A stretch of DNA of 64,000 nucleotides from Bdellovibrio reynosensis (lineage in GTDB: Bacteria > Bdellovibrionota > Bdellovibrionia > Bdellovibrionales > Bdellovibrionaceae), in contig NZ_CP093442.1 in NCBI RefSeq assembly GCF_022814725.1, positions 1,426,001 to 1,490,000 on the forward strand, in the 5' to 3' direction. Numbering within the stretch: position 1 is the stretch's first letter; every line of letters begins with the position of its first letter. The position numbers were made by a program, and so were the translations under genes. The notes beneath the pieces were generated by a model, which saw only the letters and a program-made list of their open reading frames with translations, was not told the DNA's origin and searched no databases. Shown here piece after piece: positions 1-64,000 of this stretch.

Positions 1-68
1 AACTAGAATGCTTTAAATTCTTTATAGCGCCTCTCAGACCCGGCATTGCCCTTGCAGTGCGGGTCAGT

Positions 69-1289
69 ATGAAAAAACTTACTTTATTTTTATTCTTAAT
101 TTTTTTCCTTCAAGCCTGCAGTCAAGATAGCTCTTCAAATAAAAAGCAAACCCCACTAACCCTGCGTCAATTAAGCAAAGATGGAGTTGAGTTTTCGTAC
201 GCAAGAAAGACGGATCTTGCTGAGGATCTTAGCAATCTCACCTCGTTCAAAGAAGACTTAAATAAATTCGTCGTTGAATTCTACATAAAAGGAAAACCCC
301 TTGCACAAATTCGCGTACTTAAAGTTGACAAATACACCCATGAAAACAGCGAGCTTTCACATCTAGTTCAAAGTGTCTCAACGAATTCTTGGAACCTTAT
401 TGATGAAGTCGACCTTAGCGAAGGTGCGGGTGCTATCAAACGATTCAAATCTAAAGAACTTACTTACGAAATTTTCGACGGAGAAAAAAAGTTGACACAA
501 TTCGAAGTCAACTTCATTCCCGATCTTTTTATCGCCGCTGGTGAAGTAAAAACTTTGTCAGATTTAAATTTAGATTCTGGAACTTTTGATTTTGGCTATT
601 TAGTTCTAGGTTACGGCTCCTCACTTGTAACAGAGGGAAAATCTATAACTTTCAATGTACAAAAATTAATTACGTTCGGTGCTATCGAAACTTTCACCAA
701 ACAAATGGCAATGATGGAAGGACCTGAGGCTAGCCGGGGTCAAAATGGCGGTGCTGTTGCGATAAATGCATTGGAGGCAAACGGCAATCTGGAAGTTTTT
801 CTTAGAGGCACCGTTGGTGGAAGGGGAAGAACAGGAGACAGTAATAAGAATGCAGGCGCAGCCGGTGCAGACGGAAAAATGGGAGTTTCTGGGCATAATC
901 ACCCGGATCCAAGCCCAAGATGTAAAGTCCAAAGCACTCCTGGAGAACAAGGCAAACAAGGCCCTGAAGGGGGCCCTGGTGGAAATGGCGGCAATGGTGG
1001 CGACTCCGGAACCTTTAAGTACTCCGGACAAAAAAATAATTCACTCTATTTGAAAATCCATACACTTCCAGGTCCCGGTGGAATTCGTGGTGAAGGCGGC
1101 ACCGGTGGCCCCGGCGGCCCGGGCGGAAAAGGTGTCAGAGATTACTATCCGTGTCCAGCAACCCCGGCAGGCGCACAAGGAAAAGCCGGCGATCCGGGCA
1201 AACCAGGACAACCAGGTAGCAGCGGCACAGCACAAGACTCATGCGTAAGTCTTCACAAGCACGAAGAAACAATCTGCAAAGTATTTTAA
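69..1289 (+). CDS. Lipoprotein with collagen-like Gly-rich tail
   Basis: The start is placed at the ATG at 69 because it gives a clean lipoprotein signal (MKKLTLFLFLIFFLQAC, lipidated Cys17); an in-frame GTG at 57 only adds MRVS. The first ~215 residues have no motif I recognise. From about residue 220 to 390 the chain is dominated by Gly-X-Y-like triplets (runs such as GEQGKQGPEGGPGGNGG and GDPGKPGQPG), interrupted by short non-repetitive inserts with a few Cys residues. Collagen-like Gly-X-Y segments form stalks in many surface proteins; here that role is inferred. The next lipoprotein gene follows after 15 nt, so the two are probably co-transcribed. The function is unknown and the lipoprotein call is strong. 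Confidence 0.75.
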   Translation: MKKLTLFLFLIFFLQACSQDSSSNKKQTPLTLRQLSKDGVEFSYARKTDLAEDLSNLTSFKEDLNKFVVEFYIKGKPLAQIRVLKVDKYTHENSELSHLVQSVSTNSWNLIDEVDLSEGAGAIKRFKSKELTYEIFDGEKKLTQFEVNFIPDLFIAAGEVKTLSDLNLDSGTFDFGYLVLGYGSSLVTEGKSITFNVQKLITFGAIETFTKQMAMMEGPEASRGQNGGAVAINALEANGNLEVFLRGTVGGRGRTGDSNKNAGAAGADGKMGVSGHNHPDPSPRCKVQSTPGEQGKQGPEGGPGGNGGNGGDSGTFKYSGQKNNSLYLKIHTLPGPGGIRGEGGTGGPGGPGGKGVRDYYPCPATPAGAQGKAGDPGKPGQPGSSGTAQDSCVSLHKHEETICKVF

Positions 1290-1304
1290 TCAAAAGGATC
1301 GTAT

Positions 1305-4013
1305 ATGAAAAATTCCATTTCTTTACTCTTAGTGACTTCTTTGGCTCTTTCAGGATGTTCTAATTCCACCACCTCACCGAAAGTGAAAACAGAAATAAAA
1401 GTACAGGGCGAGACGGAACTTAAAAAATTAATTTCTGGTCCTCAACCCAACCTTGCTCTTGCAGAAATCGCGGCACAAGAAGTTAAGTTATTAAATCCTG
1501 AAGTAGCGACCCAACTGGCAAAACAGATGGAAGGGAGCGTAAATTGGGCAGAACTGCAAAAGTCGACGACCCATAAGATCTTAAAAACTGCGCAAGGATT
1601 CGTGATGGGCGCTTCACCGGCAGTATATGATCCCGAATACATGTCTCGATCTTTAATTCGACAAATTGAAGAAGCCCGCGCTGCCGGTTCGTTCGCAGGA
1701 AGAATTGAAATCCAAGTAGCCAATATGGCGAAAAGCGAGGCTCTTAAAGGCTTGATGGCTACCTATAACGAAACTCTTAATTCTCAAGGCAAAGAAATTT
1801 CAGCAGAACTTGTAGAACGATGGTCAAAAGAACAACCGGAAATCATTCAGCAAATTGATAGTTTAATTTCTGTTGATGTTAAAAATCGAGCTGCTGAAAT
1901 TACCAAGGTCTTAAAACAGGCAGACCGCCTGTTAGTAACATATGGAATTCCTGATGAAGATCAGGCAAAGATACTTCTGTATGGTCTAATAGCGAATCAT
2001 CTTCATGAAGTTTTAAAAGAACACAAAACCGTAAAAGAACTCATTCGCATTGTTGGCGAGGTCAATGATGCCAAAGCCAAAATTCAAAATGTTCTGCTAT
2101 TAGCGGACTCATTATCAAAACACGGTCAAGCTCTAAAAAATGACTGGAAGAACATTAAATCTTCTTTTTCAAATATCGTTGAAGATCTGAAATATTACGA
2201 AGGACTTACCGACCCTGATCAAATGGTGGTTTCAGAAGAAGCACGTAAGGGCGTCATTCGCTATCTTGATGATGTACTGAATGGCAAAGTAAATAGTGGT
2301 GAAAAGGCATCAAGCGAAAAGAAAAGCTTTCTGACTGAGGCGCATCCAATCGATAAAAATGTCGACAGCTTCTTAACCAGCACGAAAAACGCATCGGACT
2401 CACTAAGTAACCTTATTAATATTACTGAACAGCTTTCTGGTGCTCTGGGTGTTAGAATCGATCCCTCGCTAGTCGACGCAATGAACACCGCTAAGAAGGT
2501 TACCGCAGGGGTCGAACTAGTCCATGGAGCCGTAAAGGCTTATGCAACAGGGGGCTTAGTCGGAGCCCTGGGGGTTATTTCCGGAGGGGCTGGAGGTGTT
2601 TTAGGAATTGGCGGTGCCCCATCTGAGCTAGGCATGGTGAAACAAGACTTGGCCGAGATCAAAAAAACCCAAATGGAAATTTTGAAAATTCAAAAAGCCA
2701 CTGTACGCATGATCAAAGACTTAGCCGTCATGATCGACGAGTATCATCAGCAGGAACTGCGAGCCTTGGCTGAAATTCGTGACGATATTATCACTAATCT
2801 TGAATTGAACGCCCTTACCTTAAACCGAGACATTCATCTGTGCCATGCTCTTTTAAGTTATGCCTACTCTTCTTCATCGCCTGTTGGCGTCCGGAAATCT
2901 TTAGTTTCAGTTCGTGAAGCAAGCCTTAACCGCCAACTCTTCTTAACGAAAATTGGAGGACTAAAAGGAATTCGCGATGCCCTAAGTTCAAGCCAAGGAA
3001 GTTATGCCCAAAGCTGTCATCACGCGATGTCTTTAGCTTTCAAACAAGAGTTTATCAGTGATACTCCTCTGTTGCTTCGCCACATCAATCGTTTCCAGGA
3101 TGGCGAAAAGGAAAGTGGCATAAAAATTCAGAGTAAGCTCTACACTCCTGCATTAAATTATTTCCATGGCAAAATTAGCAAAAAAGATTTTGAAGAGATG
3201 TCATTGCATCTTCCAGTACTGGATTTCAAAACCTACCAGTCTAGAAAGATTGACCATATATATTCAAAAGCCACTGTGAATCGCGAGCCAAATCTGCTGT
3301 CACTGGTTGATCTTGTCGGCCCGTTATCCTTAGAAAGATATGGGACTTTGTTAGTTGCCCTGCACCCTTATATTTCAACGAATATCAGAGACTTTGAAAA
3401 TTTAGAAACGCTCACCGATGAAAAAGAGGGAATGGAAAATGGGACTAAATGGTCTCAACAATGGTTGGCCGGAGCTTTAGAAATCACTAAGATTGCAATA
3501 GCCCAAGAATCCATTTTAGCTGGGGAGCCATTGCTTCATGCTCTTGAATTGGACTGGCCTTCAATTACGGCAGAAACATCTGACTGTGTGAAGGAAAAAA
3601 AGAAGTTTTGCTTTGTAAGGCAAAATCCTTTGATGTTGCGTAATCTGTTAACTTATATCATCTCCAGAAAAAATGGATTTAGTAATGTTAATTACTCTTC
3701 TGCCTATGAAAAAGGATCAAGCGGAACTAACGACATTGCAAACTTGCTTAACGTGAAACCAGATAGATTGATTTTTGAAAATTCATCAAAGAGGTGGATC
3801 CTAAAACTTGATAACCAAGATCAACTAGGTCTGCAAATCTATTTACCAACTCCTGAGGTGGTAGCTAGAGGTAGAATTGAATATTCAGAAGCGATGCCAC
3901 GCTTACTTATGCTGCAGGAAAAGATCGCTGAGGAGTTAGCTTTGGTAACACCGCTAAATCTGAATGAAAAAGAAACAAATGAGATGATGAAGTTACTAAT
4001 AATTAAAAATTAG
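1305..4013 (+). CDS. Large helical lipoprotein with a glycine-zipper hydrophobic segment
   Basis: This 902-residue protein starts with a lipoprotein signal (LALSGC, Cys18). The ATG is preceded by AAGGA at about 6 nt. Sequence composition suggests mostly alpha-helix. Near residues 405-436 there is a hydrophobic, glycine-rich segment (TGGLVGALGVISGGAGG), followed at once by a long charged coiled-coil-like stretch (DLAEIKKTQMEILKIQKATV). A hydrophobic hairpin flanked by amphipathic helices is typical of membrane-inserting or pore-forming folds, but no family is recognised. It lies 15 nt after the collagen-like lipoprotein, consistent with one transcript. Function unknown; membrane association beyond the lipid anchor is inference. 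Confidence 0.7.
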   Translation: MKNSISLLLVTSLALSGCSNSTTSPKVKTEIKVQGETELKKLISGPQPNLALAEIAAQEVKLLNPEVATQLAKQMEGSVNWAELQKSTTHKILKTAQGFVMGASPAVYDPEYMSRSLIRQIEEARAAGSFAGRIEIQVANMAKSEALKGLMATYNETLNSQGKEISAELVERWSKEQPEIIQQIDSLISVDVKNRAAEITKVLKQADRLLVTYGIPDEDQAKILLYGLIANHLHEVLKEHKTVKELIRIVGEVNDAKAKIQNVLLLADSLSKHGQALKNDWKNIKSSFSNIVEDLKYYEGLTDPDQMVVSEEARKGVIRYLDDVLNGKVNSGEKASSEKKSFLTEAHPIDKNVDSFLTSTKNASDSLSNLINITEQLSGALGVRIDPSLVDAMNTAKKVTAGVELVHGAVKAYATGGLVGALGVISGGAGGVLGIGGAPSELGMVKQDLAEIKKTQMEILKIQKATVRMIKDLAVMIDEYHQQELRALAEIRDDIITNLELNALTLNRDIHLCHALLSYAYSSSSPVGVRKSLVSVREASLNRQLFLTKIGGLKGIRDALSSSQGSYAQSCHHAMSLAFKQEFISDTPLLLRHINRFQDGEKESGIKIQSKLYTPALNYFHGKISKKDFEEMSLHLPVLDFKTYQSRKIDHIYSKATVNREPNLLSLVDLVGPLSLERYGTLLVALHPYISTNIRDFENLETLTDEKEGMENGTKWSQQWLAGALEITKIAIAQESILAGEPLLHALELDWPSITAETSDCVKEKKKFCFVRQNPLMLRNLLTYIISRKNGFSNVNYSSAYEKGSSGTNDIANLLNVKPDRLIFENSSKRWILKLDNQDQLGLQIYLPTPEVVARGRIEYSEAMPRLLMLQEKIAEELALVTPLNLNEKETNEMMKLLIIKN

Positions 4014-4073
4014 TCAACGGAGCTAGTTTTCTTTAAGTGTTCGCAATGTTCCTGATCTAAATTGAGATTCGTT

Positions 4074-4098
4074 TATGGAGCCCTATTGGGCCTCCATA
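4074..4098. repeat. Intergenic hairpin after the lipoprotein pair
   Basis: TATGGAG-CCC pairs with GGG-C-CTCCATA across a TATT loop, a 10-bp stem with one bulged C. There is no T-run after it, so it is a hairpin of uncertain role, possibly a processing or weak termination site between two lipoprotein genes. Confidence 0.5.
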
Positions 4099-4129
4099 TC
4101 TTGGCCGATTCTATGTTTGGGGGTGGCCA

Positions 4130-5755
4130 TTGAATCTGCGCGGTACTTTTTCTAAAAGTCTCATCGGTATTTCTTTACTAGCATCAATTTTCGCTTTTCA
4201 AAACTGCGCGCAACAAGGCGCATTTGAAGCTTCAAGCACTGTCGACATTTCTGATGCAGCATTAGTGAATGAAGGTAAAGCGGTTGCAAATCAAATTTAT
4301 GATTCTGAAACCCGCGCCAAGATGGAAGGCGACCGCGCTGAATTTAAAAATGTGTTTAGAACTATGGCCATTGAAAAATTCAAGGGCACCAGCAATGAAG
4401 AAATCAAAGCCACCGTCGATCAAATGATTGATGCTGGCGCAAGCCCCGCTGATCTGGAAGTTTCTTTTTCGGCAAGAGCTGACCTAAAAATGGCTGTTGA
4501 AAGATTAGCGAAAATTCAACAAAACCGCGCCGGCTTGATTTCAAGCCTAGGTATTACTCCTTATTCAATTCGCTTTAGCTTAATTCTAAATAAAAAAATC
4601 TCTGCCATCGAACTGCAAACAGCTTTACGAAAAGATGTCAGCCCTCGAATTTCAATCGCACAAAATTCCAACGAAGAATTAGACCTCGCGCAAGGCTTTA
4701 TTAATGGAAACAAAGAACATGTGAATGACTTAAACGCAGCCTTCGTGCAACTATCACGTCATCCTTTAGTGAAGGCCATTGCAAATGATGTCTCAATCAA
4801 AAGCAGCGAAGGTTCACCTACAAAAACTCCGGAACAATCCGATGTCGTACACGTGCCTGCTCAAGAATGGCAAATTGTTACCGCTCGCATAAAACCGAAC
4901 CCAAATCACACTCGTACCAGTGAGCACCTTTTAAGAATCGTCCAAGAAACTGCAAAGAATAAATACGTCGCCGTCGTTGGGCAGTGGGGTAAAGAACATT
5001 ATCTTTTTTCATTTCGAGTAAAAGTCGAAAAAAGTGCAGTGGATGAGTTAATGAGAACACTGCGTGCTTCCACTCAATTTGAATTATTGGGCCTTACCCA
5101 CAGATTTGTGATGAAACAATATCGTATCACGGTCAATGAGCACGCTGATTGCCTAAAGCTAAAGGATCTTTGCAACGGAAAGTATTTTAAACCAGAAAAA
5201 ATTGAGGCAGACGTCGTTCCAAGCCTCCACACCACTTGGCCACAGGGTCTACCGATAGTGAATCCTAATTTTTGGTTAACCAAAATTGAGAATGAAAGAT
5301 CATTTATCTTCACTTTAGTTAACGAAGGAGCGATGTCTTATTATTCCGACATGAGCAAACTAGGCAAAGCGTTGGGGATGCTTTCGTACGTAGATACGAT
5401 TAGACCGATAGGAACAACCGAAGGCTATACAAAGGGTTCAACAGCTGCTTATCTGTCGGCAACGACCTACATTACTCTTGCAATCAAATATAAGAAAGAT
5501 CAGTTCACGTTGTGCCAAGATTCTGCAGTTGCCAAAGTTCATTACTGTTACCCAGATGGATACCTAAAACTTGAATTCGTACTTGAGGCATTGAACGCTG
5601 GATTTGCGAAGACAATAATATTTCCATCAGGCAGTATACGTGAAGGAGCGACGAACATTTACGTGAAGTTCCCAAATGACCCGCTTTCAAAAAGCGAACT
5701 CATAAAAGCTCTGAAAATCGCTCCGTTTATTGAATCAGTGACAGAGGTTAAATAG
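4130..5755 (+). CDS. Hypothetical lipoprotein
   Basis: No ATG or GTG lies in frame near the signal sequence, so a TTG start at 4130 is chosen; it gives a 541-residue precursor with the lipobox FQNC (Cys26). The mature part is soluble-looking, with no membrane segment after the signal. I recognise no domain. There are scattered Cys residues in the C-terminal half (CLKLKDLC, a CQDS...HYC pair) that could form disulfides in the periplasm. It ends just before a strong bidirectional terminator shared with the convergent gene at 5809. Product function unknown. Confidence 0.7.
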   Translation: MNLRGTFSKSLIGISLLASIFAFQNCAQQGAFEASSTVDISDAALVNEGKAVANQIYDSETRAKMEGDRAEFKNVFRTMAIEKFKGTSNEEIKATVDQMIDAGASPADLEVSFSARADLKMAVERLAKIQQNRAGLISSLGITPYSIRFSLILNKKISAIELQTALRKDVSPRISIAQNSNEELDLAQGFINGNKEHVNDLNAAFVQLSRHPLVKAIANDVSIKSSEGSPTKTPEQSDVVHVPAQEWQIVTARIKPNPNHTRTSEHLLRIVQETAKNKYVAVVGQWGKEHYLFSFRVKVEKSAVDELMRTLRASTQFELLGLTHRFVMKQYRITVNEHADCLKLKDLCNGKYFKPEKIEADVVPSLHTTWPQGLPIVNPNFWLTKIENERSFIFTLVNEGAMSYYSDMSKLGKALGMLSYVDTIRPIGTTEGYTKGSTAAYLSATTYITLAIKYKKDQFTLCQDSAVAKVHYCYPDGYLKLEFVLEALNAGFAKTIIFPSGSIREGATNIYVKFPNDPLSKSELIKALKIAPFIESVTEVK

Positions 5756-5757
5756 CA

Positions 5758-5789
5758 AAGAAAAGAGCTCCTCCAGGAGCTCTTTTCTT
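5758..5789. terminator. Bidirectional intrinsic terminator
   Basis: AAGAAAAGAGCTCCT and AGGAGCTCTTTTCTT form a 14-15 bp perfect stem with a 2-4 nt loop between the convergent genes ending at 5755 and 5809. The A-rich and T-rich flanks suit termination on both strands. Confidence 0.85.
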
Positions 5790-5808
5790 CCCAAAATCAA
5801 AAACTAAC

Positions 5809-6672
5809 CTAATGCGCAGATTCCTGAGAAACTTCCTCAGCCTGCAAATTCTCGCCCTGGCGATAACGATCCACCAAACTTTCATCGGTCGTTGGGAAAG
5901 AGAATAACAACGAATGAACATTGGATTCTTCATCTTCCTGGGTCACAGCAATGTAGGTAAGATCCTTAGTCGTTTCGTGGTCTGGATATTCTTTAATAAA
6001 GCAAACCAAGACGTTTCCATCTAAATCATTTTTACGCCAAATTTCATCAGCACTTTCAATGGTGTCTTCACGAAGATTCGCGAATTCAGAAAACTTATCT
6101 TGAGGAATATCTTTTTCACCGCGCACTTTTAGCATGGCAATATAAAGCCCCATGGCCAAAGGGTCGCCTTCACCCAGGGCGTCGCCTTCCACTGCTCCAC
6201 CAGAAACTTCTTCAAAAGTTTTATCGTAAACAAGCTCCCCTTTTTGGAAGGCTTCTACCATCTTCGGATCACGAGTTGGGAAGTGGATAAAAACAAAAGT
6301 TGGAATTTCTTCTTCCGAAGAAACGTAAGCTACTGCCACATAAGTGAACTGTTCATCGCCTTCTTGAATATTTTTAATGAAGTGATAAACGGCAAAGTCC
6401 TCAAAAGTCTTATCATCCATCCACACTTCTTCGGGTTCATCCAAAGTTGTTTCAAGATAATGCTCATGGGCAATTTGTTCTTCGTCAGAATAATCGGTTT
6501 CAATGCGAAGAGATTGGTACTCATGCTCCATATGGTCGATGGCTTCTTCAAAGTAGCCAAACAAGGCTTCTTCAGACTCAAAAATAAGTCCTGCCGCTTC
6601 ATCTACAAGAATGTATTCTTGTTCAGTCGGACCAGATGTTTTTTTCTTAGCACGGGTTTTCGTTTTTGCCAT
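5809..6672 (-). CDS. Acidic hypothetical protein
   Basis: The start is set at the ATG at 6672, giving MAKTKTRAKKKTSG; an upstream in-frame codon would only add MRGARN. The 287-residue product has a basic lysine-rich N-terminus, then a long, very acidic body rich in Glu and Asp. It has no signal peptide or membrane segment. There is internal similarity between two stretches with the pattern FTYVAVAYVSSEEE...HFPTRD and LTYIAVTQEDEES...SFPTTD, suggesting a duplicated module. I cannot assign a family. Probably cytoplasmic; role unknown. It has its own terminator at 5758-5789. Confidence 0.7.
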   Translation of the reverse strand: MAKTKTRAKKKTSGPTEQEYILVDEAAGLIFESEEALFGYFEEAIDHMEHEYQSLRIETDYSDEEQIAHEHYLETTLDEPEEVWMDDKTFEDFAVYHFIKNIQEGDEQFTYVAVAYVSSEEEIPTFVFIHFPTRDPKMVEAFQKGELVYDKTFEEVSGGAVEGDALGEGDPLAMGLYIAMLKVRGEKDIPQDKFSEFANLREDTIESADEIWRKNDLDGNVLVCFIKEYPDHETTKDLTYIAVTQEDEESNVHSLLFSFPTTDESLVDRYRQGENLQAEEVSQESAH

Positions 6673-6833
6673 ATTTCTCGCACCCCTCACACTTCATTAT
6701 CGAGACAATCTTGTGCCGCAAACAACTTAAAAAAAAACAGACTCGACAAGGTTCGTCATACCGTCATTTTTCATGTTGCAACGGCCGAGCTTTTTCCTCA
6801 CCATCTGAATTAAGATGTCGCAAGGGAGGCGCC

Positions 6834-7148
6834 TTGGCCAATATCGAAGAGACAAGTTTAGAAAGAATGGAAGCTTTGTTGTCTCATTCCGCTTTGGGTG
6901 TGCATGTTTTATTTGAAAACAAAGACATCGCGGAAGTCCTCAAAGAAGTCAAAGACGACAAAGACTTTTACTCGTTTGAAAAAATGAAAAAGGTCCAAGA
7001 CGTGATGACGGAACTCATCACCAAAAAATCGTACTTTGAAAAAATGGCTTACCTTCAAGCCCTAGATTCAGAGTCCTACCACATGCTGGTTCGCGCTTAC
7101 TTTCACATCGTTGAAAACACGGTGCGCGCCAATCACGAACATCACTAA
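6834..7148 (+). CDS. Small helical hypothetical protein
   Basis: A TTG at 6834 is chosen because GGGAGG lies 4-7 nt upstream, whereas earlier in-frame starts lie in sequence antisense to the neighbouring gene and have no ribosome binding site. The 104-residue product (MANIEETSLERMEALL...) is predicted helical, charged, and lacks a signal peptide. It contains an aromatic/histidine-rich C-terminus (SYHMLVRAYFHIVEN...NHEHH). No family is recognised. It is divergent from the acidic gene at 5809-6672 and is followed by a 12-bp inverted repeat. Confidence 0.6.
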   Translation: MANIEETSLERMEALLSHSALGVHVLFENKDIAEVLKEVKDDKDFYSFEKMKKVQDVMTELITKKSYFEKMAYLQALDSESYHMLVRAYFHIVENTVRANHEHH

Positions 7149-7170
7149 AATAATCTGATCAATATTTCGA

Positions 7171-7207
7171 CGCTTTCTTTGGACTTAAGCAAAAGCCAAA
7201 GAAAGCG
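7171..7207. terminator. Terminator-like 12-bp inverted repeat
   Basis: CGCTTTCTTTGG (7171-7182) and CCAAAGAAAGCG (7196-7207) are perfectly complementary with a 13-nt loop, 22 nt after the stop at 7148. There is no clear T-run, so this may be a processing or stabilising hairpin and not a classical intrinsic terminator. Confidence 0.55.
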
Positions 7208-7380
7208 CCTAACTTTTAGAGTTCTAATTCGACACCAATCAAAGAATTATTCTGCGCAGCGTTGGCAAAATGCTATTCTAATTTTCGTAGGCACAAAAAA
7301 CTGTAAGAGCAAGAACGCTTCTTCCGGGGGGACAAGGAAGTTCCAAATTTCCTCCCAGCAAAACCGAGGGCAGAGGTTGG

Positions 7381-7495
7381 CGAGAAGGGTCCAAGCGCAA
7401 GGCGGAGGATCTTCCGCGAAACGCAGGCGTGGCAGCGCCACGTCGGAGAGAAGCGGAAGACCGCACAACGCAGTCGATTGGGCCCTTATCGACGA
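7381..7495. repeat. Structured repeat family A, copy 1
   Basis: The core GCAAGGCGGAGGAT (7397-7410) and ACCGCACAACGCAGTC (7460-7475) are shared with copies at 53309 and 59991. Between them are nested stems: CTTCCGC (7411-7417) with GCGGAAG (7453-7459), and CGTGGC (7428-7433) with GCCACG (7437-7442). Outside, AAGGGTCC pairs imperfectly with GGGCCCTT. The two inner stems have different bases from the other copies but still pair. It lies in the ~400-nt gap 7149-7546; the stretch before it (7208-7380) shows only GC-rich imperfect hairpins. A frame open across it is judged non-coding. Confidence 0.8.
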
Positions 7496-7546
7496 CCGAC
7501 CGACTTTAGACTAAAGATTCCCACCGCGAAGCCGATAGGAATGCTT

Positions 7547-7876
7547 GTGAAATATCGAGTGTTCTTATCGGCTTTATTTCTTATTTTGATACCGGGACTG
7601 AGCTTTGCTGAGTACCGCGTCTTCGTTTTAAAGATAACGAAAAAAGCCGCTACCGCCCCTACTGAAGGACGCGCGCCAGCTTCTGCAGCCCCAGACTTCC
7701 GTCTGGTGGAAAGCACTTTAGATCCTACTCAATACCGCTTCTATCACCAACTGGCTCCGGATGAAGATGTTACTTACATCGATACCTGGCGCTGCTACGG
7801 GCGCACCGGCGATTTCCAAGCGTTGTGTCCCAACCCGAAAGGCCAGATTCAGGAAGCCGCAAATCCCTCACCTTAA
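7547..7876 (+). CDS. Small exported hypothetical protein
   Basis: AGGA at 7537-7540 directly abuts the ATG at 7541, which is too close; the GTG at 7547 has a 6-nt spacing and yields the signal peptide MKYRVFLSALFLILIPGLSFA. The mature part is about 85 residues, with a Cys pair (WRCYGRTGDFQALC) that may form a disulfide. No family is recognised. The stop codon overlaps the left arm of the inverted repeat preceding the coiled-coil/Hsp20 gene, so expression of the two could be linked. Likely periplasmic; function unknown. Confidence 0.6.
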   Translation: MKYRVFLSALFLILIPGLSFAEYRVFVLKITKKAATAPTEGRAPASAAPDFRLVESTLDPTQYRFYHQLAPDEDVTYIDTWRCYGRTGDFQALCPNPKGQIQEAANPSP

Positions 7877-7905
7877 TGTAGTTGTATCTTTTTGATACAC
7901 TACAT
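7876..7905 (+). promoter_or_regulatory. Inverted repeat abutting the Hsp20-type gene start
   Basis: ATGTAGTTGTATC (7876-7888), a TTTTT spacer, and GATACACTACAT (7894-7905) form a 12-bp near-perfect inverted repeat that ends 2 nt before the ATG at 7908. No Shine-Dalgarno is visible, so the hairpin occupies the site where one would be. It could be a repressor operator or an RNA hairpin controlling initiation. Confidence 0.5.
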
Positions 7906-7907
7906 TC

Positions 7908-9182
7908 ATGTCGTCGATTGAACGAAAATCCCAACAAGCGGACCTGACCGAACTTAATGCCGAATACGCGCGTAAAAAAAAGAAGCTCGTTCAAGACAAC
8001 GAAGAACAGATCAGTGATCTGAAAGAATACTACGGCGAAAAAAAAGACGCTGTCAGCGCGCAAAACGAAGCCGCTATCAATCACATCCAAAAACGACAAA
8101 AAGAAATGAACCTAAAGGCGACCGAAGAGCGCGATAGGGTTAATTCAAGTTATAAAAATAAAGCCCAAGCTATGCAGAAGACTTATGATGATAAGCTAGC
8201 TGCCACCCGTGAGGGCCGCGAAGCTCAAATTCGCAGAGCCCAGGCTTCAACCCACGAAAAAGTTCGTGATATCGAAAACGATGCGCAAGCGCGTATTGAA
8301 GATGTTCGCTTGCAAAGTTCTGTTGAATTAGAAAAAGCCAAAGGCAAATTCAACAAAGAGATGAAGCAGATCAATGAATACAGCGAAAAACGCTTGGATC
8401 AGCAACGTCAACTTAATGATTTAAGTCTTAAAAGCGAAATCGAACGCGGTCGTGAAGTGCATGATGAAGTGCGCTCTCGCAACGAAAAAGAACACACTGA
8501 ACTTCGTCAACGTGGCGAAGTGATGATCACAGAAGAAAAGCAAAAACAAAGCACGCAGCTACAAAAAATCGATGAGACGGCAGCCCAACGCCAGGAAAAA
8601 ATCGAAAAAAACTGGGCGTCCCGCGAAGAAAGAGCCAATAAACTTTATTCGCAAAAAATCGCTGAAAACAAGAAGGCCAATGAGGATCAACTTAGAACTC
8701 AGAACAGCCGCTTTAAAAGTGTTTACGCCAAAAATGAAAACGCTCAGCGAGAGAGCTTAGATATTCAAAATCAGAACTACCTTAAGCAGCTGAATGAAAC
8801 TCGCAAAGATTTCGTTCGTTCGTCTGAAAAATACGCGAACAAAGAACATGATCCGTTTTACAAGGTGGAAGATCGTGGCAGCCGAATTAGCGAAAGCATG
8901 AATTTCTACGTGTTAGAAGCTTTCGTGCCTGAACATGAAAAAGACGCAGTGAAAGTTTCGATTCAAAACGACAAGGCCACAGTGTCGGGCCAACGTTCAT
9001 TCAAAGATAAGATAGAAGAAGATGGAAAGATCACCAGCAGCGCGAACTATCAAACATTCCGTGAGGAATTCCCATTTGATAAGCCAGTGATCACAGAGGG
9101 AATGACCCGTGAACGCCGAGGCGACTGGGTCGTTTATCAAATCCCTAAAGGGAATCTGAACCGTTACGACCGTAAGGCGTAA
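7908..9182 (+). CDS. Coiled-coil protein with C-terminal Hsp20/alpha-crystallin-like domain
   Basis: Residues ~1-300 of this 424-residue protein are almost entirely charged heptad-like coiled coil (E/K/Q/R rich). From about residue 305 the composition changes to a beta-rich module, starting DPFYKVEDRGSRISE and continuing with VLEAFVPEHEKDAVKVSIQ, NDKATVSGQRSF and REEFPFDKPV. This matches the layout of an alpha-crystallin/small heat-shock domain (DxFY...VxVPGxxKxxxxV...LxVSGxR...FxRxFxLP). No signal peptide is present. Small heat-shock proteins hold unfolding clients; a long coiled-coil N-terminus is unusual, since typical family members are 140-180 residues. The 3' end overlaps the convergent HTH gene by 38 nt. 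Confidence 0.7.
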   Translation: MSSIERKSQQADLTELNAEYARKKKKLVQDNEEQISDLKEYYGEKKDAVSAQNEAAINHIQKRQKEMNLKATEERDRVNSSYKNKAQAMQKTYDDKLAATREGREAQIRRAQASTHEKVRDIENDAQARIEDVRLQSSVELEKAKGKFNKEMKQINEYSEKRLDQQRQLNDLSLKSEIERGREVHDEVRSRNEKEHTELRQRGEVMITEEKQKQSTQLQKIDETAAQRQEKIEKNWASREERANKLYSQKIAENKKANEDQLRTQNSRFKSVYAKNENAQRESLDIQNQNYLKQLNETRKDFVRSSEKYANKEHDPFYKVEDRGSRISESMNFYVLEAFVPEHEKDAVKVSIQNDKATVSGQRSFKDKIEEDGKITSSANYQTFREEFPFDKPVITEGMTRERRGDWVVYQIPKGNLNRYDRKA

Positions 9183-9444
9183 TTTCAACTTCCGCTTGCG
9201 GAGCGGTTAACAAATGTTCCATAAAAAAAGCAGAAAGCTGGTGGCGGCCATCGACCGCAGCTTTCTTATATAAACTTAAAGCTTGCTGGCGAGTCGTCGT
9301 TTCCGTCGTCCCGCGCTTGCCAGCGATGTCTCTAAGGCTGAAGCCTTTTAAGATCATCAAGGCAATCTCACTCTCAGTTTTAGTGAAGTTCCATTTTTCG
9401 AAATGCTTGAAAACGTATGATTGGAAATCTTCTGGCTTTGACAT
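9145..9444 (-). CDS. Stand-alone LuxR/GerE-type HTH regulator
   Basis: This 99-residue protein contains the GerE-type helix-turn-helix pattern: FTKTESEIALMILKGFSLRD, IAGKRGTTETTTRQQALSLYKKA, matching LT..E.EvL.li..G.s.keIA..l..se.TVr.h...iy.Kl. There is no receiver or ligand-binding domain, so it is a single-domain regulator or a truncated one. The gene ends inside the 3' end of the Hsp20-type gene (convergent overlap). An 8-bp inverted repeat spans its start, and further palindromes lie upstream, suggesting autoregulation. Target genes are unknown. Confidence 0.7.
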   Translation of the reverse strand: MSKPEDFQSYVFKHFEKWNFTKTESEIALMILKGFSLRDIAGKRGTTETTTRQQALSLYKKAAVDGRHQLSAFFMEHLLTAPQAEVEITPYGRNGSDSL

Positions 9445-9479
9445 ATATGAAATTAGATCGCGTTCCTAAACATATGTCA
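9439..9479. promoter_or_regulatory. Inverted repeat over the HTH gene start
   Basis: TGACATAT (9439-9446) and ATATGTCA (9472-9479) are perfectly complementary and enclose the start codon and leader of the HTH gene. Such placement is common for autorepressor sites; the role is inferred. Confidence 0.35.
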
Positions 9480-9512
9480 TGCAACAAATATTAGAAGTGC
9501 GAATAATCCACC

Positions 9513-9576
9513 CAGGGTTTACTAAACTCAACCCTGTTCGCAAACGAACATTTGTTCTAAGTCTAACATTTGTTCG
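9513..9576. promoter_or_regulatory. Cluster of palindromes between two divergently placed minus-strand genes
   Basis: The stretch holds CAGGGTT/AACCCTG (9513-9519, 9530-9536), TGTTCG-CAAA-CGAACA (9535-9550), the perfect 12-bp palindrome GAACATTTGTTC (9546-9557), and a near copy TAACATTTGTTCG (9564-9576). Repeated palindromic half-sites overlapping one another suggest a transcription-factor binding array. It lies downstream of the 80-residue gene and upstream of the HTH gene start at 9444. Confidence 0.45.
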
Positions 9577-9579
9577 AGC

Positions 9580-9822
9580 TTAAACCTTCATGAGGTAACG
9601 AACTTCTCTCATTAAGAATGAAAGACGACCTGAAAGGTCCGTTAGCATTTCGATGTTCGCGTGCAATTGAGCTAAAGCATCAGCTTCAACCACCGGACGA
9701 TCTGAAAGTTCGTGGTAAGACTTATGAGTTACAGGAGTAGTTTCAGCAAGAGGCGCCAAGAAAGCAGAGTCTAAATTAGAAACTTCTGTTGCTTGGTCTT
9801 TGTTTAAAGTGATCACTCTCAT
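9580..9822 (-). CDS. Small hypothetical protein
   Basis: An 80-residue product with a good ribosome binding site (GAGGAGAG before the ATG at 9822). It has no signal peptide. The C-terminal half is a predicted amphipathic helix (ADALAQLHANIEMLTDLSGR). I recognise no family. It sits alone between the matrixin-like lipoprotein and the palindrome cluster at 9513-9576, in the same direction as both neighbours. Cytoplasmic; function unknown. Confidence 0.6.
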   Translation of the reverse strand: MRVITLNKDQATEVSNLDSAFLAPLAETTPVTHKSYHELSDRPVVEADALAQLHANIEMLTDLSGRLSFLMREVRYLMKV

Positions 9823-9939
9823 CTGGCTCTCCTCTGCTGCACCTTTTGGCGCAGAACTAAAAGTCTATTTGGAATTTTCTAATCAACAACTTAAATAAAC
9901 TTACATTTCTTTTTTACACTGCACTGTTCTTACATCGCC

Positions 9940-10590
9940 CTAGTATTCGCACTGGAGCGCCTTTTCATCGGTGGGAGCCACATTCACGCGGTCTTCACCA
10001 CTTGCTAAAAAGGTCGCCATAACTGAATCATCGGTGTCTTTATGTTTAAGTCCTAGAACGTGCCCCATTTCGTGAAGAACAAGGGCTTCGATATTTACCG
10101 CAGCAGAGTTAGATTTAGGTTTCGCGGCAGTAGAAATAACGTTGCTTTGATTTCTATAATAGAAACTGAAGTCAGCACCGTTTAAACGAATGTCTGCTTC
10201 CTTGATAAGATCGCCAATCCAATAAAGGCTTGTGCGGCCTTGTTCTGACGTGCGATTTGCTTCCCAGCTCGTCATAAAATAAATGATGTTTTTACCGTCT
10301 TTGTGAGGAGAAACTGATTCGTTTGTGCGACCCATGATATTAATGATTTTACGACCCACAATCGTCTGCCAGCTATCGGCTGCCGCAATAATCGCTGCAT
10401 CCATTTCCACTGGAACGCTTGAATGAATATACATATTCACTGGAACATCACTTTGCCAAGAGACGCGCTCGCCATAGACGTTTTGCACGAACCCGCAGTC
10501 TTCTTGAGACTTCGGCGCACAAGCTTGAATTGTTAGGACTGTGAAAAGGATTGTTGTAATCCCAAGCCAGTTTCTAAATCGCGCGTTCAT
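9940..10590 (-). CDS. Matrixin-like zinc metalloprotease lipoprotein
   Basis: The 216-residue precursor has a lipoprotein-type signal ending QAC. It carries the extended metzincin zinc motif HEMGHVLGLKH (His173, Glu174, His177, His183) followed by a Met-turn (SVMATF, Met191), which is the M10 matrixin-type arrangement. Family members are zinc endopeptidases; the catalytic module here is short, about 150 residues. The predicted location is the periplasm or the outer membrane, facing inside or out. A second, differently tailed matrixin is encoded at 50083. Substrate unknown; a role in digesting prey material would be inference from the organism type. Confidence 0.8.
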   Translation of the reverse strand: MNARFRNWLGITTILFTVLTIQACAPKSQEDCGFVQNVYGERVSWQSDVPVNMYIHSSVPVEMDAAIIAAADSWQTIVGRKIINIMGRTNESVSPHKDGKNIIYFMTSWEANRTSEQGRTSLYWIGDLIKEADIRLNGADFSFYYRNQSNVISTAAKPKSNSAAVNIEALVLHEMGHVLGLKHKDTDDSVMATFLASGEDRVNVAPTDEKALQCEY

Positions 10591-10834
10591 GGATGCGACC
10601 TCCTATCCTTGTCTATTACAAAGAAAAGACCAATGCTGTGGCCTTCGATTTAGATTTGTAGGTTGTTGAAATAACTAGACTTTATCTTTAGAGCGCAAAC
10701 TGCCTCATAACACAATAAACGCTTAATAGAAGTGTTAGATCTCATAACACCTATAGCGAAAGGTTCTAAGCTGCTGATTTATCAAGGCATCTTCCCTGTC
10801 AAAGAATCGAACACCCCCGCGCCGCAAAGCGAAA

Positions 10835-11011
10835 CCTAAAGAGGTGCAAAACGACTCTGACCGAGCTGGTCCGAGGCTTGCTTTAGGGAATAGTGCAGTC
10901 TCATTTTGAGACAACCGGGCTCAAACCCTCATCAGGGTGACCACGAAGCCCACCACACCCACCCCACATCCTACCTTCCCTGGTAGGGAGCATGAAAAAG
11001 CTCCTCCTGCC
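10835..11011 (+). ncRNA. Candidate structured leader upstream of isocitrate dehydrogenase
   Basis: The 468-nt gap 10591-11058 holds a dense set of pairings: CCTAAAG/CTTTAGG (10835-10841, 10881-10887) enclosing CTC.GACC/GGTC.GAG (10855-10875), GTCTCA/TGAGAC (10898-10912), GGGCT/AGCCC (10917-10921, 10947-10951) enclosing CCCT/AGGG. Near the 3' end GGTAG (10982-10986) can pair either with CTACC (10971-10975) or, as GGTAGGGAGC, with GCTCCTCCTGCC (11000-11011). These two hairpins exclude each other, as in a riboswitch or attenuator platform, and lie about 50 nt before the ATG at 11059. I cannot match a known aptamer. The upstream part 10591-10800 is AT-rich and may hold the promoter. Confidence 0.4.
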
Positions 11012-11058
11012 AGCTCGCGCGTGATAAGGAAAAGTCATTCGCGAAAGGCAAAACACAA

Positions 11059-12057
11059 ATGACTAAACTGACTGTGATTCCTGGTGACGGCATCGGACCT
11101 GAAATTATGACTCAAGTGGTGCGTGTACTTCAGCACGTAAAAGCACCATTTGAATATGAAGAACATCAAGCAGGTGAAGTCGCCCTGCACACTGTGGGTG
11201 AACTTTTGCCTAAAGCCACTATTGATTCCATCAATAAAAACAAACTTGCGATCAAAGGCCCGACAACAACTCCAGTGGGCGGAGGTCACAAGTCTATCAA
11301 CGTAACCATGCGCCAGTTGTTTGATCTTTATGCCAATGTTCGCCCTGTAAGATCTTTACCTGGAGTGAAGTGCGTAGCGCCGGATGTGGATTTAACCATC
11401 GTGCGCGAAAACACTGAAGACCTTTACGCGGGTATTGAGCGCATGATTGATGATAATACGGCTGAAAGTATCAAGCGCATTACACGTAAAGGTTCAGAGC
11501 GTATTGCGCGCTATGGTTTTGATTTAGCCCAGCGTACCGGGAAATCAAAAGTCGCAGTTGTTCATAAAGCCAACATTATGAAAATGTCTGACGGTTTATT
11601 CTTAAAAGTGGCGCAAGAAGTGGGCTGGCAATACCCGTCTATTTCTACGAAAGATGTGATCGTCGATAATGCTTGCATGCAGTTAGTAACAAAGCCTCAA
11701 CAGTTTGAAGTGATTGTGACACAAAATCTTTACGGCGATATCTTAAGTGATCTTTGCGCGGGGCTTGTGGGTGGATTGGGAGTTGTTCCTGGTGCCAACA
11801 TCGGCGAAAAGGCCGCGATCTTTGAAGCGGTTCATGGTTCTGCACCCGACATTGCTGGGCAAAACAAAGCCAATCCTACAGCCCTTTTACAATCAGCTGT
11901 CATGATGCTTCAACATATCGGTGAAAACACTAAAGCTGACGCTATCATGAAAGCTTTGATTGCCGCATTGTCAGATGTGAACGCACGTACTGGAGATCTG
12001 AGCGGTCACGGTTCGACAACATCTTTCACTGATGCGATCATTCAACAACTAGGTTAA
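11059..12057 (+). CDS. NAD-dependent isocitrate dehydrogenase
   Basis: Oxidatively decarboxylates isocitrate to 2-oxoglutarate in the TCA cycle. The 332-residue protein has the beta-decarboxylating dehydrogenase fold: IPGDGIGPE at the N-terminus, KSINVTMRQLFDLYANVRPV (the SxNxxxR substrate motif of isocitrate, not isopropylmalate, enzymes), ENTEDLYAGIER, NLYGDILSDL for metal and the VHGSAPDIAGQNKANP nucleotide loop. The short length and these motifs fit NAD-type enzymes related to eukaryotic IDH subunits. Homoisocitrate or isopropylmalate dehydrogenase are the alternatives, less likely. The CofE-like gene follows after 2 nt. A structured leader precedes it. Cytoplasmic. Confidence 0.85.
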   Translation: MTKLTVIPGDGIGPEIMTQVVRVLQHVKAPFEYEEHQAGEVALHTVGELLPKATIDSINKNKLAIKGPTTTPVGGGHKSINVTMRQLFDLYANVRPVRSLPGVKCVAPDVDLTIVRENTEDLYAGIERMIDDNTAESIKRITRKGSERIARYGFDLAQRTGKSKVAVVHKANIMKMSDGLFLKVAQEVGWQYPSISTKDVIVDNACMQLVTKPQQFEVIVTQNLYGDILSDLCAGLVGGLGVVPGANIGEKAAIFEAVHGSAPDIAGQNKANPTALLQSAVMMLQHIGENTKADAIMKALIAALSDVNARTGDLSGHGSTTSFTDAIIQQLG

Positions 12058-12059
12058 CG

Positions 12060-12785
12060 ATGAAAAAACCCCTGACGATAAATCCTGTTCAAACTTCGCT
12101 TTACCGTCAGGGTGAAGACCTGATCGATTTTATTCTTAAAAATATCTCCAAAGACGAATGGCAGGAAGAGGTTGTTCTTGCCATCACTTCTAAAATTGTC
12201 AGTCTTGCCGAAGGCCGCGTGGTTCCTGCAGATTCAATTTCTAAAAAGGAACTTATGCAGAAAGAAGCCGATATTTTTTTAGGTGAAATTGGTCACGGCG
12301 TCACTTTGACGGTGAAAAGTCATTTGCTTCTGGCAGGGGCCGGAATTGATGAATCCAATTCTGAAGATGGCGATTACATCCTTTACCCTTTAAATCCTTT
12401 TAAATCTGCGGAAGTTATTCGAAGCGGTCTTCAAGCGCGCACTGGACTTAAAAATCTGGGCGTGATTTTGACTGACTCTAAAACGGGACCATTACGTTTA
12501 GGCGTCACCGGTGTTGCCATTTCTTTTGCTGGCTTTGCACCATTAAAAAATATGATCGGCGAAAAAGATCTTTTTGGTCGACCTTTGAAAATGACAAAAA
12601 TCAACCTTGTAGACAGTCTGGCTTCAGCGGCAGTCTTAATGATGGGTGAAGCTGCCGAACGCCGCCCGCTCGCTTTAATCAAGAACGCACCATTAGAGTA
12701 TTGTGACCACGCTCAGAAGTCCGATCTTCTAGTTTCACCTGAAGAGGATATGTACTTTCCCCTATATCAACATTTAATAAAATGA
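12060..12785 (+). CDS. CofE-like gamma-glutamyl ligase family protein
   Basis: The 241-residue protein resembles the F420-0:gamma-glutamyl ligase (CofE) domain: EEVVLAITSKIVSLAEGRVV, GIDESNSEDGDYILYP, GVILTDSKTGPLRLGVTGVA and a C-terminal LVDSLASAAVLMMGEAAERRP segment, all characteristic positions in that fold. In F420-producing organisms CofE adds glutamates to the deazaflavin cofactor. Nothing else for F420 synthesis is visible here, so this is likely a paralogue ligating another substrate. It is coupled to isocitrate dehydrogenase (2-nt gap), whose product is the precursor of glutamate. Cytoplasmic. Family call is firm, substrate unknown. Confidence 0.75.
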   Translation: MKKPLTINPVQTSLYRQGEDLIDFILKNISKDEWQEEVVLAITSKIVSLAEGRVVPADSISKKELMQKEADIFLGEIGHGVTLTVKSHLLLAGAGIDESNSEDGDYILYPLNPFKSAEVIRSGLQARTGLKNLGVILTDSKTGPLRLGVTGVAISFAGFAPLKNMIGEKDLFGRPLKMTKINLVDSLASAAVLMMGEAAERRPLALIKNAPLEYCDHAQKSDLLVSPEEDMYFPLYQHLIK

Positions 12786-12821
12786 CTTGGCCAGGAACAG
12801 GTTTAAACATAAGCTTGTTCT

Positions 12822-13283
12822 ATGAAATCAAATATCCTTTTTGTTCTTAGTTTTTCGCTTCTTTGTGGATGTGCAACCAATCAAAAAAGCAGGATCGCAA
12901 CGACGGTGGCTGGATTTGCCGTAGGCGCCGCTATCGGTGCGGGAACTGCCCCTGAAGATGAACGTACAGAACTTCATGCGATGTATTGGGGCGGACTTCT
13001 TGGTCTAGCAGGCGCTGTGGCGTCAAACTTTTATTTTAACGACGAGCGAGACCTTGAAGTCATGCGCTTAGAAAATGAAAAAATGAAGGCGCAGCTAGAT
13101 TTCTTCCAAAATGGTCCAGCAACCCTTTTAAAAGATACAACCGGCACAGCCGATAAAAAGTTTTTCCAGTCAGGGAAAGCTCGTATCAAACTATATAAGA
13201 TTGACCAGTGGGTTGATGAAGGTCCAAACAAAAAATACCATCGTGACCAGATGATTGAAATCACGCCGCTTGAGAAAAACTAG
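12822..13283 (+). CDS. Lipoprotein with glycine-zipper-like segment
   Basis: The 153-residue precursor has lipobox LLCGC, then GFAVGAAIGAGTAPEDE and a second glycine-rich hydrophobic stretch (GGLLGLAGAVASNFYFN), a pattern resembling glycine-zipper outer-membrane lipoproteins. The C-terminal part is soluble and charged. The next gene begins 1 nt after its stop (TAG-C-ATG), indicating one transcript. Function unknown. Confidence 0.65.
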   Translation: MKSNILFVLSFSLLCGCATNQKSRIATTVAGFAVGAAIGAGTAPEDERTELHAMYWGGLLGLAGAVASNFYFNDERDLEVMRLENEKMKAQLDFFQNGPATLLKDTTGTADKKFFQSGKARIKLYKIDQWVDEGPNKKYHRDQMIEITPLEKN

Positions 13284-13284
13284 C

Positions 13285-14187
13285 ATGAAAACAAAGATTC
13301 TAGTTCTGCTTTTGATAGTGACAACGACTTGGGCAACAGCTGTCAGTTATTTTTACTGGAAGCTTAAAAACAACCCCCGAGTGATCGCTATCACTATGGA
13401 CACAGGAAAAGAATCCTTGCAGCAAGTTCACTTAGGTGAAATGGAAAAACTGACGTTTCTTCGTCAGTACTTGGAAAGATACTTTAATTATAACTCAAAT
13501 AATTTCTGGCAATCACAGACTTCACTAGCGGCCTTAATGGTCCCTGAACAAGGCAAAAAACGCATTAGGGAAGTCAGCCGTCTTAAAGAAAAAACGGAAC
13601 AAAAAAATCTTTCCCAACTTGGCCAGCTTTCTTCTTTACGTCTATTGCCTGATGGCAGCTACGAAGCTTTGGTCAGTCTGCAAATCAGCGAAGAAGCTAA
13701 ATCCAATCAGAACCTGTTCATAAAAACGAATTTGAAAATTCATGTTACTGAAAGGTCCTTAGAAAATCCGTGGGGACTTTTAGTTGAGGAAAGAAGTTTT
13801 TCTTCCTCCCCTTCCGCACCCCTTTTGCAGCCAGCGGTCTTGGTGCAAAAAACAATTTCTAGCTTTGTGACCATTCCGTGCGTGGTTGAACAGATTGAAA
13901 ACCCTTCGGACCAAATCAAAATTAAAACTGTGACATTGAATAATTCAGAGCTGCAAATCACTCCAGAAAAGAATGCGCCTGCAGAGGCGATGGTGAAGGC
14001 AAAGTGCAAAGAAATTGAATTTTCTATCGCCTTACAACAAAGCCAAAACCAGCGCGACCTTTACGTCGCATTACCTTTGGAAGCTTCTGTGGCTCGACCG
14101 AAAGAAATGGCTCAGCCAGCAAAAAGGAAAAAGGATTCCTACGATAAAACCATCGAAAATGTTTTAGGTATAGAGTTAGATAAGTAA
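13285..14187 (+). CDS. Hypothetical protein with N-terminal membrane anchor
   Basis: The ATG at 13285 is chosen, directly behind the previous stop; an upstream TTG frame would extend into the neighbouring gene without a ribosome binding site. The 300-residue product starts with an uncleaved-looking hydrophobic helix (ILVLLLIVTTTWATAVSYFYW) and has a soluble, probably periplasmic remainder with two Cys residues (IPCVVEQ, AKCKEIE). No family is recognised. Its stop is adjacent to that of the convergent histidine kinase gene, with no spacer. Co-transcribed with the lipoprotein at 12822. Confidence 0.65.
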   Translation: MKTKILVLLLIVTTTWATAVSYFYWKLKNNPRVIAITMDTGKESLQQVHLGEMEKLTFLRQYLERYFNYNSNNFWQSQTSLAALMVPEQGKKRIREVSRLKEKTEQKNLSQLGQLSSLRLLPDGSYEALVSLQISEEAKSNQNLFIKTNLKIHVTERSLENPWGLLVEERSFSSSPSAPLLQPAVLVQKTISSFVTIPCVVEQIENPSDQIKIKTVTLNNSELQITPEKNAPAEAMVKAKCKEIEFSIALQQSQNQRDLYVALPLEASVARPKEMAQPAKRKKDSYDKTIENVLGIELDK

Positions 14188-15369
14188 TTACTTTGGGAAT
14201 ATCAAAGAAACTTGCGTGCCCACGTCCAACTTAGAGCGGATTTGCAAATCACCGCCAATGGATTGCAAAGTCTTTTTAGCATCAAAAAGTCCTAAGCCAT
14301 GGCCGTTTTGTTTGCCATGGGTAGCACCCTCTTCTGCTAGCTTTGGCAGAATGTCTTCTGGAATGCCCTTTCCGTTATCCATCACTTGCAATAGCCAATG
14401 GTTTTCACGTTCCATTAAGACAAGCTGAATAGTGGCTTCATGTGCAGGTAAAGCTTCTAAAGAATTATTTAAAAGATTGCTTACAATGCGTTGTATTTTG
14501 ATGGTTTCTAATTGTACCAGGGCTTTTTCGGAATACAGATGTTTGCTCCATGCAAAGTTCACTTGCGGATGAGCGAACTTATATTCCTTTACCAAAGGTT
14601 CTAACATCGTGGTTAGGTCATGGCCTTCAGCTGCCTGCGGGACCGCTTGCACAATGTCTTGAGCTGCTTTGACTCCTGTTGATAAAAGATCATCCGCAAT
14701 TCCACGGATTCGTTTCACGGCAAGATCAAGAAGTTCCTTACGGTCCGGAGCCATATTATGATCTAGTTCATTCAAAGTGGTTAACGCTGATAAAGGACCA
14801 CGGATATCGTGGGCGACCTGTCTAGAGATTTGTGCAATCTTTTTAGATAAAGCCAGTTCTGCTTCTAAACGTTGCTCTTGCAGGCGATTCATAAATTCAC
14901 GACGCAGTCCCACGCCTAATGAAATCAACGCCAGCAAAATACCCAACATGAATAAAGGTGAAGCTAAAGCGCTTAAACTTAAATCCACCACGTTAAAACA
15001 AACGCGGATGCTACCAGACGGCAACGAATGATAGGTCAATGGAACATCGGTTGAAAAAACACATTGCAGTTTTTCTGGATTTTGAACTTCGGTGGTGCCC
15101 ACAGCGGAATGCACTTCTTTTAGCTGCTTTAGAATTTTATTCTGCAAACTTTGATCGCCTTGAAACAGCTTCGCCCGGGCAATGTCGTCTTCCCAAATAC
15201 CCACGTAATCTTCAACCGAAGATTTAGCGCGATAAGCTTCATAAGTAACACTCAGAATAGCCACGATCAGGCTGATCCCGATAAAAAATGAAACCCATAT
15301 GAGTGGTCGCTTTTCTAAGCGACTTAAACTGACTTTTTTCACCGCTATTATCAAGAGCAAAGACCGCAC
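14188..15369 (-). CDS. Membrane sensor histidine kinase
   Basis: The N-terminal half has two hydrophobic helices (IWVSFFIGISLIVAILSVTY near 24-45; LASPLFMLGILLALISLGVG near 135-155) bracketing a ~90-residue periplasmic sensor region. The kinase core follows: H-box QVAHDIRGPLSAL, N-box IVSNLLNNSLEALP, G1 DNGKGIP and G2 GHGLGLFDAKK. It autophosphorylates the H-box histidine and would pass phosphate to a partner regulator, none of which is adjacent. The start is uncertain: a GTG at 15369 is used, but a GTG nine codons further in, giving MKKVSLSRLEKRP, is as plausible. The 3' end abuts the convergent gene at 14187. Confidence 0.85.
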   Translation of the reverse strand: MRSLLLIIAVKKVSLSRLEKRPLIWVSFFIGISLIVAILSVTYEAYRAKSSVEDYVGIWEDDIARAKLFQGDQSLQNKILKQLKEVHSAVGTTEVQNPEKLQCVFSTDVPLTYHSLPSGSIRVCFNVVDLSLSALASPLFMLGILLALISLGVGLRREFMNRLQEQRLEAELALSKKIAQISRQVAHDIRGPLSALTTLNELDHNMAPDRKELLDLAVKRIRGIADDLLSTGVKAAQDIVQAVPQAAEGHDLTTMLEPLVKEYKFAHPQVNFAWSKHLYSEKALVQLETIKIQRIVSNLLNNSLEALPAHEATIQLVLMERENHWLLQVMDNGKGIPEDILPKLAEEGATHGKQNGHGLGLFDAKKTLQSIGGDLQIRSKLDVGTQVSLIFPK

Positions 15370-15468
15370 CCAGCTTGCTTTGATCCCATTAGGAATTGGA
15401 CTGTCTAAACTCTAGACAGTGCCTAAAATAGTTCGCCTAAAGTCCGATAAGCAGATCTGGAGGATTCT

Positions 15469-17622
15469 ATGAAAAATTTCCGGTACCTTCTTGTATTTTC
15501 AGCGTTGGTTTTATCAGCTTGTCACAGTCTTGACAGAAAACCAGCTGCTCTTTTTCATATGCCTTCCAGCTTAGAAAAACTTTATGAAAATGAATTGGCG
15601 TTATTAGAAAGCCAAGAAAAACTTCGTCTAGCGCAAAAAAGTTTAAGCCAATCTGAAGACGAATGGGCACAAAACGTAGCTGATTTAAAAAAGAAAAAAT
15701 TCCAACTTGAAGCCCAAGCCATGGGTTTGACTGTCCAGTCAGCCCACGGTGATGCACCAAAAACTTTTGAAACCCTGATGCTTCGTCGTTGGGGTGTTAA
15801 AAATGAAGCGTATACACTGACTGATCTGGGTTATTACGAAAAATCAGCAAAGATGCCGTTTTTTTCGATGTCCAATCATAATGCTGAAAATTACGAGCTG
15901 TTATTACGCCACGAAGTTTTCTATAAACAAAGCGGCGGAGTCCCAACTCGGACTGAAGAAACACCGGAAGCCCAAAAGTATTTAGAGGCGATATTAAAGT
16001 GCGATGGAAGTTTTTCACTTAAATCGGGAATTTTCAAATTCGATCACTACAAATCCCAGGACGTTGCAAAGTTTCATTGGTACGATGGCAATTTAAATGG
16101 CCAAAAAGTTCGCTTTCGCCCCTCTGCCGAAGTAAGAAACTGCCAACTGACTTTTAAAAATCCATGGGGTGATACAAGAAAAGAATATGCCATTCAGTTT
16201 AAGACAGAAAAAGAAAAACTGGGTTTCTTAGAAACGCTAGCGAAAAACTATGAAGCTTGCGTGCTTCCTTCAACTCACGGTCTAAAAAAGACGCAAAGCT
16301 TTTTCTTAAACAGCGGTTACACTTACATGAACTGCCCATTAGAAGCAGAAAAAGTCACAACCTTAGAACAAGCCGAAGATGGGTTGCAAGCCAAAGCAGA
16401 AATGCTTTTAGGCCAAAAGTTACCAGCAAAATTCCTAGCAGATAAAAATCCGTACGCACCGTTGGATTTTTCAAAAGCACCGAAATTAGACGGCATCTTT
16501 GTTTCTTATTTAGTCTTTAGAAGCGATTTTTACGGAAACACCCTGGCTCGCTTAATGAAGTATCACGCCGATCGTGGAACCCAAGTAAGATTGCTAATTT
16601 CCGACGTCATTAGCCTTGATAAGGATAAAGCGCTTTTCGAAAAACTGATGGCCGAAAATGGAAACATCAAAGCCCTATTATATCGTTACGACAACGATTC
16701 AAAAAGTGGTGGAAAGTTCCATGAATTGCATAGAACAAACCACGTTAAGATCTTTTTAACCCTGTCATCGTCAGATCCTAAAGCAAACAAGGTCGTTCTT
16801 GGTGGCAGAAACATCCATGATGGATTCTTGCTAAGAACTGTTCCGAACCATTCAAAATATCCAAGCTTGATCAACTATCCAAAAGAGGAAGCATTCGTTC
16901 ACTGGCGCGATTTTGAATTCACAGTAGAATCAAAAGAGTTCACTGAAAAAGTGGCAAGCCAATTTTACACTTTATGGATGCAAGATACCGACAGCTTCCA
17001 TGTTAGACCCACCACGGTGCAACTAAGTTCACCCAACAAACTGAGTTCAAAGTACTTTGAATCAGCCAATGAAAAACCTTTGGTGCGCCATTATCTTTCA
17101 ATTCCGTACAAAGACAATCAAATCCTAGAAGACTTCTATGCGGACCTGATCGACAGTGCTCAGAAAAAAGTGTTGATCTCTACACCCTATTTCCGCCCAC
17201 TTAAAAAAGTAGGTGACGCTTTACAAAGAGCCGCAGACCGCGGCGTTCAAGTAACTTTGCTTACAAGATTAGATCTTAAAGGTGACACTGCGGACCTCAT
17301 CCTGGGCGCAGTAAACAAAGACGGCGTCAATAAATTTAAAGACACATTTAAGGTTTACGAATACACGGAACCAAAAATCATCCTTCACTCAAAGCTCATC
17401 ATGATAGATGATGAGCTAAGTTTCTTAGGTTCAGTAAATCTTAATAAACGAAGCTTCATCCACGACATGGAAAACGGAGCTTTGATCTACAGCCCAGCCC
17501 TCGCAAAGAAAATGGAAAGCATCTATAAAGTGTATTTACAACAATCCCGCCCCATCACCGAAAAACAAAAAGTATGGCTGTGGCAGAAACTTGTTATTGG
17601 GATATTCGATTCGGAGTTCTAA
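15469..17622 (+). CDS. Phospholipase D-family lipoprotein
   Basis: The 717-residue precursor has lipobox LSACHS. Residues ~50-310 are unrecognised, with an initial coiled coil. Two PLD modules follow. The first has H425-x-K427 (NHVKIFL) but the Asp of HxKx4D is replaced, with GGRN downstream; the second is complete (HSKLIMID, His640, Lys642, Asp647, then GSVNLNKRS). PLD enzymes use both histidines to cleave or transfer phosphodiesters; cardiolipin synthase-like or phospholipase activity on membranes is plausible. Exported and membrane-anchored, so not a standard cytoplasmic-face synthase. AGGAGG-like site before ATG 15469. A large structured repeat starts 19 nt after the stop. Confidence 0.8.
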   Translation: MKNFRYLLVFSALVLSACHSLDRKPAALFHMPSSLEKLYENELALLESQEKLRLAQKSLSQSEDEWAQNVADLKKKKFQLEAQAMGLTVQSAHGDAPKTFETLMLRRWGVKNEAYTLTDLGYYEKSAKMPFFSMSNHNAENYELLLRHEVFYKQSGGVPTRTEETPEAQKYLEAILKCDGSFSLKSGIFKFDHYKSQDVAKFHWYDGNLNGQKVRFRPSAEVRNCQLTFKNPWGDTRKEYAIQFKTEKEKLGFLETLAKNYEACVLPSTHGLKKTQSFFLNSGYTYMNCPLEAEKVTTLEQAEDGLQAKAEMLLGQKLPAKFLADKNPYAPLDFSKAPKLDGIFVSYLVFRSDFYGNTLARLMKYHADRGTQVRLLISDVISLDKDKALFEKLMAENGNIKALLYRYDNDSKSGGKFHELHRTNHVKIFLTLSSSDPKANKVVLGGRNIHDGFLLRTVPNHSKYPSLINYPKEEAFVHWRDFEFTVESKEFTEKVASQFYTLWMQDTDSFHVRPTTVQLSSPNKLSSKYFESANEKPLVRHYLSIPYKDNQILEDFYADLIDSAQKKVLISTPYFRPLKKVGDALQRAADRGVQVTLLTRLDLKGDTADLILGAVNKDGVNKFKDTFKVYEYTEPKIILHSKLIMIDDELSFLGSVNLNKRSFIHDMENGALIYSPALAKKMESIYKVYLQQSRPITEKQKVWLWQKLVIGIFDSEF

Positions 17623-17641
17623 TTCTTGTCTTCGAACGAGG

Positions 17642-17802
17642 GATTTGGCGTATAGGAGTGGAGTAGCTTAGGTCTCCTCCTCCAAGAGCACGCCGTCCGG
17701 GCTCAGTCGTCGCCGCAGCTACGCTGCGGTTCGCGCATCCATGCGCCGACGAAGGCTCTTTCCGTATGAGGCCTAAGCTACTCCACTCCTATACGCCAAA
17801 TC
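17642..17802. repeat. Structured repeat family B, copy 1 (minus orientation)
   Basis: Perfect 31-bp inverted arms (17642-17672 and 17772-17802) enclose a ~99-nt core. Read on the minus strand, the core contains TACGGAAAGAG, CCTTCGTCGGCGC, AACCGCAGC...GCTGCGGCGACGA and TGAGCC...GGCGTGC.TCTTG, all shared with copy 2. Internal hairpins are GCCGCAGC/GCTGCGG and GCGCAT/ATGCGC. It begins 19 nt after the PLD gene stop. No open frame of interest is in it. Confidence 0.85.
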
Positions 17803-18026
17803 TGTTCAAAACAAAGATCTAGCTTCGATAGTAATACCAATTAAGATTACAAACATATTTTAGTCTTAAGGCGCAGACCAAATTGAAAGAAAAGACACCA
17901 ACAAAAAGCATCCATTTCTTCGTCAAAAAAAAATGTAAATCAAATCACCTAAAAGACCTTAAATCATTAATCGCCTACACCTGAAATTCATCCAAAGTTT
18001 TCTACCTCAATTCACAAATGTCGTGC

Positions 18027-18240
18027 GGCGAGGCTGGGTAGTACGGAAAGAGGCCTTCGTCGGCGCCACGATGGCGCGCCAAAAATAGCAGGATGCTATT
18101 TTTGCGCGTAAGCCCCGAAGGGGTTGAGGGCAGGAGCCCTCAACAACCGCAGCAAAGCTGCGGCGACGATGAGCCAGGATGGCGTGCCTCTTGAAGCTAC
18201 TAGGAATAGCAAAGTGCCAGGCACAGAGCCCAGCCTTGCC
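18027..18240. repeat. Structured repeat family B, copy 2 (plus orientation)
   Basis: Outer arms GGCGAGGCTGGG (18027-18038) and CCCAGCCTTGCC (18229-18240) pair with one G-T, but differ in sequence from the arms of copy 1. The core (TACGGAAAGAGGCCTTCGTC ... AACCGCAG..CTGCGGCGACGA) aligns with copy 1 except for a ~65-nt insertion carrying three extra hairpins: AAAAATAGC/GCTATTTTT, CCCC/GGGG and TTGAGGGC/GCCCTCAA. It ends 36 nt from the hslO stop. The AT-rich spacer 17803-18026 between the copies shows nothing else. Confidence 0.85.
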
Positions 18241-18275
18241 GACACCGAGGACCGCAGCGCTTGAGCTAGTAAAGC

Positions 18276-19175
18276 TTAGTGCATGGATTCTTTGTGAACG
18301 CGATCCTTGATCGAAGAAATTTCGGCGACAGTGACGACGTAAGGTTTGCCGCAGATTTGGCAAGTGACGTTGGCGTCTTCTTTTTTGGTGATCATGTCTT
18401 GGAGTTCTTCTTCGCCCAAAGTTTCAAGGGCTCTGATGACGCGCTCTTGTGTGCAAGGACAGTAGTATTCGATTGGATAATCGTGTGGAAGTTCTTCAAA
18501 CTCGATACCTTCCATAAAGGGCTTAACCAGATCGATGGGTTGAGCACCGTCTAACAACATTTTTGAAATGTTTGGTTTTTTCTCGTCGTAATTTTTTTGA
18601 ATAAGTTCAACCACAGATTCTTCAACCCCCGGCATGACTTCAATCAAAACTCCGCCGGCTGTTTCAACTTTTCCGTTGGTATCAAGATACACACCCAAAG
18701 CTACAAGCGAACGAATCTGATGGGATTGATGTAAGTAGTGCGCGATGTCCTGCCCAATTTCACCGCTGACCAATTCCACAGTTCCGTGGAAAGGTTGTTT
18801 TTGGAATGGTTGATGACGAGCAACACTTAAAGTCCCATTACCAAGGGCTTCTTTAAGACTTAAACCGTTATCATAGTTTGGTGGTTGATATTGTGGGTTT
18901 GGAGTGTAACCACGCACGTGGCCTTCAAACGAAGCTTCGGCATACACACTTTGCAATGCACCGTTACCACGGAACAACAAGCCTACCATTTGACCGTCTT
19001 TAAGTTGTGAGGCCATTAATAGAGCCCCAACCATGCTGCGTCCCACCGCCACTGATGCAATCGGATATGTATTTTGCAAGCTTTGCATGTGTTTAACAAC
19101 TTCAGAAGCATTCACCGCGGCAATTCTCAACGTAAGATCTTTAGAAACAAAACGATGAACACGTTCTTTACTCAT
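18276..19175 (-). CDS. hslO: Hsp33 redox-regulated chaperone
   Basis: A 299-residue protein with the Hsp33 zinc-binding switch: Cys239-x-Cys241 (YYCPCTQER) and Cys272-x-x-Cys275 (CQICGKPY). Reduced Hsp33 binds zinc and is inactive; oxidative unfolding of this C-terminal region turns it into a holdase for aggregating proteins in the cytoplasm. N-terminal motifs also fit (ASQLKDGQMVGLLFRGNG, GVYLDTNGKVETAGGVLIEVMPG). Length is normal for the family. Monocistronic, convergent with the PLD gene, with repeat family B between them. The start at the ATG at 19175 is supported by a complete N-terminus. Confidence 0.95.
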   Translation of the reverse strand: MSKERVHRFVSKDLTLRIAAVNASEVVKHMQSLQNTYPIASVAVGRSMVGALLMASQLKDGQMVGLLFRGNGALQSVYAEASFEGHVRGYTPNPQYQPPNYDNGLSLKEALGNGTLSVARHQPFQKQPFHGTVELVSGEIGQDIAHYLHQSHQIRSLVALGVYLDTNGKVETAGGVLIEVMPGVEESVVELIQKNYDEKKPNISKMLLDGAQPIDLVKPFMEGIEFEELPHDYPIEYYCPCTQERVIRALETLGEEELQDMITKKEDANVTCQICGKPYVVTVAEISSIKDRVHKESMH

Positions 19176-19272
19176 GACAAACTCCCGAAAACGGTGGAAA
19201 ACTATGGAACTTAAATGGGTACAGGCAAACTAACAAAGCCCCCGTTGAAATTCAAGCAGAGAGAACTTAAGA

Positions 19273-19764
19273 ATGAAGATCTACCTCTTCCGACATGCGC
19301 AAAAAGCCATGGATTTTTCTGGCGATCCTGATTTAACTGCAGAGGGACATGCCCAAGCTTCTCGTTTGCTTGATAAAGTTCTTAAAGGCGAACTTCCGCG
19401 CCCTATGGAATTATGGGTTTCTCCGAAAAAAAGAACCCACAGCACTTTCCGTCCGCTTTCACAACATTTTGATTTGCAAATGCAAACCCATGAAGGTCTT
19501 CTAGAACAAAAGGGCGACGAAAATTTGACAGAGTTCCGCGAACGCATCGCCAAACTTTTTGCAGAAGCTGCGACCCACGCAGACTCGGTGATTTTTATGT
19601 GCTCACATTACGACGTGGTGGTGGAAGCGATGGTTGCCATCCCCTGCTCTACGGATTTGACGGGCCCTGAGTTTGCACAATGGTATCCATGCCAATATGC
19701 GGGCTTTCAATCAAGTCCCGACGGAGTTTTTGATTTTATCGAATTAAAAAGGATCGCTTTATGA
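19273..19764 (+). CDS. SixA-like histidine phosphatase
   Basis: The 163-residue protein begins IYLFRHAQKAMDFSGDPDLT, the RHG/RHA phosphatase signature (catalytic His in RHA), followed by LTAEGHAQASRL and the second active-site His in MCSHYDVVV. The size fits phosphohistidine phosphatases such as SixA, which dephosphorylate histidine phosphotransfer proteins; other small-molecule substrates are possible. No signal peptide. It overlaps the FAH gene by ATGA (19761-19764), so the two are translationally coupled. Confidence 0.8.
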   Translation: MKIYLFRHAQKAMDFSGDPDLTAEGHAQASRLLDKVLKGELPRPMELWVSPKKRTHSTFRPLSQHFDLQMQTHEGLLEQKGDENLTEFRERIAKLFAEAATHADSVIFMCSHYDVVVEAMVAIPCSTDLTGPEFAQWYPCQYAGFQSSPDGVFDFIELKRIAL

Positions 19765-20348
19765 TTCAAAATATCTGGGCCGTAGGCCGCAACTATGCTG
19801 AACACGCCAAAGAACTTGGAAACGAAATTCCAACAGAGCCCATGATATTTCTAAAAGCCGGCAGCACGGCAACCTTGGCATCCAAAGATTTACACCTGCC
19901 AACCTGGGATAGCGAAATTCATCACGAGGTTGAGCTTGCATTGCAATTTGATGAAAACCTGCAAATCGATGAAGCCTGCCTTGCTTTAGATTTAACAGAC
20001 CGAAAAAAACAGAATGAATTAAAAGCCAAAGGTCATCCATGGACCTTAGCAAAAAGTTTTATAGACTCTTGCCCGCTTTCAAATTTTTTCCCAGTAAACG
20101 ATTTAGAAGAACTGAAAAACTTAGAAATCACTCTGAAAATCAACAACGAAGTCCGTCAGAAAGGCAACACAAACCAAATGATTTTTAGGATCGAAGATTT
20201 AATTAACTTCGTAAAAAAACATTTCCCCGTTCAACCGGGTGACTTGCTTTTAACAGGAACACCCTCTGGCGTAGGACCGATCAAAAAAGGCGACATCCTA
20301 GAAGCAGAACTTAAAACAAAAATGATGCACACGTGGAAGGCCCAATAA
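19761..20348 (+). CDS. Fumarylacetoacetate hydrolase-family protein
   Basis: A 195-residue protein with FAH-fold features: VGRNYAEHAKELGNE, a metal-binding IHHEVELAL (E-x-E pattern), ALDLTDRKKQ, LAKSFIDSCPLS and LLTGTPSGVGPIKKGD near the C-terminus. Family members hydrolyse, decarboxylate or hydrate 2-oxo acids such as acylpyruvates, with a divalent metal. It is at the short end of the family (usual 200-280). It lies between a phosphatase gene (ATGA overlap) and an outer-membrane protein gene that starts immediately after its stop. Substrate unknown; cytoplasmic. Confidence 0.85.
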   Translation: MIQNIWAVGRNYAEHAKELGNEIPTEPMIFLKAGSTATLASKDLHLPTWDSEIHHEVELALQFDENLQIDEACLALDLTDRKKQNELKAKGHPWTLAKSFIDSCPLSNFFPVNDLEELKNLEITLKINNEVRQKGNTNQMIFRIEDLINFVKKHFPVQPGDLLLTGTPSGVGPIKKGDILEAELKTKMMHTWKAQ

Positions 20349-20969
20349 ATGAAAAAGCTCTCCCTATCTATTTTCCATTTTCTATTTTTCATACTCTGCG
20401 CGGCCGCCCTAGGCGGATGCGCCCTGGGTCCTTTAGCAAACCATGAAACGGCACGATCTGTCGGCAAAGGAATGCATGAACTTTCCTTCGGCGCAGGTAA
20501 TGCTCCACCGTTTTTTAAATGGAGTTATGGGGCTACTGAAAATTTTGATTTAGGTTTGCACGCTGAAGCGACCAGCATCGGGATTCGCGGCAAATATTCA
20601 TTCATCAATCAAACTCAAGGCGTGTCGTTTGCCGGCGCCTTAGGGATTGGTAATTCTATCGGCGGTTCCCACCAGTACGGCGACCTTTTGGTCAGTGGCG
20701 TATATAACTGGTTTGAACCTTACGGAGCCGTTCGTTATGCCCACGTCAACACGGATCCTTTTGAACTTAAGGATAAGGACACAGGAAACGTTTTCTTTGA
20801 AACTGACGAATACGAATACAACTATGCGCAAGTCTTCTTAGGCAGCCGTTTCTGGTTTTCCCCTAAATGGTATTTAGGCTTGGAATTTTCTGCAGTGAAG
20901 CCTATTTCATCAAAGCTTAATATCGGCGGAACCAGCCTGCTTACGGTCGGTTTAGGAGTCCGATTCTAA
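20349..20969 (+). CDS. Outer-membrane beta-barrel lipoprotein
   Basis: The 206-residue precursor has lipobox LGGC. The remainder alternates short amphipathic beta-strand-like segments rich in Gly, Tyr and Phe (GKYSFINQTQGVSFAGALG, YGAVRYAHVNTD, AQVFLGSRFWFSP) and ends in an aromatic strand (LLTVGLGVRF), typical of a small barrel. It begins right behind the FAH stop codon. Role unknown; a lipidated barrel-like protein is somewhat unusual. Confidence 0.65.
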   Translation: MKKLSLSIFHFLFFILCAAALGGCALGPLANHETARSVGKGMHELSFGAGNAPPFFKWSYGATENFDLGLHAEATSIGIRGKYSFINQTQGVSFAGALGIGNSIGGSHQYGDLLVSGVYNWFEPYGAVRYAHVNTDPFELKDKDTGNVFFETDEYEYNYAQVFLGSRFWFSPKWYLGLEFSAVKPISSKLNIGGTSLLTVGLGVRF

Positions 20970-20984
20970 ACTGTTAACGCAGAT

Positions 20985-21007
20985 GGCTAGATTCTTCTAT
21001 TCTAGCC
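20985..21007 (+). terminator. Terminator-like hairpin
   Basis: GGCTAGA and TCTAGCC pair across a 9-nt loop, 15 nt after the stop at 20969. Only a short T-run follows, so termination is probable but not certain. Confidence 0.5.
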
Positions 21008-21082
21008 GCCTTTGATCCAGCAAAGTCCTTGAGTTTTACCACTTCCAGAGGGAATATGCGGCCCTCAGTTTGAGGTAAAAAT

Positions 21083-24031
21083 ATGAACGATATTCAGTCG
21101 CAAATCGTCGCCCGTGGCGAAGAGATTTTGAAGCGTATGGAAGGCCAATCTAAGGCATCCATTTTTTCTAAAGATTTCTGGTATGGCTCCATCATGGAAT
21201 GGAGTATGAAAAATGAAAAATTCAAAACAAACATGTTCCGCTTCGTGGACGTACTTCCATCCATCAATTCTGGTGATGAAGTTTCTCGTCACTTAAAAGA
21301 ATATTTCTCTGAAGATGGTGGAACTCTTCCTCCGGTATTCAACGTGGGCTTGGGACTTGGTTCCTTAGCTCCAGGTTTGATGGCCAACGCGATTAAGAAA
21401 AACGTGATGGGCATGGCAAAAATGTTCATCACTGGTGAAAGCCCTGATGAGGCTTTGCCGGTTCTTAAAAAAGCGCGCAAAAACAAAATGACTTTCACGG
21501 TAGACATTTTAGGTGAAGCGACTCTTTCTGAAAAAGAAGCGCAAGATTATACCAATCGCTACATGGAACTTATCACATGGCTTGCGAAAGACGCGCAAAA
21601 CTGGGATGAGATTCCACAACTAGATCGCGATCACGAAGGGGCTATTCCTAAAGTGAACGTGTCCGTGAAAATGACGGCTCTTTATTCCCAAATCAAAGAC
21701 TTGGCTTGGGATGAATCTAAAAAAATCCTTAAAGATCGCATGCGCCCTGTTTTCCGTCTTGGTATGGAAAAAGGCGTCTTCATCAATTTGGATATGGAAC
21801 AATACTCTGTAAAACATCTAACACTTGAAGTTTTCACAGAACTTATCAACGAGCCTGAATTTAAAAACTATAAATTCTTTGGTGTCGTGATCCAGGCTTA
21901 CCTTCGTGACTCATTTGAAGACTGCAAAGCTTTGACAGAGTTCGCGCAAAAACGTGGCACTCCATTCTGGATTCGTCTGGTGAAAGGTGCTTACTGGGAT
22001 TATGAAACCATTGATGCTGAACAACGTGGCTGGCCAGTTCCTGTTTATACGAACAAAGCCGAATCAGACGCAAACTACGAAGCATGCGCTAAGTACTTGC
22101 TAGAAAATATTAAAACCATCCGCCCTGCTTTTGCGTCCCACAACGTAAGATCTTTGGCGGCATGTATGGTTTACGCAGAAAAACTAAACATCCCGAAAGA
22201 AGCTTTGGAATTCCAAATGCTTTACGGAATGGCGGAACCAATTAAGAAAACTGTGGTCGACATGGGCTACCGTTTGCGTGAATACGCTCCGGTGGGTGAA
22301 TTGATCCCAGGTATGGCGTACCTAGTTCGTCGTTTACTTGAAAACACTTCCAATGAATCTTGGCTTCGCGGAAAATTCGCTGATGGAAAAACCACAGCAG
22401 AACTTTTAAAAGATCCTGCTCAAGGTCTGACTCCGACTTCACCGATCATTCCTAAAAAAGCGAACAAGTTCTATAACGAACCTCTTCTAGATTTCGCTGT
22501 AAAAGCGGATCGCGAAAAAATGCATAAAGCATTGGCTGACATGAAAGCGTCATTGCCAGTGAACGTGCCCGCGATGATTAACAACAAAGAAATTCGCTCT
22601 GAAAAAATCTTTGATCGCGTGAATCCTTCTGAGGCTTCGCAAGTTGTTGGTAAAATTTCAATGGCAACAGTTGAGCACGCGGAACTTGCGATGCAAGCAG
22701 CCCACACGGCTTACCAAACTTGGAAGAACGTGCCTGCTGAACAGCGCGCAGCTTTAGTTGATAAACTTGCTGACATCATGGTTCGTGATCGCTTTAAACT
22801 TATTGCGACGCAAGTTCTTGAGGTGGGTAAACCATGGGCTGAGGCTGATGGCGACGTGGCTGAAGCGATCGACTTCTGCCGCTACTACGCTCGTAATATG
22901 CGTGAACTGCAAAAACCACTTCGCGTGGGCGGACTTCCTGGTGAAGTTTCCCATTACATTTATAAATCTCGTGGTGTCACTGCGGTGATCGCGCCATGGA
23001 ACTTCCCGCTTGCGATCCTTGCCGGAATGGTTACAGCAGCAGCTGTTGCTGGTAACACTGTGGTGATGAAACCTGCAGAACAATCAACTGTGGTTGCTTG
23101 GGGATTAATGAAAATGATCCAAGAAGCCGGCTTCCCACAAGGTGTTATCAACTTCCTTCCTGGTTTTGGTGAAGAAGTTGGTGAATACATCGTGAATCAC
23201 AAACACACGACGACAATTGCCTTCACAGGATCTAAAGCGGTGGGTTTACATATCTTAAACCGCGCTTCGCAAGTTCAACCGGGTCAAACCCATGTCAAAC
23301 GCTGCATTATCGAAATGGGTGGTAAAAACGCCGTGATCATCGATAACGATGCGGATCTTGATGAGGCCGTCGACGGGGTCCTTTACTCTGCATTCGGTTA
23401 CGCTGGACAAAAATGTTCTGCTGCAAGCCGCGTGATTGTACTAGATGAAGTTTACGAGCGTTTCGTAGAGCGTTTGGTTGAAGCCGCAAAATCAATTGAG
23501 ATTTTACCTGCGGAAAATCCAAAATCTTACATGGGACCTGTGGTTGATAAAGAAGCCTATGATCGTATTCTTGGCACTATTGCTGAGGGCGAAAAAAACC
23601 ATAAGCTTTTATTTAAAGCCCATGTTCCAAGCACTGGATTCTTTGCGCCACCAACAATCTTTGGTGATGTCCCAGGCGACGCGAAGCTTGCTCAACAAGA
23701 GATCTTCGGGCCGGTTGTGACAGTGATTCGCGCGAAAGACCTGGATCAAGCCCTGCAAATCGCGAATAGCACTGAATATGCACTAACAGGTGGTATCTTC
23801 TCTCGCAGCCCTGCTAACATCGCTCGCGTGAAAAACGAGCTTGAGGTTGGGAACTTGTACGTGAACCGCGGCATCACAGGTGCCATGGTGGATCGCCATC
23901 CATTTGGTGGTTACAAAATGTCAGGTGTTGGTTCTAAAACCGGCGGTCCTGATTATTTGAAACAATATATGGAACCGATTGCAGTGACAGAAAATACTTT
24001 GCGCCGTGGTTTTGCTCCGGCCGAAGAATAG
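21083..24031 (+). CDS. putA: Bifunctional proline dehydrogenase / P5C dehydrogenase
   Basis: Oxidises proline to glutamate in two steps. The FAD-dependent proline dehydrogenase barrel occupies about residues 60-450, with the signature YRLREYAPVGELIPG then YLVRRLLENTSNESW. The NAD-dependent aldehyde dehydrogenase half (about 500-960) has VIAPWNFPLAI, FTGSKAVG, EMGGKNAVI and the catalytic Cys778 in GYAGQKCSAASR. The protein is 982 residues and lacks the N-terminal ribbon-helix-helix DNA-binding domain of enterobacterial PutA, so it is a short, non-repressor type. GAGGT precedes the ATG. Amino-acid oxidation of this kind suits an organism living on protein. Peripheral membrane or cytoplasmic. 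Confidence 0.95.
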   Translation: MNDIQSQIVARGEEILKRMEGQSKASIFSKDFWYGSIMEWSMKNEKFKTNMFRFVDVLPSINSGDEVSRHLKEYFSEDGGTLPPVFNVGLGLGSLAPGLMANAIKKNVMGMAKMFITGESPDEALPVLKKARKNKMTFTVDILGEATLSEKEAQDYTNRYMELITWLAKDAQNWDEIPQLDRDHEGAIPKVNVSVKMTALYSQIKDLAWDESKKILKDRMRPVFRLGMEKGVFINLDMEQYSVKHLTLEVFTELINEPEFKNYKFFGVVIQAYLRDSFEDCKALTEFAQKRGTPFWIRLVKGAYWDYETIDAEQRGWPVPVYTNKAESDANYEACAKYLLENIKTIRPAFASHNVRSLAACMVYAEKLNIPKEALEFQMLYGMAEPIKKTVVDMGYRLREYAPVGELIPGMAYLVRRLLENTSNESWLRGKFADGKTTAELLKDPAQGLTPTSPIIPKKANKFYNEPLLDFAVKADREKMHKALADMKASLPVNVPAMINNKEIRSEKIFDRVNPSEASQVVGKISMATVEHAELAMQAAHTAYQTWKNVPAEQRAALVDKLADIMVRDRFKLIATQVLEVGKPWAEADGDVAEAIDFCRYYARNMRELQKPLRVGGLPGEVSHYIYKSRGVTAVIAPWNFPLAILAGMVTAAAVAGNTVVMKPAEQSTVVAWGLMKMIQEAGFPQGVINFLPGFGEEVGEYIVNHKHTTTIAFTGSKAVGLHILNRASQVQPGQTHVKRCIIEMGGKNAVIIDNDADLDEAVDGVLYSAFGYAGQKCSAASRVIVLDEVYERFVERLVEAAKSIEILPAENPKSYMGPVVDKEAYDRILGTIAEGEKNHKLLFKAHVPSTGFFAPPTIFGDVPGDAKLAQQEIFGPVVTVIRAKDLDQALQIANSTEYALTGGIFSRSPANIARVKNELEVGNLYVNRGITGAMVDRHPFGGYKMSGVGSKTGGPDYLKQYMEPIAVTENTLRRGFAPAEE

Positions 24032-24058
24032 TTTTTAGAAAAGTTCTAATATCTAAAG

Positions 24059-24093
24059 GCCTCTACTTCACTAAAGAATAGAGGCTTTTTTTT
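24059..24093 (+). terminator. Intrinsic terminator of putA
   Basis: GCCTCTA (24059-24065) pairs with TAGAGGC (24079-24085), followed by eight T residues. Confidence 0.9.
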
Positions 24094-24265
24094 AACTAAA
24101 ATCTTCAGCCTTTTTCAATTTTTCAACTATCGCAAACTGTTGATTACCCTTCAGAAATGTTAGCGAAATCTATATTCAGCGTTTTGTTTTCTTGGTACCT
24201 ACGCAGCGATTTGATCTCGTTAAAGATCTGAACAGAGCTGTAAGTCTTACAAGCTTCTGCCTACC

Positions 24266-24287
24266 CGCCTTCGCTAAAGCTTCGGCG
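24266..24287. repeat. Short palindromic dispersed-repeat-like sequence
   Basis: CGCC-TTC-GC-TAAA-GC-TTC-GGCG is a symmetric imperfect palindrome in the gap 24094-24397. It resembles short palindromic sequences I recall from many bacterial genomes, but I cannot confirm that it is repeated here. The rest of that gap is AT-rich and without a visible gene. Confidence 0.35.
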
Positions 24288-24397
24288 TGGCAAGCCCCGC
24301 GCGACTCAAATTCATAAATTATGGCCCGCTCTTTGCTTTTCTCGAGGAGCGGATTGAACCGAGGTTCGTTTTAACACCACCCTTGAAGGGATGTATT

Positions 24398-27300
24398 ATG
24401 CTGCAAATTAAACTCCTCATCGCCACCCTAGCGGGTTTGCTTATAGCCTCCCGTGCTAGTGCCGAGAGCGTCTCTCTGCCTTTGAATAGCATTAAAAAAC
24501 CCGCTTCGGATTTAATCAACACTTCTGGACAAGCCGTGGATGTGGGGCAAGCAGCAGCCCTTGCACAACAGGGTAAAGATCTTAGCGTTTTAAATCCCTT
24601 AGAAAATAAAATGTGGCAAAACCGCATTTATCCAGCCATCGAAGAAGCACCAGGCACATACCCCACCGGCACAAAAGGTGTTCAATTCCTTTCAGAAGAA
24701 GCCGCCTTGCCATTCACCTACATGTCCCGAGTTCAGTCCCTTGAAAATCCAAATCTTTTTTATCGCCTAAGTTTAAGTCGTTTGACCCACACTGTCCTTA
24801 TGCGCGCGGCTTTGTTGCGCAAATTGGGATATTACCTCCCGTCACCAAAGTATTATAAAAACCTGCGCCTTTATTTTAGAAACGAAGAAGAAAAGAAAAC
24901 GTTCCTTTCAAATGCCCAGGAATCCATGATCTCTGACTTTGAAAGTCGCGGGTGGGTGGTGGAAGACAATAAAGAAAATCACTCCGTTGTATTTTCTGAC
25001 GCTGTTCTTGAACCAGCGATGGCTGAATACTTTGATATTCATTGGGGATATGCTCCAGATCCAAACAATCCAAAACAACTTCCCGCAGTTCAACGCTATT
25101 CCCGTTACAGAGCTTACCGTGCTTTAATTCTGCCGTTTTCTTTGGTGGAAGTTCCAGAAAGTATCAATCGCTTTTCTGCCAAATTCGGTTCTATTCTTTC
25201 AGGACATGTTGTGATCAATCATCCTTCGGCAGAATCTTTTTCAGCTGCAAGTTACGAGGATGTGCGCTGGTTAGTGCGCCGTCTTTCAGAATTCCGCTAT
25301 AATGATTTTGCTGACATCGTTCGTGCCGGCGCGTTCCCCCCAGAGTTAGAAGGTTTAATTCTTGCTAAACTTTTACACCGTGCTCACAATGCTTTAGAGT
25401 TATTTAGTCTTAAAAACACAGCAGGATGGCCACTGCCTGACTTAAACCTAACTTCACATTCGGGTTTAGTGACGAACGGTAAGGTCACTCGCGAATTTGT
25501 TCCGGGCTTTCCGCAGCGTTTTGCCCATGGGGATCGTCAATCCCCGTTCCAAGATGGTGACTTAAATCGTTATATGGGAATTCGCGGTAAATCCGCAGCC
25601 ATCAGCACCGTTCTTAATCACATCAACGAAAAGTTAGACTTATTATCTGTCGGCGATCTTTATCAAGGACGCCGTGAAGAAATGACCCAAAGAATTCTTC
25701 AGCACATACGCGAACGTCCTTATGAACCTCTATATCAAAAGGTCGAAGCTTGGGGCGGACCCGTGGGGGGATTTAATTTAGCGGCTACCCGCCATGTCAC
25801 GACAGGCACCTACTTCGGCAGCTCGGCACCGATTCAGCTTGTAGATAACGTCAGTGTTGCCGGTCGCTTGGGTTACTTTATGACTTTAGAGGGGCTGCCG
25901 AAAATCAGTCCTTTCGGTGGCGCCAATATCATGGTGATGCGTGATTACACTCACGTTCGTCCTTTAAATTCTTTGCAAGAGGGAACGAAGGTTTCGTGGA
26001 AAGACCTTTTAATCCCACGCTTCATGAAGAAACTAGCAAGCGTATTAGATCAAAACGAATTAATTAAATCCACCGAAGAAGGAAAACCAGACCGCCAGCC
26101 GCTAGATGCTTTCTTAGCAGAATTGCGTGAAGGCGAAGTGTTCACCATCACTGATTCGATCGCGCTGTCTGCTTATGCCCAAGCTTCTTCGTCCCTTGAT
26201 GTGTTGTTGGGTATTTCACCTTTAAATTACTTAAATTCAGTGGCTGTGGGCGTGGATGGCAATCGCGCGATCCTTCGACAAACAAGCTTTATGCGCACCA
26301 AAGAAGGTATTCAAGTTTACGTTCGTTCGCAAACGGCGAAAGCCCTGGGAATGAGCTTAGATCTTAATTACTTCATCAACGTGATGCGCGTCCGTGCCAG
26401 CACAACTTGGGCTGACTTAAGCACCGATGCCTTCGTTATTGATTACAATCCTGAATATGCTGAATACATTGATTCAGAAAACAAGGATGCTAAGTTCGTT
26501 AAAGAATTCATTAGAACACGCGACAATTTAAAACCCGCTTTACGCGCGCTTTTTAAAGAAAATGATCCTGAAATTCTATATGCTCGGTTTCAGCATAGAA
26601 AATTTGAAATTGATCATGACTTAAAAACTCGCGAGGTCAGAACTAAACTTTTTGCCCTAAGAGTGAACAAGTTTAATGAAGATCATCTTTTAAAAATCCT
26701 GTATCCCCGCAGTGAGGAAGCTCCTGACTTAAATCCTCAAGACGAGGAAATCACCCTTTTTGCAAATAAACGTGGGGAATTGAAAGGCCGTGATCTTTTA
26801 GGTTTTGCCTTTGATTGGTTTGAAGGAATCATGAACAAATGGTCACCGAAAGCCCGAGTAGACCTAGCCCGTTCAGATGATCCAAACCCGGCCAACACAC
26901 CTTTTGGTAAAGCGTACTGGAGAACTGTCGTCACCGAATCTGATCTTACAAAAAATGCGGAACAGTACCCGTCAGTGGCGATTGTCCAGCACGTATGGGG
27001 CGGTTGGCATTTAAACCGCAAAAAGTTTTTAAAACTTATTGATGAAGTTCAAGGCGAGCTAAAAGATTCGCCCGTGGCATCTTACCGTCTGATAGAAAAA
27101 GAAGCCTTTGCCAATGTGACAGCGATCGACTTTTATCGTATCACTGCAAATCTTTCGATTTTGCCAGGAGGCTTAGATAAAATCCGTGATCTGATTTTAC
27201 AACCTGACCAAGATGGAAAATCCGTTCCAAAAGCAAAGTTCATCGGTCGTTTATTCCAAAAGCTGAGCGAGAAAATGGGCCGTCACGCCCGTCCCCATGA

Positions 27301-27802
27301 CAAGGAAATGTACAAGGACATGGTCACAGTTCTTGGAAATGGTAACTTCAAAGCGGGTGAAACTAAATTCGTTAACGAGTGCCGCGAAGAACAAGACATG
27401 CACAAAAAAGAGCGCACGCAGAATTATACCGGCTCTTGGGTGAATGGAACATATTTTGATTGCATGCTGCCGTGGATGGAAAAGTTATTAAAACTTTCTG
27501 CGAGCTATCCAAAAGACAAAAAATCCCAAACTCAGTGGATGACGAATGTGATCTATGTCTTAGAAGAAGAAATTCCATTGCCTCAACTGCTGAAGTTCTT
27601 GGGCGAAGATAACTATATTTACTTCGTGCGCATGAACGGCTTCCGTACAGGTGATGAAGACGGTGACATCGAATATTTCTCTAACACTTTGGGTGATCCA
27701 AAGAAAAAATTTGATTATGCCAACGGTCTTATTCAAATGTTTGCTAATAAAACCAGAATATCCCCGATCGAGTTAGATAAGAGCCTTGGGAGCTTCCGAT
27801 GA
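24398..27802 (+). CDS. Large exported hypothetical protein coupled to a subtilase
   Basis: The ATG at 24398 is used: GAAGGG lies 7 nt upstream and the N-terminus becomes a signal peptide (MLQIKLLIATLAGLLIASRASA). An upstream extension would read through the palindromic element and is rejected. The mature protein is about 1110 residues with no membrane segment, no catalytic motif I recognise, and a single late Cys pair region (NECREEQDMH, FDCMLPW). The last codon overlaps the ATG of the subtilase gene (ATGA, 27799-27802), so the two are made together. It may be a partner, substrate or inhibitor of that protease; this is inference. Confidence 0.7.
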   Translation: MLQIKLLIATLAGLLIASRASAESVSLPLNSIKKPASDLINTSGQAVDVGQAAALAQQGKDLSVLNPLENKMWQNRIYPAIEEAPGTYPTGTKGVQFLSEEAALPFTYMSRVQSLENPNLFYRLSLSRLTHTVLMRAALLRKLGYYLPSPKYYKNLRLYFRNEEEKKTFLSNAQESMISDFESRGWVVEDNKENHSVVFSDAVLEPAMAEYFDIHWGYAPDPNNPKQLPAVQRYSRYRAYRALILPFSLVEVPESINRFSAKFGSILSGHVVINHPSAESFSAASYEDVRWLVRRLSEFRYNDFADIVRAGAFPPELEGLILAKLLHRAHNALELFSLKNTAGWPLPDLNLTSHSGLVTNGKVTREFVPGFPQRFAHGDRQSPFQDGDLNRYMGIRGKSAAISTVLNHINEKLDLLSVGDLYQGRREEMTQRILQHIRERPYEPLYQKVEAWGGPVGGFNLAATRHVTTGTYFGSSAPIQLVDNVSVAGRLGYFMTLEGLPKISPFGGANIMVMRDYTHVRPLNSLQEGTKVSWKDLLIPRFMKKLASVLDQNELIKSTEEGKPDRQPLDAFLAELREGEVFTITDSIALSAYAQASSSLDVLLGISPLNYLNSVAVGVDGNRAILRQTSFMRTKEGIQVYVRSQTAKALGMSLDLNYFINVMRVRASTTWADLSTDAFVIDYNPEYAEYIDSENKDAKFVKEFIRTRDNLKPALRALFKENDPEILYARFQHRKFEIDHDLKTREVRTKLFALRVNKFNEDHLLKILYPRSEEAPDLNPQDEEITLFANKRGELKGRDLLGFAFDWFEGIMNKWSPKARVDLARSDDPNPANTPFGKAYWRTVVTESDLTKNAEQYPSVAIVQHVWGGWHLNRKKFLKLIDEVQGELKDSPVASYRLIEKEAFANVTAIDFYRITANLSILPGGLDKIRDLILQPDQDGKSVPKAKFIGRLFQKLSEKMGRHARPHDKEMYKDMVTVLGNGNFKAGETKFVNECREEQDMHKKERTQNYTGSWVNGTYFDCMLPWMEKLLKLSASYPKDKKSQTQWMTNVIYVLEEEIPLPQLLKFLGEDNYIYFVRMNGFRTGDEDGDIEYFSNTLGDPKKKFDYANGLIQMFANKTRISPIELDKSLGSFR

Positions 27803-30800
27803 GACATTTATCTCTTATTCTTTTTACTTTAGGTTTTGCGGGCGCTGCTTTGGCGGCGGATCCTTTTTCTCACTTGCAATGGGGAATCAATAATCAAGGC
27901 CTTCCGCAAATGATCGATTTGGATCCTTTGCACACTTATAAAATACCAGCTCGGGCCCAAGAAGACGTTCGCTTGCCTTTAGATTATAAAGCTAAAACCA
28001 AAGTCATCGTGGCGGTTTTAGATACAGGAATTCAAAAGGACCATCCCGATTTACAAAGCATCATTGTTCGCAAAGATTCTGAATGTATTGCTTTAAAAAA
28101 GTTTGAAGCCTGTCTTGCTGATAAAGATCGCAAGACTTGCGAAAAACAATGGATGAATCTAAATAACCCTGAAGTAGATCAAGATAAAAATGGTTACCCT
28201 TTAGATTGCCAAGGTTGGAGTTTATTAGGTGGTAACAACGCCGCAGGTATCATGGGACGCCCCGATTTCACGGATGAACAAGGTCATGGCACCCACGTTT
28301 CAGGGATTATCGCGGCAGCCATTGATAACAATATCGGAGTTCGTGGTTTAAGCGATAATGTTGAAATTCTGCCGGTTCAAGTGATCGGCGTTCAACCTAG
28401 TGAACCCTTAAAACCTTTATCGATCTATGATACTCCGTATGAAAAAGAACGTGCGCATATAAATAAATCTCTTGGTGATATGGTCGCGCGTGGAGTGATC
28501 TACGCCATGCGGTCCGGCGCAAAAGTGATTAATTTCTCTATGGGTTGGCCACAGACAAAAGATTCTGACTTCATGAGAAAAGTGATCGCCGAAGCCCAAA
28601 GCCGTGGTGTCATCATCGTTGCTGCTGCGGGAAATGACTCTACCCGTGCTCTTCTTCGCCCTTGCGCCTATCCGAATGTTATTTGTGTCGGAGCGGCCGG
28701 TCCTGATGGAGCCTTTTCGCACTTTTCAAACTTCGGAAGTGGTGTAGATATTTTAGCTCCGGGACTTAACATTTTAAGCACTTACCCAGAAAGTCGCCGC
28801 CCGGTGCGCTTTAGATCTACACTGGGTTATGAATTCCTAAGTGGAACATCCCAAGCTTCCCCTTACGTTGCGGCGGCCGTTGCAGAATTAATGGCGCGCG
28901 GAATATCTGCTGACGAAATCTATGCCCGTTTGGTTTTGGGTGCGCGTCCTGTCCAGAAAAATCTTTCTATTCTTGCCGGTGGTTCCCATGCAGAGGGATC
29001 TTCTTTAAGTCCTGAAAATCAGATTTACACAAAATATTCTGTGGCAGGAAATTTGGATGTTGCACAAGCCTTGAATGTTCAACCGCAACCTTTGATCGTT
29101 CCGGCAACAAAAGAAAAGTCTGAAATACTTTGGGATCGCAAATCCAAGGATCTGAGTTTTGAAATTTCCTTTGTGAATAAATGGCAAGAAGTCGACGTCA
29201 ATGCAATAAAGATGAACGCGCAATTCATCAAGCCCCATCTTGAAGCCGTTCGCCCGTGGATTACGGCGATCAAAGAATCAGCCCCATACCCTGGGGTTTG
29301 GAAACAAAATGAAGTGCGTAAGTATGTTGTGATGATGACTTTGGTTGATGCCGCTGATCCGTCGCACTCACGGATCCCTAGCGAGTTGGACTTAACAGTT
29401 GACGTCAGCCTTCATCAGCAAGCAACCCGTCGGTATGTGTTTGAAAGCGAAGTCACCGTCAGCGTCGGACCGGAGCTGGTTTCAGCCGATGTTGAAACTT
29501 TTAAAATCAACAATATGCCTAAGACCCGAGTGTCCTTTTTACCAATAGAAGAAAACTTGGACGGCCATCCAGAGCAACGGGACTACTTTGCTTTGTCACA
29601 ACAAGATAATAGTTGGCAAATGTGGATCGTGGCTGACGCACGTGATGGGTCTTACAACGCTGTCGGTGGAACCAAAATCAAGGTTGAAGGTGACGCTGAT
29701 AATTTGCGTGAACAGATTCTGACCCGCCTGGATTTAAATGGTGATGGTCAAAGTGAATACGTAATGGGTGTTTATGAAGATAACAGCGAGCTTGACGAAC
29801 CATTGCCTTCACCCATGACCTTTTTTGTTTTTGATAAATCAATGAAGCTGCTGGAAAGCTTTAGGTACTCTGCAGATTTAGCCCCAGCTCCGTTTCAATT
29901 GTACTGGCAAAAAGTAGGTAACACAAAACGCCCGGCGTGGGTTGGTGGCGGCAAAAACCCTGATAAAAAACGCGGCCTTAAAGAGCGCTGGGAAAATCCA
30001 GAAGATTACGAAGCTGCTGAAGTTCGCTTTTACTATCTTAATGAAAAAAACGAACTGAAAACATTGGTTGAATATAATGGATACAGAATCATTGATGTGA
30101 TTGAACCAAGACGCGAGCAACTGATTGCCGGTCGCGTTCCGGTTTTATTAGCAAAAAATCAAGGCTCTGAAGCTAAGCCTTCTTATTTGTACGACTTTGC
30201 TATTGCTGAAGTTATCAATGGCAAAATTGAAAACTTCATGTCCTTAGATCTTTTCGTTAATCAGGAAACCTACCGCAATATCCTTGATACCCGGGTTGAT
30301 AAAGTTCAATCCCTTGACTATGGCATCGACGAATTCGCCGGCAGCTTTTGGTTTGGTGAAGGCCTTTTACGCCAACAGCGCTTAAGCCTGTTTGATAATA
30401 AAAACTGGGAACTTTTAGATCAGAATTTAAAAGCAGAACGCAGTCAGTTTGATTCAGCTCTATGGGTGCGCGCCGTCTTTTCGGGCCTGTATCGCAAAGG
30501 GGCTTTTGTGCTTACAAATTCAGAAATTCAGTATCATGACTTAGAAGGCGAAAAAGTTATCAGCCGCAGTTTTGAACGCTATACGTTTTTCCCTGATATG
30601 CTGATGACAAATCTGTATTTCCCACTGACTTTGATTGACGCACGCAACGGTCACACTAAAATTCCAGCGCTCTTTACGACTGAAAGTTCCGAACTTAGTC
30701 GTGGTGTAAAGATGGTGGTGCCTGTGTTTGCAAAAGATGGAACTGCCATCGAGTTGGTTTCACCGGCACGGTTAAGATTTAAATCTGCTAAAAACTGTCG

Positions 30801-30897
30801 TCCAATGGATACGCCTGTGTTTAGCGGAATAAAGAGCGCACATTCTTTTGACTACTACTGTGGTGACAGTCTTTTACGGGTAAAACTAAGTTATTAA
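27799..30897 (+). CDS. Exported subtilisin-family (S8) serine protease with long C-terminal region
   Basis: Signal peptide MRHLSLILFTLGFAGAALA. The S8 catalytic triad is complete: Asp75 (VAVLDTGIQ), His163 (GHGTHVSGIIAA), Ser351 (GTSQASPYVAAA), with the oxyanion Asn region AAAGNDS. An insertion between Asp and His contains four Cys residues. There is no clear I9 propeptide. After residue ~400 comes a 630-residue extension with no recognised domain; it includes an EF-hand-like DLNGDGQSEYV, suggestive of calcium binding, and an FG-GAP/VCBS-like flavour. Translationally coupled to the 1134-residue secreted protein upstream; followed by a terminator at 30931. Confidence 0.85.
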   Translation: MRHLSLILFTLGFAGAALAADPFSHLQWGINNQGLPQMIDLDPLHTYKIPARAQEDVRLPLDYKAKTKVIVAVLDTGIQKDHPDLQSIIVRKDSECIALKKFEACLADKDRKTCEKQWMNLNNPEVDQDKNGYPLDCQGWSLLGGNNAAGIMGRPDFTDEQGHGTHVSGIIAAAIDNNIGVRGLSDNVEILPVQVIGVQPSEPLKPLSIYDTPYEKERAHINKSLGDMVARGVIYAMRSGAKVINFSMGWPQTKDSDFMRKVIAEAQSRGVIIVAAAGNDSTRALLRPCAYPNVICVGAAGPDGAFSHFSNFGSGVDILAPGLNILSTYPESRRPVRFRSTLGYEFLSGTSQASPYVAAAVAELMARGISADEIYARLVLGARPVQKNLSILAGGSHAEGSSLSPENQIYTKYSVAGNLDVAQALNVQPQPLIVPATKEKSEILWDRKSKDLSFEISFVNKWQEVDVNAIKMNAQFIKPHLEAVRPWITAIKESAPYPGVWKQNEVRKYVVMMTLVDAADPSHSRIPSELDLTVDVSLHQQATRRYVFESEVTVSVGPELVSADVETFKINNMPKTRVSFLPIEENLDGHPEQRDYFALSQQDNSWQMWIVADARDGSYNAVGGTKIKVEGDADNLREQILTRLDLNGDGQSEYVMGVYEDNSELDEPLPSPMTFFVFDKSMKLLESFRYSADLAPAPFQLYWQKVGNTKRPAWVGGGKNPDKKRGLKERWENPEDYEAAEVRFYYLNEKNELKTLVEYNGYRIIDVIEPRREQLIAGRVPVLLAKNQGSEAKPSYLYDFAIAEVINGKIENFMSLDLFVNQETYRNILDTRVDKVQSLDYGIDEFAGSFWFGEGLLRQQRLSLFDNKNWELLDQNLKAERSQFDSALWVRAVFSGLYRKGAFVLTNSEIQYHDLEGEKVISRSFERYTFFPDMLMTNLYFPLTLIDARNGHTKIPALFTTESSELSRGVKMVVPVFAKDGTAIELVSPARLRFKSAKNCRPMDTPVFSGIKSAHSFDYYCGDSLLRVKLSY

Positions 30898-30930
30898 TAT
30901 TCGAAAATCTTGAACTTTTGTTTTTAAAAA

Positions 30931-30955
30931 GGCGCTGTCACTAGCGCCTTTTTTT
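30931..30955 (+). terminator. Intrinsic terminator after the large subtilase
   Basis: GGCGCT pairs with AGCGCC (30931-30936, 30943-30948) across a 6-nt loop, followed by seven T residues. Confidence 0.9.
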
Positions 30956-31128
30956 ATGGCATTCGGAAATTCGTGGAATGTAAATCTTCATTGTTCGGAC
31001 ATTCGTAAATTAGTAAAAATCGTTCGCGTTTGTTGTTAAAATTTTTTTTAAATTTCGTGATGGTAATTTGCTCTTTCACAGGACTTTTCCTAAAACCTGC
31101 CAAACAAATTCTTGTATTAGGAGATCTA

Positions 31129-31989
31129 ATGAAACTGAACGTTCTATTGGCGGGTCTTGCTGCACTTTCCCTTTCTCTTTACGGCTGCGGTGGCGGCGGA
31201 GGCGGTGGTGGTGGCGGCGGCGCTGTATATTATCCATATAAATCACTTTACGGCGACAGAGTTTGCTCTGAACCAAAACCAAGCTGCAGCTTTCATGAAA
31301 ACGGCGTGCGCGTAAAAGCATCGGAAGATCCTAATTCACATCAACTTGTGGCTATCTACTTCGACGAGTATGGTATCGGTCAGTACACTCAAAATGGAAT
31401 CACTTACTATATCTCTGCTTCTAGCCTTGTGAATTACCAAGGTGGAACACGCGTCGGTATTGTTGGAAGTGTGCAAGGGGTGGTTGACGTTTCTTCTGAC
31501 GCCTTCTTATACAACCCGAATAACGGACTTCTTTATTTCGGAAGTTATGACGGTTACTGGGCTATCAATGAACAAGGTTCCCAAGACGCATCTGACACTA
31601 GCTTTGCTGCTTTAAAAGCAGAGGGCTCAAAAGCTCTTATTACCCAAGCTGCTAAAACATTAGTTACTGAGTATGGCTTTGAAAAAAACAAGGCGACTGC
31701 AATTGCGACATCTTTGAATTCTTGGGCTGTGTCTGCGATGGAACGTGGATTCACTTCTGAAAAAGACATCGCGAAAACTTTCAAAAGCGTTTTCGGAGTT
31801 GAATACGTAGATGCTTTGGCAGCAGTTAAACAACTGAGCCTTGGCGAAAAAGAAGCTATGCGCGATTTGACTAACAGATCTGCAGCCGCTTTGGGGCTTA
31901 AACCTCACCAAGCACAGAAATTCATCAAAGGCATGTATAAAGATGCTTTAACTCAATTCGGTTACGATGAAAGTTCAATCAGCTGGTAA
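31129..31989 (+). CDS. Lipoprotein with poly-glycine linker after the lipidated Cys
   Basis: The ATG at 31129 has a good site (TAGGAGATCTA) and gives MKLNVLLAGLAALSLSLYGC, a lipoprotein signal; longer in-frame starts are rejected. Eleven glycines follow the Cys directly, which would act as a flexible tether. The mature part (~285 residues) has a beta-rich N-terminal half with two Cys (CSEPKPSC) and a helical C-terminal half (KALITQAAKTLVTEYGFEK, KNKATAIATSLNSWAV). No family is recognised. Flanked by terminators on both sides, so monocistronic. The 5' region (30956-31128) has two similar ATTCGGAnATTCGT direct repeats. Confidence 0.7.
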   Translation: MKLNVLLAGLAALSLSLYGCGGGGGGGGGGGAVYYPYKSLYGDRVCSEPKPSCSFHENGVRVKASEDPNSHQLVAIYFDEYGIGQYTQNGITYYISASSLVNYQGGTRVGIVGSVQGVVDVSSDAFLYNPNNGLLYFGSYDGYWAINEQGSQDASDTSFAALKAEGSKALITQAAKTLVTEYGFEKNKATAIATSLNSWAVSAMERGFTSEKDIAKTFKSVFGVEYVDALAAVKQLSLGEKEAMRDLTNRSAAALGLKPHQAQKFIKGMYKDALTQFGYDESSISW

Positions 31990-32002
31990 TTTGTTTTTAT
32001 AA

Positions 32003-32030
32003 GGGAAGACCGCAATGGTCTTCCCTTTTT
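32003..32030 (+). terminator. Intrinsic terminator
   Basis: GGGAAGACC pairs with GGTCTTCCC (32003-32011, 32017-32025), five T residues follow. Confidence 0.9.
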
Positions 32031-32046
32031 CATTTTTGGATAATCC

Positions 32047-33255
32047 ATGAATAAATTAATTTATTTCTTCTTCCTTTTATTTCCATTATTCGCAAGCGCC
32101 AATACCGGGCTGACCATAGTTACTCTTAAAGACCTTCCTGTATGGAAGAACACATCTATTCAGTGGAGCCATGCCTCAACTGATCTTTCTGATATCCAAG
32201 ATTTAGAAATCTTGCCTAACATTGGCGTAGCGTTAATTAGAAATGCAGACCAAGCAACCATCAGCAAGTTGCATAATAATCCTTATGTGCAGGATGTGAG
32301 TGAGGACCATTTAATTAAAATCGAAGCTGACTTCAAACCTCATCAAACTCCCTATCCGTTAGAGACTTCCTCTGTATATCGTCCTGGCCCTCGAACACCT
32401 TGGGGGATCCTAGCAACAAAAACCATGAAAGCCTGGAAGCGTTCCAATCATGGGGCTGGCGCAAGAGTCATGATTTTAGACTCTGGAATTGACTATACCC
32501 ACCCTTACCTAAAAGAAAATTTCGAAAAAGGTCAGAATTTCATTGAAGGTCAACTTCCTTATGATCTGACAGACAATAGCGGCCATGGCACCCATGTCGC
32601 AGGAACCATTGCAGGAAGTCTTGATGCCCATGGCTTCACGGGAGTGGCGCCACGAGCGCGCATTTATGCTGCTAAGGTCTGTGAGGAGGGCTGCCCCCAT
32701 TCAGCCATATTTCGGGCTTTAGATTGGGCTGTAGAATTAAAAGTAGACGTTGCTAATTTATCTTTGGGAAGACTAAGTCAACCATGGGCCTATGAAGCGG
32801 AGATTTTTCGAAGAGTTATTTCGTCTGGAGTTGTCGTTGTCTCATCTGCTGGCAATAAAAACTCAGGGGATTTCAATTACTATCCAGCTTCTTGCCCGGG
32901 AGTTATCTCCGTAGCTGCCACTGATACTTACGGCAATCGTTCAGAGTTTTCTAACTATGGAAATCATGTCGATATAGCTGCACCGGGATCTGACATTGTG
33001 TCTACCCTTCCCCTTTATTCTACCGAATCTACAACTGGATTTGGCGAGATGAGCGGCACATCGATGGCAGCACCCCATGTTACTGGTGTCGTTGCCCTTA
33101 TCAAAGCGACGAATCCAAGTTTGACCCCCGAACAAGTGACTCAAATTTTAAAGTCCACCGCTCGTCCGTTTGTAGCTATTCCTGATAAGCCTATCGGAGC
33201 CGGCCTAGCAAACGCCCCAGGCGCCGTTGATGCGGCAGCCTTGTTGCCTCGCTAA
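32047..33255 (+). CDS. Exported subtilisin-family (S8) protease with propeptide
   Basis: The 402-residue precursor has signal MNKLIYFFFLLFPLFASA, then an I9-like propeptide (about residues 22-95, with LEILPNIGVALIRNA...VQDVSEDH), and a compact S8 domain with Asp145 (MILDSGIDYTHP), His180 (GHGTHVAGTIAG) and Ser339 (MSGTSMAAPHVTG). The oxyanion Asn is in SSAGNKNSG. It ends soon after the catalytic domain, unlike the larger subtilase at 27799. Secreted or periplasmic, probably autoprocessed. Own terminators on both sides. Confidence 0.92.
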   Translation: MNKLIYFFFLLFPLFASANTGLTIVTLKDLPVWKNTSIQWSHASTDLSDIQDLEILPNIGVALIRNADQATISKLHNNPYVQDVSEDHLIKIEADFKPHQTPYPLETSSVYRPGPRTPWGILATKTMKAWKRSNHGAGARVMILDSGIDYTHPYLKENFEKGQNFIEGQLPYDLTDNSGHGTHVAGTIAGSLDAHGFTGVAPRARIYAAKVCEEGCPHSAIFRALDWAVELKVDVANLSLGRLSQPWAYEAEIFRRVISSGVVVVSSAGNKNSGDFNYYPASCPGVISVAATDTYGNRSEFSNYGNHVDIAAPGSDIVSTLPLYSTESTTGFGEMSGTSMAAPHVTGVVALIKATNPSLTPEQVTQILKSTARPFVAIPDKPIGAGLANAPGAVDAAALLPR

Positions 33256-33270
33256 AGCTCAATTTATCAA

Positions 33271-33303
33271 GCCTCCCTCCCCACAGACGGAGGCTTTTTT
33301 TTA
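33271..33303 (+). terminator. Intrinsic terminator after the small subtilase
   Basis: GCCTCC (33271-33276) pairs with GGAGGC (33289-33294), followed by nine T residues. Confidence 0.9.
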
Positions 33304-33395
33304 ACAGCACTGCAAAGACTTCACGGAGTTTCGCCTGCCCTTTTCCATTCATTAAACTTCATATAAATTGCCCCTATTCACAAAGGACAGTTTTT

Positions 33396-33833
33396 ATGAA
33401 AAAGGTCGTATTAGCCCTGACTTTCGCTTTCAGCCTTCATGCACAAGCGGTCACTGTTGAAGAGTTCACAGCCGACTTTGTTGAGCAGACCAACCACCGC
33501 TTAAAATTCGTCAACAAAGAGCGTTCTGCTAAAAATAAGCAAATTTACTGCAGCGAACTTTCTGATGAACAAATCAGCACAATTAAAAACTTAGCTTCCA
33601 CACCACACATCACCGTGACCCAGTTCATGGATGCTCTTTCCCAGGAATTAAAATGCTATCCAATGTTCTGGGCCCCTTGGGGTAAACAGAATTTGGGTGG
33701 CCTCGTGTTCAACAGCAAGGCATCAATGATGGATCTGCTTTTAGTTAACGACGTGCTCATCGATTTGAATGAAGGCCAAGTGCCAAATAGCGATGAGTTG
33801 TTACTCAATTTCTACAGTCATTTTCCTTTCTAA
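33396..33833 (+). CDS. Small exported hypothetical protein
   Basis: The 145-residue precursor has a signal peptide (MKKVVLALTFAFSLHAQA) and AAAGGA upstream of the ATG. The mature protein has two Cys (IYCSEL, LKCYPMF) that may form one disulfide. No family is recognised. A hairpin follows the stop. Probably periplasmic; function unknown. Confidence 0.65.
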   Translation: MKKVVLALTFAFSLHAQAVTVEEFTADFVEQTNHRLKFVNKERSAKNKQIYCSELSDEQISTIKNLASTPHITVTQFMDALSQELKCYPMFWAPWGKQNLGGLVFNSKASMMDLLLVNDVLIDLNEGQVPNSDELLLNFYSHFPF

Positions 33834-33847
33834 GCTCTTCTAATAGC

Positions 33848-33874
33848 GGCTCACGCACCTTGTTGACGTGAGCC
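33848..33874 (+). terminator. Terminator-like hairpin
   Basis: GGCTCACG pairs with CGTGAGCC across an 11-nt loop, 14 nt after the stop at 33833. No T-run follows, so the role is tentative. Confidence 0.45.
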
Positions 33875-33923
33875 ACACTTCGTACGCTTGACATTACAAA
33901 CTTGGCCTCGCTAGATTTAGACT

Positions 33924-34304
33924 GTGAACTCACCTCAGATACGCATCCTATTAGCAGAAGATAACGACACCGACGCTTTGATTACAGAGCGTACTCTTAC
34001 TAAGAGCGGGTTTTCCGTTACCAGAGTGAGAAATGGCGTTGAAGCACTGCAAGTCTTTCGCACAGAGAAGTTCGATCTTCTGATTACGGACCTTTTCATG
34101 CCCGGCAAGAATGGCATAGAATTGATCAGTGATCTGCGACAAGAAGGGACTGCTTTTAGATCGATCGTCCTTACGGCAAGTAAAGAAGACGAATCGCTTC
34201 TAAGAAGTCTAAATGTGGGTGCTATGGACTTTATCCAAAAGCCTATCAATCCTCATATCTTTTTAGCAAAGATCCAGCTGATTTTAAAACAACAGCCGAT
34301 TTAA
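33924..34304 (+). CDS. Single-domain response regulator
   Basis: A 126-residue receiver domain: acidic pocket AEDND near residue 11, phospho-acceptor Asp56 in LLITDLFMPGKNG, Thr in SIVLTASKED, and the Lys in DFIQKPINPH. There is no output domain, so it acts through protein contacts. The GTG start is weakly supported. The stop overlaps the next frame, and it heads an operon with an outer-membrane barrel, a HEAT-repeat protein and a processive glycosyltransferase. A kinase partner is not adjacent. Control of polysaccharide production is a reasonable inference. Confidence 0.85.
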   Translation: MNSPQIRILLAEDNDTDALITERTLTKSGFSVTRVRNGVEALQVFRTEKFDLLITDLFMPGKNGIELISDLRQEGTAFRSIVLTASKEDESLLRSLNVGAMDFIQKPINPHIFLAKIQLILKQQPI

Positions 34305-34327
34305 TGCCTCGTGTGGAGAGCCTTTTA

Positions 34328-35071
34328 GTGAAATTGATGAACTTGGTTCTGGCATTTCTATTTGTTTCTATTTCATCTTACGCATCGGTGGATGTCGTGA
34401 CTGGCCTTTCATCTGAAGAAACCGTGGACCTTTATAAGGGCTATCGCGTGGATGCTGATTTTTATAAATCAGTAGATGATAGCGTTCTAAGAAATCTTCG
34501 CGCAGGACTTCACTATCTTGCAGGGTCTTATGAAAACAATGGCCCTACGATTTCAAATCTTTCGACGACTGCGGGCTTTACGCTAGCTCAAGACACTTGG
34601 TACTGGGAAAACGATCTTGAAGTCAGCCAGAATGACAAACGCAAACCATATTGGTCGACACAAACCCAGATCTTCACGGCCCTGCCTTCATCAGAACTGG
34701 GCGTAGGCTACCGCGAAGCCCAATTTTCAGCCCAAGATCTTAAATTGTTTTTACTAACTTATCGCTATTACCTTGGTGATAAAAGTTTTGTTGCAGCGAC
34801 AGCTTACCTGTCTGCTTCCAACGATGATCTTAACGCCTACCGCATCAGCTTAAAATTAGCGCCGTTGTTTCAACGATTTTTCACAGAGATGTCCTATGCT
34901 TGGGGGCGTAGCCTAGAAGATGTGGGTGTTGAACAAGATTTTAAAACTCTTTACCTAGGTGCCGGATTTTCTGCAACCGATCGACTGGATATCAGCGTGA
35001 ACTTCACTCGTTCGTGGGGCGAGCTGATTGATCAAAACTATTACGGTGTCGTGGGCTTGTGGAAATTTTAA
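34328..35071 (+). CDS. Outer-membrane beta-barrel (YaiO-like) protein
   Basis: The GTG at 34328 is preferred, since GGAGAG lies 7 nt upstream and it gives signal MKLMNLVLAFLFVSISSYAS; an ATG at 34304 overlaps the previous stop and is the alternative. The mature ~230 residues look like repeated amphipathic strands (LSTTAGFTLAQDTWYWENDL, KLFLLTYRYYLGD, TLYLGAGFSATDRLDIS) ending in GVVGLWKF, consistent with a YaiO-type barrel, a family often found beside polysaccharide synthases. It is in an overlapping operon with the GT2 gene. Export porin function is inferred from that context. Confidence 0.7.
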   Translation: MKLMNLVLAFLFVSISSYASVDVVTGLSSEETVDLYKGYRVDADFYKSVDDSVLRNLRAGLHYLAGSYENNGPTISNLSTTAGFTLAQDTWYWENDLEVSQNDKRKPYWSTQTQIFTALPSSELGVGYREAQFSAQDLKLFLLTYRYYLGDKSFVAATAYLSASNDDLNAYRISLKLAPLFQRFFTEMSYAWGRSLEDVGVEQDFKTLYLGAGFSATDRLDISVNFTRSWGELIDQNYYGVVGLWKF

Positions 35072-36069
35072 AGGTTCTAACTGAATCCCATCACTTATTT
35101 TTAACTTTATTGATCATTCTTGAACTGATCGTAGTGGTTTTAATTGGTATTGTGATTCGCGTGGAACGTTCTCGCCGCTTAAATCTGCAAAAAAAGAGGC
35201 AAACCTATAAAAATCACTGGATGGAATCTTTAGTAGATCTTTCTTTGGGTTTTGAGTTTCCAAAAGAAACTTTGGACAAGATCACATCTCGCCGTTTAAA
35301 AAAAGAATTCCGCGATGCCATTATCGTCGTTGCCCAAAGTCTTTCCCCGAAAGCCCGCCCTGCCCTGGTGGAACTTTATAAAAACCTTGGATATTTAAAA
35401 CTAGATCATAAAGCGCTGAACTCGTTTAGTTTCGCAAGACGCCTGCGAGCGATGGCGCGAATTGAAACTATACAAGATGACAGCTCTTTACCTTTTTTAG
35501 GAAAATTTATTTCTGATCGAAATTTCTATATTCGCTTTTCTGCTATTAAGTTTATCGTGCGTAAAAACTCAAATCACATTCCCGCGCTGGAACAGGCACT
35601 GCAATCGGTGATGGATGAAAAACGCAAGGATTCTTTATTAGAAATCTTGATCACCCTTGCTTCTTATCAACGAGAATTCTTTGTGAATTCATTTAGAAAA
35701 GTGCAAAAAAACGAAATTAAAAAGATTTACTTAAAAGTCATTCATTCTTTCAAAGTGACAGAGTGTTTGCCTGCTGTGCGTGAGTCTTTAAATAAAATGA
35801 TTCGTAATGACGAGAACGACACCTTGTTTTTTAAAAGCCACTTGCTATGCCTGACAATCGAACCTGACGTCGAATCAGAAAAGCTTTTAGAAGGATTAAG
35901 GCAGCACAAAAAATTAGAAATTCGCTTTTTAGCGATGTGCTCGCTATTAGTCATTCGCCCTGAATTAAAAGAAGAACTTTTCCAGTCGCTTAACAAAGAA
36001 GAAGTCGTCGGCTTACAAGAAGCCTTTGAAAACTTCGCCATCAATATGGGAGCAGGGACCTATGGATAA
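35059..36069 (+). CDS. HEAT-repeat protein with N-terminal membrane anchor
   Basis: A GTG start overlaps the previous gene by 13 nt. One transmembrane helix (LFLTLLIILELIVVVLIGIVI) is followed by a cytoplasmic alpha-solenoid of about 290 residues with HEAT-like helical pairs (FARRLRAMARIETIQDDSS, FYIRFSAIKFIVRKNS, HKKLEIRFLAMCSLLVI). Such membrane-bound scaffolds occur next to GT2 synthases in other exopolysaccharide clusters as I recall. It overlaps the glycosyltransferase gene by 8 nt (36062-36069). Likely a scaffold or regulatory contact for synthase and response regulator; inferred. Confidence 0.75.
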   Translation: MEILKVLTESHHLFLTLLIILELIVVVLIGIVIRVERSRRLNLQKKRQTYKNHWMESLVDLSLGFEFPKETLDKITSRRLKKEFRDAIIVVAQSLSPKARPALVELYKNLGYLKLDHKALNSFSFARRLRAMARIETIQDDSSLPFLGKFISDRNFYIRFSAIKFIVRKNSNHIPALEQALQSVMDEKRKDSLLEILITLASYQREFFVNSFRKVQKNEIKKIYLKVIHSFKVTECLPAVRESLNKMIRNDENDTLFFKSHLLCLTIEPDVESEKLLEGLRQHKKLEIRFLAMCSLLVIRPELKEELFQSLNKEEVVGLQEAFENFAINMGAGTYG

Positions 36070-37495
36070 CATCAGTCTTTACGAATCCCTGCGCCAGATC
36101 TTCATTCAATACGGTCTTCCGGGTATTGAGTACACGGCCTATTATTTTATCGCTGTAAATAGCTTTTATATGTTGCTTCTGGTCTTGGCATTATTGTCAG
36201 TGAAAAAGCGTAAGAATTTAAAGCCTTTTACCGGGCAAATGGATCACTTAAGTTTTTCACCTGCAATTACCATTCTAGCACCCGCTTTCAATGAAGAGCG
36301 TTCCATTGAAGAATCCACGAAGGCCCTGTTACACCTTCAGTACACGCGTTATGAAGTGATGGTGCTAAATGATGGTTCTAAAGATGGAACCTTAGAAATC
36401 CTAAAGGAAAAGTTTGCGCTTTATGCAGAAAATCTGCCTCGCTGGTCTCACCTTGGAAAAGGCATCGTGCGTGGAACTTATAAATCTAAAATCTTCCCGA
36501 ACCTGACAGTCATTGATAAATTCAATTCAGGTAAGGCTGATTCCTTGAACGTCGGAATTGATTACGCATCCAAAGAATTAATCTGCTGTGTAGATTCTGA
36601 TTCTTTATTAGAGCAAGATGCCCTTATTGCGGTCACGGCTCCTTTCCTAGAAGATCCCACGACCATTGCTTCAGGCGGAACGATTCGAGTTATTAATAGC
36701 AATAAGCTTGAAAACTCAAGCGTCACTGAACGCCGCTTCCCTAAAGAATTCCTTCCGGCAATTCAGTTATTGGAATACATCCGCGCTTTCTTCTGCGGTC
36801 GCGTGGGCTGGAATTCTCTTAATGCCACGATCATTATTTCCGGAGCCTTTGGAGCTTTCAAAAAGGACGCTGTCGTAGCGGTGGGCGGGTATCAGACAGA
36901 CACCTTAGGCGAAGACATGGATCTTGTGGTCCGCCTCCACGCTTATCACCGACTTAAAAAGATCCCTTATCAAATCGTCTTCTTACCTGAACCTGTCTGC
37001 TGGACAGAAGTTCCTAGTGACTGGCGCACCTTAAAAAAACAGCGTCGTCGTTGGTCTATCGGACTTGCCCAAGTATTATGGAAGTACAAAGGCTTACTGA
37101 TGAATCCACGTTACGGCACTGTGGGCCTTATCGCATTCCCGTATTTTCTTTTTGTGGATTTATTAAGTCCCTTCATCGAGTTCTTCGCGATCTTTTTAAT
37201 CGTAGCCGGCGTTGGTTTTGGTTATTTCGGTCAGTATGCGGAAGTGCTGTTATTCTTTATCAGTATCTTTTACGGAAGTATTGTGACCTATGCCGCTGCG
37301 ATGATTGACGATAGCTTTGACGAAAATCGTCGTCACTTCCCATCTTTAACAAAAATATTTATGTTTTCGATTCTAGAAAACTTCGGCTATCGCCAAGTTC
37401 ACGCCCTCTGGAGAATTGAGGGCGTGCTTAAAGCCTTTAAGAAAGATCACCGTTGGGGATCTATGAAGCGAAAAGGTCTTACCAGCGGCGGATGA
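36062..37495 (+). CDS. Processive family 2 glycosyltransferase (polysaccharide synthase)
   Basis: The ATG at 36062 is preceded by GAGCAGGGA and gives a 477-residue membrane protein. One N-terminal helix (FYMLLLVLALLSV) is followed by the GT-A domain: ITILAPAFNEE, VLNDGSKDGTL, the metal-binding CCVDSDSLLE, the acceptor-side LGEDMDLV and the QRRRWSIG (QxxRW) motif diagnostic of processive synthases such as cellulose, PNAG or hyaluronan synthases. Several C-terminal membrane helices follow. It would polymerise and translocate a sugar chain across the inner membrane. No PilZ domain is visible. The end overlaps the convergent barrel gene by 17 nt. The polymer cannot be told from sequence. Confidence 0.9.
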   Translation: MDNISLYESLRQIFIQYGLPGIEYTAYYFIAVNSFYMLLLVLALLSVKKRKNLKPFTGQMDHLSFSPAITILAPAFNEERSIEESTKALLHLQYTRYEVMVLNDGSKDGTLEILKEKFALYAENLPRWSHLGKGIVRGTYKSKIFPNLTVIDKFNSGKADSLNVGIDYASKELICCVDSDSLLEQDALIAVTAPFLEDPTTIASGGTIRVINSNKLENSSVTERRFPKEFLPAIQLLEYIRAFFCGRVGWNSLNATIIISGAFGAFKKDAVVAVGGYQTDTLGEDMDLVVRLHAYHRLKKIPYQIVFLPEPVCWTEVPSDWRTLKKQRRRWSIGLAQVLWKYKGLLMNPRYGTVGLIAFPYFLFVDLLSPFIEFFAIFLIVAGVGFGYFGQYAEVLLFFISIFYGSIVTYAAAMIDDSFDENRRHFPSLTKIFMFSILENFGYRQVHALWRIEGVLKAFKKDHRWGSMKRKGLTSGG

Positions 37496-38369
37496 TAGAG
37501 AACATGACCACGTAGTTTTTAGTGTCAGAGTTTCTGCGGTCCTGATACTCAAGGTTCGTTTCAACGTACCAGTTTTTTGAAATCTTATAAGAACCACCAA
37601 TTCCGTACGTATTGCCTTTAAGTTGGCCAACACCGGAATCATAGCTGTGGGCATAATGCTCTACACTGTTTGCGTAATATACCCATACGCGGTTGTCGTC
37701 AGTGATAAAACGAACGTACTTGATCATTCCTGTCGCTGAATTCGCATCTTTTGCATTTGCGAAATTATCGCGCGATAAAAACACACGTAAATAAAGCATG
37801 TCTTTGCCGCTGACATAGTATTCAGCAGCTAAAGATGCCAAATAGTTAACAACGTCAGCTTGTTGATAATCTGAATATCTGAATGAAGCATATCCCACCA
37901 ACTTATCAGTTAGCGGCGTTACGTATTCAGCCTCGGCCGTACGCGCAGGGAATAAAGTGTTGCGGCCTGCCTCAGTGATTTCAACTCTCAGCGCTTTTTT
38001 ATCCATATGATAAATGGCGCCAGCACCGATTCTGCCGTCTTGATAGTCGTAGCGATTCATGCCTTCCATGATCGCAATCACAGTCCATTTTTGGGATACG
38101 CGGGATTTATAAAGAACTAGAAGCTGGCCTCCGTCGCCGGTAGGAACATTGGATTGGTAGCCCGTAGAATCCAAACGAAGTTCGTGGCGGTTGCCAACGA
38201 TCTCTTCAGCTTTTTCAGCAGTCGTCACCACGACCTGATCGTCAGTTAAAGCCTCTTGAACGTGCTTTGGTTGGCTTTTAAACCACTCAGAGTAAAGAAC
38301 TGAACGGCCTTCAGCGAATGACACTGAAGACATCAGCATCGCCGAAAAAAATAAGACCATTTTTTTCAT
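37479..38369 (-). CDS. Outer-membrane barrel-like protein
   Basis: The 296-residue precursor has signal MKKMVLFFSAMLMSSVSFA. The mature part has an ~60-residue N-terminal region, then repeated beta-strand pairs with charged loops (VGYASFRYSDYQQADVVNY, LAAEYYVSGKDMLYLRVFL, YVETNLEYQDRRNSD) and ends VVMFSIIRRW. It resembles YaiO-type barrels, like the one at 34328, and its gene converges on the GT2 gene with a 17-nt overlap. It may belong to the same surface-polysaccharide function but has its own promoter (CTGCAA, 16 nt, TATAAA around 38405-38435 on this strand). Confidence 0.65.
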   Translation of the reverse strand: MKKMVLFFSAMLMSSVSFAEGRSVLYSEWFKSQPKHVQEALTDDQVVVTTAEKAEEIVGNRHELRLDSTGYQSNVPTGDGGQLLVLYKSRVSQKWTVIAIMEGMNRYDYQDGRIGAGAIYHMDKKALRVEITEAGRNTLFPARTAEAEYVTPLTDKLVGYASFRYSDYQQADVVNYLASLAAEYYVSGKDMLYLRVFLSRDNFANAKDANSATGMIKYVRFITDDNRVWVYYANSVEHYAHSYDSGVGQLKGNTYGIGGSYKISKNWYVETNLEYQDRRNSDTKNYVVMFSIIRRW

Positions 38370-38475
38370 ATAAACCTCACGGAAAAATTCGGGGTATTTA
38401 TAGCACTTGTGGGGTTTATTGCAGAGTCTGCATCTTCGGCTTTGAAATTTAGAAAAGACTGTCTAACGGCTGCAC

Positions 38476-38580
38476 AAAAAATTAAGGCCCGCTTTGCAGC
38501 AGGCCTTATTTTAATTATTCAAAAATAGAGGTGAGAACATCATGCTCCCCGAGACCTTCCTTGGTATCACCCCTCCCGTA
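38476..38580 (-). ncRNA. Candidate small RNA with promoter and terminator
   Basis: In the 334-nt gap 38370-38703, a promoter-like pair is followed by a compact fold: GAGGGGTGA (complement of 38567-38575) pairs with TCACCTC (38528-38534), inside which ACC..GGT and GGGAGC..GTTCTC small stems fit. An intrinsic terminator follows: AAGGCC-TGC...GCG-GGCCTT (38484-38507) and a T-rich tail. About 100 nt, no convincing open frame. It could also be a terminated leader for the barrel gene at 37479, but that gene has its own promoter-like sequence. No match to a known RNA family. Confidence 0.45.
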
Positions 38581-38586
38581 AAAATG

Positions 38587-38615
38587 ATTGCAGCATAACA
38601 AAAATCGGATTGCAA
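38587..38615 (-). promoter_or_regulatory. Promoter for the candidate small RNA
   Basis: On the minus strand TTGCAA (38615-38610), a 17-nt spacer, and TGCAAT (38592-38587) match a sigma-70-type -35/-10 pair in spacing and in most consensus bases. Confidence 0.4.
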
Positions 38616-38644
38616 GAAGGTAATAACAGATTATTTAAGATTTT

Positions 38645-38673
38645 AATAAAAAAAGCCCGCAAGAAGCGAGCTT
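38645..38673 (-). terminator. Intrinsic terminator of the EndA-type nuclease gene
   Basis: On the minus strand AAGCTCGC pairs with GCGGGCTT across TTCTT (one T-G pair), followed by a T-run, 31 nt after the nuclease stop. Confidence 0.85.
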
Positions 38674-38703
38674 TATTAAATATCTCTAAGAAAATACAAG
38701 GAA

Positions 38704-39582
38704 TTAGAAGTTAGAGATGCTGTCGACGAGCTCAGGGAAGTCGATAAAAGGGTTTCTGTTGCTCTGCACCTTAAAGATCTCGTTATTTCTGCGCATTTCT
38801 TCATCATCTACCGGGTCTTCACGGTGCCATTTGCGCAAGATCTTCTCTTCATCACCAGTGATGAAAAGGTCATAACGAACTGAGAAATAGAACAAAGCGC
38901 GAGCCACGTTGCCTTTATGCTGTTGAGGTGGCTCAAACACGTCCTCGGGGCCGGCAGAACCAACACCGAAGCGCGAAGCTGGGCATTTTAAATCAATAAG
39001 GTCAGTAGTCACTTCGCCGAAAAGATTGTTCCCGCGGATCGCATTCAACTGAGAATCAGTTGGGAATAAGTGGTGAAGATCAGATTTTTGCAGATCATCA
39101 GAAAACTTACGAGCAAAACGGCTTTGTGGCCATGTGTGCTCTACGTTGATCACTTTATTGTCAGGAATGGTATTTGGCTTAGGAGCTTGTTTACGGAAAT
39201 CGCGCGCCGGTCTTTCAACATCACAGTAAACATCTTTGACTGTGTAACCACCGGCACCGTCAGAGTGAAGATAGAATTTCCCCATCAGGAACTTTCTAGC
39301 TTCACCGTAGCTGATTGGAGTGTGCGCATAACATGGGCTGCCTTTTTGCTCTAAGCAAGACTTTACAATAAGGTCAGGTTTGCCATTTTGTTTTACGTGA
39401 TAACTGCGAAGCACAGCTTTGATTTTATAAACCAAAGTTTCATCGCTCTCGCCTGCATTTATAGCGGCATAAAATTCTTCCCCATAGTACGGAATCACTG
39501 GAGAATTTTGTGCAGCTTCCACTACACAAACAAATAAACTTGAAAGAACAATCACTGACTTAATGAGCTTGGTTAGCTTCAT
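38704..39582 (-). CDS. Exported EndA-family (endonuclease I) nuclease
   Basis: The 292-residue precursor has a signal peptide (IVLSSLFVCVVEA). The endonuclease I core is clear: NVEHTWPQSRF (the catalytic His region of the beta-beta-alpha-metal fold), LHHLFPTDSQLNAIRGNN and CPASRFGVGSAGPEDVFEPP, ending with VARALFYFSVRYD. Such enzymes cut double-stranded DNA and sometimes RNA without sequence specificity in the periplasm or outside. Cys residues (KSCLEQKGSPCYAH) could be disulfide-bonded. Monocistronic. In a predator, degradation of prey DNA is a likely use, by analogy. Confidence 0.9.
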   Translation of the reverse strand: MKLTKLIKSVIVLSSLFVCVVEAAQNSPVIPYYGEEFYAAINAGESDETLVYKIKAVLRSYHVKQNGKPDLIVKSCLEQKGSPCYAHTPISYGEARKFLMGKFYLHSDGAGGYTVKDVYCDVERPARDFRKQAPKPNTIPDNKVINVEHTWPQSRFARKFSDDLQKSDLHHLFPTDSQLNAIRGNNLFGEVTTDLIDLKCPASRFGVGSAGPEDVFEPPQQHKGNVARALFYFSVRYDLFITGDEEKILRKWHREDPVDDEEMRRNNEIFKVQSNRNPFIDFPELVDSISNF

Positions 39583-39684
39583 TCGGGTCCGCCATTTCTG
39601 TTGGTGGGTGATGTACAGCCTCTGAGCGGTAATGTGACCTACCCGTAATAATACGTCAATGGGGGTATAATTTTTATAGAAAGC

Positions 39685-40620
39685 CTAAGAGGCAACGACA
39701 GTGGGACGGCGTAAACGAAATAGACAGCCTATAACGGCGCCAAACACGGTGCCACCAAGATGGGCGGCATAAGCGACCCCTCCCCCTAGCCCTTCCGGGT
39801 TTGAAAGAAGGCTGCCAAGGTCTACTAGCAAAAATAAAGGAATGATCAAAAGAGTCGGTAGATAGATTGGACCCCAGTGGCCGGGGATCGGTGAAAGGAA
39901 ATAGATAAAGCGAACTCGCATTCTAGTTTCAGCGATACAATAAAAAGCTAATAAGGCGCTGACCGAAGCACTAGCACCCACCATCGGCACGGTTCCTTGG
40001 CCTTCTAACCATAGAAATCCCACGGCTCCGGCAAACCCACCAAACACATAAATCAGCAGAACGCCAAATCCACCCGCCAGGGTTTCAACCGCAGCCCCCA
40101 TGACTATTAGGAATATTAAATTCGAGAATAGATGAAGCCAGTTCGAATGCGAAAACTGATAGGTGATCCACGCTAAGGGACTTTTATCGCTGGAGCTAAT
40201 ACCGAAACGGAAAAGGATTTGTTCCTGATACTTCTTTTTAAATTCTGCAAGATCTTCCCGCCATTGCGAGATCTGAACTTGGTCGCCTTTAAATGCCATT
40301 TTCTCAGCGCCGTTAACGAATTGAGCGTCTCTAAGGGCATAGGCTCCAAGAACCCCTATTTGTTCTGGATCCTGGCGGTTGATTTGTTGAATCCAAGTGG
40401 GTTTATCAGCGCGGCTTTTTTCAGAAAGAGATTCAATGTATTGAAAGTACAGTCTTCCAGTTAATGTTAAGCCATCGCGGTTTAACATCGACGACGTGCT
40501 AAGAGCTGATTTATTGCCACTGAAGATCAGCAGAAAAATAAAGATGTTTAAAATGGCCAAAGTCCACGTCAGTGGCAGGCGCGAAAACTCTTTAAAATTC
40601 TCTGGGCAAGGCAGAATCAT
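39685..40620 (-). CDS. Rhomboid-family intramembrane serine protease
   Basis: The 311-residue inner-membrane protein has the rhomboid elements: HSNWLHLFSN with His163 and Asn167, the catalytic Ser217 in VGASASVSALL, and His287 in AYAAHLGGTVFGA. The usual GxSG is GxSA here, a conservative change next to the nucleophile. An unusual ~90-residue extramembrane insert lies between the first helix and the core. It starts inside the stop of the RDD gene (ATGA at 40617-40620), so the two are coupled. It would cleave transmembrane segments of unknown substrates. Confidence 0.85.
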   Translation of the reverse strand: MILPCPENFKEFSRLPLTWTLAILNIFIFLLIFSGNKSALSTSSMLNRDGLTLTGRLYFQYIESLSEKSRADKPTWIQQINRQDPEQIGVLGAYALRDAQFVNGAEKMAFKGDQVQISQWREDLAEFKKKYQEQILFRFGISSSDKSPLAWITYQFSHSNWLHLFSNLIFLIVMGAAVETLAGGFGVLLIYVFGGFAGAVGFLWLEGQGTVPMVGASASVSALLAFYCIAETRMRVRFIYFLSPIPGHWGPIYLPTLLIIPLFLLVDLGSLLSNPEGLGGGVAYAAHLGGTVFGAVIGCLFRLRRPTVVAS

Positions 40621-41825
40621 TTAAATTCATACCTTTCTTTAAAAGTTTCAAGCCACGTGCGTTTGTTTGCACTTGCAGGACTGCGGCCTGATGTCTTTGA
40701 TCTTTGAGTTTCATTTAAAGCCCATACAGAACGAACGAAACGTTTTTCTAATGCTGATTTTAGATGCGGATGTTTTTGCAATTCATCCACGACTGTCAGA
40801 CTTGCGTTGAAATTTTTCTGTTCAAAAAGTTCTTCTGAATTAAAGAACTTCACTATTAAAAGATTTTGATCGGCCTTGCTAAGCTCATTTTTATCGCTGC
40901 CTTCGCTAAGGTATTTAGCCAAAGCGCAGTTTTTAGATTGTTCGCTGCAGATTTGTTTTAAATATTTCTGTTGGTCTTCTTGATCGGCTAAAACATATTT
41001 TGCCACGTAAGCAAGACCTTGCAGTTGTTCGTTGCTGCCCCATAAGACGGCTTCCGCTTCTTTATTTAAACATTCCGGGCTGACTGCTTCTAAAAAATAC
41101 AAAGTCAGGGCTGAATCCAGGCGAGCTTCGGCAGAAAGAGTTTTATCTTTGATATCCGAGCACGCGTAACCAGAGTCATTGCCCGTGTCGCGATAACCGC
41201 CAGCAACTAAAGTGTTGTAAGACTTAAAAAAACCAACAACGCCAAATAAAATCAAAAGCAAAAAGCTTAAACGCATCCAAGAACCAATAAATCTTGATTC
41301 AATCGGATGAGGACCTTCATCAGATTCTTTTTTTAAGGTCACAACCATCGTGTCAGAAGCGCGCTCATGGAAAGCTCTTCTTAAGGGATGACTAAGAACT
41401 TCTAGAAATGGCAAAGCCAAGCCAAAGAAACTGAAGCACCAGAAGAAAGAACGGCTCACGCATTGATTTAAAGTCAGGCGTTGTTTACTTCCTGGATAAG
41501 CCACTACGCGAATCTGACTGTAAAGCTGACCTGGTGTTGCCTGCCAATAAAATAGAAAGACAGTTTGCAAGGCTACGATCAAAGCCATGATCATTAAAAG
41601 AATTAGAACGATACCGATGGAGCCTTCTGTTGAAACAGAATTTAAAAGGAAAAACGTTTTCGTTTTTCGCACCATGCCTGCGATGAAAAGACTTATGATC
41701 GGTGAAAAGATTAGAAAATCTAAAAGCAGCGCAAGACAGCGGTCTGCCACTGAAACAATGGCAGGCTTTTTAAAGTTTGATGATGCGGGCTTAATTTCTG
41801 GAGCCGATAAATCAGGAAATAGCAT
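40617..41825 (-). CDS. RDD-family membrane protein with soluble C-terminal domain
   Basis: An N-terminal RDD domain (VADRCLALLLDFLIFSPI, FYWQATPGQLYSQIRV, RRAFHERASDTMVV) spans roughly residues 20-165 with three or four membrane helices. One more helix near 190-205 (LSFLLLILFGVVGFF) precedes a ~190-residue helical, probably periplasmic domain with several Cys residues, of unknown type. RDD proteins are of poorly defined, often transport-related, function. Co-translated with the rhomboid protease downstream through an ATGA overlap, so it may be that protease's partner or substrate. Confidence 0.75.
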   Translation of the reverse strand: MLFPDLSAPEIKPASSNFKKPAIVSVADRCLALLLDFLIFSPIISLFIAGMVRKTKTFFLLNSVSTEGSIGIVLILLMIMALIVALQTVFLFYWQATPGQLYSQIRVVAYPGSKQRLTLNQCVSRSFFWCFSFFGLALPFLEVLSHPLRRAFHERASDTMVVTLKKESDEGPHPIESRFIGSWMRLSFLLLILFGVVGFFKSYNTLVAGGYRDTGNDSGYACSDIKDKTLSAEARLDSALTLYFLEAVSPECLNKEAEAVLWGSNEQLQGLAYVAKYVLADQEDQQKYLKQICSEQSKNCALAKYLSEGSDKNELSKADQNLLIVKFFNSEELFEQKNFNASLTVVDELQKHPHLKSALEKRFVRSVWALNETQRSKTSGRSPASANKRTWLETFKERYEFK

Positions 41826-41885
41826 ACTGATCGTATCGGCCTGGGACAGAGCGTACTAAAGTTTATTTTGTGTGGCTTACTCTAA

Positions 41886-42506
41886 TTACTGACTGAATGC
41901 GATCTGCTGGACTCGACCTTGCTCATCCACCGTGAAACGAGCGTGACCAATGATCTGCTTTTCATCGTTAATAAGGCTGTAAACTTCTTCAGGGCCCGAG
42001 CTTTGCGCCACTCGGCTGACTTCAGCGTATTTTAAGCCGATAGCATCAGCGTACTTATTAAGAAATTCAACTTTATCAGAGATCGCCATTGGCTGTTCAC
42101 CTGCTTGCGCATCGATGAATTCTAAAGTTTCAATCCGTCCCTGAGCGAGCTTCATGCCGTAACGACCTTCTAAAAACCCAAAGATCAATTCATCACGTAC
42201 CGTCAGGCTTTCTGCAAGACTGCCCGTCAAAGCTGCTTTGTCAGCTGCTAATTCCTTAGCAAGGGAATGTTCCCATTTGATGTCTTTAGCAAAAGCGTTG
42301 GGTTCAAAGCTTGCGATATTACGTGATCCGCCCTCTGCCAAACTTGAATCCGTCCCTGCAGAGATCCATTGATTTAAAAAAACGGTGGTGATTAAAACCG
42401 AAGCCAACGAAAGAACCAAGGCCGCTTTACGATCTTGGGCTTTGTCTTGAAGCGTTTTTCTAAATGACTGAGATTTAGGAAATTCGATCACTGTCGCAGT
42501 CCTCAT
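41886..42506 (-). CDS. Hypothetical membrane-anchored protein
   Basis: The ATG at 42506 is used because GAGGGG lies a few nt upstream; the frame is open further but without such a site. The 206-residue product has a short cytoplasmic N-terminus (MRTATVIEFPKSQSF), one membrane helix (AALVLSLASVLITTVFLNQW), and a ~145-residue periplasmic part with no recognised domain. Located upstream of the RDD/rhomboid pair on the same strand, 60 nt away; may share their transcript. Function unknown. Confidence 0.6.
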   Translation of the reverse strand: MRTATVIEFPKSQSFRKTLQDKAQDRKAALVLSLASVLITTVFLNQWISAGTDSSLAEGGSRNIASFEPNAFAKDIKWEHSLAKELAADKAALTGSLAESLTVRDELIFGFLEGRYGMKLAQGRIETLEFIDAQAGEQPMAISDKVEFLNKYADAIGLKYAEVSRVAQSSGPEEVYSLINDEKQIIGHARFTVDEQGRVQQIAFSQ

Positions 42507-42644
42507 TTTTTTACCCCTCGCCCCGACATCGTCGGATAAAGACACTAAGATAGCAGTAGCGAAAGGCGTGCCGTTTATAAGTTTAATCTATTCTCTTTGA
42601 ATGCAAAAGAGATGAACACGCGAACAAAACTTGTTTGACGTATT

Positions 42645-42663
42645 AAAATGATCATCTCATTTT
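42645..42663 (-). terminator. Weak terminator-like hairpin after the S41 protease
   Basis: AAAATGA and TCATTTT pair across a 5-nt loop, about 30 nt beyond the S41 stop on the minus strand, with a short T-run in the 3' arm. Confidence 0.4.
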
Positions 42664-42691
42664 GATTCGCAAAAATCTAAAAGTTGCGGGT

Positions 42692-43900
42692 CTAGTCGAG
42701 GGCCTGTTTCACCCAAGAATCAACGCCCGCCTGCATTTCAGGAAGGTGATAGTAAAGAACTTTATCCAACTGCACCCCATTACCCTCAATGCGATGGTTT
42801 CCGTGACTCAGATAAAGTGCCTCAGGAATGGAAATCTCTACTCCTGGGCCCACTTCATCTAAGGGATACCAAACCCCCACTAACAGTTGCCCCTTGCTTG
42901 GGGCCCCTAGTAGGCGGGCTTTTTTAAATTCCTTTAAAGCCTGCGCCACCATTTCTGCCACAGAAGAGGTTTTGCCATCAACAAGGACTTCGATTTTTCC
43001 TTTGTAACATTCAGCTGGGGGAAACGTTTTTAGAATCACTTCCCTGCTGCGATCTAACACGGCAAGCTGCTTATCATCAGAAAGTTCGTTCGGGAGTTCT
43101 TCAATATGTCCTGTCTTTGCCCTTGGATGAATCAGTCTTCCCACTTCTTGGGGATCACAAAGGATGAACGAAAGAAATCTTAATCCAGCAACAAAGTTCC
43201 CGCCGATATTCCCGCGCACATCCACGACAAGCCGCTCGGTTTTAGAAAGCTCTTTTTGAATTTCAGACCACTCTGGTCCTTTGAAAAATTCAGCACGGAA
43301 GGAAGGAATTTTTATTTGCGCATGCTTAGTGCTAAGTTTTTGCAATTCTAATTTTTCAGTGCGCTTTATATCTGCAGCTTTTAAATTTAAATTTAGCGCT
43401 TGCCCTTTTCTTTCTAGGATAAACGCTCCGGATTGGCTTTGCGCCTCCCACGGGTTGGGCTGTTCACCATTAATGGTTTTAATGACGTCACCCATTTTTA
43501 TTCCCAGCTTTTCGGCCGGCGAATCTTTGTGAACTTTGAAAATCACCAGTTCACTATCGACGAATTCACTTTCAATACCGGTTTCAAGACTTTCACCCTT
43601 CCAGATTGTTTTGACTTCTGAAGAATCAAAAACTTCAAGGTGCGAGACGTTTAAAATATCTAGAACATTATTGATGTCTTTAAGAATAAGTTTCTTTGGT
43701 GAAAACGGTGTGACCAAATGGCTGCGACTTAAGCAAGTGCGCTTCCACGGCAGAATATCTTTATCATCAAGATAAATTTTTTCAGCGACCATGTCACAGA
43801 CCACGGGATACGGGTTTACAAAACTTTGATGCAATGTAAATTTGTAGCCCACGTAGGCGCAGAAGGTTGCAAAGACTATTGCAGATATTCGCTTCATCAT
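42692..43900 (-). CDS. S41-family (C-terminal processing) protease with PDZ domain
   Basis: The start is set at the tandem ATG at 43900/43897, because the terminator of the upstream regulator lies at 43921-43947 and would cut a longer frame. A signal anchor (ISAIVFATFCAYVGYKF) leads to a PDZ domain (AEKLGIKMGDVIKTINGEQP) and an S41 domain: LVVDVRGNIGGNFV, the nucleophile region DGKTSSVAEMVAQAL and the Lys-bearing RLLGAPSKGQ. Such proteases trim C-termini in the periplasm. The core is shorter than in typical CtpA. Preceded directly by the Fis-type gene. Confidence 0.85.
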   Translation of the reverse strand: MMKRISAIVFATFCAYVGYKFTLHQSFVNPYPVVCDMVAEKIYLDDKDILPWKRTCLSRSHLVTPFSPKKLILKDINNVLDILNVSHLEVFDSSEVKTIWKGESLETGIESEFVDSELVIFKVHKDSPAEKLGIKMGDVIKTINGEQPNPWEAQSQSGAFILERKGQALNLNLKAADIKRTEKLELQKLSTKHAQIKIPSFRAEFFKGPEWSEIQKELSKTERLVVDVRGNIGGNFVAGLRFLSFILCDPQEVGRLIHPRAKTGHIEELPNELSDDKQLAVLDRSREVILKTFPPAECYKGKIEVLVDGKTSSVAEMVAQALKEFKKARLLGAPSKGQLLVGVWYPLDEVGPGVEISIPEALYLSHGNHRIEGNGVQLDKVLYYHLPEMQAGVDSWVKQALD

Positions 43901-43920
43901 TTTTGTGATTAAAAAAGAAA

Positions 43921-43947
43921 GAACCGAGTGCGGTCGACACTCGGTTC
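43921..43947 (-). terminator. Intrinsic terminator of the Fis-type gene
   Basis: GAACCGAGTG pairs with CACTCGGTTC (43921-43930, 43938-43947); on the minus strand a T-rich tail follows. Confidence 0.9.
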
Positions 43948-43970
43948 GAATTCCAATTTTCAAAAGGGTC

Positions 43971-44402
43971 TTAAGCAGCCACTTTCTTCTTGCGAGCAGC
44001 AGAAGGATCGATGTGGTATTGCTTCACTTTGCGATATAAAGTTGCGCGACCAATTCCCAAAGCTTTAGCAGCTTCAGTAAGGTTGCCTTTGTATTGCACG
44101 ATAGCGTTTTCAATAGCATGAGCTTCAAGCTCTTCCATTTTTTGCACGCTAGATGCAGACGGCGTTACTGTAGGAAACTGAATTACGTTTCCACCAACAT
44201 CAGAGTTGATTGGGCTAGAGCCCGAAACCAAAGCTGGTACACCCGCCATTAGTTGTTGTCTGAAAAATGCATTATCAAGACCATCGCGCCATTGTGACGA
44301 CGAGTATGCTTGAACTGTCACATCATGGTTCTCCCAGTACTTCTTTGCGTTTTCGATAGTTTCCTGGTTATCGCTGACCACGATCATTACTGTGCGTGAC
44401 AT
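43971..44402 (-). CDS. Small Fis-type HTH regulator with response-regulator-like N-terminus
   Basis: The C-terminal ~45 residues are a Fis-family helix-turn-helix (AIVQYKGNLTEAAKALGIGR, ATLYRKVKQYHI), as found at the end of NtrC-type activators. The N-terminus (RTVMIVVSDNQETIENAKKY) resembles the start of a receiver domain but there is no phosphorylatable Asp motif after it, and no AAA+ ATPase domain. At 143 residues it is a stand-alone DNA-binding protein, perhaps derived from a larger regulator. Good ribosome binding site (GGGGAGG) before ATG 44402. Target unknown. Confidence 0.8.
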   Translation of the reverse strand: MSRTVMIVVSDNQETIENAKKYWENHDVTVQAYSSSQWRDGLDNAFFRQQLMAGVPALVSGSSPINSDVGGNVIQFPTVTPSASSVQKMEELEAHAIENAIVQYKGNLTEAAKALGIGRATLYRKVKQYHIDPSAARKKKVAA

Positions 44403-44554
44403 GTTATGTCCTCCCCTTTTGAAACATTAACAAAGCCTAATTGACTCACTTTGTACCTATCGGCGTATCACCGTGAGAATTTAGGGCTAGTTGCAAATAT
44501 TTTTTGAGACACTTTAAAAGCTCTAAATTACTAGACTTTTAGGGAGGAAAAAGA

Positions 44555-44589
44555 AGGCCTTGCTTTTTTGAAACAGAAAAGCAAGACCT
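44555..44589 (-). terminator. Intrinsic terminator of the dps gene
   Basis: On the minus strand AGGTCTTGCTTTT pairs with AAAAGCAAGGCCT (plus 44577-44589 and 44555-44567, one T-G pair), followed by TCTTTTT. Confidence 0.85.
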
Positions 44590-44599
44590 CAAATCGAAT

Positions 44600-45130
44600 C
44601 TATTCAAGAAGAGAACGAAGCATCCACGCCGTCTTTTCGTGAAGCTGCATACGCTGAGTAAGAAGATCAGCGCTAGCTTCATCACCTGCTTTTTCAACAA
44701 CAGGGAAAATAGAGCGGGCGGTGCGCACCACAGCCTCTTGGCCTTCAACAAGTTGTTGAATCATTTCAGTAGCTGAAGGCACACCGTCGGGTTCTTCAAT
44801 GGAAGTAAGCTTAGAAAACTCTTTATAAGTTCCTGGAGCCGGCATCCCCAAAGAACGGATGCGTTCGGCAATTAAATCTACAGCTGCAGAAAGCTCAGTG
44901 TATTGACCTTCAAACATCACATGCAAAGTCTGAAACTGCGGCCCAGTTACGTTCCAGTGAAAGTTATGAGTTTTAAGATAAAGAGTATAAGAATCAGCCA
45001 ACAAACGAGAAAGCCCTTCAGCAATCTTTTTGCGATCCCCTTCTTTAATACCAATATCAATATTCATGTGAGTCTTAGACATCTGTGATTTAGACGATGC
45101 TTCTTTTTGCTGATCTTTTTTCTTAGCCAT
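44600..45130 (-). CDS. dps: Dps-family ferritin-like DNA-protection protein
   Basis: The ATG at 45130 has AAAGGG upstream and gives a 176-residue protein with a Lys-rich N-terminal tail ([16 protein letters not shown]) that may bind DNA. The inter-subunit ferroxidase ligands are conserved in [20 protein letters not shown] followed by EGQYTEL. Dps dodecamers store iron oxidised by hydrogen peroxide and can coat DNA in stress or attack phase. Length and motifs are normal. Single gene with its own terminator. Confidence 0.93.
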
Positions 45131-45274
45131 ACGAACCCTTTCAACGTGAAAACTAATTCCGTGAAAAAAGCGTAAACTAAAAAACGACCCCAAGCTAATT
45201 GGTTTTCAATTAGAACTGCGCATCCGAAATGGAAGTAAGATAATTTTGACTAACAACACGGGGTCCGAAGGAAA

Positions 45275-45295
45275 AAGCCGGGGGCACCCCGGCTT
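45275..45295 (-). terminator. Intrinsic terminator
   Basis: AAGCCGGGG and CCCCGGCTT pair across a few nt; on the minus strand TTTTTCC follows, just after the stop of the gene at 45303. Confidence 0.9.
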
Positions 45296-45302
45296 AGAAC
45301 GA

Positions 45303-46442
45303 CTAATAATTTGTTTTAGAAACATCTAATACAAACCACATGAGGTGCTCATACAGATCCAAATAATCTGCAGTGTAGGCCGACCCGCCGCCCGCAGTTG
45401 CATGGGCCAAGGCGCTTGCTAAAGCATCAAAAGCAACCGATCCATTTTTGGCACCGTTGGGATGGTTCTTGGCGATGAAATTCACAAGCTTTTGAATTTG
45501 GGCACCCCAGCAGTTGTTAAACTCGCCATTGCTGCTGGCGTTTTCGCACTGTTCACCTAAAGGCCGATAATTGTCGTGATAATTTTTAAGTAGCTCAGTG
45601 ACACTGTATCCATAGTAGTAAACGTAACCCAACACATTTAATGCCATTGAATACTGGTCTTCTTCACAAGTGTATTGGACCACACGATTTCTTTGACATA
45701 TATGACGAACATAGACCGGGAAATAATTTGAAAATTGATTCATTGAATCTAGGATCGTTTGTTTTTTATAGGAACTGCCATCGTGCTCAGTATCTACAAG
45801 GTGAAACAGACATTCTGTCGCGCGACGAACAGCATGGGGGAACTCCGCTTTTAAATCACTAAGATCTCCGCCGCCCTGCTCGCCCGAGTTATCGGCTTGT
45901 CCTAAGCAGTTTTTGCCTTTCTTGTATCTGCCGTATTCCCAATCATCACCGTCTTCAGGCTCTTCTGGAGTTTCAGGTGTTTCAGGAACTTCTGGATTTG
46001 GATCTGCTGGAGGAGCCGGAGGTGCAGGAGGAAGTGGTGGACGAACTCCATTTTTCACGACGTCTTGAACTTGCGCGCACGCAGGCGATTGCAGGCAAGA
46101 TTTTTCATCAACTTGAAATCCGCCAAACTGCGCATAACCTTCAAAAGTCACCGCATCGTCCGTCAGCATTTTCACATAGTAGTAATTATTTTGTTCAACG
46201 CCGTTTTTGAATTCGGTTAAAAGTTCAACCGTAGAATTCGCATAACCATCATTAGCCAAAGAAAACTTATACCAACCATATCCGTGGGCCTTGCCACTAA
46301 TACAGCCGCCAGACCATGAATATTGTGCCGGCGCACCCCACACCAACCCTTGGGGATGGATCACTTCACAAGATTTCGCAGTATTGCTTTCGGCAAAGGA
46401 ATGACTGCAGAATAAAAGAACCAAAACTAAAAACGCTTTCAT
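45303..46442 (-). CDS. Exported protein with MORN-like N-terminus and Pro-rich linker
   Basis: Signal MKAFLVLVLLFCSHSFA; GGAGA precedes the ATG. Residues ~24-75 contain a MORN-like pattern (YSWSGGCISGKAHGYGWYKF). A proline/glutamate linker follows (PPAPPADPNPEVPETPETPE), then a ~210-residue helical C-terminal domain with several Cys residues (CLFHLVDTE, HICQRN, YTCEED, CENASSNGEFNNC) likely in disulfides. I do not recognise that domain. The architecture, two domains joined by a stiff linker, fits a periplasmic or secreted binding protein. Function unknown. Confidence 0.65.
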   Translation of the reverse strand: MKAFLVLVLLFCSHSFAESNTAKSCEVIHPQGLVWGAPAQYSWSGGCISGKAHGYGWYKFSLANDGYANSTVELLTEFKNGVEQNNYYYVKMLTDDAVTFEGYAQFGGFQVDEKSCLQSPACAQVQDVVKNGVRPPLPPAPPAPPADPNPEVPETPETPEEPEDGDDWEYGRYKKGKNCLGQADNSGEQGGGDLSDLKAEFPHAVRRATECLFHLVDTEHDGSSYKKQTILDSMNQFSNYFPVYVRHICQRNRVVQYTCEEDQYSMALNVLGYVYYYGYSVTELLKNYHDNYRPLGEQCENASSNGEFNNCWGAQIQKLVNFIAKNHPNGAKNGSVAFDALASALAHATAGGGSAYTADYLDLYEHLMWFVLDVSKTNY

Positions 46443-46568
46443 TATGTCTCCTAAATGAGACTGCGTTTATAACACTTAGAATAAAATTACAGTTTCTTTT
46501 TAAGAAATTAGCGCGATGTAATAGGAATGCTTCAAGGACAGTTTCTGCAGTTGTCCGCAAAAAGAAAA

Positions 46569-46589
46569 AGCCGAGTTATTAACTCGGCT
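46569..46589 (-). terminator. Intrinsic terminator
   Basis: AGCCGAGTT pairs with AACTCGGCT; on the minus strand TTTTTCTTTTT follows, downstream of the gene at 46640. Confidence 0.9.
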
Positions 46590-46639
46590 CTTTCGTGTTT
46601 CCATTTTCGCTCCTGCGGAGCTACAGCGGACAGACTCTT

Positions 46640-47182
46640 TTAGCGGCGACCAGATTTGATCTTAACTTGTAGCTTAGAGATCAGGTGTACTGCCATTTTT
46701 TCTTGAACTTTACACATCTTAAGTTCGTCACGACGGTATGAACGTTGAGAAGGAGTCAAAGTTCCTGTTTCAAGTTCCATTTCATAATCAAGTTTAGAAG
46801 AACGGATGCCTTCTAATTCTTTCGTTTGTTGTTTGAATAGTTTTGTTACGCCAGAAAGAGGAGCTACTTCGATCCACTCTTCTTTACCGCGATACCAGCT
46901 CACCATTCTTAAGAAACGAGCTTTGTTTTTAGCCAAAGTGAATTTTGGATAACCTTGGTCGTTCAACTCTAAGATGTTTTCAATTTCATCAAGGTTTAGA
47001 TCGTCTTCTTCACCTTCCATAAGAAGGTTGCCAGGCATTGTCGCTAAAACAGCTTCAACTTCTGAGTCATCCATGTCTGCTTCAAAGGCAGACGTTTTTT
47101 TCATCTCTTTTTCGTTTTCTAAGTCCAAGTCTAAGTCAGAATCGATTTCTTCCACTTGCGTACCGTTGCCTGGATTGATCAA
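46640..47182 (-). CDS. Acidic hypothetical protein
   Basis: A TTG at 47182 is chosen since GGGGAGG lies 6 nt upstream; an ATG-ATG at 47209 has no such site. The 180-residue product has a highly acidic N-terminal third (EEIDSDLDLDLENEKEMKK, GEEDDLNLDEIENILELNDQ) and a basic C-terminal part (SQRSYRRDELKMCKVQEKM, LQVKIKSGRR). No signal peptide, no family recognised. The charge asymmetry suggests a protein- or nucleic-acid-binding role, but this is only a guess. Monocistronic with a terminator. Confidence 0.65.
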   Translation of the reverse strand: MINPGNGTQVEEIDSDLDLDLENEKEMKKTSAFEADMDDSEVEAVLATMPGNLLMEGEEDDLNLDEIENILELNDQGYPKFTLAKNKARFLRMVSWYRGKEEWIEVAPLSGVTKLFKQQTKELEGIRSSKLDYEMELETGTLTPSQRSYRRDELKMCKVQEKMAVHLISKLQVKIKSGRR

Positions 47183-47450
47183 AGCGAGCCTCCCCAAAAA
47201 GTGCATCAATAAAGATAGTGATTCAAAGTGGGCACAGTTATATCGCAGTTTTCAAAATGACACAATATGTTACTTTGGATCGAAGAAGATGTAAATTTTG
47301 CCCGGATCAAATCATGCAAAAAAACGCTATGAAATTTCGTGGTTTTTCAGAGGGAAAATGCATTTTTTCCCTGCCGAAAAAACCCATCGCTTTGCCACAG
47401 AAATAAATTTCATGGAAACACTTTAGACAGATTTTCAGGATCGAACTTGT

Positions 47451-47945
47451 TTATTTTTCCACCACAATATCAACCCTAAAATTACCCAGCTTCTTCCAAA
47501 ATCTTGAGGCCGAAGCAACCACTTCAATAGAGTGAACCGGACGTCCATCAAACACCGCAACGCGGGTGTATCCTTCTTTTAATTCGCCCGGCAGAACCTC
47601 GTCACTAAAGACCGATCCATAATCGGCATAATGAATAAGGACCTGCTTGATTTCGATATTGTTTTGTAAACCCACGATACGAATCTGGGTGACCTGATTG
47701 AAATCAGGACGCGTATAAAAGGCATTGCGACGAGCTTTAAAGCGACCGGTGTCCCCCTCGCCGATTGAATAACTATAACGTTCCTTAGGGCGATTTTTAT
47801 CATCTGGCGGACGAGGTGCGGGAGCCGGAGGCGCCGGTGGATAAGGGTCCCCCTCGCTGGGATTATCAGGCAAAGGCCGGGGCAGTTGAGAAAAACCAGG
47901 TGTCGCAGAGAAAACAAATAAGAGAACTAAGAGCCACTGAGCCAT
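47451..47945 (-). CDS. Exported protein with Pro-rich N-terminal linker
   Basis: The 164-residue precursor has signal MAQWLLVLLFVFSATPGFS, a proline-rich stretch (DPYPPAPPAPAPRPPDDK), and a ~95-residue beta-rich domain (VTQIRIVGLQNNIEIKQVLI, RVAVFDGRPVHSIEVVASA) resembling a small jelly-roll or discoidin-like sandwich. No Cys. Family not recognised; the layout suggests a periplasmic or surface ligand-binding module. A 9-bp inverted repeat flanks its leader. Confidence 0.6.
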   Translation of the reverse strand: MAQWLLVLLFVFSATPGFSQLPRPLPDNPSEGDPYPPAPPAPAPRPPDDKNRPKERYSYSIGEGDTGRFKARRNAFYTRPDFNQVTQIRIVGLQNNIEIKQVLIHYADYGSVFSDEVLPGELKEGYTRVAVFDGRPVHSIEVVASASRFWKKLGNFRVDIVVEK

Positions 47946-47985
47946 ACAGGTCGCCTTTCGTTTTTTATTAAACTAAGCGACCTGT
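47946..47985 (-). promoter_or_regulatory. Inverted repeat in the leader of the gene at 47451
   Basis: ACAGGTCGC (47946-47954) and GCGACCTGT (47977-47985) are perfect complements separated by 22 AT-rich nt, directly before the start codon. Operator or leader hairpin. Confidence 0.4.
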
Positions 47986-48024
47986 AAGTGATTTGAAATA
48001 AATGTGCAAATGACGTGTGGGAAA

Positions 48025-48798
48025 TCAATCCCAGCGCAAATGTTTCACGGATTCACCGGAATCACGAAGCTCACGAAGAGCGTCAATGCCGATGCTTAGA
48101 TGCTTATCTACAAAATTCGCAGTGACTCGTTTATCACTTTCTTCTGTTTTTACACCTTCAGGAATCATCGGATTGTCTGACACTAGCAACAAGGCACCGC
48201 GCGGGATTTCATTAACGAAACCTGTTACGAAGATCGTCGCTGTTTCCATATCCACAGCCATGGCGCGGGTTTTTACCAAATAATCCTTGAAAGTTTCATC
48301 ATGTTCCCACACACGGCGGTTCGTGGTGTACACGGTCCCCGTCCAATAATCGCACTGATGTTTGGCGATCATCGATGAAACAGCTTTCTGTAAACGGAAT
48401 GAAGGCAATGCTGGGATTTCTTCAGGAAGGTATTCGTTACTTGTTCCCTCACCCCGGATGGCAGCGATCGGAAGAATAAAGTCACCCAGTTGGTTTTTCT
48501 TTTTTAAGCCGCCGCATTTACCTAAAAACAAGGCTGCTTTAGGATTGATAGCGGTTAAAAGATCCATACAAGTAGCGGCAAGAGCACTGCCCATACCGAA
48601 ATTCATAATCGTGATGTTTTCAGCAGTCGCCGTTTGCATCGGTTTGTCTTGGCCCATCACAGGCACATCGAATCTTTCTGCAAACATTTTTACGTAATTA
48701 CTAAAATTCGTAAGCAAGATGTACTGGCCAAATTCTGAAAGTGGGACCCCTGTGTAACGAGGCAGCCAGTTATCTACAATTTCTTTTTTCGTCTTCAT
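48025..48798 (-). CDS. amn: AMP nucleosidase (short form)
   Basis: Hydrolyses AMP to adenine and ribose 5-phosphate. The 257-residue protein has the nucleoside phosphorylase fold: ITIMNFGMGSALAATCMDLL, ALFLGKCGGLKKKNQLGDFI, and AVDMETATIFVTGFVNEIPR with the substrate-binding Met-Glu, then LLLVSDNPMIPEGVK. The short form lacks the N-terminal regulatory domain of E. coli Amn (~480 residues). AAGGA precedes the ATG. A purine nucleoside phosphorylase is the alternative. Salvage of prey nucleotides is a plausible role. Divergent from the M23 gene. Confidence 0.8.
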   Translation of the reverse strand: MKTKKEIVDNWLPRYTGVPLSEFGQYILLTNFSNYVKMFAERFDVPVMGQDKPMQTATAENITIMNFGMGSALAATCMDLLTAINPKAALFLGKCGGLKKKNQLGDFILPIAAIRGEGTSNEYLPEEIPALPSFRLQKAVSSMIAKHQCDYWTGTVYTTNRRVWEHDETFKDYLVKTRAMAVDMETATIFVTGFVNEIPRGALLLVSDNPMIPEGVKTEESDKRVTANFVDKHLSIGIDALRELRDSGESVKHLRWD

Positions 48799-48889
48799 TT
48801 TATTCCTTCAATTTTCATTCGATAAATCAATGATCCAAGGTAACACGTCTTTTTAGGGAATAAAAGGCTCCTTAATATTTGTTCGGTGC

Positions 48890-48950
48890 AAAATGATATG
48901 TATGGGCTTCGGTCAAAGTGGTGACAAATTCTGGCTCTGTATATCATTTT
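48890..48950. promoter_or_regulatory. Widely spaced 10-bp inverted repeat between divergent genes
   Basis: AAAATGATAT (48890-48899) and ATATCATTTT (48941-48950) are perfect complements 41 nt apart, in the 257-nt gap between amn and the M23 peptidase gene. The position suits a shared regulator site; nothing else is evident in the gap. Confidence 0.35.
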
Positions 48951-49055
48951 TTCCCTCTCTGGGACATAAGAAGAAATACAGTCGATTTTAGGGTCAAAAA
49001 GCAGTGGCGTGCTCTTCGCAAAAAGGACAGGACGGAGAGAAATTGGAGGACACTT

Positions 49056-50108
49056 ATGAAGCACGTAATCTTAGCTGTTTTAGGAAGCGTATTAGTTTTC
49101 TCAGCCACTTCGGCTGTCGCCTCCCCTGCTGATGAGGCCTCTACTTTATATCTTGAAGTTAAAAGGCAGACTTACGTTTTCCTTCCTCAAGATTTAGGAG
49201 CTGGCATTCGTGCTTTAGTCCCTGCTATGGCTTTACCAGAAGAATCCATTATCGCTATCGACATGCAACTTCTGGAAAGAACTGTGGAGCTTGATAAAAA
49301 CGAACCTCACCGCATTCGCTATCCCTTTGTTCCACCAGGAAAATCCCAGGCCGTGACGCCCGCTAGAGGCTGGGTGTGCGGTGCACGTATCGTGGACATC
49401 AATGATGAAGACTTACGTGAACTTGAAGATGCCGATCGCACTGATTTCTGTTTTTCTATTTCAAAACTAAGCGAGCTTGAAGCCTTAGAAAGCAACCATG
49501 AAGCGACAATCGCTTCGTTTAAACAGTTCCAAAAAAAGGGTGACAGCGGTTTACTTTCAGCTTTAGTGCAAAGAATTCGCGACATTCGTTTTAACGAGCC
49601 GACTGTAGACTTAGTGACAGCGACGGCGCTTATTAGCCCCTTAAAAGATTGCTCAGTGGGTTGCTTAAAGGCGACCAGTGAATTTGGCCCGCGCAGACAT
49701 CCGGTATTAAAACGTAAACGCATGCACAAAGGGATTGATTTACGTGCCGCCGACGGAACAGAAGTCGTCAGCGTATTGCCTGGTAAAGTTCTTGCGATCC
49801 GTACTGAAAAGCGTGGTAAAAAAATCAAAGGCTACGGTCATTACATTATCGTTGTGCATCCTGCTGCAAAACTTGAAACCAAGTACGCCCATCTGTCTCA
49901 GTTTAAAGTGAAAAATGGATCGAAGCTTGATCAAGGACAGTTGATCGCTCTTTCAGGAAGCTCTGGAATCGGGACGGGTCCCCACCTTCACTTTGAAACT
50001 TTAGTACCCGGGGGAAAGGGCTATGCCCCGACGAACCCTCGTCGATTCCTTGCAGGACTGCTTGATTCAGTTGCCGCGTTTTTTAACTTCTTGTCTGTGA
50101 AAGCTTAA
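49056..50108 (+). CDS. Exported M23-family peptidoglycan endopeptidase
   Basis: The ATG at 49056 has a strong site (TTGGAGGACACTT) and yields signal MKHVILAVLGSVLVFSATSAVA; a longer frame lacks one. The ~120-residue LytM/M23 domain is at the C-terminus: SEFGPRRHPVLKRKRMHKGI followed by DLRAADGTEV (HxxxD zinc ligands), YAHLS, and GIGTGPHLHFETL (HxH). The N-terminal ~190 residues are of unknown fold with a Cys pair. These zinc enzymes cut cross-links in peptidoglycan; in a predator either its own or the prey wall could be the target. 3' end overlaps the convergent matrixin gene by 26 nt. Confidence 0.9.
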   Translation: MKHVILAVLGSVLVFSATSAVASPADEASTLYLEVKRQTYVFLPQDLGAGIRALVPAMALPEESIIAIDMQLLERTVELDKNEPHRIRYPFVPPGKSQAVTPARGWVCGARIVDINDEDLRELEDADRTDFCFSISKLSELEALESNHEATIASFKQFQKKGDSGLLSALVQRIRDIRFNEPTVDLVTATALISPLKDCSVGCLKATSEFGPRRHPVLKRKRMHKGIDLRAADGTEVVSVLPGKVLAIRTEKRGKKIKGYGHYIIVVHPAAKLETKYAHLSQFKVKNGSKLDQGQLIALSGSSGIGTGPHLHFETLVPGGKGYAPTNPRRFLAGLLDSVAAFFNFLSVKA

Positions 50109-50808
50109 AGCGCAATTTGCTATAGATTAATAACGGTAATAACAACGCCAAACAGGCCCACCACATGGTTGAACCATTTGTAGGTGGGTTTTGTTTTACT
50201 AAGCCACAGCCCATGATGGGATCACCTGAAAGTTCATCTTTAGGGTATAAGTAACTCATTCCGTCCATATCGTCTTGCGCTAGGCCCAAGGATGTTTTTA
50301 AGGTCGCATCGTAATACATCAGTGCGGTTGAATCTCCGGAATGCCCAAGGCCCAGAATATGGCCGATTTCGTGGGCCAAAATAATTAATAGCTTTTCGCG
50401 ATCAAAGGTGGCGATGTTCGCAGCCCCGGATGATGCATTTAAAATCAAAGCACCACCAGAAATCACACCTCCGATGGTTTGAATGGAAGCCGCACCGGGA
50501 ATGCTATCTTGATCTCCGGGAAAATTTGTATCGCAGTAAACCGTGGTGGGATTTCCATAAGTGGTACTTGTTGTGCTTGTACCGTAGCTGACTTTGACGT
50601 TGCTGGTGGGCACATTGTTCCACACTTCCGCTGCTTCAGAAATAATTCCCGGCACATCGATACCTGCAGGGCAATTGGCCGTATTGACATCCAACTTAAC
50701 ATTGCTGCTAGCCCAGCCATACATGTTCGAGTTGCTTGAAAGCATCAAGGTGAAAGCCTGCGCAGAGGGAGTCAAAAGTAATAAAAAAAGACCTAACACA
50801 GGTTTCAT
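50083..50808 (-). CDS. Matrixin-like metalloprotease with C-terminal sorting-type tail
   Basis: The 241-residue precursor has a signal peptide (LGLFLLLLTPSAQA) and the zinc motif HEIGHILGLGH (His146 onward) with the Met-turn ALMYYD. The C-terminus is tripartite: GCG motif (MGCGLVKQ), Pro/Gly-rich spacer, a hydrophobic helix (WWACLALLLPLLIYSKL) and a basic tail. That is the layout of MYXO-CTERM/GlyGly-CTERM-like sorting signals, in which the helix is removed on export. CGGAGGA precedes the ATG, which overlaps the stop of the barrel gene by 1 nt, so they are co-expressed. Confidence 0.85.
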   Translation of the reverse strand: MKPVLGLFLLLLTPSAQAFTLMLSSNSNMYGWASSNVKLDVNTANCPAGIDVPGIISEAAEVWNNVPTSNVKVSYGTSTTSTTYGNPTTVYCDTNFPGDQDSIPGAASIQTIGGVISGGALILNASSGAANIATFDREKLLIILAHEIGHILGLGHSGDSTALMYYDATLKTSLGLAQDDMDGMSYLYPKDELSGDPIMGCGLVKQNPPTNGSTMWWACLALLLPLLIYSKLRFKLSQTRS

Positions 50809-51404
50809 TAGAATCCTCCGAACAAATAAGCGTAACTAAGAAAAAAGTTTTGCGACCGTTTGTCTGAGCTTAAGAAGTTTTCAAAAATAAGATCAAATGC
50901 CAGGCGACCTTTCGTAAGTTCATAGGCGACCCCCGCAGTAACCGTGAAAGAATGAATCGCGACAGCACGCCCAGGTAGTGCAAAAGTCGAATAACCATTG
51001 CCATTGTTCAGCTGCTTAGAGCCACCATTACCTTTGATATCATGACGTAAAATTCCTGGTGCTACCGACCATTCCCAGTCATCAGAAAAATTTTGGCCAA
51101 AGGCCACGTTGATGTGAGTCAGGGTGTTCTTCGCTGCCCCGTCGGTGGAATCCCGGGGTATCAAAGTATAAGAAAGCTGCGGACTGATAAACCAGTTCGA
51201 GTTCAAAGACCAATCTTGTTTAAGATAAATAGGATAACTTGAAGTTCCGAATAATCCAGTAGACCCGGTAGCACTATTGACGGTGCGGTTAAAGGCATTT
51301 TGTGAATAGAAGCCGACTCCTAAATAAAGGCCGCGGTCTTTGAAGGCTGTGGCTGTTGAAAGAGATAATAGAATACTCCCGCAAAGGAAAATTTGTTTAA
51401 ACAA
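50808..51404 (-). CDS. Outer-membrane beta-barrel protein
   Basis: A TTG at 51404 is preferred, since GGAG lies 6 nt upstream; the ATG at 51416 contains that site within its own coding sequence. The product (~198 residues) starts with a signal peptide (FLCGSILLSLSTATA) and continues as alternating strands (RGLYLGVGFYSQNAFNR, WFISPQLSYTLIPRD, INVAFGQNFSDDWEWSVAPG) ending NFFLSYAYLFGGF, a typical barrel C-terminus. It precedes the matrixin gene with 1-nt overlap. Role unknown. Confidence 0.7.
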   Translation of the reverse strand: MFKQIFLCGSILLSLSTATAFKDRGLYLGVGFYSQNAFNRTVNSATGSTGLFGTSSYPIYLKQDWSLNSNWFISPQLSYTLIPRDSTDGAAKNTLTHINVAFGQNFSDDWEWSVAPGILRHDIKGNGGSKQLNNGNGYSTFALPGRAVAIHSFTVTAGVAYELTKGRLAFDLIFENFLSSDKRSQNFFLSYAYLFGGF

Positions 51405-51576
51405 GCCTGGCTCCATCCTTGAAGGTTTTACTCATGGTGATTTTTTAGGGGCTATTAGGTCAAGGATAAAACATTACAAAAACTTATTCCAAAAATGCAG
51501 CCATTTCGCAGGAGTTTGCTTGTCACTCTTCTTACGAAAGCTTATGTAACGGGCGGATTATTAATCGGGGAAAAAC

Positions 51577-53301
51577 ATGAAATTTTTCAGTCTTCTGACA
51601 TTCGTTTTATTATTCGGTTTCTGTGCATGGGGTTATAACTGCAAAGAGCTTTACGTTAAAGGCCATGCTGATCCTCGCTTCCCGGCGGGACTTGACTGCA
51701 AGCTTGAAAAGAAATTCGACGTCAGCGGGGTTCCAGTTCATATATATCAATACACGAAGGACTTCCCTCAACATCCGGAAGATTTGCAATTTGCTTATCG
51801 CGCAACACAAGTTTTTCATGATGTTTACAACACCATCGTTCGCGTGAACCCGGAACTTTATCCGCGTTTAAGATTCACGGGCTTAAATTTTATTTTAACG
51901 GATCACCCACCCGAAGACACTGAAATCGCGAAAGTGCAAATCGGTCACGCCCAAGAGGGCGAACTGTGCCCGATCATCGTTTATGCTGCAAATCTTCGTA
52001 AAGAATCACCGGATTATCAGAAACAGGAACTTGCCCACGAAATCTTTCACTGTGTCCAGGATTTAGTATGGCAAGAGAAGATGAATGTACCAAAAGCGAT
52101 TCGTTCTTGGTGGTCTGAAGGTACGGCTGTTTGGTTTAGTAATTTGGTTTATCCTTCTAATAATCAAGAATCTTATTGGAATGCTTCCTACAGCTTTGAT
52201 GATAACTTGGTCGAACAAAAAGAGCCTTATGCAGCGTATTTGTTCTTTCAATCCGTTTCTCAATCTTGGTTGGGTTTACAGGGCGTGATCAGCCTGATTA
52301 AGGATATGCCCATTTCTGGGACTTCAGATGATCAAGCCAAGGCTGTTTTAGATACTCCTTCAATGAATCTTCTTTGGCATACCTTCGCTGAAGAAATCAC
52401 CAGCAGTCGCATTTTAGATTTTAATGGGAAGCACATTGTGACTTCTGTCATTGGCGAGCCCGAAGAAGAAGACATTGAAGAAGGTGAAGATGTTTTGGAA
52501 TGGGACCTTGCACCTTTAACTATGCAAGTGACTGAACTAAAAGTGCCAGCGCAATCGATCACCTATATTGAAAATCTAACTGAAAGTTACAACAATCCTA
52601 TTTCTTTCCGTAACTCTGGTGCCGGCATGTGGGGGCAGCTATTCCCAAACTGGCCTTATGCGATTGATACTTCGTGCAAGAAGAACACGCATTTCGTAAA
52701 TATGCTTTCTTCTTATGCCGGTCAAAATGATTCAGGCGTTCCCGAAAACTTTAAAGTAAGAATCAAATCACAAAAAACTGAATGCAAGTGCATTGATGCG
52801 GAACAATTCGATCCATGCCTTTATGGCAACTACAAAATCGATCCAAAATCCATCGACAATATGTTCAGACGAATTTTCCAGGACAAGAAATTCACCGTCG
52901 TGCAATCATCAGGTGGATATGATCTGATGATCACCGGAACTCAGCGCTTTAACTTCACCCAAACTGGCTTCACGGCTGCAGTAATTCTTCACGACGACGA
53001 CCACGGCGATATCAAAGCCAGCGTTTCCTTAGACGGAACAACGGATGCCATCGCTAAACACCCGAAAAAAGGTGAACTGTGTTTTTCAGACATCGGCGAT
53101 GAATACAACATCAAAATCCGCGTGGAATTCCCACAGGGTGTTGCAGAATCAGAACAACCGTATTCACACTTCCAAGACTTAGCCGCAGAAGGCCCGATGA
53201 AATACACGTGCAACTCAAACGAACTGACTTTGCTCCGCCCACTTCCAACTGGCGAAGACGGCGCCACAGAATGGATTCCAATAGTTTTCAAACGCAAGTA
53301 A
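51577..53301 (+). CDS. Exported gluzincin-like metalloprotease candidate
   Basis: The 574-residue precursor has signal MKFFSLLTFVLLFGFCAWG. Residues 154-158 are HEIFH in QELAHEIFHCVQD, and Glu181 in WWSEGTAVWFSNL is placed as the third zinc ligand, the HExxH...E layout of gluzincins. The domain around it is not one I can name. The C-terminal ~300 residues are beta-rich with many Cys residues (ECKCIDAEQFDPCLYG) and unrecognised. Gene ends 7 nt before repeat family A copy 2. Protease activity is inferred from the motif only. Confidence 0.65.
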   Translation: MKFFSLLTFVLLFGFCAWGYNCKELYVKGHADPRFPAGLDCKLEKKFDVSGVPVHIYQYTKDFPQHPEDLQFAYRATQVFHDVYNTIVRVNPELYPRLRFTGLNFILTDHPPEDTEIAKVQIGHAQEGELCPIIVYAANLRKESPDYQKQELAHEIFHCVQDLVWQEKMNVPKAIRSWWSEGTAVWFSNLVYPSNNQESYWNASYSFDDNLVEQKEPYAAYLFFQSVSQSWLGLQGVISLIKDMPISGTSDDQAKAVLDTPSMNLLWHTFAEEITSSRILDFNGKHIVTSVIGEPEEEDIEEGEDVLEWDLAPLTMQVTELKVPAQSITYIENLTESYNNPISFRNSGAGMWGQLFPNWPYAIDTSCKKNTHFVNMLSSYAGQNDSGVPENFKVRIKSQKTECKCIDAEQFDPCLYGNYKIDPKSIDNMFRRIFQDKKFTVVQSSGGYDLMITGTQRFNFTQTGFTAAVILHDDDHGDIKASVSLDGTTDAIAKHPKKGELCFSDIGDEYNIKIRVEFPQGVAESEQPYSHFQDLAAEGPMKYTCNSNELTLLRPLPTGEDGATEWIPIVFKRK

Positions 53302-53308
53302 CGTCTAA

Positions 53309-53431
53309 GGCGAATCAAAAGTGTCCATATGCAAGGCGGAGGATCTTTCGCGAAACGCAGGCGTAGCAGCGCTACGTCGAAGTGAAGCGAAAGACCGCAC
53401 AACGCAGTCAGATGGGCGCTTTTCATTCGCC
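53309..53431. repeat. Structured repeat family A, copy 2
   Basis: Outer arms GGCGAATCAAAAG and CTTTTCATTCGCC pair with one mismatch. Conserved core blocks GCAAGGCGGAGGAT (53331-53344) and ACCGCACAACGCAGTC (53394-53409) enclose TCTTTCGC/GCGAAAGA and CGTAGC/GCTACG stems. Starts 7 nt after the stop at 53301. The rest of the 283-nt gap (53432-53584) shows only a likely promoter region. Confidence 0.85.
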
Positions 53432-53584
53432 GCTCGCCGTCTTTGGTGGAACGATGTGAACGTTCGCGGAATCTTCGTGCGATTGCTGTAGCGCATGCCT
53501 ACTTTCTTTGAAATGTTAGAGTAAATACTTGTAGTTTAGCTCCCCCTGGCCTACCACAGGCAAAATTTACACGAGGGGAAGTAA

Positions 53585-54724
53585 ATGGTTAAGCGCGCAG
53601 TTCTTGTTCTAGCGACGATGTTGATGACTTGTCTTGCATCAGCAGAAACAGCACCAGAAGGTTTTTGGATTTATCAAGATCCAGCTGAAATTCAGAAACA
53701 AAAAGACATTCTTGCGCCTGGACCTTTTAGTTATAAAGCACCTACTCCATCAAGCCCTGTTGAAGGTCTTCATGGCATCATCCGTATTCACTTTAACGAC
53801 GTTCGCGACGTTCCTGAAATGTACAGAAAGTTTTTGCCTGGCGAAACTTTTGATCGTCCTCGTGGTATCACTCTTTATTTCGCAGTCTCAAACGACTACA
53901 ACGTTTTAAATCCGTTGGCTGTTGGCGCAGATACTGATGACCATGGTCACACCCATGGCGCCAATATCGCGATTGGTGGCTTTTTACCTTCAGGTCACTA
54001 TCTAACGTTCTCTTACTCTTCAGATCTTTACACTCAACCAATCAATGGCACAGCGAAACAATTGGAAGACGGTGGTCGTGAAGTGGCGCAAAACTTTACT
54101 ACTGAAACAGTTTTAAAATTTGTTTTGGATAATATCGACAACGCTCGCGCGCAAACTTTCTACTGGAAAGCAGAAGCTGGTTGGCACCAACTTAAATCTG
54201 ATAATCCAGGTGGCTTTTTCCACGGTGCGACTCACCAAGAAAAATTCCATGATATTGTGAATAGTTTGAAACCTGGCCAAACTAAAACTCCGATCTATAC
54301 AAGTGATGGCGAAAAAACTCGCGATGGTTTCATCATGGGTTTGATGGTGGGTGTGGCTAAAGAATACCTATTTGCTAAAAACGTCTGCCGTGTGCGTGGT
54401 TTTGCTGAAACTGGCGGCCGCGGTTCTACTATCGAAGGCGCAAGCTATGCCGCAGCCAACGTGGGCGGCACATTGTGGTGCCAAGCAAATCCTGATTCTT
54501 TAACTTACAGAGCAGAGATTGGCCATGAAAGCAAACTTCACCAAGATGGACACGAAGGCACACCGTACATCGATCTTTCATTGGGAAAAAGATCATGGAG
54601 AATCGGTTTCCGCGTGCAACAAGCCTACGGCGATCTTATGAACTACGTTAACTACAACAGAAAAAACATCGATAACGGAAAAATCGATCCGATCTTCATG
54701 TTGTACTACCGTCATTCTTTCTAG
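53585..54724 (+). CDS. Hypothetical outer-membrane protein
   Basis: Strong site (GAGGGGAAGTAA) before the ATG and signal MVKRAVLVLATMLMTCLASA. The 379-residue protein has long stretches of amphipathic beta-strand (NIAIGGFLPSGHYLTFSYSS, RVRGFAETGGRGSTIEG) and ends PIFMLYYRHSF, a barrel-type C-terminus. The segment LYFAVSNDYNVLNP...DDHGHTHGANI loosely recalls the N-D-N / T-N-G pattern of LpxR-type lipid A deacylases, but I would not name it on this. Own terminator. Function unknown. Confidence 0.65.
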   Translation: MVKRAVLVLATMLMTCLASAETAPEGFWIYQDPAEIQKQKDILAPGPFSYKAPTPSSPVEGLHGIIRIHFNDVRDVPEMYRKFLPGETFDRPRGITLYFAVSNDYNVLNPLAVGADTDDHGHTHGANIAIGGFLPSGHYLTFSYSSDLYTQPINGTAKQLEDGGREVAQNFTTETVLKFVLDNIDNARAQTFYWKAEAGWHQLKSDNPGGFFHGATHQEKFHDIVNSLKPGQTKTPIYTSDGEKTRDGFIMGLMVGVAKEYLFAKNVCRVRGFAETGGRGSTIEGASYAAANVGGTLWCQANPDSLTYRAEIGHESKLHQDGHEGTPYIDLSLGKRSWRIGFRVQQAYGDLMNYVNYNRKNIDNGKIDPIFMLYYRHSF

Positions 54725-54752
54725 TTTCTTATAGAAAGTTTGAAAGCAGAAA

Positions 54753-54784
54753 AAAGCCAGTCTAAACATGACTGGCTTTTTTTT
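54753..54784 (+). terminator. Intrinsic terminator
   Basis: AAAGCCAGTC (54753-54762) pairs with GACTGGCTTT (54770-54779), with a T-run to 54784. Confidence 0.92.
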
Positions 54785-54923
54785 GTTTCTGCCAGCCAAC
54801 GGTGCGCGCATCCTTAAGGTGGCAGACAACATGGTCGGACACTGATGACGGGCAAAAAAAAGTTTTTTTAGAAATTTGCTGGAAAACTTAAGGGCATTCA
54901 CCAAATTAAAAAAGGAGTGCCTA

Positions 54924-55472
54924 ATGTATAGCAAAGCCAAGATTGGCGATCATCCGATACATCCAATGTTAGTCGCCTTCCCTATCACACTTTATCTTTT
55001 AACTTTCGTCGGCTTCGTTGTTTACGCCACAGCTAGCGCCGATATCTTCTGGTACAACCTTGCTTACTTCTGTAACTACGCCGGCGTTGGCATGGCCTTT
55101 TTAGCTGCGATCCCGGGCTTCATTGATTGGTCTGTGGGTATTCCTAACAACACCATCGCCAAAAAAGATGGAATGATCCATATGACATTGAATCTAATTA
55201 CCTTGGGTCTTTTTGCGATCAACGCCATTGTTATCAGAGGCAGCTGGAACCTTGGAGCAGACAGCGTAGCAACGCCGATTGCCTTAACTGGCTTAGGGAC
55301 ACTCACTTTGCTGTGCGCGGGCTTTTATGGATGGAAAATGGTTTCTGAACATAAAGTGGGCGTTATGATGAGTAAAGAACAGGCCATCCTTCAGGACCGA
55401 TACGAAAAGGAATACCCTTACGTACCACCAAGAGAAAACCGCAACGAGCCACCAACATACCTTCATCACTAA
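54924..55472 (+). CDS. DUF2231-family inner-membrane protein
   Basis: The ATG at 54924 follows AAAGGAG. The 182-residue protein begins with the DUF2231 hallmark GDHPIHPMLVAFPITLY and has four membrane helices (LYLLTFVGFVVYATASADI, AGVGMAFLAAIPGFID, LNLITLGLFAINAIVI, GLGTLTLLCAGFYGW), with conserved His in the first. The C-terminal tail is cytoplasmic. The family is of unknown function, sometimes heme- or redox-linked. Single gene. Confidence 0.85.
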   Translation: MYSKAKIGDHPIHPMLVAFPITLYLLTFVGFVVYATASADIFWYNLAYFCNYAGVGMAFLAAIPGFIDWSVGIPNNTIAKKDGMIHMTLNLITLGLFAINAIVIRGSWNLGADSVATPIALTGLGTLTLLCAGFYGWKMVSEHKVGVMMSKEQAILQDRYEKEYPYVPPRENRNEPPTYLHH

Positions 55473-55559
55473 AAGATGTGGGAGCCTTTTTTAGGCTCCC
55501 CTTATTCCTGCCTTATAATCGTTTGAATTTTCCCCTGTCGCCACTCATAGTATTTAACG

Positions 55560-56468
55560 ATGGCTTCTAAAAAAGACTCCTCAAAATTTACTGGTTATTC
55601 ACTGGCATTCTTAGCGGCATTGATGTGGGGTATCTCTGGCACACTTGCTCAGTTCTTATTTGAACAAAGAAGTGTCACGGCAGAGTGGCTAGTAACGATA
55701 AGACTTTTAGTGTCTGGAGTTATTCTTTTAAGTTATCCATTATGGAACACCAAAGCCCAAGTCATTGCACCGTGGAAGAATAAACGAGATGCATTTGAAC
55801 TGATCGCCTTTGGAATTCTTGGAATGCTCGCCGTTCAATACACTTATTTCGCAGCGATTAAACATTCAAATGCAGCGACGGCTACAATTCTGCAGTATTT
55901 AGGCCCGGTGTTTATTGCTTGTTATTACTCGGTAAAAGAAAAAAGAATTCCTATTCCTAAAGAGCTTATCGCCATATTTTTGGCGCTATTTGGAACTTTT
56001 CTTATCGTTACGCATGGAAGTATTGAAAGCCTATCGATGAGTAACGAAGCATTATTCTGGGGAATAAGCTCTGCCGTCGCGTTAGCAGTCTATTCAATCC
56101 TGCCGATTCGTCTTATGGAAAGATACGATGCCAAAATTGTCGTCGGTTGGGGCATGCTTATTGGAGGCGTGGCATTTAGTTTAATCAATTCACCACTGGC
56201 CGTGCCAGGCGTATGGGATATGAAGAGTTACCTTTTCACCGCTGCGATCATTATTTTTGGAACTACGGTGGCGTTTTATTCGTATCTGTTGTCGATAAAA
56301 ATAATTGGAGCGACGAAGGCAAGCCTGCTTGCTTGCGCAGAACCTTTATCCGCAGCGATCATCGCTGTGATTTGGCTTAACGTCACATTTGGACTCTTTG
56401 ATTGGATCGGAACCGCGTGCATCCTTGCGACAATAGCGCTTCTGACAAAAGAAGAAGCTAAACACTAA
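55560..56468 (+). CDS. EamA-family (DMT) transporter
   Basis: A 302-residue protein with about ten membrane helices in two EamA repeats: the first includes ALMWGISGTLAQFLFEQRSV and IKHSNAATATILQYLGPVF, the second FWGISSAVALAVYSILPIRL and GATKASLLACAEPLSAAIIA. Both carry the Glu/Pro pattern near the end of the repeat (LGPVF, AEPLSA). Members export amino acids or other metabolites. Substrate unknown. No clear ribosome binding site. Short hairpin terminator after the stop. Confidence 0.9.
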   Translation: MASKKDSSKFTGYSLAFLAALMWGISGTLAQFLFEQRSVTAEWLVTIRLLVSGVILLSYPLWNTKAQVIAPWKNKRDAFELIAFGILGMLAVQYTYFAAIKHSNAATATILQYLGPVFIACYYSVKEKRIPIPKELIAIFLALFGTFLIVTHGSIESLSMSNEALFWGISSAVALAVYSILPIRLMERYDAKIVVGWGMLIGGVAFSLINSPLAVPGVWDMKSYLFTAAIIIFGTTVAFYSYLLSIKIIGATKASLLACAEPLSAAIIAVIWLNVTFGLFDWIGTACILATIALLTKEEAKH

Positions 56469-56469
56469 A

Positions 56470-56498
56470 AAAGCAAAGGACCCGAAGGTCCCCGCTTT
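56470..56498 (+). terminator. Terminator between convergent genes
   Basis: GGACC-CGAA-GGTCC with outer AAAGC/GCTTT pairing lies just after the DMT transporter stop and ends before the lipoprotein gene at 56515. Confidence 0.7.
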
Positions 56499-56514
56499 AA
56501 ATTCCTAAAAATGG

Positions 56515-57075
56515 TTATAGATATGGTGAACCCGTTTCGTCATTGAAGCCGTCGCAATCGCGATCGATTTCATAGTAGGGCTGACAGAACATTGGAATGC
56601 CTTCTTCGCCATCAGTGACTGGTGTTTCATCTATTGGAGTTTCTTCAACTGGAGTCTCATCAACAGCAGGAGTCTCCTCTACTGGAGTTTCATCTACTGG
56701 TGCTTGATCTGTCGTACCATCACAAAGGCCTAAGAAGTCTCCGTGACCAATGTGGGCATAAGTAGCTCCCAGAGGAAGTACTTTGTTGTGAGCTTTCTCC
56801 ATATCACCTGACGGGATATGACAGACCTGAATGCAAATTTTTTCGCGCTCAGAATCTAGCTCTTCTGCGGGGCATGCTACTTTGTGGGGAATTAACTGAT
56901 CCACAGTTGCATCATCAAAGTAAACCTTGTTCGACGTTGCAGAAAACTGCGAATTCGTGTTTTGCGCGGTAGAAGCAGAGGTCCCATCCTGTCCCTGTAT
57001 ACACCCGACGAGCGCAGCCACGAACAACGCACTCGTAACAATCTTGATATCCCTAAAAACACATGGCTTCATCAT
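56515..57075 (-). CDS. Lipoprotein with ETP-rich repeats and a Cys/His motif
   Basis: The 186-residue precursor has lipobox LVGC and AAGGAG before the tandem ATG. The mature protein contains ICIQVCHIPSGDMEKAHNKV and YAHIGHGDFLGLCDG, a motif pair (VCHxPxGN...H..HGD.LG.C) seen in many exported proteins of unknown function. A tandem repeat of PVEETP/PVDETP units (about five) follows, forming an acidic, extended linker, and a C-terminal EIDRDCDGFNDETGSPY segment resembling a calcium-binding thrombospondin type 3-like repeat. Surface lipoprotein; role unknown. Confidence 0.7.
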   Translation of the reverse strand: MMKPCVFRDIKIVTSALFVAALVGCIQGQDGTSASTAQNTNSQFSATSNKVYFDDATVDQLIPHKVACPAEELDSEREKICIQVCHIPSGDMEKAHNKVLPLGATYAHIGHGDFLGLCDGTTDQAPVDETPVEETPAVDETPVEETPIDETPVTDGEEGIPMFCQPYYEIDRDCDGFNDETGSPYL

Positions 57076-57232
57076 ACAGATACTCCTTCATCGATAGATT
57101 ATTCAGCCCACGTGCACTTTCCATCTGTTAACATAATAATCCATTGGCACCCGAAAAGCGATTTCGCGCGCAAGACAAGTATCGCCTTGAGAGGCGACAA
57201 CTCTTTAGACATTTTATAAAACTTTGCTATCG

Positions 57233-58402
57233 CTATTGCTGTGGCAGCGGTTTACGAAAAAGTGAGATGATTAAGAACCATAAAAACACCATCGCGATTG
57301 CAAGGAATGTATAGACGGTGTTGAAGCCATGGTTCTTCAGAAAATATCCCGCTAAACTTGGCAAACTCACTTGCCCCACAAGTGCGGCGCCCGCTTGAAT
57401 TCCGACGGTGATATCAGAAAGATGCGCAAGCCTTAAAGGGGTCTGTGACATCATTGAAGGATAAATAGGTGCGAGGGAAAATCCTAAAATCAATAAACTG
57501 ATTCCGCTTAAAATCGCATTGTCAGCCAGGATAAATAGCAGTCCGCCAATAAGAGCCGTAGAAATTGAAATTAACAGTAAATAGCGAACACCGATTTTTT
57601 CGACGATATGACCTAGCAGGAATCTGCCCACTGTTAATGATCCCCAATAACAACTCACTAATGTTCCTGCAGCGCCTGCGCTCATGGCTCTATCTTGAGT
57701 AAGGATGGTAAATGCCCAAGAGCCTGTTATGGATTCTACTCCAACATAGACAAAGAATATAAGCGCCTGAAATATCACTGTTGGATGAGTTAGTGCTTCA
57801 GTGATTTTTACTTCCGGAAGTTCTTTTGTTTCGGTGGCACTAGCCGGATGGTCACTATTCCAAAGCTTGCGCTTGTAAGCGAAAGTAACCGTGATAGGAA
57901 CAAGTATTAAAGCAATGGTAGCGGGAACCAGTCTCCATGACTGACCTGATGATAGAACCGCTGTCGCCACCAATGCCCCAGAAGTAGCACCAATTCCCCA
58001 ACACGCATGCAGCCAGCTCATATGCTTTGCTGAAAAAGTCCTGGAAGCAAAAGCGTTTAGCCCGGTATCAATCGCACCTGCACCAAGCCCCGCTACTAAA
58101 GCACTTGCTAGATAAAAACCAAAAGAAGGTGCCGTCGCAAATCCAAACAAACTTAAGATCACGCAAAAACAACTAACAGCAAGCAATCCACCCACACCAA
58201 AGAATCGTAAAATTTTGCCAGTCGAAATGCAGGAGCTTAAATAACCCACTGAGAAAAACAAAAGCACAAAACCCAAGTGACTTACCGGAATACCAAAAGT
58301 ACCAGTCACAGACGGCCAAACAATCCCATTCACCGCATCCGGAAGACCAAGACTAATAAAACCAATGAAAGTAAGAATAAGCAGAAGAGCTTTGGATTTC
58401 AT
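57233..58402 (-). CDS. Major facilitator superfamily transporter
   Basis: A 389-residue protein with 12 predicted membrane helices, starting ALLLILTFIGFISLGLPDAV. It has the relation of FucP/sugar-type or drug-type MFS (GYLSSCISTGKILRFFGVGG, LVAGLGAGAIDTGLNAFASR, RFLLGHIVEKIGVRYLLLIS with RFLxGxxxxxxGxR loop). Substrate not predictable. The gap 57076-57232 holds the promoter region of the neighbouring lipoprotein and nothing else seen. Weak ribosome binding site. Confidence 0.88.
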   Translation of the reverse strand: MKSKALLLILTFIGFISLGLPDAVNGIVWPSVTGTFGIPVSHLGFVLLFFSVGYLSSCISTGKILRFFGVGGLLAVSCFCVILSLFGFATAPSFGFYLASALVAGLGAGAIDTGLNAFASRTFSAKHMSWLHACWGIGATSGALVATAVLSSGQSWRLVPATIALILVPITVTFAYKRKLWNSDHPASATETKELPEVKITEALTHPTVIFQALIFFVYVGVESITGSWAFTILTQDRAMSAGAAGTLVSCYWGSLTVGRFLLGHIVEKIGVRYLLLISISTALIGGLLFILADNAILSGISLLILGFSLAPIYPSMMSQTPLRLAHLSDITVGIQAGAALVGQVSLPSLAGYFLKNHGFNTVYTFLAIAMVFLWFLIISLFRKPLPQQ

Positions 58403-58454
58403 TTCGTGAAGCCTAACACGTTAGTTTTTTTCGTCAACAGCAGGCAGAGATCAC

Positions 58455-58964
58455 CTATCGTAACTTTTTGTGAAGGGGTATATCTGAAGGCATTCCTTCA
58501 AGCGCAAGCCGCGCAACTTCAGCACCCAAAGTAATGTCTTCAAGCTGCCCAAACACATGAATTTGAAGATTTCCTTTACGATCAAAGATAAGCCAACTTG
58601 GCGTCCCCTGCATTTGAAACCTCTGCATCGTTTTAGGAATGCCATCTCCCAGTGGCACATCAATGCCAACAGGAAATCCAACACGGAACTCATACAAAAA
58701 AGCTTTAAGCGCAACTTCAGTCATTGCATCGTGATGTTCAAAAACCGTATGAAGCCCTATCACCGCAACATGCTCTTCACTAAAACTAGCGTGAAGCTTT
58801 TGCGCCTGGGGAATCCCATGCATCACACACCCAGGACACAGCATCTGAAAAGCATGGATAGCGACAACTTTATTTGAAGGTAATTCAAAACCCTCGGCAG
58901 CATTAAGCCACTTAGAAACTTCAATATCTCCGACTGTCAGAACGCTCTTGGACTCGTTAATCAT
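58455..58964 (-). CDS. Thioredoxin-fold (TlpA/AhpC-like) redox protein
   Basis: The 169-residue protein lacks a signal peptide. It contains the sequence AFQMLCPGCVMHGIPQAQKL, a CPGC active site at the start of the thioredoxin-fold helix, then VAVIGLHTVFEHHDAM, VGFPVGIDVPLGDGIPKTM and the cis-Pro loop MQGTPSWLIFDRKG. These features define a TlpA/ResA-type or peroxiredoxin-like disulfide oxidoreductase, here apparently cytoplasmic. Upstream GGAGAG site. Substrate unknown. Convergence: none; same strand as the MFS gene, 52 nt apart. Confidence 0.8.
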   Translation of the reverse strand: MINESKSVLTVGDIEVSKWLNAAEGFELPSNKVVAIHAFQMLCPGCVMHGIPQAQKLHASFSEEHVAVIGLHTVFEHHDAMTEVALKAFLYEFRVGFPVGIDVPLGDGIPKTMQRFQMQGTPSWLIFDRKGNLQIHVFGQLEDITLGAEVARLALEGMPSDIPLHKKLR

Positions 58965-59136
58965 AAGGGGCTCTCCGCCATAACATAGCTAGTTTAGATA
59001 AGATGCCCGTGCGGAACGAATCGAATTTAATATTTGATAGAAATACAAAAAATGGTGCTGTTGGCAGTTGTGCCGGCGTCCTGCCGGAGCAAGAGTCCAC
59101 ATAAACAGAATTAAAAGAAACGAAGAAAGAAAAGAG

Positions 59137-59212
59137 TGGTGCAGTCGGCAGGACTCGAACCTGCAACCCCTTGGTTCGAAGCCAAGTGCTCTATCCATTG
59201 AACTACGACTGC
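59137..59212 (-). tRNA. tRNA-Arg (anticodon TCG)
   Basis: On the minus strand the 76-nt gene starts GCAGTCG (59212-59206), pairs with CGACTGC (59147-59141), and ends with discriminator A and encoded CCA (59137-59140). The D-arm holds TTCAATGGATAGAGCA, the anticodon arm CTTGG-CTTCGAA-CCAAG gives anticodon TCG, and the T-arm has GGTTCGAGTCC. Reads CGA (and perhaps other CGN) arginine codons. Standard cloverleaf. Confidence 0.95.
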
Positions 59213-59215
59213 AAA

Positions 59216-59254
59216 TGGATAGGCCGCTTGGCTATGAGCCAAGCGTTCTATCCA
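59216..59254. repeat. Long hairpin directly 5' of tRNA-Arg, tRNA-half-like
   Basis: TGGATAG (59216-59222) pairs with CTATCCA (59248-59254), and CGCTTGGC (59225-59232) with GCCAAGCG (59238-59245), 15 bp in total. Read on the tRNA strand, the region resembles the D-arm plus anticodon arm of the adjacent tRNA (CATTGGATAGAACGCTTGG compared with CAATGGATAGAGCACTTGG), with a CTCATAG loop. No T-arm or acceptor is present, so it is a partial duplicate or a processing hairpin. Confidence 0.6.
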
Positions 59255-59305
59255 ATGAGTAATAACACTATCCTGGAAGGAAAGGGAAAAGCAAGAAGCT
59301 CTGCC

Positions 59306-59950
59306 CTATTCCTTCACAACCAGGTGATTCTTTAGCTGATTTTTGCGAGTTTCTGCGATGGGAAAGTGCGTCTTAAGGTGTTGCCCGCATGTTTCAATAG
59401 CTTTGGTGAAGGCTGCGTGCCAGTGACCATCGTGCAAACTGGCTCTTAAATCCTTCAATAGATTATTCCAAGTGTCCGGCGGAAGCTTACCAGAAATAGC
59501 TTCATCAGCTAAAATCACAGCCTTCTTTTCCATGACCGAAACAAAAATCAACACCCCAGTCCCCGCTTCAGTACGATGAATTTTATTGGAATAAAATTCC
59601 AACTGCGCCCGCTGATGGACTTGCGCAATCTCATCGGCCTCAGAAACAAAAACTTTCTGAAACCAGTGAAGCTTCGCTAAGAAAAAGGAAACCCCATAGA
59701 TAACTATAAGTACAGGAAACCACATCCAAACCCAAGGAGTGACCCACAGCCAGTCACTATAGGGAATCTCAGCCAGTACAAATACTAACGTTAGAATCAA
59801 AGTTAAGACCAAAGGGACATGGCCGATAGCAGATGAGCGTTTCACGATGACAGGAACAATCTCCCCAGAAGTTTCCTCTTCCACACGAGAAATTGTCTCT
59901 TCAATTTTTTTCATCTCGTCATTAGTGAGATACTTATTAATCCACGTCAT
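59306..59950 (-). CDS. TPM-domain membrane protein
   Basis: The ATG at 59950 has CTGGAGAAGC upstream. The 214-residue protein starts with the TPM-domain pattern (YLTNDEMKKIEETISRVEEE, TSGEIVPVIVK), then two membrane helices (VPLVLTLILTLVFVLAEIP, WVWMWFPVLIVIYGVSFFL), and a second TPM half (FYSNKIHRTEAGTGVLIFVS, KKAVILADEAISG). TPM proteins are found with LemA in many bacteria; functions proposed include phosphatase-like and membrane-protein quality roles. It is the third gene of the LemA/TPM operon, separated from the second by repeat family A copy 3. Confidence 0.85.
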   Translation of the reverse strand: MTWINKYLTNDEMKKIEETISRVEEETSGEIVPVIVKRSSAIGHVPLVLTLILTLVFVLAEIPYSDWLWVTPWVWMWFPVLIVIYGVSFFLAKLHWFQKVFVSEADEIAQVHQRAQLEFYSNKIHRTEAGTGVLIFVSVMEKKAVILADEAISGKLPPDTWNNLLKDLRASLHDGHWHAAFTKAIETCGQHLKTHFPIAETRKNQLKNHLVVKE

Positions 59951-59990
59951 CTTGCTTCTCCAGTTCGAAGACATTCCTACTCAAAAACCA

Positions 59991-60115
59991 GGCGAATCAA
60001 AAGGGTCCATATGCAAGGCGGAGGATTCTGTCTGCCACGGAGGCGTACCCGTAGGGTACGTCGGAGAGCAAGACAGAACCGCACAACGCAGTCAGATGGG
60101 CCCTTTTCATTCGCC
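59991..60115. repeat. Structured repeat family A, copy 3
   Basis: GGCGAATCAAAAGGGTCCAT and ATGGGCCCTTTTCATTCGCC are inverted arms with two mismatches. Conserved GCAAGGCGGAGGAT and ACCGCACAACGCAGTC enclose TTCTGTCT (60026-60033)/AGACAGAA (60071-60078) and CGTACCC (60044-60050)/GGGTACG (60054-60060). It sits 8 nt after the stop of the gene at 60124, inside an operon. Confidence 0.88.
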
Positions 60116-60123
60116 CGCCGTGT

Positions 60124-60861
60124 TTACCAATTACCGGAAGCGCCGCCGCCTGAAAAGCCGCCACCGCCGCCAGACCAACCGCCCCCGCCACCGCCGAAGC
60201 CGCCGCCTCCACCGAATCCACCAAAGCCCCCGTAACCGCCGCGGAAACCTCTGCGGCCTCCACCGCCAAAGCGACCAAGAACAGAAATGATGATTAAGAT
60301 ACCGATGATTAAACCAATCGGCAGATCCCCACCACCATTTGAAGCTGGAGCTTCACTAGTCAGTTGTTTTTCATCAGCAAACTCTTTGTCAGCAAGTCTT
60401 AAGATTTCATGAACGCCAAGAACAACGCCGGCAGAGTATCTTTTTGAACGAAACAGAGGAATGACTTGATCACTGATAATACGTTTGGCGTAAATGTCAG
60501 GAATAGCTCCTTCTAAACCTTGGCCGACTTCAATGCGCATCGAACGATCATTAGGCGCGATAAGAAATAGAACACCGTTGTCCTTTTTTTCATCCCCTAA
60601 TTTCCATTGATCCGTGATTTCAATCGAAGCTTGTTCAATCGGAAGCCCTTGCAGGTCTTTAACAATAAAAACCTGAACCTGAGCTTTTCCTCGGCGATTG
60701 AAATCATAAAGAAGCTGCATCAGTTCCTGGCGATCATCGCGCGACATTAATCCCACTTCATCAATCACCGGACCCGACAAGGCCGGCACTTCAAACTTGG
60801 CTTCAGAAATGAACCCAAAGCCCAAGATTAAAATGAAAAGCGAAAGAGCTATATTGCGCAT
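60124..60861 (-). CDS. TPM-domain protein with Gly-rich C-terminus (YgcG-like)
   Basis: The 245-residue precursor has a signal peptide (ALSLFILILGFGFISEA), a periplasmic TPM domain (GPVIDEVGLMSRDDRQELMQ, NDRSMRIEVGQGLEGAIPDI, YSAGVVLGVHEILRLAD), one C-terminal helix (IGLIIGILIIISVL) and a glycine-rich tail (GGGGFGGGGGGWSGGGGGFS). This is the YgcG/TPM-phosphatase architecture. Starts 2 nt after the lemA stop. With LemA and the second TPM gene it forms a conserved envelope operon whose biochemical role is not settled. Confidence 0.88.
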   Translation of the reverse strand: MRNIALSLFILILGFGFISEAKFEVPALSGPVIDEVGLMSRDDRQELMQLLYDFNRRGKAQVQVFIVKDLQGLPIEQASIEITDQWKLGDEKKDNGVLFLIAPNDRSMRIEVGQGLEGAIPDIYAKRIISDQVIPLFRSKRYSAGVVLGVHEILRLADKEFADEKQLTSEAPASNGGGDLPIGLIIGILIIISVLGRFGGGGRRGFRGGYGGFGGFGGGGGFGGGGGGWSGGGGGFSGGGASGNW

Positions 60862-60863
60862 TC

Positions 60864-61451
60864 TTAGAATTTCACTTCTGGTGGTTTTTCAGCTGTTGCT
60901 TTTTCTTCGGCTGTCATATCCCACTGAGGCATTTTTTCGAAATGATAAACTAATGAGTTTGTCCAGCTTGTCGGCGGAACAGTCACAAGATTATTAAAGT
61001 TGTTAATCGACTCAATGTATCTTTGACGAGCAATCGTAATGCGATTTTCTGTGCCTTCAAGTTGCGCTTGCAAGTCGCGGAAATTTTGATCGGCCTTTAA
61101 GTTTGGATATTGTTCAGCAACAACCATCAAACGACCCAATGCTTGTGAAACACCTGATTGAGCTTGTTGGAATTTTGCCAATTGCTCTGGTGTTACTTTA
61201 GATGGATCAATTTGCATTGAAGTTGCTTTAGCACGGGCTTCGATCACCGCAGTCAAAGTAGACTCTTCGTGTTTTGCGTAACCTTTAACTACATTCACAA
61301 GATTCGGAATCAAATCAGCCCGACGTTTGTATTGGTTGTTCACTTCGGCCAATGCTGCTTCAGTGGCATTTTTATTTTGTGGCAAAGATTGAATTCCACA
61401 ACCCACCATGAACGGAGCAAGAACCAAGAACAGCAGTACGATTTTTTTCAC
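60864..61451 (-). CDS. lemA: LemA family protein
   Basis: A GTG start at 61451 follows AGGAGGT. The 195-residue protein has a lipoprotein-like N-terminus (LAPFMVGCGIQSLPQ) and the LemA signature: YKRRADLIPNLVNVVKGYAK, HEESTLTAVIEARAKA, ALGRLMVVAEQYPNLKADQN, LEGTENRITIARQRYIESIN and NFNNLVTVPP. A helical bundle thought to sit at the membrane with its C-terminus outside. First gene of the LemA/TPM operon, divergent from the RluA-methyltransferase gene. Confidence 0.93.
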   Translation of the reverse strand: MKKIVLLFLVLAPFMVGCGIQSLPQNKNATEAALAEVNNQYKRRADLIPNLVNVVKGYAKHEESTLTAVIEARAKATSMQIDPSKVTPEQLAKFQQAQSGVSQALGRLMVVAEQYPNLKADQNFRDLQAQLEGTENRITIARQRYIESINNFNNLVTVPPTSWTNSLVYHFEKMPQWDMTAEEKATAEKPPEVKF

Positions 61452-61532
61452 AAGTACCTCCTAACAGGACTACTTGTCATTTCTAGCGAATCTCTCGGTG
61501 ACCCTCAATGAAAACCGGAATATACTCGTCGG

Positions 61533-63095
61533 ATGACACGGAAGATTAAGCTTCAATACACCGAGCTAGCGGGCTGCATCTTTATTGACAAGATCGCGGG
61601 CCTAAATACCCACTCCCCAGAGCATGGGAAAAGAGGTTGCGTTGAAGTGTATGAAGAGGAATTGGATCGCAAGCTTTATCCCGTGCATCGTTTGGATAAA
61701 GCGACTTCGGGTGCTTTAGTATTCCCAACAAGTTCTGAAATTGCGGCAGAGTTAACCCAAGCCTTTGAACAACACAAAGTCGCTAAGAAGTACCTGTTCC
61801 TGACTGATAAGAAAAAATCGCAAAAAGATTTTTCCTATGAGTCCCATATCAGCAAAGAAAAAAATGCCTTTGTCAGCACTAAATCCCAAGAGGCTAACTC
61901 TAAGACTTCATTTCGTTGGCTAAAGACCGTTGGCGACAATGAACTTTGGGAAGCAGTTCCGCACTCTGGCAAGCCCCATCAAATCCGTTTGCATGCAGAA
62001 GCTAACGGCATTGCAATCTTAGGCGACGAAGAACATGGCGGCAGTCCTTTTTTTCGACTGTGCCTGCATTCACTTTCTTTAGGCTTTGAATTAAAAGGCG
62101 AAAAAGTATTTTTCGAAACCACTATGCCAGTGTGGGCCCAGGAAGATTATGGTTCTGGTGAAGACTTGGTTATTGCGGAAGCAATGCAACGCCGTGAAAG
62201 ACTTTTTAAATGCAGTGAGCTTCGCGATGAATCTTTGCGCGTCAGCCACCGTGAATTAGATACTTACAGAATTGATCAATACGGCGAATATCTTTGGGTC
62301 TATTGGTACAAAGAATCCGACCCGACGGTTCAAGATCTTCTGCGCTTTGAAAAATTAGCAAAGCGTTGTCATAAAAAAATATTCATTCGTAAGATGCTAA
62401 ATCGTGGAGATGATCCGAACGCAGAAATTCTTTGGAATATCGGCAACACCCACCCACGCTGGACAGCTAAAGAAAATGGTGTGAGTTATGATTTGCGCTG
62501 TGACACAGGTTTGTCTCCGGGTTTGTTCTTAGATCAACGTGAAAACCGCCTGTGGGTGGCTAACCATGCCCAGGACCGCAGAGTTCTAAATTTATTTTCT
62601 TATACCAGCGGCTTTAGCGTCGTTTCAGCTTTAAGCGGCGCGGCTGAAGTATGCACTGTCGATGTTTCACAAAACTTTATTGACTGGAGCAAGAACAATT
62701 TTCAAATCAACGGTCTTGATCCTGAAGATGATAAGTATGAATTCTGGGTGAATGACTGTTTGTTGTTCTTAAAAGGCACTATCCGCCGCAAAAGAAAATT
62801 TGGCTTGATTGTTTGTGATCCGCCTTCCTTTGGTCGCTCTAAAAGCGGTGTTTTTTCCATCAGCAAAAACTTCGATGAGCTTCTTATCAATTGTTTGTAC
62901 TGCCTAGAAAAAAATGGGCTTCTACTTTTCTGTACGAACTATGAAAAATGGAATTCTGGAGATTTGCATTTAAGACTAGCGAAACTTAAAAAAGAATTCT
63001 CGTTTACGATTCTGCCAGCGCCGTCACAAGGCTTGGACTTTGAGCTCCCAGATCAGGAGCCCTTGATGAAATCAATTATCTTAAGAAAAAGCTAA
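61533..63095 (+). CDS. RluA-type pseudouridine synthase fused to a SAM methyltransferase
   Basis: The 520-residue protein has an N-terminal RluA domain (about 10-210): VHRLDKATSGALVF with catalytic Asp55, YLFLTDKK and HSGKPHQIRLHAEANGIAIL. The C-terminal half is a class I methyltransferase of the RlmI/RlmK type: GLFLDQRENRLW, RVLNLFSYTSGFSVVSALSG, EVCTVDVSQNFIDWSKNN and CDPPSFGRSKSG. In most bacteria these activities are separate proteins. An RNA with both pseudouridine and 5-methylcytidine or 2-methylguanosine is the likely target. No stop, frameshift or join artefact is visible between the domains. 3' end overlaps the next gene's stop. Confidence 0.85.
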   Translation: MTRKIKLQYTELAGCIFIDKIAGLNTHSPEHGKRGCVEVYEEELDRKLYPVHRLDKATSGALVFPTSSEIAAELTQAFEQHKVAKKYLFLTDKKKSQKDFSYESHISKEKNAFVSTKSQEANSKTSFRWLKTVGDNELWEAVPHSGKPHQIRLHAEANGIAILGDEEHGGSPFFRLCLHSLSLGFELKGEKVFFETTMPVWAQEDYGSGEDLVIAEAMQRRERLFKCSELRDESLRVSHRELDTYRIDQYGEYLWVYWYKESDPTVQDLLRFEKLAKRCHKKIFIRKMLNRGDDPNAEILWNIGNTHPRWTAKENGVSYDLRCDTGLSPGLFLDQRENRLWVANHAQDRRVLNLFSYTSGFSVVSALSGAAEVCTVDVSQNFIDWSKNNFQINGLDPEDDKYEFWVNDCLLFLKGTIRRKRKFGLIVCDPPSFGRSKSGVFSISKNFDELLINCLYCLEKNGLLLFCTNYEKWNSGDLHLRLAKLKKEFSFTILPAPSQGLDFELPDQEPLMKSIILRKS

Positions 63096-63490
63096 GGGTA
63101 AAAGTCATAGCGAACTTGCACGCGTTCTTCACCGTGCAAGCCCATCTTACTGCCGCTAGCAAATGGCGGCACCGAACGCGCAATGGCTTTTTTGTTTTTC
63201 GGGAATGGTTTTTCATTCACAAAGCAATCAAAGCGTTTGTCCTTACAAAGTTTATTAAATTGTTTGATGTCTTTTTTAATCACGTATTTTTCAACAGCTT
63301 TAGTCATCTTATCCAACGCCTTTTGATCATTCGCGTCCACTTCAATTTGCTTTGGCGCGGCTGGCGCAGCAACAGACTGTTCTGACTTCTTAGCTGGCGC
63401 CTTCGTCCCAATGCCAAGAACTTCAGACTTTTCCTTGTGCGCACAAGATGCAAGAACCAACGATAAAACGATAATACTTAACCATTTCAT
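63092..63490 (-). CDS. Small lipoprotein
   Basis: The 132-residue precursor has signal MKWLSIIVLSLVLASCAHKE (lipobox LASC). The mature part has an Ala/Pro/Lys linker then a ~60-residue helical segment with two Cys (KLCKDKRFDCFVNEK) and a basic C-terminus. Coupled to the phosphatase gene by ATGA overlap. Function unknown. Its stop overlaps the convergent fusion gene by 4 nt. Confidence 0.65.
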   Translation of the reverse strand: MKWLSIIVLSLVLASCAHKEKSEVLGIGTKAPAKKSEQSVAAPAAPKQIEVDANDQKALDKMTKAVEKYVIKKDIKQFNKLCKDKRFDCFVNEKPFPKNKKAIARSVPPFASGSKMGLHGEERVQVRYDFYP

Positions 63491-64000
63491 TTAACCACCA
63501 CCCATTGCGACCAAAGCATTCCTTCCCCGCGGGGATGGGCCTTGGCGTATTCATAGAAATTTCTGATAAACTCCGCACGTTCCACAGCGAATGGATACTT
63601 CCATTCTTTAGGATCACCGACAGCAAGCACATCAAAATCATTGCTTAGCTTTTTATTACGTTCGACGATTTCCTCAAAACTTAAGTGTTTTGCATTGATC
63701 AGCATGTCGTACATGATCATGAAGGTTGTGGTGCGACCCTTACCTGCCCTGCAGTGAAAATGAATCCATGCATTATCAGGAAGCGCATTAAGTTCATCAA
63801 TAAAACGATCGACTTCTGCATCCACCGGACGAACGTGGTCAGTGACAATCAGTCTTACATACTGATGACCCGCACTGCGAACCATGCTTTCTTCGGTTTC
63901 AATACTTTTGATTTTTTCACTAGCTATAGTTTCACCAACTCCCAGATCACCCAACAGACGTCTTTCCCTACGCACAGATTCGTCATGGTTTAGATCAGCT
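63487..64000 (-). CDS. PTP-like (phytase-type) phosphatase, 5' end outside window
   Basis: The frame is open to the window edge, so the start is off the window. The visible ~170 residues contain the tyrosine-phosphatase P-loop HCRAGKGRTTTFMIMYDML (Cx5R, Cys and Arg as catalytic pair), the upstream general-acid loop region YVRLIVTDHVRPVDAEVDRF, and a C-terminal region WKYPFAVERAEFIRNFYEYA. This is the arrangement of PTP-like inositol polyphosphate phosphatases; from memory, B. bacteriovorus Bd1204 is such an enzyme and this resembles it. Followed by a lipoprotein gene with ATGA overlap. Substrate could be inositol phosphate, phosphotyrosine or lipid. Confidence 0.8.
   Translation of the reverse strand, partial: ADLNHDESVRRERRLLGDLGVGETIASEKIKSIETEESMVRSAGHQYVRLIVTDHVRPVDAEVDRFIDELNALPDNAWIHFHCRAGKGRTTTFMIMYDMLINAKHLSFEEIVERNKKLSNDFDVLAVGDPKEWKYPFAVERAEFIRNFYEYAKAHPRGEGMLWSQWVVVK

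Follow-up and report, generated by a model that had tools for sequence, protein, structure and literature searches.

We have characterized a dispersed structured repeat of Bdellovibrio, family B, each copy of which consists of a ~90-nt conserved three-way-junction core held within a ~20-38-bp hairpin of copy-specific sequence. The element lies at the downstream ends of genes and within IS1-like transposons. Our tentative reading, held at somewhat less than even confidence, is that family B may be a transcription boundary that has no U-tract, probably works in both directions and spreads as a repeat. A fuller version would make it a genus-specific class of such U-tract-less, probably bidirectional boundaries, with a three-way-junction core and a free, near-perfect hairpin whose arms are rewritten together, and found alike where host genes end and at the 3' end of an IS1-like element; this we consider possible but doubtful. 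The action on transcription, and its direction, we infer throughout from sequence features.

The window (the whole 64-kb stretch of DNA that was analyzed) contains two family B copies in the interval between the convergent genes PLD (plus strand) and hslO (minus strand). The features of this interval are as follows:

15469..17622, plus strand: phospholipase-D-like gene (PLD; PLDc_2), stop 19 nt from copy 1
17629..17641, minus strand: conserved 3' edge CCTCGTTCGAAGA of copy 1, beside the PLD stop codon (17620-17622)
17642..17802, minus strand: family B copy 1, full hairpin of arm, core and arm (inverted repeats, fold)
17642..17676, minus strand: copy 1 outer arm, 3' side of the element strand (arm pairing)
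17675..17766, minus strand: copy 1 conserved core, with CGAAG-type internal loop, stem, two hairpins and GCC-NGGAN-GGC hairpin (covariance-model match, 89.5 bits)
17768..17802, minus strand: copy 1 outer arm, 5' side of the element strand (GATTTGGCGTATAGGAGTGGAGTAGCTTAGGCCTC), able to pair with the other arm at 34 of 35 positions
18020..18245, plus strand: family B copy 2, full element, its 3' side ~30 nt from the hslO stop codon (18276-18278)
18020..18038, plus strand: copy 2 left outer arm GTCGTGCGGCGAGGCTGGG
18043-18200, plus strand: copy 2 covariance-model match (57.4 bits)
18080..18144, plus strand: module C insert (CAAAAATAGC..GCTATTTTTG..CCCCGAAGGGG..GGGCAGGAGCCC), a separate dispersed repeat
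18229..18245, plus strand: copy 2 right outer arm CCCAGCCTTGCCGACAC
18276..19175, minus strand: hslO (Hsp33; HSP33), stop ~30 nt from copy 2

An initial annotation of this interval had described a two-copy repeat with the copies in this relative orientation, and the repeat is real: 17707-17731 pairs with 18145-18169 as an inverted repeat (92%), as does 17736-17756 with 18053-18073 (86%), and both copies fold far below their dinucleotide shuffles. The minus-strand read of copy 1 (17642-17802) folds at -102.5 kcal/mol (z -11.9) and copy 2 at -120.9 kcal/mol (z -7.1). Copy 2 had been placed at 18027-18240; it exists there, but its span is about 18020-18245, with shorter outer arms, ~35 nt extra on the 3' side and a core split by module C. 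As annotated, the two copies face their nearest stop codons with the same strand, and the transcribed strand would be the same for both; it is, however, the reverse complement of the strand that had been aligned. Wherever two elements were seen close together, their order is minus-plus, each element lies beside the stop of its own gene and the stops are convergent, as in the window. AT-rich spacers of roughly 130-450 nt separate such pairs (window 17803-18019, for example).

The covariance-model search that had been proposed as a check was carried out with a core model derived from 44 copies. It found 20 copies in the 3.58-Mb source genome (G000), where BLAST likewise recovered many further family B copies, and matches in 22 of 24 Bdellovibrio species at 2-29 copies each, so that related genomes do carry the element. 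At class level outside the genus, only four other genomes gave matches, and these were weaker; the only named record with the exact core pattern was a Bdellovibrio sp. MAG. Rfam covariance models at gathering and relaxed thresholds gave no match over the element, and family B was absent from phage and plasmid collections and, as the exact core pattern, from viral contigs. Positions 330,000-1,841,000 of contig C1 in the source genome (1.5 Mb) hold 17 of its 18 located copies, the remaining one being at 2.90 Mb. The two genomes with the highest copy number (G012 and G022, 29 each) also rank first in Y1 transposase genes (10 and 12), with no adjacency among the listed positions.

The anatomy and arm statistics are drawn from 136 copies in 15 genomes. 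Read on its plus (core-conserved) strand, the element opens with a left edge such as AGCACA or GGCAAA, followed by an outer arm of ~20-38 nt that commonly starts GATTTG, a CGAAG-type internal loop and a short stem. The core then runs GGCC-TTYGCCGGCGC, a hairpin, GAA, a CCGC..GCGG hairpin with a triloop, a CTGAGCC-NGGAN-GGC hairpin and GTGCC, and is followed by CGAAGC, the second arm and an edge CCYCG, which in several species reads CGTTCGAAGC. The core triloops are GAA, AAA or GCA, closed by C-G, and the core stems covary strongly with almost no G.U intermediates. The 5' flanks of the element have no consistent promoter motif for a small RNA of its own.

The initial annotation had held that the core is kept while the helices drift, which holds in the sense that complementarity is retained as the arm sequence changes: 3922 of 4121 arm pairs (95%) are Watson-Crick. 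The median arm complementarity score is in the high 20s, and swapping arms between genomes brings it down to 6 (95th percentile 8). Arm sequence is specific to the copy, except that near orthologs mostly share it. In the near species pair G001/G018, orthologous arms mostly differ little or not at all, and there are clear concerted changes on the two arms, among them a one-base concerted deletion in L033/L045. Bursts of change are confined to few loci (9 concerted changes in L041/L054 and 14 in L130/L055) with gene-side flanks 93-97% identical. Because the count of concerted double changes depends partly on how the arms are aligned, and arms that have diverged too far yield them almost by construction, we rely only on the clear pairs L129/L125, L033/L045, L042/L056, L041/L054 and L031/L124. 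At one locus, the G018 copy (L052) and its G001 counterpart (L039) are nearly identical in core, right arm and right flank and differ in the left arm, and the arms of L052 are mismatched. L052 thus appears to be a recombinant, with its native left arm joined to a core and right arm identical to those of G001 at a junction inside the element; since its arms have been left mismatched, pairing would be restored or selected, yet not instantly.

The mismatches bear on which strand folds. On the plus strand, G.U mismatches outnumber A.C (72 to 25) and purine-purine mismatches outnumber pyrimidine-pyrimidine (97 to 5) among the 4121 pairs; by locus, 71 lean to plus and 14 to minus, a sample large enough to overturn the view of no strand preference that a smaller one had suggested. 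This is moderate evidence that the plus strand is probably the folding strand, and only moderate because the G.U over A.C bias is strong in G005 and absent in G000, G001 and G018, and because loci are related by descent.

Such arms could also belong to a site that folds as single-stranded DNA, comparable to integron attC or REP sequences and used by a recombinase, a Y1 transposase or a replication-linked process, with the arms kept matched by template switching or hairpin mismatch repair. The predominance of Watson-Crick pairs with few G.U, the concerted two-arm changes between near orthologs, including the concerted deletion, the C-G-closed triloops and the presence of Y1 transposase genes in 21 of the 24 genomes would all fit. 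Four Y1 loci, however, contained no element matches, three genomes without Y1 (G013, G017 and G008) carry elements, and L052 has kept its arm mismatch uncorrected after recombination. We regard a single-stranded DNA site as very unlikely.

The position of the element is strongly constrained. In 95 of 135 copies (~2e-6 against one half, in a normal approximation that ignores shared ancestry), the gene on the plus-3' side runs towards the element and converges with its plus strand, which is thus usually antisense to the abutting gene. Orientation statistics relative to flanking genes, the other check that had been proposed, are thus non-random. Copies between convergent genes number 54 of 135 and those between divergent genes 8 of 135; for 41 of the 135, no called neighboring gene transcribes the plus strand.

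The distance from stop codon to element is bimodal. A near class, 60 of the 110 copies with a called gene, starts 2-44 nt past the stop codon, and none of these 60 has an intervening intrinsic terminator. At 60-120 nt, an intrinsic terminator intervenes in 27 of 31 copies, and the arm begins 13-45 nt after the end of the longest T run in 30 of 31. A simple rule would cover both classes on this sequence evidence, namely that the element is probably the first thing past the end of the transcription unit, be that end a stop codon or a terminator. In its simple form, the idea that the element substitutes for the terminator of the adjacent gene was rejected: ordinary terminators are about as common near genes with an element as at control gene ends (38 of 111), and where a terminator is present the element comes after it.

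The initial annotation had read both copies as 3' UTR of the adjacent gene, and an mRNA element of this kind would be read in gene sense and would stabilize or regulate the message or bind a protein, for example through its GGA loops. The placement at gene ends stands and the near class agrees with it; the hairpin is near-perfect in gene sense too, and many of the neighbors are housekeeping genes. In the 60-120 nt class, however, the intervening terminator puts the element outside the mRNA of that gene, the mismatch types favor folding of the opposite strand, and the strand that is sense in the IS is also the opposite one. A role in the 3' UTR therefore seems unlikely to us.

The same gene ends carry the element in distant species, with unrelated arms. 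It follows fusA in five genomes (G000, G001, G005, G018 and G020), rpoN in three (G001, G009 and G018), nrdJ in G000 and G001 (gene read from its C-terminus), a tail-specific protease gene in G000 and G005, and, in five genomes, one gene that has no Pfam match; it also follows groEL and rpsI in the near pair G001/G018 (genes read from their C-termini only). Downstream of hslO, the source genome has the element and G002, G006 and G023 have minus-plus pairs, whereas hslO without the element ends in ordinary terminators in G004, G010, G011, G012 and G015; in G020, the hslO and PLD stops nearly touch. Turnover is also evident, as only about 3 of 18 copies in the source genome share their gene with copies in G005. 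Elements were lost by deletion in L132/L174 and L057/L170. L036 and L166 differ by a segment flanked by 6-nt direct repeats, which fits an insertion or a deletion, and two of three candidates for a clean insertion site resembled partial deletions.

In G013, three copies have been duplicated together with ~900 bp of upstream coding DNA. The carrier at L181 is a 1.23-kb unit with 12-bp terminal inverted repeats (TAAACTGATCCA/TGGATCAGTTTA) and a 290-aa transposase with a zinc ribbon and HTH, and the family B element fills the gap between the transposase stop and the right end. The transposase matches the NCBIfam IS1 model NF033558 with an E of 2e-11 and 44 bits, below the 100-bit cut-off. Relatives at 58-63% identity in G010, G014 and G011 also carry an element detected by the covariance model, with the plus strand in transposase sense, and a relative in G019 has a long hairpin without the core in the same slot. 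Transposases at 33-42% identity have no element, and several have an intrinsic terminator in that slot. This subclade of IS1-like elements, found in five species with the element between transposase and right end, is new here.

Solo copies have no transposase or terminal-repeat remnants: among the 136 copies, TIR-like sequence occurs only in the three IS-borne copies of G013. We therefore rejected the view that solo copies are IS remnants. Nor does family B qualify as a MITE of the IS1-like element, for which identical TIRs and target duplications would be expected. Exchange between IS and host may have run either way.

The main and strongest rival to a role at transcription boundaries is that family B may be a host-neutral, non-autonomous mobile hairpin, possibly spread by IS1-like elements, whose targeting or survival is confined to the downstream edges of transcription units and whose fold serves mobility. 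This we consider doubtful though quite conceivable. Carriage by IS1-like elements in several species, the recent duplication along with an IS in G013, about 20 copies per genome with high turnover, and the losses by deletion are all as such a hairpin would predict. Set against these are the scarcity of transposase or terminal-repeat remnants, seen only inside the G013 IS, the absence of any such IS1-like transposase from the source genome although family B copies are present there, and the recurrence of the element at the ends of orthologous genes in distant species. Had it inserted between a stop codon and its terminator, a terminator would further be expected beyond the element, and only 6 of the 60 near-class copies have one.

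A border position in both the host and the IS settings, together with the terminator slot in the IS, leads us to favor a transcription boundary. Placement at gene ends and presence at the end of a jumping gene suggest a home-made barrier that borders transcription units. Family B would then be a dispersed structure, vertically kept and occasionally mobile, that marks and closes off Bdellovibrio transcription units at their downstream border. As RNA polymerase passed through the element, it would produce a very stable ~25-35 bp hairpin capped by the conserved three-way-junction core, and this hairpin may stop or roadblock transcription, mainly that of the plus strand, which runs out of the IS or, at host loci, would run towards the end of the abutting gene, and probably transcription from either side. 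The core would be conserved as the recognized or structurally critical part; the outer arm need only pair, so its letters could drift freely. The flanks of the hairpin have no T run on either strand, and the sole terminator-scan match in this region of the window is at chance level. Since an element without a U-tract is by definition no intrinsic terminator, another mechanism would be needed, and this could be Rho, a bound protein or the hairpin alone.

Module C, which interrupts copy 2, is a repeat of two to three hairpins that is inserted in the inner loop region in copies of both families, A and B, and elsewhere occurs by itself. It occurs in more than 10 other places, among them L009, L010, L011 and L132, three copies of family A (L025-L027), and L024 and L028, and behaves as if it were a mobile insert or an accessory domain. 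The initial description of the repeat as unrelated to family A was therefore only partly right, as families A and B have this insertable module in common. Family A, at window positions 7374-7497, 53308-53431 and 59990-60115, folds into a long hairpin with a conserved middle and likewise abuts gene ends: the stop of 51577-53301 (plus strand) is followed 7 nt later by 53308, and 9 nt separate 60115 from that of 60124-60861 (minus strand). At L028 (1522200-1525400 of the source genome), repeated long GC-rich inverted units (GGTTACCACCG...CGGTGGTAGAAATT) lie beside two module C copies.

If family B does act as a boundary, Bdellovibrio would close off the ends of its genes by a structure without the U-tract that standard terminators have, the many natural variants with different arms around one core would allow the role of pairing to be separated from that of sequence, and the link to an IS1-like transposon would be one route by which such borders may spread. 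The paired evolution of the arms also lets one read from natural sequences how cells maintain the match in long inverted repeats. Even as a mere mobile hairpin, it would be a large repeat family in a well-studied predatory genus, and we found for it neither an Rfam entry nor a description in the literature on Bdellovibrio repeats, terminators and small RNAs.

BIME/REP, ERIC and Correia-type repeats are dispersed intergenic imperfect palindromes, present in tens of copies, often at gene 3' ends and limited to particular taxa. Family B resembles them in dispersal, imperfect palindromy, copy number, location at gene 3' ends and taxonomic limits, and differs by its conserved middle, long free arms and fixed spacing from the stop codon or terminator. 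Mobilization by RAYT, as for REP/BIME, was rejected, with one weak proximity of an element to Y1 in G005 set beside the element-free Y1 loci and the Y1-less genomes that have elements. Integron attC sites share with family B the variable arms of kept complementarity, the position directly past the stop codon and the fixed orientation, whereas family B has a large conserved core, housekeeping neighbors and no cassette arrays. It was also rejected as an attC site on its flank profiles, which give only AGCA[CA]A and C[CG][CT]CG edges and no conserved terminal boxes, and its neighbors are unlinked. Another structured RNA of the genus is merRNA, an abundant c-di-GMP-riboswitch RNA of the Bdellovibrio attack phase and one highly expressed non-coding RNA (PMC3627812); it contains a known riboswitch, whereas family B matches no Rfam family. 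The carrier transposon, a possible IS1 family member, has an IS1-like transposase and 12-bp terminal inverted repeats, and differs from that family in scoring under the NCBIfam cut-off and in having a hairpin between transposase and right end. With intrinsic terminators, family B shares a strong hairpin where the transcription unit ends, free arm sequence and a frequent location between convergent genes. The canonical form, a GC-rich hairpin followed by a T run, was rejected, as only the hairpin is present; family B differs further in following an ordinary terminator in about a quarter of the copies with a called gene, and in its conserved ~90-nt three-way-junction core.
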